Below, in pieces: positions 1 through 64,000 of a stretch of 64,000 nucleotides of DNA. The notes under the pieces were generated by a model. It was not told the origin of the DNA. It made no database searches and saw only the letters and a program-made list of their open reading frames with translations. The stretch's first letter is position 1; every line of letters begins with the position of its first letter. The DNA is from Monosiga brevicollis MX1 (taxonomy: Eukaryota; Opisthokonta; Choanoflagellata; Craspedida; Salpingoecidae), in assembly GCF_000002865.3 (NCBI RefSeq), contig NW_001865052.1:883824-947823 (forward strand). The letters are read 5' to 3'. A program made the position numbers and the translations under genes.

Positions 1-64
1 ATAATATCTCAGCACGGGCAGACCAGACTCTAAAATTAGACGATGCGGTGTCTTTTTGGGTGGT

Positions 65-244
65 TCAAAGTGAAGCTGGCACATTAGCTATTGCAAAGTA
101 GCAGCGTGCAAAAAGGGCAGCCGTGGTATATTCACCACTACCACACCTAGTGAAGAAGCTCAAATCCTTCAGCCCGCGGACAAAGTAGTCTTGCATATCA
201 TGAGCTTTGTTCAAGAAGGGACAATTCTGTGTTGCATTTCTCAT
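65..244 (-). CDS. Small hypothetical ORF of the satellite unit (copy 1)
   Basis: This is a 59-residue reading frame from an ATG, rich in aromatic residues and cysteine. The same frame recurs unchanged at 2981-3160 and 5657-5836. It is open a little upstream of the ATG, so it could be an exon of a spliced transcript. I recognise no domain. Conservation between copies only reflects the recent duplication, so coding status is uncertain. Confidence 0.25.
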   Translation of the reverse strand: MRNATQNCPFLNKAHDMQDYFVRGLKDLSFFTRCGSGEYTTAALFARCYFAIANVPASL

Positions 245-475
245 CGTGGGCGAACTGGGGACGCTGTTATCCTGAGCCAAGCAACTTGACCCCTGCCGAC
301 CTTGGTCGAGACGTGCCGTAATGACTCGTGCTTGGACCCCTTAGGCTGCAGGCAACCAACGCAGGTGGCATCCACCACGGTCACGTCGCCGGTCGCCTCA
401 CGAAGACATTTGCCGATTGCGGTGCGCTTGTGTGCTGCTCTTTTTGTCGATCAGTTTGTGCTGCAGGGTCAGAAA

Positions 476-680
476 CGAGGCACCTGTCATCATGCAGGGC
501 TCCAACAAGAGAGATGCCCGACCAGACGCCGGCTACCGACCAGACGCCCTCCACGCGGTCATAGACGGCGCTGGGGTCGTCGTCAACATTGTACAAGAGC
601 GGCCGTCGCCACGCCTGCACGAAATAAATTCAGTGCACGGGCGGCCAGCACGACCCCAAGCATCAGCCTGGCCCAGTGTA
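476..680 (-). pseudogene. Membrane-module head relic inside satellite copy 1
   Basis: The stretch closely resembles 9744-9935, the first exon of the single-module membrane gene. Shared words include the segment around PAPSMTAW in one frame and YDRVxGVWS in another. Here the module frame carries an inserted duplicate and runs into unrelated sequence, and no downstream module exons follow. It looks like a captured fragment of a neighbouring gene that was then copied with the satellite. Confidence 0.6.
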
Positions 681-1084
681 TGTCGGCGCTCTACATGCCC
701 ATGTACGTCAACAAGGGGACATCTTGTCTCGCAGTTGGCCAGGGCACGACAGGGCGCGTACTCGCTCTTCGCAACAATAAACGCCACGCGCAGGGCGCAG
801 GGCACAAGGCGCAATGCGCAACGGACACAAGGCGCTACGGGCACAAGGCGCAACGTGCAAGTTGAGACTGTCTTGAAGCTCCCACTACCCACAATTGGCC
901 CCAGCTAAACTCGCGGTCCAAAAGAGGCAATCGTCTGCAAGGGTCGCCCTGCAACGGGCAAGGCACAGCGCGCACCCTGCTCTTGCCAGCAGCGCCGCTA
1001 TCGCGATGGTCTTCCACAAGGAAGACAAGCCCCTAATGACCGAGGCCGTGCCCCCAGGCCTCGCCTTGCTCTCGGTCGACCATA

Positions 1085-1141
1085 TAGAGACAGAACCACA
1101 CAGAGAGAGACAGAGAGAGAAGAGAGAGAAGAGAGAGAGAA
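1085..1141. repeat. GA-rich microsatellite at the 3' end of the coiled-coil gene
   Basis: An AGAGAGACAGAGAG-type tract directly abuts the stop codon of the minus-strand coiled-coil gene. Equivalent tracts lie at 4001-4057 and 6677-6733. Confidence 0.85.
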
Positions 1142-2419
1142 TCAATTCGAATTCAAAGCTTTCAAAACATCAAGCAGCTTTTGACTGTCGGGCGCTGCTG
1201 TGGCTTCCCCTCTCACACAAAGCTCCATCGACTCGATCAGGCTCGGCAGCTCCTTAAGCGCGTGCTCCTCGTGCACCGTCGGATGCGCTGCCCTGTTACC
1301 ATCGCTGCGCACACTATTCAATGCATTGAAAAAGTCGTCCAAATTACCCAGTCGTGGGAGCACGTCAGCATACGCTTGGACTGCCCACTCCTGAAGGCCC
1401 GGCTTCCACTTGTAAAACAAGGTGTGGAAATCTTCTGTGTCTGCTGGACACCCCTTCTGCGGAACACGACCTCGGAAGCCATCGTCTTGCGCCACCTGTG
1501 CGGTGGCCCAGTCCATGTACTTGAACAGCAGACGAAGCCGGTGGATGTCATCGTCACACGGCCATGAACAAGAGTCACTCGGCCAAAAGCGCTCGCCCAC
1601 GATTGTGGCGAGCTTGATGATGATTTGGCGCTTCAAGATGGGATACTTCAGCGTTTGTCGGATCGTTTGAAGCTCCGCCTGCACCTCCTCCATCTGTTGC
1701 TCGTGTTTGGTTTGCATTTGCTCGATCTGTTCCTCTTGTCGCTTGTTGACGGCTTGTTGTTCCGTGAGCTCGTCCCGCACCTCCTTGATCTGTTCCTCTT
1801 GTCGCTTGTTGACGGCTTGCTGTTCCGTGAGCTCGTCCCGCACCTCTTTGTTGACGGCTTGTTGTTCCGTGAGCTCGTCCCGCACCTCCTTGTTGACGGC
1901 TTGTTGTTCCGTGAGCTCGTCCCGCACCTCCTTGTTGACGGCTTGTTGTTCCGTGAGCTCGTCCCGCACCTCCTCCATCTGTCGCGCGTGTTTGGTTTCC
2001 ATTTCTTCCAACTTACCGAGCATCTCGGCTCGTAAGTCAGCATACGGAAACTTGTCCAGCTCGCCTTCAATCAAATTCAGGCGATTCTCAGACCCGTCCA
2101 TTTGAGCAAGGGCCTCTTTGACCTTGGACATTCTGCTCCAAGCATTCATGTCACTGCTGGCGTCGATCGAGACGTGTTCAACACCAGACAAAACCCCGTG
2201 CTCATTCCACAGCTTCGAGCGCACGTTCTCGGATTTATTCTTGTAGGGCTCGTAGAGTGCGTGCTGCTTCTCCTCCAGCTCGCTACACTTGGCATCTACA
2301 ACAAAGGCACGATCGGTGAGGTCTGCCCGCTAAATGGCCCGTGCTGCAGATACAAAGCCATTCAACTTACCAAGGTCGCGACACTTGACGAGGTGGGGAG
2401 TAACATCCCACCAAGTCAT
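1142..2419 (-). CDS. Satellite-borne coiled-coil protein, long form (copy 1)
   Basis: Two exons, 2371-2419 and 1142-2322, are joined across a 48-nt GT-AG intron (GTAAGT donor, GCAG acceptor) and give 409 aa. The N-terminal third is charged. It is followed by five copies of EVRDELTEQQAVNK, a 14-residue (two-heptad) repeat that predicts a long coiled coil, two of them followed by an RQEEQI-containing linker. The C-terminal ~170 residues are globular and end with VRSDGNRAAHP. That resembles the R-x2-GN-x-A-x-H signature of HEPN-like/DUF4145 domains, but this is a motif match only. I do not recognise the family. The start ATG sits about 55 bp from the telomere-like tract, so the promoter lies in or beyond that element. 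Confidence 0.7.
1740..1975 (-). repeat. In-frame 42-bp coding VNTR in the coiled coil
   Basis: Tandem 42-bp units each encode one EVRDELTEQQAVNK block. Copy 1 of the satellite has five, whereas copies 2 and 3 have a single variant block (T changed to K). The 42-bp step keeps frame and heptad register, so the rod can lengthen by whole two-heptad increments. Confidence 0.85.
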
Positions 2420-2472
2420 GTTGTTGGTCCGAGGACACCACCACGGCTCACATACACACCAGGGGCGGCTCG

Positions 2473-2489
2473 AACCCTAACCCTAACCC
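2473..2489. repeat. Interstitial telomere-like (CCCTAA)n tract, copy 1
   Basis: Contains AACCCTAACCCTAACCC, nearly three perfect repeats of the common eukaryotic telomere motif. It lies just upstream of the start of the minus-strand coiled-coil gene. Confidence 0.85.
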
Positions 2490-2639
2490 GAGGGCGATGG
2501 GTAGCTGTCAAGCTGACAACGACAACAAAAGTGGGGGAGCGGGGGCAAAGGCGGGGAAAGCCTCGGGAAATGGCAGACCGTGCCGTCGCCTTGCAAGGAT
2601 GATATCACAGCACGGTCAATCACAAATTAGGCAGCGTCC

Positions 2640-2830
2640 TCTCGATGAAGCAATAAAGCGATCGAGCGATGGAGTAATGAAGCGATGAAGTAATGAAGCG
2701 ATGAAGCGATGAAGCGATGAAGCGATGAAGCGATGAAGCGAAAGAGCGATGAAGCAATGAAGCAATGAAGCGATGAAGCAACAAAGCAACAAAGCAACAA
2801 AGCAACAAAGCAACAAAGCGATGAAGCAAT
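2640..2830. repeat. GATGAAGC minisatellite, copy 1
   Basis: About twenty tandem 8-bp units of GATGAAGC with AACAAAGC and related variants. Long hydrophobic frames on the opposite strand are an artefact of this repeat. Confidence 0.9.
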
Positions 2831-3391
2831 GGGAAGCTGCCAAGCCGACAACGAAACAAGGGCCAAAGCCAAGGGAAGCCTCTTGGAAAATGCCACATCG
2901 TGCGTGTTTCGCCCAGATAATATCTCAGCACGGGCAGACCAGACTCTAAAATTAGACGATGCGGTGTCTTTTTGGGTGGTTCAAAGTGAAGCTGGCACAT
3001 TAGCTATTGCAAAGTAGCAGCGTGCAAAAAGGGCAGCCGTGGTATATTCACCACTACCACACCTAGTGAAGAAGCTCAAATCCTTCAGCCCGCGGACAAA
3101 GTAGTCTTGCATATCATGAGCTTTGTTCAAGAAGGGACAATTCTGTGTTGCATTTCTCATCGTGGGCGAACTGGGGACGCTGTTATCCTGAGCCAAGCAA
3201 CTTGACCCCTGCCGACCTTGGTCGAGACGTGCCGTAATGACTCGTGCTTGGACCCCTTAGGCTGCAGGCAACCAACGCAGGTGGCATCCACCACGGTCAC
3301 GTCGCCGGTCGCCTCACGAAGACATTTGCCGATTGCGGTGCGCTTGTGTGCTGCTCTTTTTGTCGATCAGTCTGTGCTGCAGGGTCAGAAA

Positions 3392-3596
3392 CGAGGCACC
3401 TGTCATCATGCAGGGCTCCAACAAGAGAGATGCCCGACCAGACGCCGGCTACCGACCAGACGCCCTCCACGCGGTCATAGACGGCGCTGGGCTCGTCGTC
3501 AACATTGTACGTGAGCTGCCGTCGCCACGCCCGTACGAAATAAATTCAGTGCATGGGCCGACAGCACGACCCCAAGCATCAGCCTGGCCCAGTGTA
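3392..3596 (-). pseudogene. Membrane-module head relic inside satellite copy 2
   Basis: Same relic as in copy 1, with a few base differences; for example the copy 2 and 3 version retains the GTxCGTGAGCTGCC-type segment closer to the functional exon at 9.8 kb. Confidence 0.55.
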
Positions 3597-4057
3597 TGTC
3601 GGCGCTCTACATGCCCATGTACGTCAACAAGGGGACATCTTGTCTCGCAGTTGGCCAGGGCACGACAGGGCGCGTACTCGCTCTTCGCAACAATAAACGC
3701 CACGCGCAGGGCGCAGGGCACAAGGCGCAATGCGCAACGGACACAAGGCGCTACGGGCACAAGGCGCAACGTGCAAGTTGAGACTGTCTTGAAGCTCCCA
3801 CTACCCACAATTGGCCCCAGCTAAACTCGCGGTCCAAAAGAGGCAATCGTCTGCAAGGGTCGCCCTGCAACGGGCAAGGCACAGCGCGCACCCTGCTCTT
3901 GCCAGCAGCGCCGCTATCGCGATGGTCTTCCACAAGGAAGACAAGCCCCTAATGACCGAGGCCGTGCCCCCAGGCCTCGCCTTGCTCTCGGTCGACCATA
4001 TAGAGACAGAACCACACAGAGAGAGACAGAGAGAGAAGAGAGAGAAGAGAGAGAGAA

Positions 4058-5095
4058 TCAATTCGAATTCAAAGCTTTCAAAACATCAAGCAGCTTTTGA
4101 CTGTCGGGCGCTGCTGTGGCTTCCCCTCTCACACAATGCTCCATCGACTCGATCAGGCTCGGCAGCTCCTTAAGCGCGTGCTCCTCGTGCACCGTCGGAT
4201 GCGCCGCCCTGTTACCATCGCTGCGCACACTATTCAATGCATTGAAAAAGTCGTCCAAATTACCCAGTCGTGGGAGCACGTCAGCATACGCTTGGACTGC
4301 CCACTCCTGAAGGCCCGGCTTCCACTTGTAAAACAAGGTGTGGAAATCTTCTGTGTCTGCTGGACACCCCTTCTGCGGAACACGACCTCGGAAGCCATCG
4401 TCTTGCGCCACCTGTGCGGTGGCCCAGTCCATGTACTTGAACAGCAGACGAAGCCGGTGGATGTCATCGTCACACGGCCATGAACAAGAGTCACTCGGCC
4501 AAAAGCGCTCGCCCACGATTGTGGCGAGCTTGATGATGATTTGGCGCTTCAAGATGGGATACTTCAGCGTTTGCCGGATCGTTTGAAGCTCCGCCTGCAC
4601 CTCCTTGTTGACGGCTTGTTGTTCCTTGAGCTCGTCCCGCACCTCCTCGATCTGTCGCGCGTGTTTGGTTTCCATTTCTTGCAACTTACCGAGCATCTCG
4701 GCTCGAAAGGCAGCAGCAAACGGAAACTTGTCCAGCTCGCCTTCAATCAAATTCAGGCGATTCTCAGACCCGTCCATTTGAGCAAGGGCCTCTTTGACCT
4801 TGGACATTCTGCTCCAAGCATTCGTGTCACCGCTGGCGTCTGTCAAGGCGTGTTTAACACCAGACAACACCTGGTGCTCATTCCTCGGCTTCGAGCGCAC
4901 GTTCTCGGATTTATTCTTGTAGGGCTCGTAGAGCGCGTGCTGCTTCTCCTCCAGCTCGCTACACTTGGCATCTACAACAAAGGCACGATCGGTGAGGTCT
5001 GCCCGCTAAATGGCCCGTGCTGCAGATACAAAGCCATTCAACTTACCAAGGTCGCGACACTTGACGAGGTGGGGAGTAACATCCCACCAAGTCAT
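4058..5095 (-). CDS. Satellite-borne coiled-coil protein, short form (copy 2)
   Basis: Exons 5047-5095 and 4058-4998 with the same 48-nt intron give 329 aa. Compared with copy 1, only one two-heptad block remains (EVRDELKEQQAVNK), so the coiled coil is short. The N-terminal segment has several substitutions (for example SKPRNEHQ for SKLWNEHG). The C-terminal domain with the R-x2-GN-x-AAH motif is almost unchanged, which suggests the C-terminal domain is the constrained part. Confidence 0.7.
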
Positions 5096-5148
5096 GTTGT
5101 TGGTCCGAGGACACCACCACGGCTCACATACACACCAGGGGCGGCTCG

Positions 5149-5165
5149 AACCCTAACCCTAACCC
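5149..5165. repeat. Interstitial telomere-like (CCCTAA)n tract, copy 2
   Basis: Identical to the tract at 2473-2489. Copy 3 is truncated before reaching it. Confidence 0.85.
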
Positions 5166-5315
5166 GAGGGCGATGGGTAGCTGTCAAGCTGACAACGACA
5201 ACAAAAGTGGGGGAGCGGGGGCAAAGGCGGGGAAAGCCTCGGGAAATGGCAGACCGTGCCGTCGCCTTGCAAGGATGATATCACAGCACGGTCAATCACA
5301 AATTAGGCAGCGTCC

Positions 5316-5506
5316 TCTCGATGAAGCAATAAAGCGATCGAGCGATGGAGTAATGAAGCGATGAAGTAATGAAGCGATGAAGCGATGAAGCGATGAAGCG
5401 ATGAAGCGATGAAGCGAAAGAGCGATGAAGCAATGAAGCAATGAAGCGATGAAGCAACAAAGCAACAAAGCAACAAAGCAACAAAGCAACAAAGCGATGA
5501 AGCAAT
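5316..5506. repeat. GATGAAGC minisatellite, copy 2
   Basis: Same 8-bp array as in copy 1 with the same variant order. It is absent from the truncated third unit. Confidence 0.9.
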
Positions 5507-6067
5507 GGGAAGCTGCCAAGCCGACAACGAAACAAGGGCCAAAGCCAAGGGAAGCCTCTTGGAAAATGCCACATCGTGCGTGTTTCGCCCAGATAATATC
5601 TCAGCACGGGCAGACCAGACTCTAAAATTAGACGATGCGGTGTCTTTTTGGGTGGTTCAAAGTGAAGCTGGCACATTAGCTATTGCAAAGTAGCAGCGTG
5701 CAAAAAGGGCAGCCGTGGTATATTCACCACTACCACACCTAGTGAAGAAGCTCAAATCCTTCAGCCCGCGGACAAAGTAGTCTTGCATATCATGAGCTTT
5801 GTTCAAGAAGGGACAATTCTGTGTTGCATTTCTCATCGTGGGCGAACTGGGGACGCTGTTATCCTGAGCCAAGCAACTTGACCCCTGCCGACCTTGGTCG
5901 AGACGTGCCGTAATGACTCGTGCTTGGACCCCTTAGGCTGCAGGCAACCAACGCAGGTGGCATCCACCACGGTCACGTCGCCGGTCGCCTCACGAAGACA
6001 TTTGCCGATTGCGGTGCGCTTGTGTGCTGCTCTTTTTGTCGATCAGTCTGTGCTGCAGGGTCAGAAA

Positions 6068-6272
6068 CGAGGCACCTGTCATCATGCAGGGCTCCAACAA
6101 GAGAGATGCCCGACCAGACGCCGGCTACCGACCAGACGCCCTCCACGCGGTCATAGACGGCGCTGGGCTCGTCGTCAACATTGTACGAGAGCTGCCGTCG
6201 CCACGCCCGTACGAAATAAATTCAGTGCATGGGCCGACAGCACGACCCCAAGCATCAGCCTGGCCCAGTGTA
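6068..6272 (-). pseudogene. Membrane-module head relic inside satellite copy 3
   Basis: Third copy of the same captured fragment, almost identical to copy 2. Confidence 0.55.
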
Positions 6273-6733
6273 TGTCGGCGCTCTACATGCCCATGTACGT
6301 CAACAAGGGGACATCTTGTCTCGCAGTTGGCCAGGGCACGACAGGGCGCGTACTCGCTCTTCGCAACAATAAACGCCACGCGCAGGGCGCAGGGCACAAG
6401 GCGCAATGCGCAACGGACACAAGGCGCTACGGGCACAAGGCGCAACGTGCAAGTTGAGACTGTCTTGAAGCTCCCACTACCCACAATTGGCCCCAGCTAA
6501 ACTCGCGGTCCAAAAGAGGCAATCGTCTGCAAGGGTCGCCCTGCAACGGGCAAGGCACAGCGCGCACCCTGCTCTTGCCAGCAGCGCCGCTATCGCGATG
6601 GTCTTCCACAAGGAAGACAAGCCCCTAATGACCGAGGCCGTGCCCCCAGGCCTCGCCTTGCTCTCGGTCGACCATATAGAGACAGAACCACACAGAGAGA
6701 GACAGAGAGAGAAGAGAGAGAAGAGAGAGAGAA

Positions 6734-7771
6734 TCAATTCGAATTCAAAGCTTTCAAAACATCAAGCAGCTTTTGACTGTCGGGCGCTGCTGTGGCTTCC
6801 CCTCTCACACAATGCTCCATCGACTCGATCAGGCTCGGCAGCTCCTTAAGCGCGTGCTCCTCGTGCACCGTCGGATGCGCCGCCCTGTTACCATCGCTGC
6901 GCACACTATTCAATGCATTGAAAAAGTCGTCCAAATTACCCAGTCGTGGGAGCACGTCAGCATACGCTTGGACTGCCCACTCCTGAAGGCCCGGCTTCCA
7001 CTTGTAAAACAAGGTGTGGAAATCTTCTGTGTCTGCTGGACACCCCTTCTGCGGAACACGACCTCGGAAGCCATCGTCTTGCGCCACCTGTGCGGTGGCC
7101 CAGTCCATGTACTTGAACAGCAGACGAAGCCGGTGGATGTCATCGTCACACGGCCATGAACAAGAGTCACTCGGCCAAAAGCGCTCGCCCACGATTGTGG
7201 CGAGCTTGATGATGATTTGGCGCTTCAAGATGGGATACTTCAGCGTTTGCCGGATCGTTTGAAGCTCCGCCTGCACCTCCTTGTTGACGGCTTGTTGTTC
7301 CTTGAGCTCGTCCCGCACCTCCTCGATCTGTCGCGCGTGTTTGGTTTCCATTTCTTGCAACTTACCGAGCATCTCGGCTCGAAAGGCAGCAGCAAACGGA
7401 AACTTGTCCAGCTCGCCTTCAATCAAATTCAGGCGATTCTCAGACCCGTCCATTTGAGCAAGGGCCTCTTTGACCTTGGACATTCTGCTCCAAGCATTCG
7501 TGTCACCGCTGGCGTCTGTCAAGGCGTGTTTAACACCAGACAACACCTGGTGCTCATTCCTCGGCTTCGAGCGCACGTTCTCGGATTTATTCTTGTAGGG
7601 CTCGTAGAGCGCGTGCTGCTTCTCCTCCAGCTCGCTACACTTGGCATCTACAACAAAGGCACGATCGGTGAGGTCTGCCCACTAAATGGCCCGTGCTGCA
7701 GATACAAAGCTGTTCAACTTACCAAGGTCGCGACACTTGACGAGGTGGGGAGTATCATCCCACAAAGTCAT
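6734..7771 (-). CDS. Satellite-borne coiled-coil protein, short form (copy 3)
   Basis: Exons 7723-7771 and 6734-7674 give 329 aa, the same as copy 2 except in exon 1, where MTLWDDTPH replaces MTWWDVTPH. Its upstream flank is different DNA because the satellite unit ends near 7815, so this copy has lost the telomere-like tract and must use another promoter, if it is expressed. The frame remains open upstream of the chosen ATG, so a longer N-terminus is possible. Confidence 0.65.
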
Positions 7772-7815
7772 GTTGTTGGTCTGAGGACACCACGGCTCAC
7801 AAACACACCGGGAGC

Positions 7816-8887
7816 AGCTTTTCAGCCCCGATTGCAAGAGGAGAGGTGAATGGAAGGAAAATGCAGTAACCCGTAAAAGAATGGCCACGTTCGGTTCCAA
7901 AGCACGAGGAAGCCCTCGGGAACGGGCGGACGCAAAAAGGCGACAAAGGAAACACCAAAAAAGGAACAGAGACAAAGAAAAGAGTAAACCAAACGAAAAA
8001 TAAAAAATAAAAAACCTTCAAGAGGCTTGTTCTTGGCAAAAAGGTTCCCGTGACCGTGGCGGCCCGAAGAGAGCGTCAACAAGGCAGCACAAAAGGCAAA
8101 TCGAGAAGAGATGGCAGTGTGGTGGGATGGCACAACAGAAACACAACGAGCCGCTCCCCAAACGCCTCACAGACTACCGAAGCGACCGAGTTCCAAAAGA
8201 ACATCGAGTGAGGGGAAAAGAAAAAAGAAAAAAAAGAGAGAACGAGGAAGGGTCGAGAACCGGGCGCAACCCCGTTGAAGGTGCCATGGCCTTGGGCGCC
8301 CCCTACATTCTGTATTGGGAAGTGTACGGCAACGAGAGCTGATCAAGTCATTCTCAAGCACAGAGACCATCTCCCCCACCCGAGGCGGATCGTCCGGTCG
8401 CTGCACCCCAGCCAGCGGACCGGTCTTTAATGCATCGGCCCTTCGAGGTACGGCTTTCCTCTTGGCCCTGACCACCTCCCCACCTCCCCTCCTCCCATCC
8501 CTTGCCCTGCCCTGCCCTGCTCCAACGTAAACAACAGACACGCACACAACAAACAAGCACAGGTGGCTCTTGGTGGCGAGGCAACACCCTTCTCAACAGT
8601 CCTTCATCATCGCCCCATCTCCACAGGCTTTTGGCTCCGGTCACCCGACGCCACAGCGGCGTGGGCGTGGACCTATCTACAAGCCTGGTTCGAATGATCG
8701 GGCCCCGACAAAACTCCGCCCAAGTTGTAACCACACTCACACATCAATTCAGTCGTGCCTTTAAACCCCTTAAAAGTCACCCCTCCCACTCACCTAGCTC
8801 TCCTCCGGCGTGGCAGACAACCAGCAGGCTTGACACCTGGCCCACTCAGAGCCTCAATGCAAATACCAACAGTACCTCTCAAACCAT
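7816..8887. other. Unassigned spacer between satellite array and membrane genes
   Basis: I see no convincing gene. The stretch is purine-rich near 7900-8240, contains short AAAGAAAAAAG-type runs and is pyrimidine-rich near 8470-8520. Several overlapping frames of 70-150 codons exist on both strands, but none shows splice structure or a recognisable motif. Confidence 0.5.
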
Positions 8888-9883
8888 CTACGCGACACCC
8901 CCATGGCTCGCCAAAGCCGCCTCCTTGGCCACTGTCTCAGGGTCATAGCAACACCTGACGCAGTACCCGCGAAAGAACAAGGTGGCCGCGAAATATAGCA
9001 CAAAGCACCCAGATGCTCCCCACGCCAACACTTGAAACAGCTACAGGTCATTAAAGTACAGCAGAGAGTCACGGCCCAGGTCGCAGCCGCGCACACGCGC
9101 ATCAACATGAGAGCTAAAACAAACAAAGGCAACGCCGAGCTCTCCAACCACAGATAACTGACAGCCGCCAAACTCACAATCTCAATCTCAATGCCATACA
9201 GGCGCTCAATGGAGAAGGGCAAGGCCAACAGATAGAGCAGAATGGCAAGGTAGATGGCCATGCTAGGCATCAACAACATCGGCCCGAGACGCTTGAAAAA
9301 AAGCCCAATGTGCCTAGCACCATCAACCACGTTGTCCCACCCATGCATTACGGCATGAAGCACAAGAAAAGGAGAGCAAACGCCCACAACAACAACAACA
9401 ACGACAACAACGACAACGCCTGTTCCGCCGATGCACATTGCACCCAGCCTTCTTGGTTGTCTCAACTTACGTCAGTGGGATGAGGGAAATATTCATCTGG
9501 TACACTGTCGCCAGAAAGGTGGCCGCCAAGCTGCAGCAAAGCGACGAAAAGATACAGACGACATACATGCGCGAAAACTCCAGCGAGATGGCGCTTCCAG
9601 TGCCAGATGGTGCCAACCCCTAGCAACCCACACAGGTACCGTGGGGTTTAGCTGTAATGTTCCCAATGTCATTCCCAGTGCCCTGCCGCCTCCCTGCCGC
9701 CTCCCTGCCAACCAAGGAAGCACTTGCCTTTTGCAGGGTCAGAAACGAGACGCCTGCCAGCAGGGCTCCAACAAAAGAAATGCCCGACCAGACGCCGTCC
9801 ACGCGGTCATAGAGGGCGCTGGGCTCGTCGGCATTGTACGTGAGCTGCCATCGCCACGCCTGTACGTAGCGAATCCAGTGCAT
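8888..9883 (-). CDS. Single-module multi-pass membrane protein, unknown family
   Basis: Four exons (9728-9883, 9471-9619, 9097-9313, 8888-9040) close in phase to 224 aa. The first intron has a GC donor (AAAG|GCAAGT). About six hydrophobic segments are visible: one after VDGVWSG, a long one or pair after SLEFSRMY, one after FKRLGPM, and two or three near the end. The layout and several positions match each module of the four-module gene next door. The C-terminus KEAALASHGGVA aligns with REALACQTSDGV at the end of that gene. The ATG at 9883 is a choice; the frame is open upstream, and splicing to the larger gene cannot be excluded. I recognise no known family. Confidence 0.6.
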
Positions 9884-10067
9884 GGGCCGCCAGCACGACC
9901 CGAAGCAACAACCCGGCTCGGGCACGCCGCGCACATGTACGACTTGAGAGCCCGTTGCTGCTGCACATGTATTGAACGAGTACAAGGTACATCGTTAAAA
10001 ACTTTAGCACCGCTCTTCCAGAAAGCACCAGCATACACCTTGGAATGTCACGGGCTCAAAGCAGGAA

Positions 10068-13000
10068 CTACACACCGTCGCTTGTTTGGCAAGCCAAAGC
10101 TTCACGCACTACGCCCGAGGTCGCGTGCTCAACAAAATATAGTGCCAAGAAGTAAAGAGCAGCAAAACCAATGGCAATGCCCCTCGTAGCCCAGGGAATT
10201 CCCACATCCTCGTAGACCACCTAACAAGACACGATTCGTCATTGACAAATGCACCCAAATTGTACCTCGACGCATGGTCACAATGCTCGTGGTGCATACC
10301 TCAACGAAAACACACCAGCTGGTCACGGCAGCTAGCACACCTAAGCCCATCAGGACGGCAGGGAAATACAGCACGTGGCGCAGCTTGAAGACAAACATTT
10401 TAAAGCTCTCCAAGGGCACAATAGCCATGACGGCTGACAGCAGGGTACTGATACCCAGAGCCAAAAAGTTGACGACCACCGATGCCAGGCCAAAGTAGGC
10501 ATAAAGCTGAACTCGAGTGCTATTCGAGGCCTGTGGCTCGCACATCGGAGACAAGCAAGATGAGATATACAACCTCCATGCTCCCACGCCACCCTAAGGA
10601 ACGACTTACCCGCGCCAGTTGCACTCCTGAATCCGTGACTGCACTGGTATCCATGGCCTCTTCAGGGAGCTGCGTTTTCATACCAAAACAAATGCCGGCT
10701 GATTCACACAAAACAAATCGAGGCTATCACGACGACCACGGCCTTGCTCACTGACCTCGCGCAGTAGGTCGAAATTGATGGCAGCCACCAGTGTTGCCAC
10801 AACTGAGAGGCTGTTATAGGTTGAGCGTAGCGAGACAAAGGCCTGTCGGTCTGACGTGTTAGTACGCGCCAGAAGCGCAAATAGATAGCCGCCTGTCATC
10901 CATTGCAAGACTGTCTTTGAGGCGTGGTGATCGCGACACAAATTCTGTGTCCAGAGTGATCGGACGAATGAGATATCGGCGCGCCCCACTTTTGTCCCCT
11001 TCGTCGCCCGGGGCCTCAGACGAGCCAGCGACTCGTGGCTGGTGCGCACCTTGAGGAGATGGTTCTGATGCGACTCTCGAGGAATCGCTTGCACGATGTA
11101 TCCACGATAGAAGACCATCAGCAAGCTCGCTCCACCAATCATTCCCAACGCAGCCCATGCCATTTGACGCTAGCAAAGAATTATTAGTATCGAGAAGTGC
11201 AGCGCGGGAAGATGAGGACGGACAAAGCCCGTGCTGGTAGCATCTCATCGCCTTATGACAACGGCGATGCGCAGCGAAGAGAGTGCACAGCGATGTAGAA
11301 CAAAAGGTCAACCAGCCTCGGTGCCGCCTCTTGCTCCACCTCACTCAAAACACTGACAGTCTCGCCCGAACGAAACTGATACCTCATAGAGGATGAAAAT
11401 GATGAGACTCAAGGAGCCCGCAAGGGAGGCAATACCCAAGACAAGCAGGAGATTCGGTAAAAACATAAGGTTGATCTTGGTCAGCAACCAGGACTTGAGT
11501 GCAGATTCGGGAACGGTGGCCAGAACGAAGGTCATCACAATCGAGGTGAACGTAGATGCCAGGTTGGCAAACAGGGAGATCAATGCCACCGTCAAAAACG
11601 GTGACAGAAGATGGCTGTCGGTATTGTACTCGGCAAAAGTCTAGATTATGGAGATTAGACGCAAGGAAATGCTGTGAACTTCACGCGTGGGAGCATAGCA
11701 GACTTTTCAACCCAGCCCTGCCACCAACTTGAAGGAGGACAAAGGAAATGAGCGACACGAGTGCAGAGATGGTGGCCGTGTTGTTAAACATGTTTGACGT
11801 TCGTCGAAACAGACGTGAAGCACGGACGCCACTGTGAATGGTCTTCTCCCAAAACCATCCAAGAGTCAGAAAATTGAGTCGATGCTTGCGTTGCCGATCT
11901 GAAGCCAAGGGCAACCCGTCTTTGAGAACAATCGTAGCAGCATCGACGGATATGCTCAAACCTGTCTACACTGCCTCTACCAAGTTGTGCAAAAGCTACC
12001 TTGACGAGAAGCGAAGGCAAAGTTGGATATGACAGCAATAGCCACGAGCGCAACGACAAGCGCGATCAAGGCCAGCGTTAATCGCCACTCGGAGGTGGCC
12101 GTACCATGGATCACGGTCACCATGTTTGGCAAGGCAACCAAAAAGCAAATCAAGCCTGACGCAGTAAATCGAGCAGGTGGTGTCAGACGGGCCTTGGACA
12201 TGATCGCACAGCATGTGGCGGCAGGGTACCTCATTTCAATGAAAATGGCAATGCACGCACCCAAGATGGACAGGACAAAAGGCAACCCAGCGACAGAGTG
12301 ATACCGCAGCAACATGCGCTGGGCACCGTCTTTGCCGTGATAAAAGAGCGAGGCGATGAGAAGAAGCGTGGATGAAAGGACGGCATACATGTTAAGGGCT
12401 ACTGAAAGGTAGAGGCTGGTGGCGTAGATGAGCATCACTGAGTATTCTGTGCTGTCGCCGGTTGCAGATGAAGGACGCAGCCAGAGGCCTTCAAAGCTGA
12501 TGCCTCCGATGATGGAGCTCACAATCGAGGCTGTGATCCTGAGAGGTGGTGGGGTGACCAGAGCAATCAGCGATGAATCAGAAAGAAAGGCGACATTGTC
12601 GCGTTAACGGCGTCAAATTCGTAAGATTGAAGCACCACACCAGAGTTCACGCATCCGTTCTGCCATGTGGCTTGAAGGGGTCCTAGAGAGCATTCAGACA
12701 CGCCCATCCGGCCAGTGGAAACAAATGAGAAAACAGACGAAAACACGGGCTGTCTCTGGCAGACCAGCGTGAACCTGAACCTTGCTGCACACCTGGACTC
12801 GGCGAGGTGTAGAAAAGCTTTTGAAAAAGTGAACAAGCCAATAGTCCAGCGCAAAAGGGTGCTCACGCAACCTAGTACACATGCCCGTCTTGAGCAAGAA
12901 GCAGATGCTGTCGCTTGAACAACAGGGGCGAGGCACATACCGTGTGGCTTTGGTGTGGCGTCTGTATTTGGCTTGGTGAGGAGCACATAGAGCAGGGCTG

Positions 13001-14531
13001 GTCCAAAGAGAGCAAGCGAAACCACGAGACCGCCAACTGCGATGCGATACACCTTGCTCAAGCCACAGATCAGATGTGAGAAAACCATGCATTATGATGT
13101 TCTTCGTGTGGCCTGACATCGGCCTTGGTATACACCCGATGAAGTCGGAACAAGAAGCATAATACCCGATGCGTTATACGTCACATTCTGACACACACGC
13201 GCGCGTGCGCGCGTGTGTGTGTCGCCCAGCTCCCTCAAGAACTAACCTCGAGAGTATCACCGTAAGTTATGAAGCATAGGGAAATGAATGCACCCGTCAA
13301 CAATTCAAAGCCAACGAGCAAGAGGATGGCTGGTAGAGCAATGATGTACAGCGTCTGAGTTGAGAGGCCCAAACGGCCATGATGAGATCCCCCAGTGCAA
13401 TGTCAATACACAGCTGCACGAAACCCGCACACACCTTGCGTAGGGTGTAGCGCACAGAGCCCTTGGGAACCAACAACAAATTGGCCATTTGCAAGAGTGC
13501 CACTACCACTGCGAAGCAAGATGCATAGATGTGCTGAGCAAGGACGTATGGAACCAACGGTCGGCACCAGATCTTACCGGCCAAAAAGTTGACGCCAAAA
13601 CTCAGCGAAAAGACGAGGCCATATCGAAGGATGTACTCGTTATCTTCTGAGCTGGAGTCAGCAAAGGTTGGATACTCCAAGATTCCCACCTGAATGCGTG
13701 AAGCATGGACGTTAGGCTTTGAACTTGGTGGACGGCGAGGTCCTTCCAGCAGACTCATCATGCACCTGAGAGATGGCGGCGCAAAAGGTGGCAACCACGG
13801 CCAAGTCGGACCAAAACGCAAGAAATCGCTTATGTAGGGCGCTCTCGGACAGGCTAAAGCAGCGATCGGCCAAAGTGGCAAAGCGTAGACTGGTCAGAAC
13901 GGCATGCCCCATTTTTTGACGAAGCAGGCGCGTTTTAGCGGCCCCATGACATACCGCGAGTTGATGAGTTGTCGGAAGTATTGGGCAAAAAAGATGGCTT
14001 CAAACATGCCACAGACGCACCCGACATGCGTCTGCGATGAAGCAAGCGCTCGCATGAGCCTGGTCACCCCAAGTTCCCACTTCAGGTGCTCAGATGAAAA
14101 CGCAAGCATACCGAGTCTGAAGTGTTTTCAGCGACATGATGATCAGCTTCTTCGTCCTCACTACTTTCGGGGTCTTCAGAAGCAGGCGCTAGGGCGTCCC
14201 TTGCTGCCTCAGGAGCGGCATGCTCCTGGGCCACGTCTGGGGCACCGGCACGACCGGTCGAGCGCTTGCTGAAAATCTTCTGGTTGATGACGTGGTCATC
14301 ATCCTCATCTGCGTTGGTCTGGGCCACCAAGACGTGCGCGGTAGTCTGCTCTTGGCTGGCATCATCAATCGAAGTTACATGCACGTTTCGCGGCGTGGCC
14401 AGATCATACGCCCCCGCACGGGATGTCGGTTGTGTCGCAATCGTGGGCGTCAACCGCTCAGACGAGCTCAGCTCGAGAGAAAAATCCAAAGTTGTCGTCG
14501 GTTCCCCAGGTTGGCGACTAGAACGAGGCAT
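10068..14531 (-). CDS. Four-module multi-pass membrane protein, unknown family
   Basis: Fifteen exons are proposed: 14112-14531, 13955-14031, 13766-13889, 13435-13689, 13247-13354, 12941-13052, 12793-12907, 12641-12682, 12000-12538, 11729-11961, 11383-11640, 10756-11169, 10610-10669, 10300-10506, 10068-10220. All phases close, giving 1038 aa. Residues 1-140 are acidic, Ser/Thr-rich and presumably cytosolic. Four repeats of about 225 residues follow, each with roughly six hydrophobic stretches. The core of each repeat is alignable around VPKGSVRYTLRK, GKDGAQRMLLRY, VPESALKSWLLTK and VPLESFKMFVFK, each followed by a Leu-rich membrane span. I see no voltage-sensor Arg ladder, pore loop, GPCR motif or transporter signature. 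The intron at 11962-11999 is only 38 nt, so that junction is the least certain. Confidence 0.6.
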
Positions 14532-14630
14532 GATGTCGCTCGCCAATCCGATCCCAGCCAACCCCCGTCGCGCCGAACCACCTGCAGAGCGATATGACAA
14601 GCACAGCTCCCAGCTCAGCAGGACTTACAA

Positions 14631-14690
<60 letters not shown>

Positions 14691-15156
14691 TGTGTGTGTG
14701 TGTGTTCTGCTTGAAACAGCAACGAGCAAAGATTTCGCTTAAATTTTAATTTTTATGAATTTCGCTCAAGTTTTGATTTATGCATGCCTGTTGGTGGATC
14801 GTGAGCGCCTGTGTGTTCTGGTGTGCTGGCCTGCAATGTTTCCCACTAGTCACCAGGGTCTTGAGATGATGCAGCAGAAGAGCTCGGCATCGTCCGGGCC
14901 AAAAGCAGATGGAACAGGGCCCAGATACGGTTACAACAAGGTACCATCAACAAGTGGTCGGATTTGTTGTTGTTGAGCTCCAAACCTTGAGTTGCTAACT
15001 TGCTTGCTTTCAGGCTACATTAAATTTTCTATCAACACTTTCTGTCGCACGCGCAGCATGCATCTCACAATATTATTCTACAATCAAGAGGGGAGGTCGC
15101 TTGGAAAGCGATAACAACGTCCCACAGCGACGACGAGCCGAGAATCGCAAGCCTCC
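14532..15156. other. Intergenic spacer with GA and TG microsatellites
   Basis: Holds the promoter side of the four-module membrane gene and the 3' flank of separase. A pure (GA)n run lies at about 14634-14687, followed by (TG)n to 14704, then AT-richer sequence. No gene seen. Confidence 0.6.
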
Positions 15157-18100
15157 TCAGGCCTTGACTGGGTACTGCAAGTTCGTAGGTGCTCCATACA
15201 CCACGGTGGCAGCTCCATTGAGGTATGGAAGTGTGCACATGGGTCGAGCTTGCGCCGTGGCAGCGGCAACATCAAGGGTGGACTGCCCCTTGGGCGTCGC
15301 GAAGCTCTGTGGTGCCCATGACAACAAATGTATCCAGACCATAAAATGGAAGTGAGGAGTGAGCCCTTGCGAAGAGACAGTGCCCTTCCACCACAGCAGG
15401 GCAACAGTGGATGGGTGCGCGCGAACAGCCAGAGCCGGGAACAGAAACCGCGCAATCATCTCACCTCCAGCAGATGGCGGGTGACCATGTCAATGTCTCG
15501 GTCTGTCACGTCCCAAAGGGTGCCCACGGCACAAGGCGCTCCGCTCAGAAGGCAATCCACAATCATGCCCGTGGGCTCAAATTCGCCTTGTTCACGCAAG
15601 AGCCCAGAGCTACAGCCCATGAGCAAAGCTGCAGCACGTCCCGTCGCACGCCGCACCGTCTTGGTCTAGCCACGTGCACAATGCTTGTGATCCATGCGTC
15701 ATCAACAGCCCCCAATCACCACAGAAAAAATAGCCACACGTACCTTCACATATTTGGAGCCGGCTCCATGCCCACAATACAAGAACAGGTCGGCTTGTTC
15801 CAAGCTTGTAATCATCTATTTGTCAGCATACAACCGGACTTGTTCCGTGAGGGGCCTTCGAAATAAAAAGCGAAATGGCAGCGGGCCGCGCACATCACGA
15901 TTGTATGTATAGACTCGGGCATACCTCCTCGGAGGTGGGCAGACGATCGTGGATACCCTGCCAAAACTTGGCTTCACAAAGCGGAAGAATGCGGTCTGGA
16001 AGGCGATGGGCGGAACAGGACGTGGCAGGTGAAGCCAGCTTGACGAAGAAGCCAAGCGTCGCCAGGCGCGGTGGTCAAGCGAATAAGACAAGCTCGTGCA
16101 CCAACCACGAGTGTTTTTGAGATCTCCGGCTGGGTTGATTACGTAAGATGCGCGCGACACTTGGATATTGTGTTGCGTGCTTTGAGCCAGAAGGTTCCAC
16201 GATGGTTGTCGATACACGGTGTGCGCCCTCAGGCTTGGCATCGACTCCCACGGCAGTGACTGGCCGTCTGTATGCGGGTCGCGGCACGCGCACGGTGAGC
16301 AACACTACGTGCATCAACTGACTGGCGATGCGTCTTAGTCGGAGCCGATGCGTACCTCGATCTAGCAAGAGAGACACTGGAGCTCGCCGCAGCTTGCGCG
16401 AGGTGGCCAAGCTGCCGCTGCCGCAATGGGACGCACTGTCGCCTGGCTTGCAACCTTCCTCAAGTCCACCACCTGCGTCACCAAGCACCCCGGCTCCAAA
16501 GCGACGGCGCTGGCGTGCATGTGGTCGAGCTGAGGGTGGCAAACGGCTTCGAGCTCGGCCCGCCATGGGCGTTGCCATAACGGCAACGTCTCGATCAACA
16601 TCTTTGTCTTCATCATATCCTGCACGCTCAGTGCTGTTGTCACTCCCGCTTGTGATTGTCACGTGCGTATCCGCATCCACCGGTAGCTAATAAGCAGACG
16701 CGGGTCAGCCCATGAGTCATTCACCATCATGCACCCCCTTGAGCCAGCGACATGCTCACCTCAGACCAAGCTGTGGCCACGTTGTGCACCGCCTCTGAGA
16801 CGACGTCAACGATCAGTTCTTCATCAGTCCCGTCCAAGTCGCCAAACAAGTCTTGCACAGCTTGAGAAAGATCCATGTACATTTTGGGAAATGCATCAGC
16901 CAGGCCTTCCACCAAGCTGGCCAAAAGCTTCTCTTGGGTTGGCAACAGCGGTCCATGCTTGGTGGTTGCGATTTCCTGTGCGCAGCGTTCCAGTTCTTTC
17001 TGCACAATTGCGCGAGCAGCTGGCGCCACAAGTGGGCCCAGAATGAGGCCTCGCCACAGGCCCAGCACATCAGCTTCGAGCTGGCGACAAAAAGCTTGGA
17101 CTTCATTGTCTAGAGCTCGTCGTTGCCGCCACCATTCCACTTTGTCGTTGTCTGTCTGAGTGGGTAGCTTGATGGAGGCCGTATTGGCCTCGCGCAGCTT
17201 TTGCATGCGACCTTGCAGCTCTGCCAAAACGTGACTTTCCTTGCCCAAGCGCAGCAGCACTGGTCCGTCCACGTCTAATCGGGAGATCACGATATCGTAT
17301 TTACAAGCAAAATCTTGAGATCCCTGCACACCCACGACCACTCCGCTCGTGTTTGACGCTGCCTCTCTCAGACTTTGTTGCAGATCGCGTAGTAGTTGCA
17401 CGCTAGTTTGGGTGGTATTCCTATTGCATCGGTACGTGAGGGGCGGCGAATCAGGGCGTGCAGGATTCATGTCAAGGCCAGTCTTACCAGCGATCTAGCT
17501 CTTGCATTTGTCGTTGAGTAGTCACGCCCAGAGAGGCATAGTGATGGAGAAGTGCCTTTTCCGGCGCCTGGACGCCATAGGCACGGGTCAAGGCAGCATG
17601 GCACCGTCGAGCTTCAGTTGCAGCCAGGTGATTGTCGTGGGCCAAGATTCGCTCAAGTTCGATTGTCCAGGCTGACAAAGACGTTGGGAGGCAAGGTGGG
17701 GAGGTGGACGGCGAATCCTTGTTTGCTTCCGACACTTGAGGTAGGGTGGGCGGGGTCTCGGTAGCATAGTGGCTCTCCAGACGCTCAATCAGCTCTGCCT
17801 TGCGTCCTGACACGGGCAAGCCGAGAGCTCGGAGCCGATCTTTCAGCTCAAGTACTTTGAGTCCAGCCCAATCCGTTTGTACACCATTATTATCAGCACT
17901 GCACGGGTACGTTGCTTCATCTGCCGTCAAAGTTGCAGCGTCGAGTTGAGCTGCAAGGTCATCAACCGCCCGCTCAACTGGAGCCAATGGTGGCGCCATA
18001 CTGGCTGCACCTTTGTGATGTCGCCAAGCGCGTGCTACGTTGTCTTCGTCCGCAGTCAGTACAGCTGCAACGCGAAAGCCCAAGCCAGGTTCTGCGACCC

Positions 18101-21100
18101 ATGACTCTGCTTCGAGCAATGGCGGTGCTGGTGAGCTGTCCACCAGCATCAAGAGATTGCGCAGATCAGCTGATAGACAGGAGTCGGCGGCAAGGGCAGG
18201 AACGTTGAGCAGCTCCCCAACACGGCGTAGTTCGCAATGAAAGGCACGCTCTTCTTCAGCGGCATGGTGGGCCATATCTCGCGCGCCGCTCAAGTTTCCA
18301 TTGACTAAGGCTACATAAGCTTTGGTGTAATACCACCGACCAGCGAGATACCGGTTCCTTGCAATTGCCGCCTCGGCCGTAGCCAACTGCGCTTCGGCAT
18401 CGGCGACGTGGTGAAGTTGAGCCAGAAGCAATGCCAAGCGTAGCTGGGCTAACGCTTTGAGGTCAAGACTGTGAAGGCTATTGGCGTACTCAATCGCTCG
18501 CTCAAGGTATACCTGAGCGTCGCGAGGCAGACCTTGGTGTTGTGCAAAATTTGCCGTGTCCAAGAGAGAAAAGATGAACTGGAGAAGTAAAGACGTCCGG
18601 GCTGGGTCCGCCACCGCTACGGTGCGTTCGAGCTCGGCCGTAAAGCGTGCAGCAAGGCGTTTGCCCACTGCCAGTGCTTCACCCGAAGCTCCGCGGTGGT
18701 AGTGCGCCCAGGCAATGGCTGCGTCCGTTTTCCAATAGTCCGATGGTGCTTCGGCTTTGAGTTGCTCTCGCAGCGTCTCTAAGCGGGCTTGAATGTTTTC
18801 CGCATCAGCGGACGTCTCATGGGCGGTATGAAGGCGCAGTGCCAAGGCACGCAGCTGAGCATCCACTGGGTCATCAACTCCAACTTCAGCAGCTGCCAAC
18901 AGCATGTCCAGGGTCTGTGCCCGGCCAACCCGCAGCAACACTTCTCCGAGCTCTGCATGGACGGCGAGGTGGGCATTGCTGTTGCTGCTTCTATTTTGAG
19001 GGATGGCCCCTTGAATGCGCGCGATGCTCCAACATACAACCATCTGATCGGGAAACAGAGCATGAAGCAGTTCCATGGGGTGATTTGGTGAATTTACAGA
19101 GGGCCCATAAAATTCCAACGAGCGCATATTTGCGGTGCACGAGAAGGCTTAGTCTTACCTGATGCAAGGGGAGAACCAATTTTTTGAGGTGTACAGCCGC
19201 CCATTCGAGCACACTGCGAATCAACTCTGCAAGGGCAGCGTTAAACTCGGTTTCAGCCCTACAAATGAGATGGCAAAACACCAATTCAAAGGGACGAATC
19301 ATGTAAAGCTCTGCTGTTATGCTGAAATAGCGCACAGCTCAGTCAAGACCTTTGCAAGGAGGAGTGCAAAGGTTAACGTACAGCAGCTGGTCCAAGGCAT
19401 GCAGGTGCGTCAATAATGTAGCAGGGTCAGCCGTGGTGTCTTCTTGGTGCTTCATCGTGCCATCTACAATCGCATGCAGAATCGCTAGCAGAGATGTTGG
19501 CGTTGATCTTGGGCTTTTCAGGCCATCCAAGCTCGGCTGAAGACGTTTGCGATCAAGGCCGGCTGGCAGAGCAAGGACCAGGCGGCTTAAGAGGTCCACG
19601 TCACTTCCCGAGGCCGTGAAGACCAAAGCCACTAGCTCGGGCACGACTGTGCCGCGAGTGATAAGCGAGCGATGCGAGGCATGTAGACATTTGAATGTCT
19701 CTTCGATGTCCTCTGTGGGTACAACCGCGCGAAGCACGTCTTGTGGGGCAGTAAGATCATTGGTTTTGTCAGGAGACGCTGTGTGGCTTGTTGATAAGCA
19801 CTGCAAATAGCAGACTATAGCGTCAGCGCGATAGGCGGTGTCCGTCATGTGAGGCGTAAGCCAGCGCAGGGCCACTGCCACCAATTGTTCTCCGACAAGC
19901 AAATCTGACGCCCGTGTGGCCAGTTTGGTGGCTTGTTGCAGGAGCTGAAGGCGAGCAGTGCGCCGATCCGAAGTGGCCTGGCCGTCAGCATGGGCCAGCA
20001 ACAGGGCCAGAGTTCCGAAAGCTATGGCACGGCTACTGTCTTTGTTGCTGAGTGCAGCCACTCCTTGGTTGTAAGTTTGGACATCAGCCACGTGCAAGAG
20101 GCCGCTGTAGCGCGCGGCTAATGCCTATTTGACGATGGGGGCGGGGTTGATGTCAATCGCGCACACAGGCGGCCAAATGGGCATTGGTGCATTTGTGGGT
20201 GGAGTCGGGACACAAGAGGAGCAGGCAGCAGACCTTGCTAGTGTGAAACCGAGCAAGTGCCGAAAGACACGAGAGAATGCCCGGAAAGGGGGTTGCAGGG
20301 TTCGTCACGCCCCACGTGGCTAGTGTGGCCTAACGATGTGGCGACACAAGCCAAAATGAGCGCTGATAAAGGCTGGTCCAAGAGCGTCGCACGACTTACC
20401 ATGGCAGCCCAGGCTTCGGGGCTGACAAGTTGACCATCGGCTTGTCCAGTCTTTTGGAACATCGCCACGATGGCTGTGACAACGTCTTTGGGACAAGGCC
20501 TGCCGCTTCCTGCAAGCCAAGCGAAGCGTCAAGTCGATGTGTGAACTGACAGGCATAAGCGATGTGAACAGCGCAATCACATGAACTGGATGCCCAACAC
20601 GTACTCAGTTGTGCGGCAGCGTATGTGGCGACATAATTGGCTAGAGGTGGGCCTGCGTTGGTTTGAGAGAAAGCCAAATCAGTGGTGTGAGGTACAGGTT
20701 CTGTACTCATGGGATTTTAACAAAGCGACGGGTATGAAAGGTCATCATCGCAGCGAAATTGCAGCAAGGGCACTATCACGATATGCGCCATCATTGCAAT
20801 CATGACATACCAAACCAGGAGGGTGACCAAGAGCTGGGGATGGACTGAGGTGCCTCGCCCGCAACGCACAGGCGAACCAACCAGCACACCCACTGCACGC
20901 GAGCATCCTGCTGCGGCAGGCGGTTGAGAAGCGCGAGCGTTGCCTCTTTGGCTTGCAAACGGGCTAAGAAGCAGGCTCCAATTTCTAGCCGACCAGGTGA
21001 GGCTGGCCTCAGGGCCGGGTGGGCGAGAAAGTGCTGCACAGCTTGCTCAATGGCGACCCTAGCCGTGTTGTCTGCCTTGAGGATGGTCTGCAGTCCTGCT

Positions 21101-21917
21101 TCGTTGAGCTTATCAAGGTCAAAGCCAGCTTCAACCTTATGATCGTTGACCAGAAATTGTAGTTGAAGGAGTACCACGGCGGCACTGGGCGCTGCAGCTT
21201 TGATGGTGACCATGACCAATTCTCGCAGGGCCTTGATGAGAGCTGGGACGATGCGATGGGTGCGGAGTGCCTCCCAGTCGAACAGGTGAAGGCGTGCACA
21301 GGCGTCTTGCACAGAAGTGCCGTGACAGAAGGTTTGGCACCGAGCGTAGCACTGCATGCAGCGCAGAGCAACGTCCAAAACTAGGTCTACGGAAACGGAA
21401 AGGCAGGCGTTTTCTTGCTGACTGGACGGCGAGCCCGAGCCTTGAGTTGGATTTGGCTCGCATCGCTGAAGAAGTAGGCCGTACAATTTGCCTGCCAGGT
21501 CGTAGCGCTGTGCTTGGAGAGCGCCTGCGGCAACTTTCATGACCAAGCCAGCCCGCGCGTCACTTTTAAAGCTGGGCTGCTCGAGTAAACTGGTCAAAAA
21601 TTGTATGGCCTGCGCCTGAGCGGCATCTGGAAGCGCCTTGGGCGTCGAAGTGGCCAAGGCCGCTACTATCTTCGTGGCCGCAGCCCATTGCTTGGTGGCG
21701 TCGAGTTGTTGGTGAGCCTAGGGGAAACGGTTGAAAGCAAGAGCATCAATGACGGTTGATTGCGCCCCTGCGGAACAACGCAGCGCGTGAGCTGTCTTTT
21801 TACCTCGAGAGCCAGGCGAAAGGCCCCGTCGTCGTTGGCCTGCAGCGCAGCCAACACCGCCATTATTGGCGCGTCGGTGCAGATTTGGCTTTCAACAAGT
21901 GTTGACGCTTCGCTCAT
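15157..21917 (-). CDS. ESPL1: Separase (cohesin protease, peptidase C50) with SAP-like motif
   Basis: Separase cleaves cohesin kleisin at anaphase. Fourteen exons close in phase: 21804-21917, 20811-21717, 20605-20652, 20400-20509, 19382-20124, 19159-19321, 17488-19043, 16760-17402, 16356-16686, 16106-16267, 15925-15971, 15744-15815, 15465-15665, 15157-15282. This gives 1740 aa. The N-terminal two thirds are helical repeats. The C50 landmarks follow in order: WWRQRRALD helix, LPWESMPSLR, YVINPAGDLKN, catalytic His in LYCGHGAGSKY (about residue 1624), catalytic Cys in LLMGCSSG (about 1650), EPTGMIVD, VGTLWDVTDRDID and the C-terminal YLNGAATVVYG. His and Cys are 26 residues apart, as in human separase. 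Near 1086-1120 a SAP-like helix pair (LKVLELKDRLRALGLP, then GRKAELIERL) is not part of canonical separase. Confidence 0.95.
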
Positions 21918-22153
21918 CAAAAGCCACCCAAGGTACCGTGGCGAACCAGTCCAGACGGGGCGCGTTGGTGCGCGGCTTCTGGTTAAATGACCGGACAGGA
22001 ACGAGATTTTCCCATCAAGACTGTTCCTTCCTTGATGCTCGATTTGAATATTTGGCGGGAACTCAAACGCGTCAAATGCGAAAAAAACATGATGCGAAAA
22101 ATACAGCTCAATCAATTCAATAGAAACATCGTATCTGACAATTTTATCTGACA

Positions 22154-24360
22154 TCAGAGTGCGTTTTCTTCCATGGCGGCACGAGCGACGCCGCTGGGGA
22201 GGCGCTGAAGCTGGGTGTAAATGTCAAACGCAATGGCCTGGCGGCTGTTCACGTGGGTTTCCAGCGTGTGCCGGCAGGCAAAGTCAAACTTCATATCTCG
22301 TGCGCGGAGCCAGGGGAGAATAATGTCACCGTAGAGCGAATAGAGTGCGGTCATGGGCGGCACAGCCGCCAGCTGCTCAGCAGCAGACAAGGGTGCGCAG
22401 CGAGCACGTTCGCGTTGGGTGGCATAAGGTCCAGTGTTGCTGGCGGTATCGGCCTCAGCCTCACGCTGGTCTGCCGGTTGCGGGGGTGACGCCAGTGCCG
22501 CCCAACCCTGCCAGGCTCGCTCGGTGCTGAGAAGGAACCGTCGCACCTCGGCACAGCTGCACGCCGATGCACTCTTGGCTGGGGCAAGCTGTCGACCCTC
22601 ATTCGGTTCTGGAGTACGTGACCGCAGCTCCTCGGACAAGGCCGCGGCCTCGTGTCCTCCGCAGCGACAGGGAGTTAGTGGGCGCCCGTCTGCATCATGG
22701 CCGTGGTACAGCTGAGGTGCCAATCGCGCAAGCCAGGGCAAGCGCGTCCAAGGAATTTGGGCAAAGTCGTGGTGTTCGACGTGTAGTAGTTCATTGACGG
22801 TGAGCCAATTGTACATGGTCGACCTGGTGGAGGCAGGATAGCAAATGTTGAGCCCACGACAGAGAAAAATTTGGTGGTGCGGGGGGCAGCAGATCAGCGG
22901 CAAGCCAGGAGGACAAGCAGGGCATGGGGTCATGACACCAACCCGTAGTAACTCAACGAGGGTTGAGCGGTGTATTGGTAGATTGGAAGCGCTCGCTGAG
23001 CCACATGGCGCCAAAGGGCACGGTGCTCGCCCGGGCACAGAATGTCACCGTCCAGGCTCGGGGGTGATTCGCACACGTGCTGTGTTACCCAAAACGCAAG
23101 CAGAGGGTGTCCGAGAAAACCCATGGAGAAGGCGGTGGAGAGTACCAAATAAACCAAGGCCTGGGAACCCGCCTGTTGCCAAGCCAGTCGATAAGCCACG
23201 GCGGTGGCGGCTAGGTCAACGGCTGCGTAGACGACCTCGCGCTGGTTAAGAGCGGGGTGGATGCAATACCACGTTAAGAGGGACCCAAAGTAAATGACGG
23301 GGAGGGCTAGGGCCACGGCCGAAGCCCACAACACCGAGCCGACCGTCGAGTCGAGCCAGCGCACGGGGACCTTCTCCCAGGCCCAGAACAGGGCAGTGGC
23401 ATCGTTGTCGTACGGCGTTCCCGCATGCTAGGCGTAGAGATTGTTCAGATGTCAGGTTAGCGGTGCACTTGGAGCAATGCGAGAAAGAAGAGGTTGGTCA
23501 GCACGCAGTGCAGAGAAGGACCTACCAAGTGATGCATGGCATGACCACCTTGATGATAATCTGAAAAGGCGGGGAAGATCAAGAGGCATGAGAGGGCCCA
23601 CAAGACTGCTTTGTGGGACGTGAGGTGTTTGGAAAAGCGCGTCGTGTGCAAAACAAACAACAAGCACGACCAGAGCACGTCTTCAGCCTTGGAGGTCAGA
23701 TAAAGGAGGCCGCGCAACGCACAGGCAAACCAGGGTATGGAGGTACACGCTGATCCAGCAAGTGCCACAATCTGAGGGTGATTGATGTCGCGGTGCGTGA
23801 GAAGGCGCACTCAAAGGGAGGCACCGAGGCCGAACCAAAGTTTATCATCAAGGCTGGGGTTGGAGGTTGGGGTCACGAACCGTTGTGGTCAAGGGGTGGC
23901 AGCACATGTGACTGATAAAGCCCGACCAGGTGGGAGGAAACGCATGGCGAGGCGCCCTTCGCTGATGACAGAGCTCATGGTTGAGGGCTTGGAGGTTAAA
24001 GGCCAGCAGACTCCCAGCAGTGCCGGCAGCGAGGGTCACGGCCCACCAAGGCAGGCCGTCGCATAGGCAGGCCAGGCCCAGATGAAGAGACGCCAAGCCC
24101 AGCCCCAAGATGGGCGTGGCGGGCTCAGGAGTAGCTAGGTTCCAAGACGCGACACAAGACCAAGCGATGTGAGGCGGACCGGCAGACCTCTGCCAACATG
24201 AAGCGGCGCGGGTCATCTTACCCAGGAGAGCCTTGATTTCCGGGTGGGTGCGCAAAAGCAAGGCCCGGCGAATTCCATGCCAATGAGCTGCCGATGGCTT
24301 ATCCGTTTGCCACGCCAGCCAAGACTTGGCCACCTGGTTGGGTTGATAGGTCAGGACCAT
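22154..24360 (-). CDS. DEGS1: Dihydroceramide Delta4-desaturase-like membrane enzyme
   Basis: DES1-type enzymes introduce the Delta4 double bond of sphingolipids in the ER membrane with a di-iron centre held by three His boxes. Six exons (24222-24360, 23927-24134, 23825-23853, 23526-23605, 22943-23427, 22154-22823) give 536 aa. Visible family marks are the N-terminal HWHGIRRALL...HPEIK, box 1 NHELCH, box 2 YHQGGHAMHH, GHPLLAFWVTQHV, then YYGSTMYNWLTVNE and box 3 HVEHHDF. A C-terminal ALYSLYGDIILPWLRARD matches the usual tail. It is about 200 residues longer than animal DEGS1: some 45 residues are inserted before YYG, about 130 between box 3 and the tail motif, and the tail is extended. The two junctions around the 29-nt exon use weak donors and are less certain. 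Confidence 0.82.
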
Positions 24361-25121
24361 GATGCACTGTTGATGTCACGGGCACCTCCTCCACCGCACG
24401 GCATATTAGCCACACGTCTCCATTCAAACCCCCTAGACCCTCCGCAAGGAATTCCAAGCTGCCTGCTCGTTTTGTGCTTTTAAGCTTGACCAGGTGGTGC
24501 CAGCCAACGGAGCGAGTGCATTCACACCCGACGTCGCCAACGGCCGAGAAGCTCGCTGAGGTCGAGGCGAGAAGGGCACAAACACCTCGTCTGCTCGTAT
24601 GTCCGTCGTCAACTGCTGAAAATGTATGCGTGTGCTCTTCTCTGCCTTCGAATCGTGCTTCTCAACACATCTCTGGATGTATGCATATTCTGGTTTATTC
24701 TCTCTCTTTACCTTGACATTATCACTTCTCATCTACACATCATTCCCATCTTCTCTGAATTTGAACGAACAAAGCCCTTCTTCTCTGATTTCGATTCCAG
24801 CCTCTCGTCTTACCTCTTCTTGAAGCTTCGTTGACATGTGAAACTTTATTTTATTTTTGTCAACAAGACGGACAAGGTCAGTCAGTCAGTGGCGCTGTGT
24901 GTGTGCGCGCGCAGGGTGTGTGGGCGTGGGGGGGGAGGGTCATGGCGGGGGCTTTGAGGGGCTGGGGATGGCTTTGGGGTGGTGAGCGTGGGCATCTGCT
25001 TTTCTGGGTGGTGTGATTGGGGCCTTTTATGAATGCAGTGGTTGTTGGTTGCTGATGTTTTTATTGTTGCAGCAGTGCGCGACAGCGCAGTGGCGGACCA
25101 AGAGCTGGAGCCATCGTCACC
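24361..25121. promoter_or_regulatory. Shared divergent promoter, desaturase / USP19
   Basis: A 761-bp gap between two genes starting back-to-back. The middle is pyrimidine-rich (24640-24830), followed by a G-rich stretch (24900-25000). No further gene seen. The promoter role is inferred from gene orientation. Confidence 0.5.
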
Positions 25122-28100
25122 ATGGCCAAGAAGAAAAAACAAAAGCAGTGCGTGTCTTGGGGTTCGAGACTCGATGGTGGGATGGGCATGTCATCTGGCT
25201 CATGTTGCACGGTGTGGTCTCGTCTGCCAGGCAGTGGGTGCCAGTGCCGGATACCCGCCAGCGCACCGTGTCTGAAGGTGGCTCATCGCGGTTCGTGTCC
25301 CAGCCCGCCACACCCCTGGTCACCGCCAAACGCGCTTGCCTGTTGCCCATGAGGATCCAGCGCTCAGCTCTCATAAGTCTCGGTGCTACGCAGTCGAGTC
25401 CAATTCAATCTGGCAGACAACCGCGTCCATCTAGTCACCCCCCCTCGCAATCGCAAAAAGTAGTACGTGCGCGCGCCCCTGACAGTTGTGCGCGCCGCTG
25501 TGTCCTAGAGTGACCACAGCTCAGCTCACATCCCACATGCCTCCCGACGTGGCAATACTATTAGCCGCTCCACTCCATCTACAAAGTTTGATGGGTCTGA
25601 GTTTGACGTGGATGGCTATGTCTGGCGCGAGCATGTGACGCTCAAGGTCTCTCGTAACCAGCGGCGCCAGCCTCTGGACGAGGAACGCCTCTCCGAGATT
25701 GAACAAGATTTGCAGGGCATTCTCAGTGACCGCGAGACCACCTCGGCCTCTGACCTAGACCCGGATGAAGAGCCTGTCAGCCCCTCATCGGCCCGGCATC
25801 TCCTCTCAGCCTCGGGCAAGGAGCGGGCTGTTCGAGGCATGGCGCTCCCACCTGATAACGACCCTGCATCCGACTCGAGTCCTCATCGTGACCCTTCCAT
25901 CACGCCTGGTGCAGTTCAGAACAGTGATGGGGATAATTCTAGCACCACATCGGATCACCAGCATCTAAGCAAGAGCGCCCGCAAGAATCTTCGTCGCCAC
26001 GAGCGCAAGCGCCAGCGACTCGAGGAACAGCGGGCCCGTCGAGCACAGCCCTTGCCTACAAAGGCCCAACCAGACACGCCCGGTCATCATCACGATGCCC
26101 AAAGCCCAATGATGCACCTCGACGCTGAGGCTGACGACGCTGGCGCTGAAGACAGCCATGATGAAGAGCAGCCTGCTGCTGGCGCCAACGACGCAAGTGA
26201 CAACTTTACCGGCCGTGCCGAGACAGTTTCCAAGCGCGCAGCTGCAAGCCGTAACCGTCGCCGTGGGTCTGCCCCAGCCATCGACTCGGATGATGAAGAG
26301 GTCAATGAGGGCGCCCAGGATGAAGCCGCCACGGCCCACAAGGCAGCCACCAGCAGCCAGCCCGAGAGCAAAGACAAACAGAAGGGTGATGACGACGATG
26401 GTTCTCTGGTTCACAATGATGAGGGTGTGGTCGAGAAGCTACAACACTCCAGCGCCATGCTCAATGAAACACACCGTGTTGTTTCAGCTTCTAATACCCC
26501 AGATGATCCCGACGCTGCTGACAGCGGCACACAAAAGAAGAAGAAGAAGAAGAAGAAGAAGAAAAAGCCCAAGAACAAGAAACAGGTCGAGGACGAAGGC
26601 ATGGGTGCCAACAGCAGTGAAGCCGCCTCAGAGCACGAGGAGCCAGTTTCGGGCATGCAGCTCAAGGCCACGCCATCCGCTCAAGCTCCCCAGTCTCACC
26701 TCCTTCATGAGGCCCCTCCCAAGTTTGACTATTACATCTCCTCCAGTCAGGCTACCGTCACATTCTATCTCAAGGGGATGGATGTCGCGGATTTGACTGT
26801 CACGGCGGATAGGCGCCGTGTCGCCCTTCGTTCAACCGCCGAAGCCTGGCAGTTGGGTCTGTGCTTGTCGGATATCGACGCCATCAACCCCGATAAGGTT
26901 CAACTGCGTGTCCGACCTCTCAAAGTGGAGCTGCTTTGTCCTTGGTTGCGAGACGCTGCCCAGCTGATGCCAGTTTTCTTGACCTCCAACGAAGTTGCGG
27001 AATTGTTTCAAGCAGCAGACGCCACGGCCCCACCGCCTGGCTCGTGCGAGACATTGAAGGCATCAAGCACTCCCAACAGGCCTTCCAAGGCCGATTCAAC
27101 AAGCGTCGATGCGACCAAGAAGCCGAACAACAAACCCATGCCGAAGAAGATCTTCCCTCCCTCTGATGCCGAACTCGTGCCGTTTCTGCACCACGATTGG
27201 TAGGTTTAGCAGCCTCGACAATGATCATTGTCCGCATGCCGCCACAAGCCCAGAGATTTGTTCGCCCATCTCCTGGCCCCTTCTCGCGTTTGCTTTCTTT
27301 GGATTTCTCTGCGCTGGGATCAAGACGAGAGAAACTCCATGTCTTAGCCCTTTGTTTGTTGGTTCCTTGCCGAGCACAGGAGTGAAACAGCCGCACATTT
27401 GACCGTGACCATCATGGCCCACATCACATGGTTTGAGGTCAGTTGGCGGGAGAAGGTGGAAAAATATTATCCTTTCGCCATCGTGTTGCGTTCACGTGGG
27501 ATCTTGGGCCAAAACCTGGTCAGGTGGACTTTGGCACGGACGCCTTTTGTGTCAAATTCAACAGCTCAGATCAGCGTCTCTGCGAAGACCCTGCTACCCT
27601 CTTGGCGTGGTACATTCCACTTTGCGGTACGTTTTCCTGCCATAGTCGCTTTTCAATTCCTCACGTTTGTGTCAAGTACTGAAACGTGGCGCCGACCTCG
27701 TTGTTCTTCATAGGCCAAATTGATCCCACTCAGTCTCAGGCAGCTCGTCAAGGCAATGGCGTGCGCCTGTGGCTGCAAAAGGTACGCGCTCGTGCAGCTC
27801 CGATGCTGTGCTGCATTTCCTTGCTTCCGTTTCTCACGCGCACATACCCTCTGGCATCACTGCGTTCACGAGAGCAGGCTCAGCCTGGCGTATGGCATGA
27901 TTTGGAGCGTGACTCGAGCATCCCCCCACCAGCCAACGAAACCATGCCCGATCATCACTCCGCGGCTGCCGCATCACTTTCTGATGCTAGCGCCTCAGCC
28001 GACGAGGGGGCTCCTGCGATCGCGTCTGAGCTCTCCACACAAACAAAAATGACCACAGCACCGGTGGTCCCCGAAGCACCGAGTGAGGCTGTCTCTTCGA

Positions 28101-30651
28101 CGTCAGACGAGGTCGCTCCAATGCTGGAGCCCATGTTCGTGGCGGATGGGGGCAAGAGCGGCCTGGTAAACATTGGGAACACTTGCTTCTTCAACGCCAT
28201 CCTTCAGTGTCTAAGTCACATTCGCCCCTTGGGTGAGGTGTTTGGCAACGAGGCCAAACTTTCTTCCCTTCTCAACACCCACAGCAAAGCACTTGGGTCG
28301 CATGGGCTCATTGCACAGGCATACGGACGTCTGCTTCGCGACTTGTGGCAGCCCGCCCGCATGACGCCCGTCAGACCTGCTGACTTTAAGCGGGCCATTT
28401 CTCGCCGCAATCGCCGATTCATGGGCTACGATCAGCAAGATGCACCGGTATGTCGTGTGCGACGGTCTTGTCTCGCCATGATGGGTGGCTTCCCTTGGGG
28501 TCTACGGGTTGTCCTGGGTTGTCTTGATTTTTTTTAAACTTTCGCCACACTTTTGCAGGAATTTTTGGAATTCTTGCTGGATGAACTGCACGAAGACGTC
28601 AATCGGGTGGGAGAAAAACCCTATGTAGAGAATGAAGAGGCCGGCGACGAAGCGCAGCACGAGGCAAGCCCATGGCTTATTTGACGGGCCAAATAAGCTG
28701 TCATTTCTGGCACTTGCCCACGTTGCTAGTTGTTCTTGGTACACTCATTCGGAGAGACGTTCCTTGATCCGTAGGCCGCTGATCGGGCGTGGGCCAACTT
28801 TCATCGGCGGGATGACTCCCCAGTCGTCGACCTGTTTCAAGGCCAGCTCCGTTCTCGCGTGTGCTGCCCAACCTGCAGCAAAGTGTCGGTCATATTTGAC
28901 CCTTTTCGGTCCGTCTGTGCGCATCAGCCATGACGCCAAAGCTGCAAGGCCTGCCAGGGGGATCTGCTGGTTTGGTGGCCATTACTGATTTCTGTGGGCA
29001 CAGGTCTTTGGCCCTTCCTTTGCCCCGACCACGCACGCCTTGCACGGTCGTTGTCGTGCCGTTTGAGCCTCATCTTCCTCGGCGGCGTCTCCGCTGCTCT
29101 CTATCAGAAACGACCACGGTATCTCTTCTGTGGTTTTCCTCGCTATCCACCCTACATCCATTGCTTATGGTTTTTTACGCTTTTTTACGCTTGAACCGGT
29201 TGGCAGGCAAGTGAAATGATTGGGATGGTTGCACGTCAGCTTCAGCTCACGCCCAAGCAACTGGTGGTGTACCTCGTGCGGCGCTCAGTACCCGCGCGTC
29301 TTGAGGTCACCAGCCCACGTCCCATCGGTGCCCTGGGCAGCCAGGATGCCTTACTCGCCTTCCCAGTCCCTGACAATGTCACTTCATCGCCCAAAGAGCG
29401 CACAACCATCGCCAAAGCCGATCCGACATCTAATGCTCAGAATTCCCAGTCCTCCATGGGGCAGAGTTCGCTCATGATTCACGTGACACAGTATCGCAAT
29501 GCCATGTGCTCGCTGCGTCGCTGTCAGCGCTGTCAGGGGGAGGCATCCGCAGGCACCTCGCTCAAGCGTTGTCAGCGTTGCAAGAGCGTGGCTTATTGCG
29601 GTCGAGTGAGTTTCCGCGGACATGGCGCATTACTCAACGGCCTCTCTTCGACTCTCACTTCTCATGACTTGTGCTTGCTGCTTTGCTGCGCCCAACTTGG
29701 CCTTGATTGCAGGAGTGCCAAACCAATGACTGGTCAACGCACTCTCGAGACTGTCGGCCATACAGTGCAACACCCTCACCCACAGGCATCCCTTTTACCA
29801 TGGTCGTGCCAGCCATTTGTTCCTACGAAGAGCTGCTCCACAAAGCGCGCCAGCAAGCCATCAAGTTGGCTGTTCCGGAACTCAATCGAACCCGCACAGA
29901 GAAAGAATCGACCAAGACGGCCAGCCGCATGGGTCGCCTAAAAACCGCAATGACGGCTCTGAAGGACTTGGATGTCTCACTTATCCTAGCCGATCCAACG
30001 CGAGATGATCCCCAAGGATGCTTCAGCGAGGCGCATGCAAATGTCCCTCTTCACTTGACGGCCAATTTGTGCCTCAAGCTCGTGTGGCGCATCCCCCGGC
30101 TACAGGTCGCCGATGCTCTGGGCATGGCCAGTTTTATTGATGCTGTGGACGACCCGGCCCTTCAAACCAGCCAGGGACAGGAAGCCAGTGCCGCAGTGGG
30201 GCTGCACACCGCTTACGAGCTGCTTGCCAAGCCCGAGGTTCTGAGCCACGACAATCAATGGTACTGCAATCGCTGCAAGGAGCACCGTCAGGCCATTAAG
30301 GAGCTGGCTGTCTGGCGACTGCCACCCATTTTGGTTGTCCACTTTAAACGCTTTGCGCACGGCGCATCACGCCTCCGAGTCACCTCCGCGACCACACAAA
30401 TTACCTACCCTGAACGCTTGCATCTGGATGACGCCAGCGGTCAGGGACGTGATTATCGACTGCGTGGCGTGGTGTGCCATCGTGGCACGCTGTATTACGG
30501 CCATTACGTAGCCTACGCCCGGCACGCGGTGACAGGCGACTGGTATTACTATGATGATGACACTTGTCGACGCGTAAGCGACGATAGCTATCTGGGGCAT
30601 CGAGGCGCCTATTTGTTGTTCTACGAGGAGGATTGTAGTGTACAGAATTAG
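25122..30651 (+). CDS. USP19: Ubiquitin-specific protease, USP19 type (CS-CS-USP-MYND)
   Basis: A deubiquitinase linked in animals to ER-associated and chaperone-coupled quality control. Eleven exons close in phase: 25122-25147, 25520-27199, 27380-27437, 27524-27626, 27714-27781, 27878-28447, 28559-28663, 28775-28908, 29004-29118, 29207-29605, 29713-30651; 1398 aa. Order: Lys-rich start (MAKKKKQK), a long acidic disordered region with a (K)n run, CS domain 1 (about 411-485, FDYYISSSQATVTFYLKG), CS domain 2 spread over exons 3-5 (LTVTIMAHITW ... VRLWLQK), and the USP Cys box GLVNIGNTCFFN (about 739). Within the USP domain come VDLFQGQLRS, CPTCSKVS and a MYND zinc finger (about 1057-1100, CQRC/CKSVAYC/HSRDC), then the His box YYGHYVAYAR and WYYYDDD. 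Unlike vertebrate USP19 it ends without a transmembrane tail. The intron after 28663 has a GC donor. Confidence 0.93.
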
Positions 30652-30977
30652 TTGTCAAGCACTTGCACCTGGTGCACTTTCGCAAGTGCAGATTCAGATG
30701 CTCATCCGCGTTGCGAGCATAAACAAAATGAGCCAGAGAGATTGGGGCGTGCCGATGGAAGACCCCACCTGACAATCGAGACTTGTCCCATGCGTTTATA
30801 TGTTGGTGCATTGTAATTTTTGTCGGGAAGGACACTCGGGGCTCAACTTGCACAGGAAGGAGCAGGGAACAGTCAATTATTAAGAATGAAAAAAGAGAAA
30901 AAGAAAAAATGAAACCCCTTGAAGAGCGAGGAATCGGGCGGGGAAGACAATGCGGTCCATGATGTGCTGCAAAAGGC
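30652..30977. other. Convergent 3' spacer, USP19 / CFAP69
   Basis: A 326-bp gap between converging stop codons, with A-rich stretches near 30885-30910. Presumably it holds both polyadenylation regions. No gene seen. Confidence 0.5.
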
Positions 30978-33105
30978 TCAGAGTCTGTCGAGAATTCGAA
31001 TACTAGTTTGAATCTGCGATGCGAAAGAAAGCCGTGGAAAACCGTAAGTCAATAATCTTCATCCGGGCTGATTGGCAGGAGTTTGGATCAAGCGGAGTAA
31101 ATGCCAAACGCGAATGTTACGTGGCCAACATACTTTTTGTAATTCCATTTCCTCCTCAGTTCGCACAGCAACCATCTGCGAGCACAAGTAAGTCCGACAT
31201 GAAAATCGATCATTACGGCAGTTGCACGCAATACAGGCTTGCACTATTTATTCTGAAGCAGGATGACAGGTCTACCTGTGCGTTGAGTAGCTTTTCTTGG
31301 GCAACGGCAATGCGCCTGACAACCATTTCCGTCGTTCTCTGAGCCATGGAAAGAAGTTCCACGTCGTGGGCAACCGGCTCAAGCGCTTCTTGCTTCAGCT
31401 CCAAGGCCATTTCTGCCCATACCTCACCAGCCTTGAGGTTCAAATACTGCTCGATAACGACCAAGGTGATCTGATGTTCATCAGGCATCGGATTTTGAAG
31501 CGCACCAGGACGCTTTTGTGAGCAACAAATACCTAGCAAGGGAACTGAGGCTTTGTCATAGGCATCGCCAGGCATAGGAACTGACCTGGTCATCCAAGTC
31601 CAGCATTCTGCGACAACGCTGAAAGGTGATGGCACTGGCAATGGCAAAGATGCGCGAGCGCTCGTTTTCCAAAACCTCGAGAATTGCAGGGCTAGGTTGA
31701 GTCCCAGGCCGAGCCTCATCACTTTCGACCGTCAAAGGCCCGCTGCCACAGGATAAGGGATAGAGCGTGGGCAGATCGGCACTAGTGGCAGTGCCGGCCA
31801 GCGCGATGTTCAAAATACTGCCAGCTTCCAGGTGAGGGCAGCCTATCCGAGTGTTGCAATCGCGCCATAAGCGACAAAGTAGCGATGCAATGCTGGCCCG
31901 TGGGTTTCCGCTGCCCTGCCACTGCAAAAAGTGTCGCAAGGCATCGTCATGATCGCATAAATCCGCCACAAAGCCCATCAAGAGCGAATGTAGATTGACC
32001 GGGCCTGTCTCGAGAAGGTCCAAAATCAAGAATGCGCCCTCGTGCTGCAGAAAAGTGCGAAGATTCAGAGCGCTACCGTCCACCACGGCCCTGTTGACGG
32101 TAGTGCGGGTAAGGTGAGCTGCGGCTGCATCACAGCAGGGCGGGTGTAGGGCCAAAAGCAAGAACGTGTGCAAGGCAGGGAGGTGCCAAGGCTGGCTTAC
32201 CAAAGCGCATCCAGGCTGGCAATGATGAGGGCGTTGGGAGTGTGCTGACTGTCGCGAAGATATGCCAGGACAGTCTCGACGCCTCGGGCACCAATTTGAT
32301 CGCGGGCATCCGAGAGGCGCAAGCATAGCGCACCCAAGATCATGAGAGCATACATTTTCAAATCAAAAAAGATGCTATCGGCTCGCTTGGGTAGCGGCTC
32401 ATCCAAAAAGTCGATGAGCAAGGTGGCGAGCCCCTGGTCCAAAAGATCATGTTGCGTTGCGAGCAGATCAGGTGATGGGTCATTGACCAGAGCCAGTAAG
32501 GAGCGGAGGATGTATTTAATGAGGCTGCGGTGGCCGTTGTTGGTGGCAAGATCTTCAACGGGCTGCTGGCTGCGCGCATGGGCAAAGTCACCCGTCGCGT
32601 GAAAAGCATTGCCCGCACCGGCAAACAATCGGGCCTCAGGACCCGTCGAGCCTGGCGAATCTTGCATGGCCCAGGCGAGAAGATTCACCAGCACACCATT
32701 ACCCCGGACGTCAGTGTAACCGCGCGGCACCCGGGGGAGAATCTGAGCTAACAAGGAGAGCACAACGAGTTGCAGCTCCTCAAACTGTGGTGCACTCCAG
32801 CTACGGGCAAGCTGTTCACCATCCTTGTGCAGATATGCCATGAGAACAGGTACAAGGCCTGCATCCTCCAAAACCTTGCAGGCTGCTGGTTCTTGGCTGT
32901 ATTGCGCGAGGAGCGTAAAAGCGGTTTTAGCAAAGTCAAAATCTTCCGGCGCTGTGGTCCATCGCAGACGACGAAGGTCGAGGTGTCGCGCCGAATTCAA
33001 ATCCGCACTTCGCAACAGGTCCACCACCAATTCCAAGACATTTGCTTCCTGCCAACGTAATGGTCACATGAATGTATCAGATCGGATCGTATTGAGGTGT
33101 GTAGT

Positions 33106-33183
<78 letters not shown>

Positions 33184-34537
33184 AGAGAGAAGTCTCTGAG
33201 TGGTGGTATGAGTGAATGTGTTGACTGTGAATGTAAGGAAGGCGCACAACATATGCGGGCAGGACCAACGATGACCGTACCAGCAAAGCTGCGCGCGCAG
33301 CGGGAATGTCACTGGCAAGGGTGACAAGGAGAAGAATGTCGTTGCGAATGGCACGCCTGGTTTGTGAATTGCCTTCAAAGGCAGCACGCTGCAAAGCTTG
33401 GTAGAGGCAGACGGCCACGGTTTGAAGTTCATCAGTTGACTGCTCAAGAAAATCGGCACGTTGCGGATGCGCAAGCATTTTGAGCAGGAGGTCAAGCACA
33501 AGAGCGCCTTCGGGGCTAGCAAATTCTTGCGTCTGCTGAGCCAGGCATCTCGAAAGGAGGGGCAAAAAGCTGCCTTGGAGAAGAATGCCGACCCCATGAT
33601 CTGTAACTCCGACGTGATTCAGAATGTCGAGGAGGAGTCGCTGCATGTCATCGCTCAAAGCCGCGGGCGCGGATGATGGGTTTAGGGCATGAGGGGTGCT
33701 GTCCTGATCACTCTTTGAGTGGGATGGGTGTGCTGGGGTGGATAGTGCAAAGGCACGAGTCAGAGCGGCCGCAGCATCCTGCACAAAGTTGGAAGAGAGG
33801 ATGGCGCGAGCGACCATGCCCAGGATGCGAGCGGCGGGTTCCGATTCGGCCTTGGCCTGCGAGGGTCCGTCGCGCACAGGAGCAGCCTTGCGCAGCGAGC
33901 CGTTGAGGGAGGCGTGGAGGGATGCGGTCATATGCAAAGCGTCGCCCAAAACGCTGGCTTGCTCGAGGATGGAACGGTCCAGGTTGAGAACAATGGCGTG
34001 CATAGTTTCAATCGCAGAGACACAGAGGCGGGGTTGAGGGACGGAGAGGAGGTTGCCGAGCTCGTCGAGAAGTTCGCAGATGCCGGTTTGCAGGTCATGG
34101 ACCTGTTGGCGCACGTGCAACATTTCAGGCGTCACAACGAAGGAATGCTGAAGGGGCACGATGCAATTGATCAAAGGGTCAAGCAGAGCATCTGCTCCGT
34201 TGGCAATGCGCTGAGCCAGGCACGCGACCAGCCGAGCCAGGGCTGGAGCATCACTAGCGCGATAGCCACGAGCGTTTCGCTTGGCCACCTTGGCCAGAGC
34301 ATGGAGATGGCGCTCCAGCAAATCTCGAGAATATTCGTCCTCAAGGAGTTGGAGAACTTTGTCCAAATCAATGGTCTTGTCAGAATGAGCTTCACTCTGC
34401 GACTTGCCACTGAGCGTGGTAGTCATCCCCTCGAGGCCCTCAAAGGCGCGCGCCACACGCCCACGCCCGGACAAGGGCCTGGGCGGTACCTCGCGGTTAC
34501 CGGTAGGCGGTCGCGGGGCAGGAAGCGTATCGGCCAT
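30978..34537 (-). CDS. CFAP69: Cilia- and flagella-associated protein 69
   Basis: An armadillo-like axonemal protein needed for flagellar structure in animals. Six exons (33281-34537, 32201-33048, 31586-32090, 31276-31512, 31134-31175, 30978-31013) close in phase to 974 aa, against about 941 in human. Diagnostic matches include RAIRNDILLLVTLASD, SAPQFEELQL, the GNGVLVNLLAW...GNAFHATG segment, DALWAVVDG, GAFLILDLLE with WQG, EQYLNLKAGEVWAEM and the short last-exon match MELQK-IQTS, which fixes the C-terminus. The product is helical throughout, with no signal peptide or membrane span. The first intron contains a long (CA)n run. The start ATG faces RIF1 across a divergent promoter. Confidence 0.93.
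33102..33180. repeat. (GT)n microsatellite in CFAP69 intron 1
   Basis: About 36 uninterrupted GT units on the + strand, lying inside the intron between exons 33281-34537 and 32201-33048. Confidence 0.95.
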
Positions 34538-35301
34538 GTCGATGTCTGGTATGGTGATGTTGTTCGAATCGAATCAAGGCCAGTGCCGCCGAAAAGGTGC
34601 AGGGGGACCAAGGTGGTGACCCAGGCAGTCCGGATGAGGGTGCGTAGGATCAAGTTGAGGCGTGCGCAGACCTAGGCCGGCATTGCGGCGCGTCGCGCTT
34701 CGGGGCACCTGCTTTGTTAAGACCGAATGACAGGCGCAGTAAGACGCGCTGGATTGTCCAGGTCAACCCCCGCAAGCCTTTGCGGTCGCTGATGTCGAGC
34801 CCGATTCAAAACGAGCTTTGCCAACGGAACAGCAGGCGGAAAGAAAGAGAAATCAATCAAGCAAGCAAGGTCCAGAAAAAATAAAAAGGCCAAGAGCAAG
34901 ACAAGAGCAAGACAAGAGCAAGACAAGAGCAAGACAAGAGCAAGACAAGAGCAAGCCAAGAGCAGGCCAAGAGCAGGGCAAGAGCAAGCCAAGAGCAAGC
35001 CAAGAGGCAGACAGAACAAGCCCCCTCCCCCACGAGCCAACAGTCTCCTTCAGCAGGTCAGGAAAAAAAAAAAAAAAAAAAAAGTTGTCGGCGATGATCG
35101 GGGCGTCGTCAAGGTCAACAGTTACCAAATGACATTCACTCTGCCACCATGAATTTCTGACATTAGTATCTGACATTTTGAATGTCACGGCGTGTGTCGT
35201 GCTGTGCTGGTGGTTTTATGGTGTGGCGCTTGGCGCAGGTGTTACAGTTACAAACAGGTGTTGGAAAGAACCGTTGACGAGAAACGGCGCTGCCGCCGAT
35301 C

Positions 35302-35343
<42 letters not shown>

Positions 35344-35737
35344 AGCGAGCGCGTGAAACTTGAAGCGTGTGTGTGGTGTGTGAGGGAGTGAGAACGCCCG
35401 CCTCGCGTGGCGCGCGGTTCTGGCTCTTGGCGCTTGACTCCTTTGAGCTCGTTCAACTGCCATTGCTCGGCGCATTGAACCGGTCGTAGCCACAAAGTGC
35501 TGGTCAGGCGAGCCGCTTTGAGGCATGAGACGGGAGAGGCGATCCTAAGTACGAGGCAGCTGGCTAATTTTAATTTTTTTTTTCCCATCAGTCCGCAAGA
35601 CAAGTTAGCACGCTGGAAAGGCCTCTTGGCACCACATCTCATGGCGCCACTTGAGATCTCCAGAGTCTGACACCCGACGCACGGTTGTATGCCACCCGCC
35701 GGTGCCTCGCCGCCCGAGCTTGCGCACACCAGCGTCC
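34538..35737. promoter_or_regulatory. Shared divergent promoter, CFAP69 / RIF1, with repeats
   Basis: A 1.2-kb gap between back-to-back starts. It contains a tandem array of AAGAGCAAGAC-type 10-bp units (about 34889-35013), a poly(A) run at 35061-35083 and (AC)n at 35306-35342. No coding sequence recognised. Confidence 0.55.
34889..35013. repeat. 10-bp minisatellite (CAAGACAAGAG type)
   Basis: About twelve tandem units, the first half near perfect (AGAGCAAGAC) and the second half with GCC/GGC variants. Confidence 0.88.
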
Positions 35738-42424
<6,687 letters not shown>

Positions 42425-43075
42425 GTGACGGTTTCAAAAGCCCTGCTTCTCAGCCCTTAATTTTTTCCTAGGTATCAGGCTTACTTGCCCTTGTTTTTTC
42501 TTTCATCTCCTGACTCCTTTATCGATTCATTACAAATACAAGCCGGGCTGGTGCAGCTCCGCCATCCTGCTTGTCCCAATTCATTGGCATGTCCCATTAC
42601 TGATTCGCTTGCTGATCTGACTGACTCAGCTGTCGAGGACAGGGAAGAGAGTACACGAGTGCTTATCGATTCCATTCGAAGCAGAGGCCAGCAGTACATT
42701 CGCATGTAAAAAATAAAACGAAAAGCAAACACCGAAAACACACAAACACACACACATATACAAATACGCACATACAACGTGTATGCACAAACCATTTTCG
42801 AAACAACCCGAGTGATGATTGTTTGACAACAAACTAAGCAAAGTAACGGCGGCCGTAAACTGGCCTTCTGGGTACATGATTCCGACACACATTCGTTGAA
42901 CCGCAACAACAGGCAATTCAGCGACCATATACCGGAGAAAAGAGTAAAGAAAGAAGCTCGCATTGAAACTTGAAACGCTTCAAACACAACGAGGTGCAGG
43001 TTGACACGAAGCAAGAGGCAATATCAGGTGCTTAGCAAGCTCAAATAGAAGCTCTGGTGACGACAGCCAAGCTGA
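42425..43075. other. Convergent 3' spacer, RIF1 / PTTG1IP-like
   Basis: A 651-bp gap between converging stop codons. It includes a short CACACACACAT patch near 42740-42770. No convincing gene; overlapping minus-strand frames lack motifs. Confidence 0.5.
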
Positions 43076-44563
43076 CTATGCCTGCAGGACATCGTCGTCG
43101 CTGCTATCATCGGCACCCAACAGATTGTACTTCTTGCGAAGCTCACGGTGGCGTTCGCTACGCTCTTGCTTGCTGCGGAGTGGTGTGGCGAAGAGAAAAA
43201 AAAAAAGCGATAAACGTTGCCGGCATGAGACATATACTACAGCCAGGATCAGAAGCCACCAGGTCTAGGGTGTGGTTGAGGCTGAGCGACTTACCGAATG
43301 GCCTGGCGCTCTTCGCGAGCTTGGCGTTGCTTGCGATCCTTTGAGGACTCCTTGTACTGGTACACGCTATCGAAAATAGTATCATCAGGCAAAGCAAACA
43401 TGACATCAGTCGTCAAAAGCAAAGAGCAGCCCTATCTGAAGCATAGCCAGGCTAGCAGACTGGTGTGACACAAACTTGATGGCACGACGCTTGTTCTTGC
43501 GGCAGCAGCAGCAATACATCCACAGGCAGAAAAGGAGCAGGATGCCGACCACCGTGCAAGGGATGATAATGTAGATCAGGGTCATCACATTCACTGCAAC
43601 GACGGCAAGAACAAGTGTGAGGTACTCGCTCTAAGAGGTGGGCAGTCTCTGCGCGGGTAGATGGAAGCGTACTGTTGCAGTTCCAGACGTAGCAGTCCTT
43701 GGCATCGCAACCATCACACTTGACCCCAGAGAATTTGACGCAAGTGCCTGTCTTTTTGCAGTAGCCGGTCTGCAGGCACGCCAGGACGGAGTGCATGAGC
43801 ATAAAAGAGAGGCGCATCGTTTGCATGATGCCGCGATGTAACAAATCAAGATGATGGCCGGGCACACCAGGAGACGATTGCACTATCACTTCACGAATGA
43901 GTCGAGTGAACAACTTACCATTTTTCCGGGTTTGACGCCGCACGACGAGCAAGTGGCGTTGCCGTAAGCTCCGGAGGGATCAGTCGTTGAGCCCCAATAC
44001 GATGTTGAAGAGGAAGATGACGAGGTGGGTTTGCTCGTCACGGTAGAAGTGCTGTTCCCGGGAGCGTTTGTTGGGGCCGAGGTGGCTGGCGCAGATGTCG
44101 AGGCATTGGTTGTTGGCCCAGCCGTCGGCACGGTTGTTGGTGCGGTGGTTGACGCGTTGGTCGGCACGGTGGTCGGCACGGTGGTCGGCACGGTGGTCGG
44201 CACGGTGGTCGGCACGGTGGTCGGCACGGTGGTCGGCACGGTGGTCGGCACGGTGGTCGGCACGGTGGTCGGCACGGTGGTTGACGTGTTGGTTGACGCG
44301 TTGGTGGTCGGTGCGTTGGTCGGTACGTTGGTCGGCACGGTGGTCGACACGGTGGTTGATGCGTTGGTCGGGGTGGTCGGCACAGATGTCGCATTGGCAG
44401 CTGATGTGGGAGCAGCCTGCACTTGCAACGGGACCAAGGCCAAGCTCACCATCAACACCAAGCCCGTCGTCATCAGAATGGAACCACTCATCCATCCCGC
44501 TCCTGCTCCATTCTTACGCTTCATCGCCACAGCACATGCTGCGCTACTGCGCTCGGCTGCCAT
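43076..44563 (-). CDS. PTTG1IP: PTTG1IP-family type I membrane protein with mucin-like stalk
   Basis: In animals PTTG1IP is a small type I glycoprotein that binds securin. Five exons (43919-44563, 43673-43769, 43476-43593, 43295-43366, 43076-43172) close in phase to 342 aa, about twice the vertebrate length. Order: signal-anchor-like hydrophobic N-terminus, a Thr/Pro/Val/Ala-rich stalk of about 150 residues with repeated VPTT, and a Cys-rich PSI-like region (CSSCGVKPG, then CKKTGTC, CDGCDAKDCY). A membrane span, a juxtamembrane CCCCRKNKRR and a cytosolic coiled tail ending RHRELRKKYNLL follow. The tail matches the family's RHDEIRKKYGLF. The extra length is the O-glycosylation-type stalk. Confidence 0.85.
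44150..44290. repeat. 12-bp coding minisatellite (VPTT repeat)
   Basis: About eleven near-perfect ACGGTGGTCGGC units on the + strand, each encoding Val-Pro-Thr-Thr on the minus strand in the PTTG1IP-like stalk. Confidence 0.9.
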
Positions 44564-45346
44564 TTTGCTCGTTTCCGATCTCCCTCTCTCTCTCAAAAAA
44601 AAAATAAAAAAAATAAAAAAACTCGTCAACGTCATGAGAGTCCTAAGGTTAACGTTACGACTGATGAATTTGATCGCGATCACATTTGTCAGCAAGGGTG
44701 GGCATAAGTATCGTTGATGGTTGTTTTTCACTTTTTTGGGCTATGCTCGGTACAGACACAGACACAGACTCGCAAGACTCGAGGCCAATACAATTGTCGC
44801 GTGCTGCACGGATGAGGTGGGGCAAGCTCTGATATGGCGGGTACGAGGGACTACAGGAATACAGTGCAGAACAGGCAGTGGCTAGCATCAACGGGCACGG
44901 GATTCAAGCGGAACAATCCAATCCATAAAGGAGGAAGGGCCATGACCACAATGTGACCACGATTGACAAACACAGGAGACTAGGCAAGTCATGATTAAAC
45001 TCGGTATCATGACGTGCAAGCTCCAACGCCAGGGAGAAGACGAAAAAGAAAAGGATAAAAAGAAAGGATAAAAAAAAGAGAGCACGAACGACGGGAGGGT
45101 CTGGAAAACTGAAGCAAACAGGCAGAACTAAAAAAGCAAAGCGGAGAGGTGCAGGACATGACAATAGACAGCAGTAGCAAGACCAGAAAAAGATGGTAAA
45201 ACCAGCCAAGCGTGCTGTCTACATACAGATGGGTCATAAGAGGGAAGGTAGACAGACACAAAGACTAACAAGGCCAGGACATGCGGTCGTCGCCAGGAGC
45301 CAATTATTAAGAACCAGCGACTGGAGAAGATTTGAGGCGTCGAGCA
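44564..45346. other. Spacer upstream of PTTG1IP-like gene
   Basis: A 783-bp region with an A-rich run (44596-44620) and mixed sequence. It holds the promoter of the PTTG1IP-like gene and the 3' flank of the bZIP gene. No gene seen. Confidence 0.5.
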
Positions 45347-46747
45347 TCAAATTCCAAGGTAGGAGGCGTTGGAGCCAGACTGCAGAAAAGAGAAGCGACG
45401 TGCACCTTCATCGCTGTAAAGTTCAATGACCAGGCGCCGCAAGGTCGCAAGCTCATTCTCCAGCACTACTACCTCTTCCTGAAGCGCTTTTTGCAGTCGA
45501 ATGGCCGAGTCGAACCGATCCTGTCGCTCCCGCCGTTTGGCTTTCTCGATCAGCCGATGACGCTGAGCAGCGATGCGATTGACTTCACGCATCTTCTCGA
45601 GTTCTGATGAATTGAGGTCAGCCACAAGCTTGCGCTTGCGATGGCGCTTCTTCTTGGGCCGCGGAGCGCCGCTGGAATTGCCCGAGCCCGCAGCGTTGCC
45701 CCGGGCGTTGCTCCCATCGTGGGCGTACGGATTCTGTCCACTGATGGAAGTGCTCATGTTGGAAGAGTCATGGTGCATAGAGTCTCCGCCAAAGGGCTCA
45801 AACCCACTCGCCGGCGAGTAGGAATCGTCCTCCCCTTGAGAACCACCATCGTCGTCATCCTCATCGTCGTCATCCAAGAGATTGTCCAAGAGCGAATTGT
45901 CACCCATCCCATCGAGGCTCGTCATACCACCCAAACTGTTTGTGCTACCCACGGCACCCAAACCACTGAGGCCGTTTGGTGGACCCGAGGGCATGCGGAC
46001 GCCATTGTTGCGAGGTGACATGGCCTCGCCCGGGAGCAATGATGAGGTGAGGGGCAGGGAAAATGAGGGCATCTCATTCATGTCGTCCGGAAAGGGTTCA
46101 TCTGTCAGCACAGGAAGCGCAAACTCATCCAGATCGTCCCAAAGACTGGGAATTTGGCCACCGGCCCCTACCATGGGCACGTTAGAGGTGGCGCCAGATG
46201 ATGTTGCTGAGGGCATCTGTAGGGTGGGTGCATTCATGGTTTCAAAAGGATTGGTATCCTCGAGAGGCAATAGAGGAATGTCCAGACCCTCGAGGCTGGT
46301 TTGATAGGCTGCCGAGCGGCCGTAGGCATCATTCCCAGCAGCAGGATAGCCATTGATGGATCGGGATGCTTCACCAGCGGGCAGCCCCAAACCCTGTGCC
46401 ATGGGGCCACGCGCGGGCAAGCCCCCCTGTCCCATCAAGCTCCAGCCCTGCGTTTGAGCGCCTCCTTGGCCTCGGGACACGGCGGGGCCGTTGGCACGGT
46501 AACCAGGCGTCATGTTGTTCAAGGCCTGCTGCTGACTCAGTGAGATCTGTGGGTTGCTAGCAGCGGGAGAACCGCCGCTTTGTTGTGGGGACTGGAGCAT
46601 TTGTTGCAAGAGCTGGAGTTGTTGGGCTGTGGACACTGGACTTGAAGCTGGTTGACTCTGAGGTGACGCTCGCGACATGTGCTGAGATTGTGCAGAATAA
46701 CGTTGCTGTTGCTGTTGTTGTTGTTGTGGTTGTGGTTGTGGTTGTGG

Positions 46748-46785
<38 letters not shown>

Positions 46786-47428
46786 GCTGCTGCTGCCGTT
46801 GCTGCTGCTGTTGTTGTTGTTGTTGCTGGTGTTGTTGTTGTTGTTGCTGTTGCTCTTGTTGCTGCTTGAGTAGAGTCGTCAAGACTTGCCAAGGAGCAGG
46901 ATGCTTGACGAGGTCGGCAAGCGTCAAGTTCAAAGGACTAGAGGAAGAAGAGGTGGTGGCCAATGTGGTGGGCATACCAGGCCGAATACTTGGGTTGGCT
47001 CGCAGTGCTGCCGCCAAGGTGGCCGCCGTGAGCGAGGGTTGTTGATGCTGCTGCTGCTGCTGCTGTTGTTGTTGGATCGACGCTTGCTGGGGATGCTGAG
47101 CTTGCTGCATGTACTGTGCCTGGGCCAGGGTTTGGGTTGGTCCCGTGGAGGCCGCCGAAGAAAACGTGGGCCGGGTGCTGTAGGTCATGGCTGTGTCCAT
47201 GTAAGAGGAGGCGGGAAGCAGCCGAGATTGTGCCGGGCGCTGAGACGGTGCCAAGCCCATGGAAGCAGGGTTGTTGGACTGCTCTTGCAAACCGGCCATG
47301 TCATTGCTCGGGTTGAAGAGGCCACTCGAGCCAGTGGTACCTGGTATGCCCAGAGTGGGCGCAGCCAAATCCGTGAGCCAGGAAAAGTCATCCTCACCCT
47401 CGGGTTCGCCGCCCAAGTACTGAGCCAT
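45347..47428 (-). CDS. Polyglutamine bZIP transcription factor
   Basis: A single-exon gene of 693 aa. The C-terminal region (about 595-670) has a Lys/Arg-rich nuclear-localisation segment (PKKKRHRKRK), a basic region NRIAAQRHR that fits the bZIP consensus N-x2-AA-x3-R, and a leucine zipper with Leu at heptad spacing through ALQEEVVVLENEL and LRRLVIEL. The N-terminal half is activation-domain-like: acidic at the start (EGEDDFSWL), then long Gln tracts broken by His, Pro and Ser, later an acidic Asp/Glu run. I cannot assign it to a bZIP subfamily. It is the only long intronless gene here apart from the acetyltransferase at 62.5 kb. Confidence 0.85.
46699..46862. repeat. CAA/CAG-type triplet repeat encoding polyGln
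   Basis: TTG/CTG triplets on the + strand read as CAA/CAG on the coding minus strand. The tract is the longest of several Gln runs in the bZIP gene; a shorter one lies at 47047-47075. Confidence 0.9.
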
Positions 47429-48280
47429 TTGGCTGGTGTGCCGCTCGTCGACAATGAGGCACTTTCAGCTTGAGACGGCGGTTGAGGAGAAGAGCGTTGC
47501 AAACAGGAACGAATCTATAGGCGCTGCCGCTTGCTTGGCATATTCAGGGGCATTGCCAAGTCGAAAAAAGAACAACCAAATGCGAGGGAAGGTGCAGGCC
47601 CTCTCAAAGGGCAGTCAAACAAGCTGCCTGCGAAAAGCCAGGGGGGGGGCGGCATATGGAAGCAAAGTCGATCCAGGCGCAGAGCGTGAGGCGAGACAAG
47701 CGGTGTGGGGTCGTCCCGGGCGAAAGCAGGACACCGTCGGCATGAAAACGAGACACATGAAAGGAAAAAAAAAAAAAAAAACGACACCGAACCGTAATTG
47801 TGGACTTGTGTTGAGTCCCGGAGGGGGGGCGAGGAAGGGGGGCAACTTCAGGATCAAGGACCAAGCAACTGCAATAAACTGCACACCCGAAGCAACGAGC
47901 CAGCTATGAGCGTGTGGTAGTTCTCCATCCAGCTGCCGCTGCACATGACGAGTCGACGGCCGTTGGAAACACTCGTGCCGTTGGCCAAAGGGGAAGAAGG
48001 CAAGGGGGTGGGCGGTGGGTGGCAAAGTGAAAACGCAGGCGGCCACCCTGCCGATAAAAGCCAAGCCAAGCTTACCACGCACACGTCACTTGAACGCAGC
48101 CCAAAGACCCGCAGTCGTCCCAAGACCAAACACGGCACGCCGACACAGCCGGCCCAGATAAAACGCACGGCTGCCAAATGAGAGAGAGACAGAGAGAGAG
48201 ACAGAGAGAGAGACAGAGAGACAGAGAGAGAGGTGTGTGTGTGTGTGTGCTCTCTCTCCTCTCTCTCTCTCTCTCTCTGT

Positions 48281-48354
<74 letters not shown>

Positions 48355-48638
48355 TTTGTTCTTCTTTTCGTTTCAATCGTTTCTTTGTGTGTGTGTGAAG
48401 AACAGCACAGATGAGCATGACAACAGTCATTTACAACAGCTGCTGCTGCTGTCGAACCCCGACACGCTGCTCAAAAAAGAATGGGTCAAGTCTCCGTGGA
48501 AACTCAAAGACTCACATGCCTGAAAAGAAAGTATTTCACCCCCATTCAACCAGTTCATGCTCTTGAAACATGTTCAAAGCTAAAAGTATAATACTTGGGT
48601 AAGTAAAATAGGGGAAAGTATTTTACTTGAACAGCAAA
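47429..48638. promoter_or_regulatory. Shared divergent promoter, bZIP / cyclophilin
   Basis: A 1.2-kb gap between back-to-back starts. It has G-runs at 47641-47648 and 47822-47840, poly(A) at 47763-47779, and a GA/GT/CT simple-sequence block at 48180-48352. No gene seen. Confidence 0.5.
48180..48352. repeat. Purine-to-pyrimidine microsatellite block
   Basis: (GA)n with ACAGAG variants switches to (TG)n and then to (CT)n on the same strand. The GA and CT halves are complementary and could pair as an inverted repeat. Confidence 0.9.
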
Positions 48639-49744
48639 ATGGCCGTGCGTAACCCCCGTGTCTTCTTCGATGTCGCCATCGGCAGCCAGCCCGGTACGTA
48701 TCTCCGTGTGGCTCCCCCGCGCCGTGGGCCTGGTTCGGTTGGGGAGGGGGTTCCTTGGTTTGCTTGGAACTGTTGATACTCCCTCCGCTTGGCCTTCCAT
48801 GCTCTCTCTCCCTCTCCCTCTCTCCCGTGCGTGCTGGGACATGCATGGCTCCAAGACCACTGGCCGCAAGTGATACCGAAAGGCACTTGGGCATCTCTGG
48901 CACCGTTGGCTTTGCAGCTTGGGTTGAAGGAGAATTGGGGGGCGCCAAGTGCACAGATCAACTCCTTGATGGCTTTGCTCATGGGTGGACTCAATGGGTT
49001 TTTTTTTTTCTCTTCTTCTTCTCCTTCTTCTTCTTGACCCTTCATTTAGCCAAGCGCATGGTTTTCGAGCTGTTCAAGAAGCAGGTGCCCAAGGTACGGT
49101 TTCTTCGCTACGCTTGGCCCGCCCCGGGCCAATGCATCAAACGACATGTCGGCATTGTCTCATGTCCTGGTTCGTTTTCAAATAGACGAGCGAGAACTTC
49201 CGTGCCCTGTGCACCGGCGAGAAGGGCCTGGGCGTTTCCCAAAAGCCCCTCCACTTTAAGAACACCCGCTTCCACCGTATCATCCCTCAGTTCATGGCTC
49301 AGGTTTGTTTGGACCATCTCCTCTTGGTCATTTTGCAGGAATGGTGGCTCCTTCTCCTCCCTCATCAACCCCCTGTCCTGTCTCTTCTTTCTCGGCTCGC
49401 GGTCCTGGTCCGGCGAACGGCAGGGCGGCGATTTTACCCATCACAATGGCTATGGCGGCGAGTCCATCTATGGTGCCCGCTTCGAGGACGAGAACTTTGA
49501 GGTGCGCCACGATCGCCGTGGCCTCTTGAGCATGGCCAACGCCGGACCCAACACCAATGGCTCGCAATTCTTCGTGACCATGGTCCCCACTCCCCACCTG
49601 GATGGTCGCCACGTCGTGTTTGGTGAGCTCGTGTCTGGTTTCAGCGTCCTTGACAACCTCGAAGCCATCGGCTCTGGCAGCGGCACGCCCTTGGAAGACG
49701 CCATCATCCAAGACTGCGGCGAGCTCGACGAGATTGACGAGTAA
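48639..49744 (+). CDS. PPIA-like: Cyclophilin-type peptidyl-prolyl isomerase
   Basis: Catalyses proline cis-trans isomerisation; probably cytosolic, as no targeting sequence is seen. Four exons (48639-48693, 49050-49093, 49186-49302, 49424-49744) close in phase to 178 aa, a typical single-domain length. Seen: [20 protein letters not shown], the catalytic FHRIIPQFM with Arg and Phe, [32 protein letters not shown] and [13 protein letters not shown]. The residue equivalent to Trp121 of human CypA is His, which is seen in some larger cyclophilins and usually weakens cyclosporin binding. A loop insert of the divergent-loop type (around [12 protein letters not shown]) is present. Confidence 0.95.
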
Positions 49745-49956
49745 AGAGTGTCATGGCTTTACGTCTACACAATTCCTGGTGGTTCTGCTTTTGACATGAA
49801 CAGAACGGCGTAAAATCGATCCATTAAAAAGGAACTGGTTTTTCGCGACCTTGCTTGCCTCACAAGCGCAGCAAAAGCCCGTGCTCCAGGTCCGCTGTTG
49901 CAATTCCCACCATCTTACACCAAGACATGAAATGCCAATGCCCAGCTCAAGTCGTC

Positions 49957-52415
49957 TTAGTTGCCCATACGCAGCGGCCTGGGCAGGAGAGGTGGTCGCA
50001 TGCGTGGTTCATGCAAGTGGGTGGTTCGTAAACTCACACTCTTCGGACGCAACACAAAGTCATAGCCTGGTGCAGCAAACCGATCCGAATGGGGCCCAAA
50101 AAGGACGTTTTGCACATCATACTGGAAATGCACGCCCCCCACTGTGATGAGCTGACGAACGGAGGAACGAAAGAGGAAAATGGAAAGCAAACCAACCACC
50201 CGCACATGTGGACACGACTGCGCACCTGGCTCCAAAAGTGCAAATATTGGTGAAAGGCCGAGGATGGGTGGAAGGGCAAACGCGACAATTCCGGTAGAAA
50301 TTGACCGTTTGGCTGCAGTCGATAAAAGCACATGGTTTGCTCGTCTTGATCAACGGTCAGCAAGCAGTTGCTGTTGGGCATTACCACGCGTTTAGGAAAT
50401 GAGCTGAAGGTTGGCTGCAACATGCCGTGTACCATGTGCCAGACCCCTTTTGGCTCGAGCTGCTACAAATGGGCATACCCACCGGTCGGGAGACCAAAAT
50501 AACGCCATGGGCATGGTCCTGAACACGTCTTGCCTCGTCCCGTTGTGCTAGCCAAACGGCACGTTTGTGGGGTAAGCACTGGATGTCAAAGAGAGCGAGG
50601 AAAGAAGCAAAATAGCCGGGCAAAGAAAGAAAAAAAAAGAAAACAAGCTACAGTTGAGTGAGTGGCTACATTAAAAAGACGTACCAGAATGAGGTTCCCC
50701 TCTGCAAGGTCAAGAACCGCAAAGCGGCTGGGTGGTGCTCCTTCCCCTGGTCCTTGTGGCGTTGCCGGCCCGAGTACAAACTGGGCCGCCGGTTGGGTTG
50801 ACAAGACTCCAACCTCGCACCACGTGTTGACGTTGAAGAGTCGGCTCCCGCTGAGGGTCTGGATCAGCAGCTCGTTGCGGCGCCAAAACTGCGGTACGCA
50901 GCTCCTGTGATGCGGGGCGTACCAGGGGTGAATGCATCGACTAAAATGGCTACGATGGCGTGCCTGACGTACTGTGTCATGAGTGGCATCTCGGGAAGGT
51001 TGATGGTTTCAACGCTCCAAGTCGTCAGATCAAAGCGCTGGATTGCACGGCATGGCATGGCAGATGTTCAGAGTGCGGGACGCAATCTTGCGCTGGCATC
51101 CCAAACATGGCCCCTGAGAAGTGGCTGAGAGCTAGCTTACTTGGGCACGAAGCTGGCCGGCGTAGTTTGTGATGAGAAGGTGGCAATCAAGCCCGGGTTG
51201 CCAGGTGGCAAAGATCGGACGCCCGGTGTTGAGGTCGTGCACCTGAAAACATGACGCCCCGGTGTGCGATGAGCCGAGTGGGGAGCAGAGCGGAGGTGTG
51301 AGACTTGATATTTCCTTTGCACCGATACAAACAGAACGAATTGGTCCGCACCCGTGCGTCGCAAAGGTTTTTGCACTCGCTCAAAAAAATGGCGCTCTGC
51401 TTCAGCATCTGATGTTCGTCACTCCAGCGCAAAAAGACGAGCACTTCCCCGTCCGGGCTCCAGAGGTAATAAAAAGGCGAGCGTGGAAGCTGGATTCGCT
51501 GCATGTCAGTTCCATCCAGCTAAAAGGTGGCAATGATTGTACGCTAATGTCAGGTGATGTGGGATGCTCGAGTTGCAGGCGCGGATCGTCCGATGTCCAT
51601 GGGCTAGATGTCCTGCAGCAGAACGGCCACGCGCGGTTGGCAGAGGGGCGTACGAACCAAGACGGTGCATAGCTCGCGCGTTACGCCGTTGGAGACGACA
51701 AAGCGAGTGCCACAAGGGCTAAAGGTGCATTCTGTGCAGAGTGCAGAGTGAGCTGGGTGGGTGGGTGTGACGCAGAGGGGCTGGTGGTGAAGCGTGTATG
51801 CAATGGCAAGGAGTGGGTGGGTGGGGACAGGCGATATGGAGCACGACGCACCATGGAGATTGCCAAAGTCGCTCCACGTGTTTAGGACGCGATCCTCTTC
51901 AAGATGATGACCCTCGAGACAGGCAAAGATATCATCGTCATCCACGGCAAGAAAAAAGTCGGGCGAGCTGCAAGTGCAGTAGAAGCAGGGAGGACAGCTG
52001 GTTGAGAGCAGCCCTCCTCGCTGATTCAGCAGAGGAAGGGTTGAGGAAGGAAGGTCCTCGGCTCGGGGCCCGGAGTTCACCCAGGGAGGATCGTGGCACA
52101 TACCGTGCGAGTTCAACGAGGTAATGCTGATGAAGGAGGCAGTGACGCGGTGAACCTGTAAGCCAGGTCCGGCGCGGGACTCTGGCGCGGGTCCATGCAT
52201 TCTCCCATAGGCCAGGGGATCTAGCAAGTTCTGCCCACCACATGCTCACCTTTGCGTCGCAGGAGAGACAAGGGCCTGTTAGTCAACTGCGATCGAGTCG
52301 AGCTCAACTCGGCCCGCCCAGTTGGTCTCACCTGAGCAAGACTGGCCACATCGCGCGGCGAGAGGTATCGGATAATACACAGCCCCACCTCCACGGGCAA
52401 ACTGTTCCAGTCCAT
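49957..52415 (-). CDS. F-box protein with C-terminal beta-propeller-like repeats
   Basis: The first exon (52332-52415) encodes MDWNSLPVEVGLCIIRYL followed by SPRDVASLAQ, a clear F-box. Exon 2 (52250-52286) completes it with LTNRPLSLLRRK. Downstream frames, whose exon borders I only partly resolve, carry propeller-blade-like motifs: CTFSPCGTRFVVSNG, YYLWSPDGEVLVFLR, SRLFNVNTWCEVGVL and NCLLTVDQDEQTMCFY. The C-terminus is in the frame ending at 49957. F-box proteins recruit substrates to SCF ubiquitin ligases; the propeller would be the substrate side. I do not recognise a named orthologue. Confidence 0.65.
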
Positions 52416-52594
52416 GGCGTCAAACTCCTTGAGCGAGCGGGGTGGGCCGACACTGACACATGAAATTGCCAGCCGAAACGTGCTGGGTGGAGGTGTCCCC
52501 GGTCGCCAGACGCTTGATGCCAATGCCGATGCCGATGCCGATGCTGATACAGATACAAGTACAGCCACGACCCCGTCGTTCTATGGCTCCCCGA

Positions 52595-52625
<31 letters not shown>

Positions 52626-53247
52626 GGTGAAGTGTTGATATTACCCAATCAGTGCTGCACAGAAAGAGATGAGAGAGTGAATTAATTTGGTGGAAAGGTA
52701 TAAGCAGCTGAAAGAATAACACAATTACCACATGTAATGATAAAAAACCAGAAAGTGAGTGTAGAGCTCTTCTCTCTTCTCTCTTCTCATTTCTTCTACA
52801 TGTGGTAGTTGTGCTGTATTTGCCTTTCGTTCTCTCTCAAATGGCTCAGTCTTGTGGACTCTCTCTCATCTCTCTCTCATCTCTCGCTCGTTCATCTCTC
52901 TTCTTCTTCTCATCTCTCTCATCTCTAAAGCTCTCTCTCTCTCTCTCAAGCTCTCTCTCTCTCTCTCTCTAAAGCTCTCTCTCTCTCTCTCAAGCTCTCT
53001 CTCTCTCTAAAGCTCTCTCTCTCTCTCTCTCAAGCTCTCTCTCTCTCTAAAGCTCTCTCTCTCTCTCTCTCTCTCTCAAGCTCTCTCTCTCTCTCTCTAA
53101 AGCTCTCTCTCTCTCTCTCTCTCTCTAAAGCTCTCTCTCTCTCTCTAAAGCTCTCTCTAAAGCTCTCTCTCTCTCTAAAGCTCTCTCTCTCTCTCTCTAA
53201 AGCTCTCTCTCTCTCTAAAGCTCTCTCTCTAAAGCTCTCTCTCTCTC

Positions 53248-53289
<42 letters not shown>

Positions 53290-53363
53290 TCTCTCTCATC
53301 TCTCTCTCTCATCTCTCTCAGTTTCTCTGTTGTGTTGTCTGTCGTTTCGCTGGACGGGGGGAG
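52416..53363. promoter_or_regulatory. Shared divergent promoter, F-box / SNRNP27, with CT array
   Basis: A 948-bp gap. A (TCG)n run lies at 52597-52624 and a large (CT)n array fills 52858-53330. No gene recognised; frames across the CT array are artefacts. Confidence 0.5.
52858..53330. repeat. (CT)n-AAAG compound satellite
   Basis: Runs of CTCTCTCT are separated at irregular spacing by AAAG, CAAG or CAT. The tract is almost purely pyrimidine on the + strand apart from the A/G punctuation, and lies directly upstream of the SNRNP27 start. Confidence 0.95.
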
Positions 53364-54537
53364 ATGAGTGGTCGGTCACCGCCACCAGGGTATGGTGGCT
53401 CTGCGGAGGAGCGGCATCGGAGTCGTGAGCGGGGTCACAGCCGTGAGCGGGGTCATGATCGGGAGGATCGTGCTTCGCGCCGGCGCGACTATGATGACCG
53501 GGACCGGGACCGGGACCGCGGCCATGAACGTGATCGCAGCGCTGACCGTGGTAGTGGCCGCGGTGACTATGGCCGCGGTGACTATGGCCGCGGTGACTAT
53601 GGCCGTGGTGACTATGGCCGCGGTGACTATGGCCGAGGTGACTATGGCCGCGGTGACTATGGCCGCGGTGACTATGGCCGCGGTGACTACGGTCGGGGGG
53701 ACGACCGCTCACGAGATGGAGAGCGTCGTGAAACGTACGATGGTCCCAAGTTCAGACCCCAGGAACGGCATCGAGGAGAACGAGACCCCTCGGCCAGTCG
53801 TGATCGCCGTGAACAAGACCAGGACCGCGATGGTGCATCTATTCAAATGGTTGAACCCGCCGAGGACGGCCATGTCAACATTGAGGTCCGCTTGCCCCTG
53901 CCCCTGTCCCTTGCCCCTGCTCATGGAATGGCCAAAACTTGGCTCGACTCTGTGCCAGACCTGAGCAGCTTCCCAACCCTCATTCGCCCTCACACTCACA
54001 CTTAAACGCGCATACGCACCCCTAACCCATACCCGTCATCAGGAAGCACTTGAGGTGGACGAGGTCGATGTCATGAGCGCCATGGGTATCGCTGGCTTTG
54101 GGACAACCCAAGGTAGGCCACCCTGTTCGACCCACGCTTTGCCCGCCTCAAACCTCCACTTGTACTTTCCCGTCCCAGACACACTTTTGTTCATGGAACA
54201 ACATAGCTCCAAGAGCCCCATTTGGCACACCCTGGCCCGCTCGCCTCACCGCGTATGGTCATATATGAACGAACCCACCCACCCGATTGTCACAGGCCAA
54301 CATGTCAAAGGCAATGGCGAAGCCTTTGTCAAGCCCCAGCGAAAGAAGGCTCGTCGATTCCGGTTCGTGCTAACCCCCGTCATCACCTCGAGGAACACTA
54401 TTCGCTCTCGCCTTCAAGCTTCAGGTCCATGGAATAGTACCCCCACCCTCACGCTGCACATCGCTCGCCTCCGCCTTTTCCAGTCAATACATGAACCGTA
54501 AGGGTGGTTTCAACCGCTTCTTGGACAACATTCAATA
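53364..54537 (+). CDS. SNRNP27: U4/U6.U5 tri-snRNP 27 kDa protein
   Basis: A spliceosomal protein that acts in B-complex activation and 5' splice-site selection. Four exons (53364-53885, 54043-54112, 54296-54362, 54483-54537) close in phase to 237 aa. The N-terminus is Arg/Asp/Glu/Ser-rich (RS/RD-like) with nine tandem RGDYG repeats. The conserved C-terminal domain is clear: VDVMSAMGIAGFGTTQG, the KGNGEAFVKPQRKKARRF stretch and the invariant QYMNRKGGFNRFLDNIQ end. The Gly-rich repeat is an addition to the usual RS-like region. Confidence 0.93.
53567..53695. repeat. 15-bp coding minisatellite (RGDYG repeat)
   Basis: About eight to nine near-perfect CGCGGTGACTATGGC units, in frame within SNRNP27 exon 1. 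Confidence 0.92.
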
Positions 54538-54935
54538 GTGGGCTGACCCGAGTGCAGAGGAGGACAGCCAAAGGCCGGAACCAGCATCGTATTCCTGCTC
54601 CTGCATTTTTTTTTTCACTGCCACCACGATTGACATGCAAATGGGCTCGGAAGCAGTGCTGGTCCAAAGAGAGGTGCAACGAACAATTGTAACAAACAAA
54701 ATGTCTTGGTCTCATGTCACATCCATCATCCACGCAATGTTTCAAGACTTGAATGGCCACATCCGTCAATTATCACCGACGTCGTCGACAGACTGATTTG
54801 TGTTGTTGCCTTTTACATTTTGGTTTATTTTTGCCATTTTTTTTAAATTTTTTTCCTCAAACTCATTCAAATCTCGTTTGCACGGTCGGGGCGCAATCTC
54901 CTGCCAAGCAAGCCTGCGGATCCATGGACGCTTCT
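54538..54935. other. Convergent 3' spacer, SNRNP27 / PAF1
   Basis: A 398-bp gap between converging stop codons with T-rich runs at 54606-54615 and 54830-54860. No gene seen. Confidence 0.5.
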
Positions 54936-57403
54936 TCAATCCGTTGCAACAGATTCCTCTTGGTTGGCCACAGTCTCACCCACAGGGGTGGCAGTCCCGT
55001 TGGCCTCGCCCTCCAGCTCGCCATCGCCATTGCCCCCTGCGGTGCCCCCAAAATCCTCATCATCCTCCTCGTCGTCGGGCTCTTGCGAGTTGTGCGTCAT
55101 GCGCAAAATCTCGCGACGCGTGGTGGACTGTCGGAAAAAGAAAACACGATACAAGGATTCACCAGATATGCATGAAAATGAGACGGGATGCGCCTCAAAA
55201 CCCAACTCTGCGGTTACACTTGCATTCTCCTCTGCCCCCCTTTGGAAGGTCGGACGAGGCACATACCATGCCGCGGCGCTGCGAAAGCTTGAGAGTTCGC
55301 TCTAAGCGTGTGTAGTTGATCAGATTGTCGTGTTCATAAAACAAAAAGTAATCCTAAGTAGGTGACGGCAGCGGCAAGGGTGGTGGCAGAGTTAAACGCA
55401 TGCACTCGCCGGCAAACATGTGATAAGAAGTCATACGAGAACAAGCGCTTTGAAGCTCCGTTTGCCGTACCTCGAGACCCGTGCCAATGTAGCGGTCATC
55501 GCGCGTTTCCACATCAAACTGAAACTCGCGAATCTTGTCGTACTCAAAGACCTCGCCTTCTGCCACTCCCTTGCGCTCGGCGTCTGGAAAGACAATCGCA
55601 CGATGAGTTTACTGATTCAATGACGACCATGGCCGTACAAAGCCAAAGTGTCGAAAGCGCTTGACGGTACTACGGGTTGAACGTTGGCAGACGGACCTTG
55701 GGCGTAGGTGCACAAGCGGTTGGTAGTGTCGACCGTGGGCAGAAAGTAAGCTGCAAAATTCTGCCAGTCATACATCCAAGCACAAGCCGGGGTGGGGGTG
55801 AGCTCGGTCAAGGACCCAAAGCTTTGATCTGTTGCAAGGAAGGGCAGCGAGCCAGGGTTGACCACATGAACCTACGGCCGACGTGTTGTTGTCCTGCTGA
55901 ATTTCCTGCGCCACAAGAATGGCATTTTCCATTCGACTCAATGCCTAAGGAGGTGGGGTTACCGAACACCGGACATGGGTCCTCATGACATGATGACCGC
56001 GCCGGCATTGAGGCTGGGGTAAGCATTGGGAATTTGCAAGGGGCCTACGTCGTCCGTGCGGTTCTTCTTGGGCAGTGGGTTGCCGTCAAAGTTGGCGAGT
56101 GCAAATGCGCGATCTTCAAGCTGTGCACATTGGGTAAAACGCACCGCGCGGGTAGAGCAGGGTTGGGTATGAGAACAAATTTGCGGTGAACGAAAATTGA
56201 TTTTGGGCAGGGCAGTAGGTGCGCATGGTGCACGGCGAGTGGGCGGACCTCTGAGGGCATGATGGACAGGACGCGCACGGGCTTGAGATGTGGCTTGGTG
56301 GGATGGCGGGGAACAAACTCGGCAGATTTGGTAAAGGTGGCCTCGACAGCCTCCAGAATCTCGTCCACCGTCTTTGGAGGTGGTGGCGGCTCCTGTCGGT
56401 GCTCCGGCTCTGTACGCTGCGAGTTGAATGGCAACGGTGGCCCGTGGTGGTGGGGAGATGAGTATGTTCAATGGCCACGAAGGCAGATGAGGCCATGGCA
56501 GGACAGCCCTACCATATATTTGGGGTCGCTGGCAACGTAATCTGGGCGCAACATGAAGGATGGACGGTTGACCCTGCGTGGGTCGCAGAATCCGCGAGAG
56601 CGAGCGGTTTTACTTGGGTAAGCATGCAAAGAAGCTGCGCGCGCAGTTTTTTTTTTTTTTTTTGCGTGAAGGTGAAATGTGTGTGCATGTGGGTGAGCGC
56701 ATACATGGTTTTTGTGCGTTTGTTGGGCGTGGCGGCTGCTTGGAGGAAGACTTCATCTTGTGGATCGATCGTTGGCAAAAGATCTGCACCACGCGACCCG
56801 CCGGGATGGGTGGATTGTGAGTCACGGTCACCCAAAACGGGCGGTTGTGTACAAGCATCAACCTACCGTGAGCGCTTCGTTTGGGATTGTAGTCCTCGGG
56901 GCGCAGGAGGTTGACGTTGACACCCACATCGGCAGGAGCGTGCAACTGTTGACACAAGCACTGAGCACGGTTACGAAGTGTGCGCCACGGCGATGATGTC
57001 ATGAGCGGCAGCTGACCTTGTACTGATAAGACTGAATAAGGGAGGTATCGCGATAGGCTGCTAGGCTGCAAATCCACAGGGGCAACAACCACCGATGCGC
57101 CAAAAGTTGGGGGTCAGCAAGAACATGTGTATTGACCCAGAGGACACTTGGATCAAATTGGGATCAAAACGGGCGTACCGGTTAATGTCGAAACTGCAGG
57201 GCAGGAACTTGGGAGGAAAGGGCACGTCGGGGAGATCGTTGGTGAATCGCGGATAAACCTCGAGGTTGGGGGCATCTCTGTCATGTGAGCAAGAATGGAA
57301 ACGAGTGTGAGCGCGAAATGAGTGCAAAATGAGGTCGAGAGGCAAAGCATTGCCCTGCATCAGTCGGAAGCCAAAGCGTACCGACGATTTCTTCGTGTCG
57401 CAT
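54936..57403 (-). CDS. PAF1: RNA polymerase II-associated factor PAF1
   Basis: Core subunit of the PAF1 elongation complex. Exon 1 is probably 57382-57403, spliced to an exon starting at 57275 that encodes NDLPDVPFPPKFLPCSFD, the family's signature N-terminal motif. Later exons give VDEILEAVEATFTKSAEF and HLKPVRVLSIMPSE (human KTFEDA...PVEVMPVFP), YAVYFLPTVDTTN-like sequence, VAEGEVFEYDKIREFQFDV, and FLFYEHDNLINYTRLERTL with KLSQRRG, which matches the human FFIFREGDGVYYNEL ... LSKRR segment. The C-terminus is acidic (DDEEDDEDF) and stops at 54936. I did not resolve every splice site; the start ATG at 57403 is tentative because an upstream exon near 57.7 kb is possible. Confidence 0.85.
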
Positions 57404-58973
57404 GCGACCGCCTATGCAACGCCGAGCACCCGAAGAAGCAAAAGCAGGTCAAGGGTGAGAAGCACGCCAGTTGTACACCCTCGCAGTAAGTGTCAGTGCA
57501 CCCTGCGCTCGACCGCCGCACGACCACTCTTGAAACAAAACAACATTGACCATCACCCCACCACGCCCACTCCTCCCCCCTTGAGCGTAGGGGGGGGTTG
57601 TTCTCGGCTGGTCTTAACAAGGGAAACCAGAGGAAAGCCCATCTCAAGCCGCCACCCCCCCAGACGCACCGTTCCGAGTAGCTGGCCATGCCGGCGATGA
57701 GCTGAAAAAATGAAATCGGATTCGCCCCGGTCAAGTCGCTTCGTTCTAAACAGCAGTTGCCTACGGCGGATTTGTAACCGTTGAACAACACCTGTTGGGT
57801 TTTGTGGTTGTGATGAGCACGACAACGCGCGCCGTGTGTGTGTTTGTGTGTGTGGCCGCCCTCACACGTGCTGCCCCCTTCCACTCCTTCAGCATTTTAT
57901 AGTGTAACAAAAGTCTCACTGTAATTAGCTAAAAGTGTATCTGATGGTGTATTTATTCAAAAGTAGTTGTCCTTGCTTGTGACATATTCGTTCCTTGAAT
58001 TCATTAGTCTGACAAACGTTACACTTTTAACAGGACCATCAACCAAAAATGCACACACACAGACACAGTGTGTCTTCATGTTTTGGGTGACACGTTGACA
58101 TCTTGCTCGCCCTCTCGTGCTGCTTTTTGCGACCGTTTTCTCGATCTCCTGTTGCTTCTCTGCGGGTGGTGCAGGTGCCAACTCTCTCTCTGGTTTGGTT
58201 TCCTTCAAAGTTTGATTCTCTTGAAGAAATTGTCACTTTGTCTCATCTTGTTAAATCGGCTTGCTTTTCGTGTTATGCTGCACCCTTGCTCCAAGCTTCT
58301 CTCTGCTTTTCTTTCGACTCCAAGCCCCCTTCTCTGCCTACCCTCCCCCACCTTCCCCGCCTCTCTGCCTCTTGCACAGCCAGACACGCTCCCTCTGCCG
58401 CTTCACGCCTCTGGCTCCTTCCATAACACCCTTCCTTGTGTCTTTTTTTTTGTATCTTAGTGCTCCCCAGGTGCGCTCGCGAACATGGCGTGAAACGGCA
58501 GCGGCGGTTGGCAGCCGGTCACATGTGCTGCATTGATGAATGGTCACTGGTCATTGGGGAGGAGGAAGAAGGAAGGGAGGGTTGTGCATTTGTGTATCTG
58601 TTTATCTCCCGGCGCCTTGTTCGGATGGCATTCGGAGCCGGAAGCACATGCATGTGACTGTGCACGCGCCCCGGCGTGTGCGGGGTCACTGTTCCATGTG
58701 CGCGAGAAAGACTCAGACAGTGTGTGTGTGTCTGTGTGTCTGTGTGTCTGTTTGTGGGGGGTGCGTGGCTTGGTGCATGCCCTACCTTTTGATTCATCAT
58801 TGATCCGTTGACGTTTTGGCTTGTACCTCCTCGTGTCCACTGCCTTTCTATGGCCCTCGCTTGCCCTGGCCTGCCCTGCCCTGCCCTGCCCTCATTCCAC
58901 TGGGCTTGGCCTTGCCTTTGCGCGTGATATGATAGTAGGCTTGCCGGGTCAGGATCCTCAGCAGACCGCCACC
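57404..58973. promoter_or_regulatory. Shared divergent region, PAF1 / PEMT
   Basis: A 1.57-kb gap between back-to-back genes. It includes a CCCCCCC/GGGGGGG patch near 57590, (TG)n patches at 57836-57853 and 58710-58755, and pyrimidine-rich stretches at 58270-58450. A 5' untranslated exon of PAF1 may lie near 57.65-57.80 kb, but no protein-coding gene is supported. Confidence 0.45.
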
Positions 58974-60057
58974 ATGGGTTTCTTCCGTGTCTCCATCGAC
59001 AAGACGCGCGCCGTCCTATACACGCTTGGCTTCCTGGCCTCGCTCTACGCCGTCGAGCTGGCCAGCTCGGCCTCCGTCTTCGATGCCGTCGTCGGCGACT
59101 ACTCGGCCCTGCGCTCCTGCTTCGCCACCATCATGGCGCCCATTCTCTGGAACCTTCTCCCCCAGATCTTCGGCCCCGCTCTCATCAACTGGATCGGTCG
59201 TCGCCAGGCCATGCTCGTCTTCTCCCTCTACGTCTTCCTCTTCACCTGCTTCCGCTCTTGGGCCTTCCAAATGGGCATTGCCGATGACAAGACCAGCTTT
59301 GATGTTCTCCTCCCCTTCTTCCCCAATGCCACCGTCTTCCACAACATTTTCTTCGCCGTTGGTGCTGCCACTGTCCTTGTCGGCACCGTCCTCACCTCGG
59401 CCTCCTTCATCCGCCTTGGCATCTTTGGTGCGCTCGTGTCACCCTGCGTCAACCCCATGGTCTGGCTCTCAAGCTTGGCAGCTACCTCGTGCTTTGATGC
59501 TCACCCCCCTGCATCCCGGTCACTATGTAGGCACCTACATGGGCGAGTTTTTTGGTGTCATGCTCTCGGAGAAGATCACCACCTTCCCCTTTGACGTGGT
59601 TGACAACCCCAGTACGTTTTCAACCAACATCAAACTCTCGACTCTTGACAAGATGTGTTTTGCATGCACCCGGTCGCTCACCCTCTCTTGCTCTGCACGC
59701 GACCTTGATGCTCGCCGTAGTGTATTTTGGCTCGAGCCTGATGCACATTGGTCTGGCCATCATGGAACAGTCCCCTGTTGGTGTTGTCCTCGGCGCCGTC
59801 GTCTTCTGGTGGTACTACATGGCTGCCCTCTACGAAGAGTGCGTTGACACTTGAGCTTTCCCCCCCCCCTTGCGCCCAGCTTAAAATGACTATTCTTCTG
59901 CTTGAAGCTGCTGTTGCCCGTGGCTGACCTAATCTTTCTCCGCTCTCCCTGCCGCTCGCTTAGGCCCCTCATGGTTGAGATGTACAAGAAGGATCTCGGC
60001 AAGGTGCGCGTTCGCCACGGCTGGGACATCCTGGCCAGCTTCGCCACTGCTGCGTAA
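58974..60057 (+). CDS. PEMT: Phosphatidylethanolamine N-methyltransferase
   Basis: An integral ER membrane enzyme that methylates phosphatidylethanolamine towards phosphatidylcholine with S-adenosylmethionine. Four exons (58974-59427, 59531-59611, 59721-59838, 59964-60057) close in phase to 248 aa. Hydrophobic segments occur throughout. The SAM-binding half is well conserved: GTYMGEFFGVML, KITTFPFDVVDNPMYFGSS, HIGLAIMEQSPVG and LYEEPLMVEMYKKD, matching human GTFLGDYFGIL, TVFPFNILDNPMYWGS and LYEEPFTAEIYRQ. The start is preceded by a good context (GCCACCATGG). The protein is about 50 residues longer at the N-terminus than the short human form. Confidence 0.93.
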
Positions 60058-60145
60058 ATTCTGCCAGCGTCAACCAATACAGCGTGGTCCATCCAATCAG
60101 GCTCTTCGTTGCCTGCGCCGGTCCTTTTGCTCTTTGTTGTTTGTT

Positions 60146-60181
<36 letters not shown>

Positions 60182-60807
60182 TTTTCCTTCTCTTGCTCTT
60201 TCCCTCGGCCAGACCTGGTGTTATGGAGAAATTTGGAGCCCCCATTCATGTTCAGCATTCATCCTGAGGCCACACTAGTTTTTTTTTTTTTTTTTTTCTT
60301 CTTACCCTTCGGTCCGTTACCCTCAAAGGGGAACCCCACCCACAATTGAAGTCGGTGTACTTTTCCAAGCTCTATCCCTTGATCCCTGCCATCTCGCTAT
60401 ACCCGACATGGCCTTTTTCTTACTCTGCTTGAAAGTTGCTGCACATCCCTCCTCAGCCCAGCCAGACGCATCTTTCCAGACGACATCTCTTCGGATGTAT
60501 TCATTGGTGGCGACAGTCATTTCTTTTTTTTCTTTTTTTTTTCCGATAATTGTCAGCATACGATTGCGGCAAGCCGTCTTCGTTCTTCTTCAATTGGCAT
60601 CCCTGCATCACATCTTCCTTTTTTTTTCTCTCTGAATTCTGATCCGATTGAGGGCTTGTGCGCATCCGACCACCACTTGCTGTTGTTGGCTGGGCTTGAG
60701 GGGTGCGTGGAATAAGCTGCACGTCGCGCGCGCAGGTCTCTGTGCACAGCGGTGCCTAGGCAAGCCTGATCTGCCTCGAATTTTCGTGGAATCAAAGCCA
60801 TAGCTGA
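60058..60807. other. Spacer between PEMT and the UPF0126-like gene
   Basis: A 750-bp region rich in T runs (60279-60298, 60521-60542, 60620-60630) with a perfect (TTTC)n tract at 60148-60183. It holds the PEMT 3' end and the promoter of the next gene. No gene seen. Confidence 0.55.
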
Positions 60808-61884
60808 ATGCCCATGTCCAGTTCCATGCTGGCAGCCTGGCGCTCGGTGCCGCAGCCCCGACTGTTGCTACAGGGGGCTCGACGCTTTCACGGCCTCGGG
60901 AACCCAACCCACAGCCTGTTCAGCCCTCGCGCGGCGTGCCCACAGAACATGGCTACATCGAGTGCCTCCTCAGGACGATCATTGGGGGGCTCGGCACGCT
61001 CTTGGCTTCCCCGTCGGACCGCCACCAGCATGGATTCAACTGGCAAGGGCCCTGCTGATGTTCAGCCTCGGTTCTCTACACCGCTACCACACCACCCCGA
61101 TGGCATGCCTCGCTATCCCAGCCCGCGCACAATGGCAGGACTCCTGCGCTCGGCCGATTGGATCGGGACGGTGTCCTTTGCCTACAGCGGCTCCCTGCTG
61201 GCGGCGGCGGCAGGCATGGACGCTTTTGGGAGCTGCGTAGTGGGTTGCATCACCGCCGTGGGGGGTGGCACTGTGCGCGATCTGCTCATTGGCAATGCAC
61301 CCGTCTTCTGGATGCAAGAGGTTGAGTATCTGGCCATGAGCATTGTAGCGGCCCTCGCCGCCTTTATCAGTCTCCCCGCTGGCGGGCTTGCTGAGGATGG
61401 CTTGGTGCTGCGCTGGACCGATCACCTGGGCGTCGCTGCGTTTGCCGTCATTGGCGCTCAGAATGGCCTTCGTCGAAACTTGGCCCCCCTCATTTGTGTC
61501 GTCTGCGCCATCTTCACGGCCACGTTTGGTGGGCTGACCCGTGACGTCCTTGTCAATCGTCCGGTTCGCATCCTCCATAGCCATGCTGAAGTAAGCACAC
61601 GTCCTCCTTTCTGCTACAACCACCAACCCTATTCACAAGGAGCCCGAGCGGTCCCGGGCCTGCTGTTGCTCATGCGCCCGGCCCTGTCTTCTTAGGTGTA
61701 TGCCACCTGCGCCGCCGCCACGGGAGCCGTCTATCTGGGCATGCGTGCCCTTGGGGCCAAGCCAGCCATGCGCATTGCCGCAGCCGTGCTATTTGGCACG
61801 CTACTACGTGAATTGGCTACGGTCAATCAGTGGCGCCTTCCCACCGCCATCGATGACGCACAGCGAACCCACGTTGACCTTTAG
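60808..61884 (+). CDS. UPF0126/YicG-like membrane protein with targeting-type N-terminus
   Basis: Two exons (60808-61590, 61696-61884) give 323 aa. The C-terminal two thirds are two tandem UPF0126 (TRIC/YicG-type glycine transporter family) repeats. Repeat 1 has TVSFAYSGSLLAA, then AVGGGTVRDLLIG; repeat 2 has LGVAAFAVIGAQNGL, then TATFGGLTRDVLVNRP. The GGGTxRD and GGLTRD motifs are the family signature. The family is mainly bacterial. The first ~115 residues are Arg/Ser-rich with no acidic residues near the start (VPQPRLLLQGARRFHG), compatible with a mitochondrial presequence. Substrate is not predictable beyond the family (small amino acids in bacteria). Confidence 0.85.
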
Positions 61885-62116
61885 GCTTGACTTTTCCCGC
61901 TTGGCTCTGAGCTTGAACAACGCCCAAAACACACGCACACGCACACACGCACCCCTTTATCACACGACCTGGTGTCAGTTCAAGCCTTCCAATCAATCCA
62001 ATTAACACGTCTCAACTATGAAGCAAACGATACGGGTCGTGCTCGTATCTTGTGGAAATCCACAAGGTAAAATTGGTTTATATGCAACTTTAACAACAGC
62101 AATTGTCAGCCGAACA

Positions 62117-62187
62117 TCCCCTATGGTGTAACGGCTAGCATACCTGGTTTTCACCCAGGAGACCTGGGTTCGATTCCCGGTAGGGGA
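62117..62187 (+). tRNA. trnE-UUC: tRNA-Glu (UUC), copy 1
   Basis: A 71-nt cloverleaf with acceptor stem TCCCCTA/TAGGGGA, anticodon arm CCTGG-TTTTCAC-CCAGG with anticodon TTC, and T arm CTGGG-TTCGATT-CCCGG. The internal box B GGTTCGATTCC is perfect. No intron. Confidence 0.97.
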
Positions 62188-62194
62188 GTAATTC

Positions 62195-62199
62195 TTTTT
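62195..62199 (+). terminator. Pol III terminator of tRNA-Glu copy 1
   Basis: TTTTT begins 8 nt after the mature tRNA end. Confidence 0.75.
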
Positions 62200-62309
62200 G
62201 TTGAGCATAGCTGTTTTTTAATTGTCAGACGCTTTTTCTGCTTTTTTGTCAAAGAGCTGATTAAACGCCATTTATATTAAAAATTATCGGTCTCCTAGCA
62301 AGTTGCACA

Positions 62310-62380
62310 TCCCCTATGGTGTAACGGCTAGCATACCTGGTTTTCACCCAGGAGACCTGGGTTCGATTCCCGGTAGGGGA
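62310..62380 (+). tRNA. trnE-UUC: tRNA-Glu (UUC), copy 2
   Basis: Identical over all 71 nt to the copy at 62117, and starts 193 bp downstream of that copy's start. The flanks are unrelated apart from a few bases. Confidence 0.97.
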
Positions 62381-62387
62381 GCTTAAA

Positions 62388-62392
62388 TTTTT
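62388..62392 (+). terminator. Pol III terminator of tRNA-Glu copy 2
   Basis: TTTTT begins 8 nt after the mature tRNA end. Confidence 0.75.
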
Positions 62393-62515
62393 GCCCTGCC
62401 CTCTCTTTGGTTTTGTTGTTTTTTTTTGACGAGGGGTGGACTCTCGTTGGGAGCAGGGAGTGTGTGTGCTGTTCTACAATCAATTACATGGACGAGTATG
62501 TACGAGGCCAGGGTC

Positions 62516-63376
62516 TCAGCCGACTTCTAGGGTGGCTGGCGTGTAGATGGCGCCTGGTGGGGCAGACGGGGCCGGAAGGGGAGAGCCGCGGTACATGCGC
62601 ATGGTGTCAAAGGCGACGGTCATGCCCTGGGATCGACAGAGGTCGGCCAGGCCGGTCAGGGGAGCCGGAACGTCAAGCACAAGCGCGACGGCGCCGCTGC
62701 CGAGGTGATGGGCGGCAGCACGTAGCAGTACTTTGGCGTGGGCCAGGTTGTCCGCCACCAGGGGTCCAATTTTGCTGGCCTCCCGACATTGGCGAACAGT
62801 GACAAAGCCGGCCACGGTGCCATCATCACGCTCGAGGACCAATGTCTGGCGATGCGGGTGGTCGGCGAGCCAGGCATGCATAAAGGCCAAACGGGTCGTG
62901 CCGGCACCGGCCGCTTCCAAGGCTGTGAGCATGTCAACGTCGTCGGGTCGGGCCGATCGCACGAGCGGGTGTGACTGTCCCTCCACGAGTCCTGTGAAGC
63001 GTTCTGTTTTATAGGCGGGTGTGAATCCAGATTTGGCATAGTTGGCGACCTGCGCTGCCACGCCTTCGAGCGCCACGCAACGGTCACCAGCGTGCTGAAG
63101 GGCGTGTTGCCACAGAGCAAAGCCGATGCCCTGACCCCGATACTCGGCGCGGCAGATGTATAGACCGAGGAACGCAAATTGGTCGTTGTGGTTGACCACC
63201 GCAATCGCGGCCACCGGCTTATCATCGCGCGTGGCCACGAACAAGCCTTCAGGATCGGCGGCAAAAAAGGCTGGGGCATCTGCTAGCCCGGGATTCCAGC
63301 CCTCGGCGGCTGCCCACTCAACCACCTCTTCCAAATCGGCCATGGTCATGGTCCGAAATGCCACCAGACCTGCCAT
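62516..63376 (-). CDS. Tandem-GNAT N-acetyltransferase, bacterial YitH-like
   Basis: A single-exon gene of 286 aa from the ATG at 63376. The N-terminal half is a GNAT domain with the acetyl-CoA loop EYRGQGIG (motif A, R-G-x-G-x-G type) after FLGLYICRA. The C-terminal half is a second, degenerate GNAT-like fold (VLERDDGTVAGFVTVR, then KIGPLVADNLAHAKVLL), an arrangement seen in bacterial YitH-type proteins. The acceptor substrate is unknown. Lack of introns in an intron-rich region and a bacterial-style architecture are compatible with acquisition from bacteria, though that is inference. Confidence 0.85.
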   Translation of the reverse strand: MAGLVAFRTMTMADLEEVVEWAAAEGWNPGLADAPAFFAADPEGLFVATRDDKPVAAIAVVNHNDQFAFLGLYICRAEYRGQGIGFALWQHALQHAGDRCVALEGVAAQVANYAKSGFTPAYKTERFTGLVEGQSHPLVRSARPDDVDMLTALEAAGAGTTRLAFMHAWLADHPHRQTLVLERDDGTVAGFVTVRQCREASKIGPLVADNLAHAKVLLRAAAHHLGSGAVALVLDVPAPLTGLADLCRSQGMTVAFDTMRMYRGSPLPAPSAPPGAIYTPATLEVG

Positions 63377-64000
63377 GCTGCTCGTCGTGGCTGCCTCGCT
63401 CAGCCGGCTCGGGCACAATTTCCAACAACACGCTCTCGTCTTTTATAGCCAGCCAGCCAGCCAGCCAGCCAGCCCACCAGCCGCCAATCCGTCTTACGCC
63501 ACGCGTGACTGGGCCAGGCAGGGGGAGGAGCTGGAGGAGGAAAAAACTGCGAATTTGAGAGAGAAAAAGGGCAAACACAACAACGTTCACATCAGCAAAA
63601 ATGGTTTTTTTTGTTGGCTTTATAGCAGTTATGGTAGCACTCTTGGTGATTCACACTGTGAGACTAATGACGGGGTCGTCCACTTTATGCAGGTACTTGG
63701 TGAGTAGTTGCTGTAGTACAGTGTTGACCTGTCAGGCAGTTTTGGATGAAAGGGTCCAGGGCGTACTCGAGTGCGTCGGTCAGCACGGGGTTAGCGTTGG
63801 GGGTGAGCGGAGTTTGCATACAAGGGTCTTGACATGAGTGTGACGAGTGTCGCTTGTAAACTCAAGTAAAAGCACAATCTATCAATTCTAGAAGAGACCG
63901 GCATGCCAAGCCGGATGTTGGTGCCATCAAGGAAACCACTTGTTGAGCATCTCCATGGTGACAAAGCAAATGACGCCGCGCGGCCCAAGCCGGCCCCAAT
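63377..64000. other. Unassigned right edge
   Basis: Upstream region of the acetyltransferase. A short CCAG-type repeat (CCAGCCAGCCAG) lies at 63449-63478. No gene is convincing; a minus-strand frame ending TMEMLNKWFP near 63939 could be the 3' exon of a gene that runs out of the window. Confidence 0.35.

Follow-up and report, generated by a model that had tools for sequence, protein, structure and literature searches.

The PGG domain (PF13962) of plants is a membrane domain linked to calcium and immunity, and ACD6 carries one such domain per chain. In the literature consulted on it, the domain is described from plants only. Its start is marked by a Pro-Gly-Gly motif, it is accompanied by ankyrin repeats in plant proteins, and wheat Tm11 has a single PGG domain per chain (PMC6449310). 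In Xenopus oocytes and HEK cells, ACD6 increased the influx of Ca2+ (PMC11387256), and WeiTsing is a pentameric plant ER Ca2+ channel (PMC10441888). Multi-PGG genes are known from wheat; of eight that are tabulated in one study, six have five PGG domains and two have four, and the eight proteins, 761–1024 aa in length, are described without listing other conserved domains (PMC6449310). For a wheat protein with five PGG domains, TraesCS7B03G0323100, 17–20 spans were predicted; it is the candidate for the Stumpy mutant, in which the root phenotype is conditional on external Ca2+ (PMC10861616). The authors of that study report that they found no Ca2+-transport domain and that other mutant lines were not Ca2+-conditional (PMC10861616), and the Ca2+ link of this five-PGG protein is that of a candidate only.

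Here, we analyzed a window of 64,000 nucleotides from the choanoflagellate Monosiga brevicollis MX1 (contig NW_001865052.1, positions 883,824 to 947,823). The initial annotation had placed a one-module gene beside a four-module gene on the minus strand at 8888–14531, and this arrangement was upheld by our gene models and by leave-one-out profiles. The one-module gene (8888–9883, minus strand) has four exons (9883-9728, 9619-9471, 9313-9178, and 9040-8888) encoding 197 aa, and its intron 1 is GC-AG as read from the splice sites. The four-module gene (10068–14531, minus strand) was modeled as an open frame of about 965 aa in 17 exons, of which exons 1–9 are 14531-14112, 14031-13955, 13889-13766, 13689-13578, 13508-13435, 13354-13247, 13052-12937, 12871-12765, and 12659-12641, and exons 10–17 are 12538-12261, 12155-12000, 11919-11729, 11640-11383, 11169-10756, 10669-10610, 10530-10300, and 10220-10068. 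Its 16 GT-AG introns were picked manually from the sequence. Support is weak for exons 12871-12765 and 12659-12641 and for the donor at 12936, and the exons linking modules 1 and 2 (12936-12539) are the uncertain part of the model. An N-terminal region of 140 aa, in which acidic and small residues are abundant (14112–14531, minus strand), precedes module 1. Modules 1, 2, 3, and 4 lie at 12937–13889, 12000–12659, 11100–11919, and 10071–10890 of the minus strand, respectively, where the lower boundary of module 3, within exon 11169-10756, and the upper boundary of module 4 are approximate.

Two stop-free stretches with lengths divisible by three are better read as introns, judging from their splice sites and the module alignment: one of 69 nt in module 1 (13509–13577, minus strand; GTAAGA..TCGCAG) and one of 105 nt in module 2 (12156–12260, minus strand; GTGCGT..CGTCAG). 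Models and modules in which both were translated are called unrefined, and those in which both were spliced out are called refined. Without 13577-13509, span 2 of module 1 aligns gap-free to module 4, and without 12260-12156, span 3 of module 2 aligns gap-free to the one-module gene, so that removal of both makes the modules align nearly gap-free. The earlier model probably translated both introns as well, and its protein lengths of 1038 and 224 aa are replaced by 965 and 197 aa in the refined models.

The five modules are homologous, each with four spans, and the repeated-module architecture proposed initially is supported by leave-one-out profiles. With refined modules, the leave-one-out HMM scores of modules 1, 2, 3, 4, and the single module were 51.8, 27.0, 48.0, 48.3, and 38.2 bits, respectively; the maxima of the shuffled controls (n = 1000, local composition kept in 12-residue blocks) were 11.5–18.4 bits, and the real score was reached by 0/1000 for each module. 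The unrefined models gave 16.9–42.7 bits, also with 0/1000 shuffles each. Pairwise Smith-Waterman comparison of the unrefined modules bore out the similarity for nine of the ten pairs, for which only 0–7 of 300 shuffles were as good; the pair of modules 2 and 3 was not distinct from shuffles (78/300). In the models, phase-0 introns occur just 3′ of span 1 and span 3 in modules 1, 3, and 4 and in the one-module gene, the intron after span 1 lying about five residues earlier in module 1 than in the other three, and module 2 has neither. The one- and four-module genes probably arose via tandem duplication.

Hydropathy analysis of the refined proteins at a cut-off of 1.5 revealed 14 stretches for the four-module protein and four for the one-module protein; span 1 of modules 2 and 4 fell under the cut-off and was placed by the alignment, giving 16 spans in total. 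Hydropathy and alignment thus give four spans per module and about 16 in the large protein, instead of the roughly six hydrophobic stretches per module and about 24 in the large protein counted before. With four rather than six spans per module, the comparison drawn earlier with four-domain 6-TM channels falls. A four-domain voltage-gated-like channel would suit four repeats in one chain beside a single-repeat gene, but the four-span repeats contradict a 6-TM cation channel of this kind, whose repeats have six spans with an S4 and a pore loop, and neither whole protein has a Pfam match at E ≤ 10, which makes this reading extremely improbable. The net charge was +21 summed over the N-terminal, middle-loop, and C-terminal parts and −14 summed over loops 1 and 3 (refined). 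The summed charges obey the positive-inside rule and support the prediction that both ends of the module are cytosolic.

The profile evidence points to the PGG domain. Module 4 alone matched Pfam PGG with an E-value of 0.0028, or 0.0013 (19.0 bits) when trimmed, which is the best score of a natural module; none of the natural modules passes the gathering cut-off of 24.1 bits, and modules 1, 2, and 3 and the single module, each searched alone, had no PGG match in Pfam. The consensus of refined modules 1–3, disjoint from module 4, matched with E = 0.0027 over profile positions 11–111 of 116. The consensus of modules 1–4 scored above the cut-off when refined (29.3 bits, E = 8.1e-7, positions 3–115 of 116) and had E-values of 1.1e-6 and 6.2e-7 when unrefined; a consensus omitting module 3 was also above the cut-off (E = 2.1e-5). 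The five-module consensus reached only 19.8 bits, under the cut-off. No PGG match was obtained with consensus sets containing the single module but not module 4, or with the pairs of modules 2 and 3, 1 and 3, and 1 and 2; among refined sets containing module 4, the consensus without module 2 had no match and that without module 1 had E = 1.4. Altogether, PGG was matched at E ≤ 10 by only 20 of the 48 module-derived queries and the cut-off was passed by 4/48, all of them consensus sequences, whose E-values are calibrated unlike those of natural proteins. None of the 47 shuffled controls, run in sets of 7, 10, 10, and 20, matched PGG or Orai at E ≤ 10 in Pfam, and the lowest E-value of any Pfam family among the shuffles was 0.025.

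The PGG tripeptide is absent from both translated proteins, and span 1 of the single module is followed by APSGTG. Because every natural module scores under the cut-off and the tripeptide is missing, we do not claim membership of the family. The description of the family as unrecognised in the initial annotation stands for the whole proteins, which have no Pfam match, and gives way where module 4 and the consensus sequences point to PGG; the profile search places the modules in a known family only partially. Judged from these sequences, the modules are very likely remote relatives of the plant PGG domain, and we hold this likelier because the cereal multi-PGG proteins share the same build. An unrelated, lineage-specific four-span family with a scaffold or lipid-interacting role, whose similarities to PGG and Orai would be convergent, is unlikely: every natural module is below all Pfam cut-offs, neither the single gene nor the five-module profile matched PDB sequences, and a conserved pore residue and the PGG motif are lacking, as such a family would predict, whereas two disjoint module sets match PGG in one register, none of the 47 composition-matched shuffles matches it, and the build of the chain agrees with that of the cereal multi-PGG proteins.

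The modules may alternatively be Orai-like, sharing a closer common ancestor with CRAC channel subunits than with plant PGG domains, with span 1 lining a pore. In Orai, span 1 carries the selectivity-filter glutamate at its outer end. A collinear profile-profile alignment over 147 columns had a score of 23.6, which 2, 0, and 0 shuffles out of 300 reached when columns were shuffled locally with windows of 5, 8, and 14, respectively, and a z of 4.4, compared with −1.1, −0.3, and 1.6 for tetraspanin, claudin, and connexin, respectively; the span-2 pattern [NH]xxAxxxST is common to the aligned profiles. With unrefined modules, however, shuffles did equally well in 16, 7, and 2 of 300 cases, the hhalign probability was just 6%, fly Orai by itself gave nothing (30/150 shuffles as good), and the host Orai by itself gave a modest result (4/150). 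Pfam Orai-1 was matched by 10/48 module-derived queries and 0/47 shuffles, the best E-value being 0.017 (modules 1–3), but the best score, 15.2 bits, lay far under the cut-off of 25 bits, and another family reached E = 0.025 by chance in the shuffles. Acidic residues occur where span 1 has its outer end in modules 1, 2, and 4 at differing positions and in neither module 3 nor the single module, and the alignment has no acidic residue conserved in span 1 across all modules. Furthermore, the genome carries a separate genuine Orai gene, and neither of the two Orai proteins tested matched Pfam PGG. The Orai similarity is weaker than the PGG similarity, and we consider an Orai-like origin very unlikely.

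Among the matches listed for the 39.5-Mb genome, there was no further intact copy, and the sole other traces were three decayed relics of the one-module gene's exon 1 on the minus strand, at 495–638 (with a stop at codon 3), 3411–3554, and 6087–6230.

With slightly better than even confidence, we favor a divergent multi-PGG membrane protein with a single-module partner, probably pore-like and with conduction inferred; within this reading, the remote PGG homology and the matching chain architecture are supported. The basic unit is a four-span membrane module with ends predicted to be cytosolic, very likely a distant relative of the plant PGG domain, and such modules may pack around a common axis in an oligomeric, cation-permeable or pore-like assembly, as reported for ACD6 with respect to calcium. 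The large protein would then be a covalently linked pseudo-oligomer and the small protein an extra or regulatory subunit. The low pLDDT of 53 in structure prediction and the lack of an acidic residue conserved in span 1 of all modules count against this explanation. Provided that the PGG relationship holds, a pore or channel function stands at about an even chance. In a more speculative and unlikely extension, five PGG-like modules would form a ring as the functional unit, fused in one chain in cereals and divided four plus one between two adjacent genes here to give a pseudo-pentameric pore, and PGG and Orai would be branches of an ancient superfamily of four-span pore subunits.

If the relationship is true, a diverged multi-module relative of the PGG domain exists in a choanoflagellate, the origin of the domain is pushed far back, the concatenated ankyrin-free form is not peculiar to cereals, and a sequence bridge is available for testing whether the PGG domains of plants and the Orai channels of animals have a common origin. 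We found no paper linking choanoflagellates to the PGG domain in a search outside which most subscription papers and preprints lay.

Compared with known systems, Orai/CRAC channels (PF07856) have four spans and both ends cytosolic, as predicted here from hydropathy and summed charges, but their selectivity-filter glutamate appears not to be conserved in the modules. WeiTsing forms a five-subunit ring and this locus encodes five modules, and the module profile matched nothing in PDB. The ankyrin-TM proteins of the ACD6/Lr14a type, with reported calcium channel activity, would be related in their membrane domain through PGG; their N-terminal ankyrin repeats are absent here (Pfam, E ≤ 10, both whole proteins). 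The closest likeness in build is to the cereal multi-PGG proteins (wheat Tm7–Tm9, CS10–CS14, and the Stumpy candidate), which likewise have four to five modules per chain with about four spans each and are listed without ankyrin repeats, a likeness of architecture only. Unlike them, the present proteins lack the PGG tripeptide, have natural modules below the cut-off, and belong to a choanoflagellate; the four-module gene has about 17 exons, whereas the cereal multi-PGG genes have 2–3, and a separate single-module gene stands alongside it.

The one-module gene (8888-9883, minus strand, four exons) and the four-module gene (10068-14531, minus strand) were both assembled from splice signals, and the unrefined models encoded proteins of 197 and 1023 aa, respectively. 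In the large gene, two stretches first seen as gaps in the module alignment are putative introns on the minus strand: 69 nt in module 1 (13577-13509, with usable flanking splice sites GTAAGA..TCGCAG) and 105 nt in module 2 (12260-12156, GTGCGT..CGTCAG), both of which are stop-free and divisible by three in length. When they were removed, the refined large protein had 965 aa; module 1 then aligned without gaps to module 4 in span 2, as did module 2 to the module of the small protein (the single module) in span 3. Because the module alignment steered this choice, the accompanying increase in internal module scores is partly circular. Two gains lay outside the criteria for intron choice: similarity to Orai rose, and the E-value of the modules 1-3 consensus against PGG (Pfam PF13962, a plant membrane domain) fell from 0.43 to 0.0027. 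Refinement left the four-module consensus matching PGG equally well (6.2e-7 vs 8.1e-7), and consensus sets lacking module 1 or module 2 matched PGG more weakly or no longer. In the one-module gene, intron 9727-9620 is of the GC-AG type (donor AAG|GCAAGT).

The repeated modules proposed in the initial annotation proved to be real. Leave-one-out HMMs built from refined modules recovered all five with 27-52 bits, and none of 1000 local-composition shuffles equaled the real score in any of the five cases (shuffle maxima, 11.5-18.4 bits). The unrefined modules gave 17-43 bits, again reached by 0 of 1000 shuffles for each module. Nine of the ten pairs of unrefined modules also stood out, being equaled by 0 to 7 of 300 shuffles; the pair of modules 2 and 3 was not distinct from the background in this pairwise test (equaled by 78 of 300). 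Four of the five modules have phase-0 introns in common, one close to where span 1 ends and one directly after span 3; the gene model of module 2 has neither.

Hydropathy and alignment corrected the earlier estimate of about six hydrophobic stretches per module to four spans in every module. At a hydropathy cut-off of 1.5, the large protein showed 14 spans and the small protein 4; in modules 2 and 4, the first span fell under this cut-off and was located by alignment. Every module had a basic middle loop (+1 to +4 each, +11 in total), and loops 1 and 3 had a total charge of -14, the exception being loop 1 of the single module (+1). These loop charges predict that both module ends are cytosolic. 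The large protein begins with about 140 residues enriched in acidic and small residues.

Neither whole predicted protein matched any Pfam family, and PDB sequences were matched by neither the single gene nor the five-module profile. Module 4 by itself matched PGG in Pfam with an E-value of 0.0028 (0.0013 when trimmed), and the refined modules 1-3 consensus, which includes no letter of module 4, gave its match in an identical register. The consensus of modules 1-4 (E=6e-7 to 1e-6) and that omitting module 3 (E=2.1e-5) exceeded the curated cut-off of 24.1 bits. PGG was matched at E<=10 by 20 of 48 module-derived queries, four of which exceeded the cut-off, and neither PGG nor Orai was matched by any of 47 shuffles, whose lowest E-value for any family was 0.025. 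Modules 1, 2, and 3 and the single module did not match PGG individually in Pfam, nor did consensus sequences including the single module without module 4. On this sequence evidence, the modules appear to be remote PGG relatives, with cereal multi-PGG proteins as the best comparison.

A relation to Orai is a lead from sequence comparison. Orai-1 (PF07856) was matched by 10 of the 48 queries (best E=0.017), more weakly than PGG and near what shuffles reach by chance. When a profile of the five refined modules was aligned with one of host and fly Orai, the score was 23.6 over 147 columns, a value reached by 2, 0, and 0 of 300 local column shuffles at windows 5, 8, and 14, respectively, and z was 4.4 vs -1.1, -0.3, and 1.6 for three unrelated four-span families (tetraspanin, claudin, and connexin). 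Against the modules, fly Orai alone gave no signal (30 of 150 shuffles as good) and host Orai alone a modest signal (4 of 150). The probability given by hhalign was only 6%. A true Orai gene lies elsewhere in the genome, on C56 (best exon, 88 bits; joined protein, 155 bits). At this gene (L021 1964-3124, corresponding to C56:44463-45623), TM1 ends SGFALVAMVELDL and the TM2-TM3 loop is long.

The 39.47-Mb assembly (57 contigs) was searched exon by exon by six-frame protein search; the queries were modules 2, 3, and 4, the single module, one exon of module 1, and two of the consensus sequences. No further credible module locus was found among the matches listed, and the module total at the locus is exactly five; weak candidate loci were examined and rejected. 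The first exon of the small gene recurs as three decayed copies on the minus strand (495-638, 3411-3554, and 6087-6230). All three carry a stop at codon 3 and an additional stretch, and they sit within tandem repeats at spacings of 2916 and 2676 bp. These repeats include a coiled-coil-like ORF (e.g., 1145-2329, minus strand, 395 aa), and 8-bp repeat arrays (2589-2895 and 5265 onward) occupy corresponding places in successive repeats. Elsewhere in the window are ORFs with a SAP domain (17487-19148, minus strand; E=3e-12), with a match to the ARM repeat of CFAP69, a cilia/flagella protein (33080-34573, minus strand; Pfam E=6e-12), and of a cyclophilin-type isomerase (48653-49741, plus strand; E=8.5e-27). 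The initial annotation treats the host as a choanoflagellate; the CFAP69-like ORF and the Orai gene would suit a eukaryote with a flagellum.

We infer the function of the module proteins from plant proteins, among them ACD6, which has a PGG domain. In a review, ACD6 is described as increasing Ca2+ influx in oocytes and HEK cells and Lr14a as a possible Ca2+ channel (PMC11387256). By extension, a pore-like or channel-modulating membrane assembly is the most likely role here, within which the four-module chain would be a covalent pseudo-oligomer. The plant channel WeiTsing is described as a pentamer (PMC10441888). The analogy among the five modules here, the five in most listed cereal chains, and this pentamer is suggestive only, and no sequence link between the modules and WeiTsing was found.

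Two tables of a wheat study contain eight multi-PGG genes without ankyrin repeats, encoding 761-1024 aa with five PGG domains in six genes and four in two, and one separate gene combining ankyrin repeats and PGG (PMC6449310). A wheat protein with five PGG domains and 17-20 predicted spans is a candidate cause of the Stumpy mutant phenotype, in which the effect on roots depends on external Ca2+ (PMC10861616). The authors of that study found no Ca2+-transport domain in it, and the other mutant lines were not Ca2+-conditional. The 965-aa chain of four four-span modules shares the build of the cereal multi-PGG proteins. Since such proteins without ankyrin repeats are already on record, concatenation as such is not new; the novelty here lies in the host, in the divergence of the modules, and in the separate partner with a single module.
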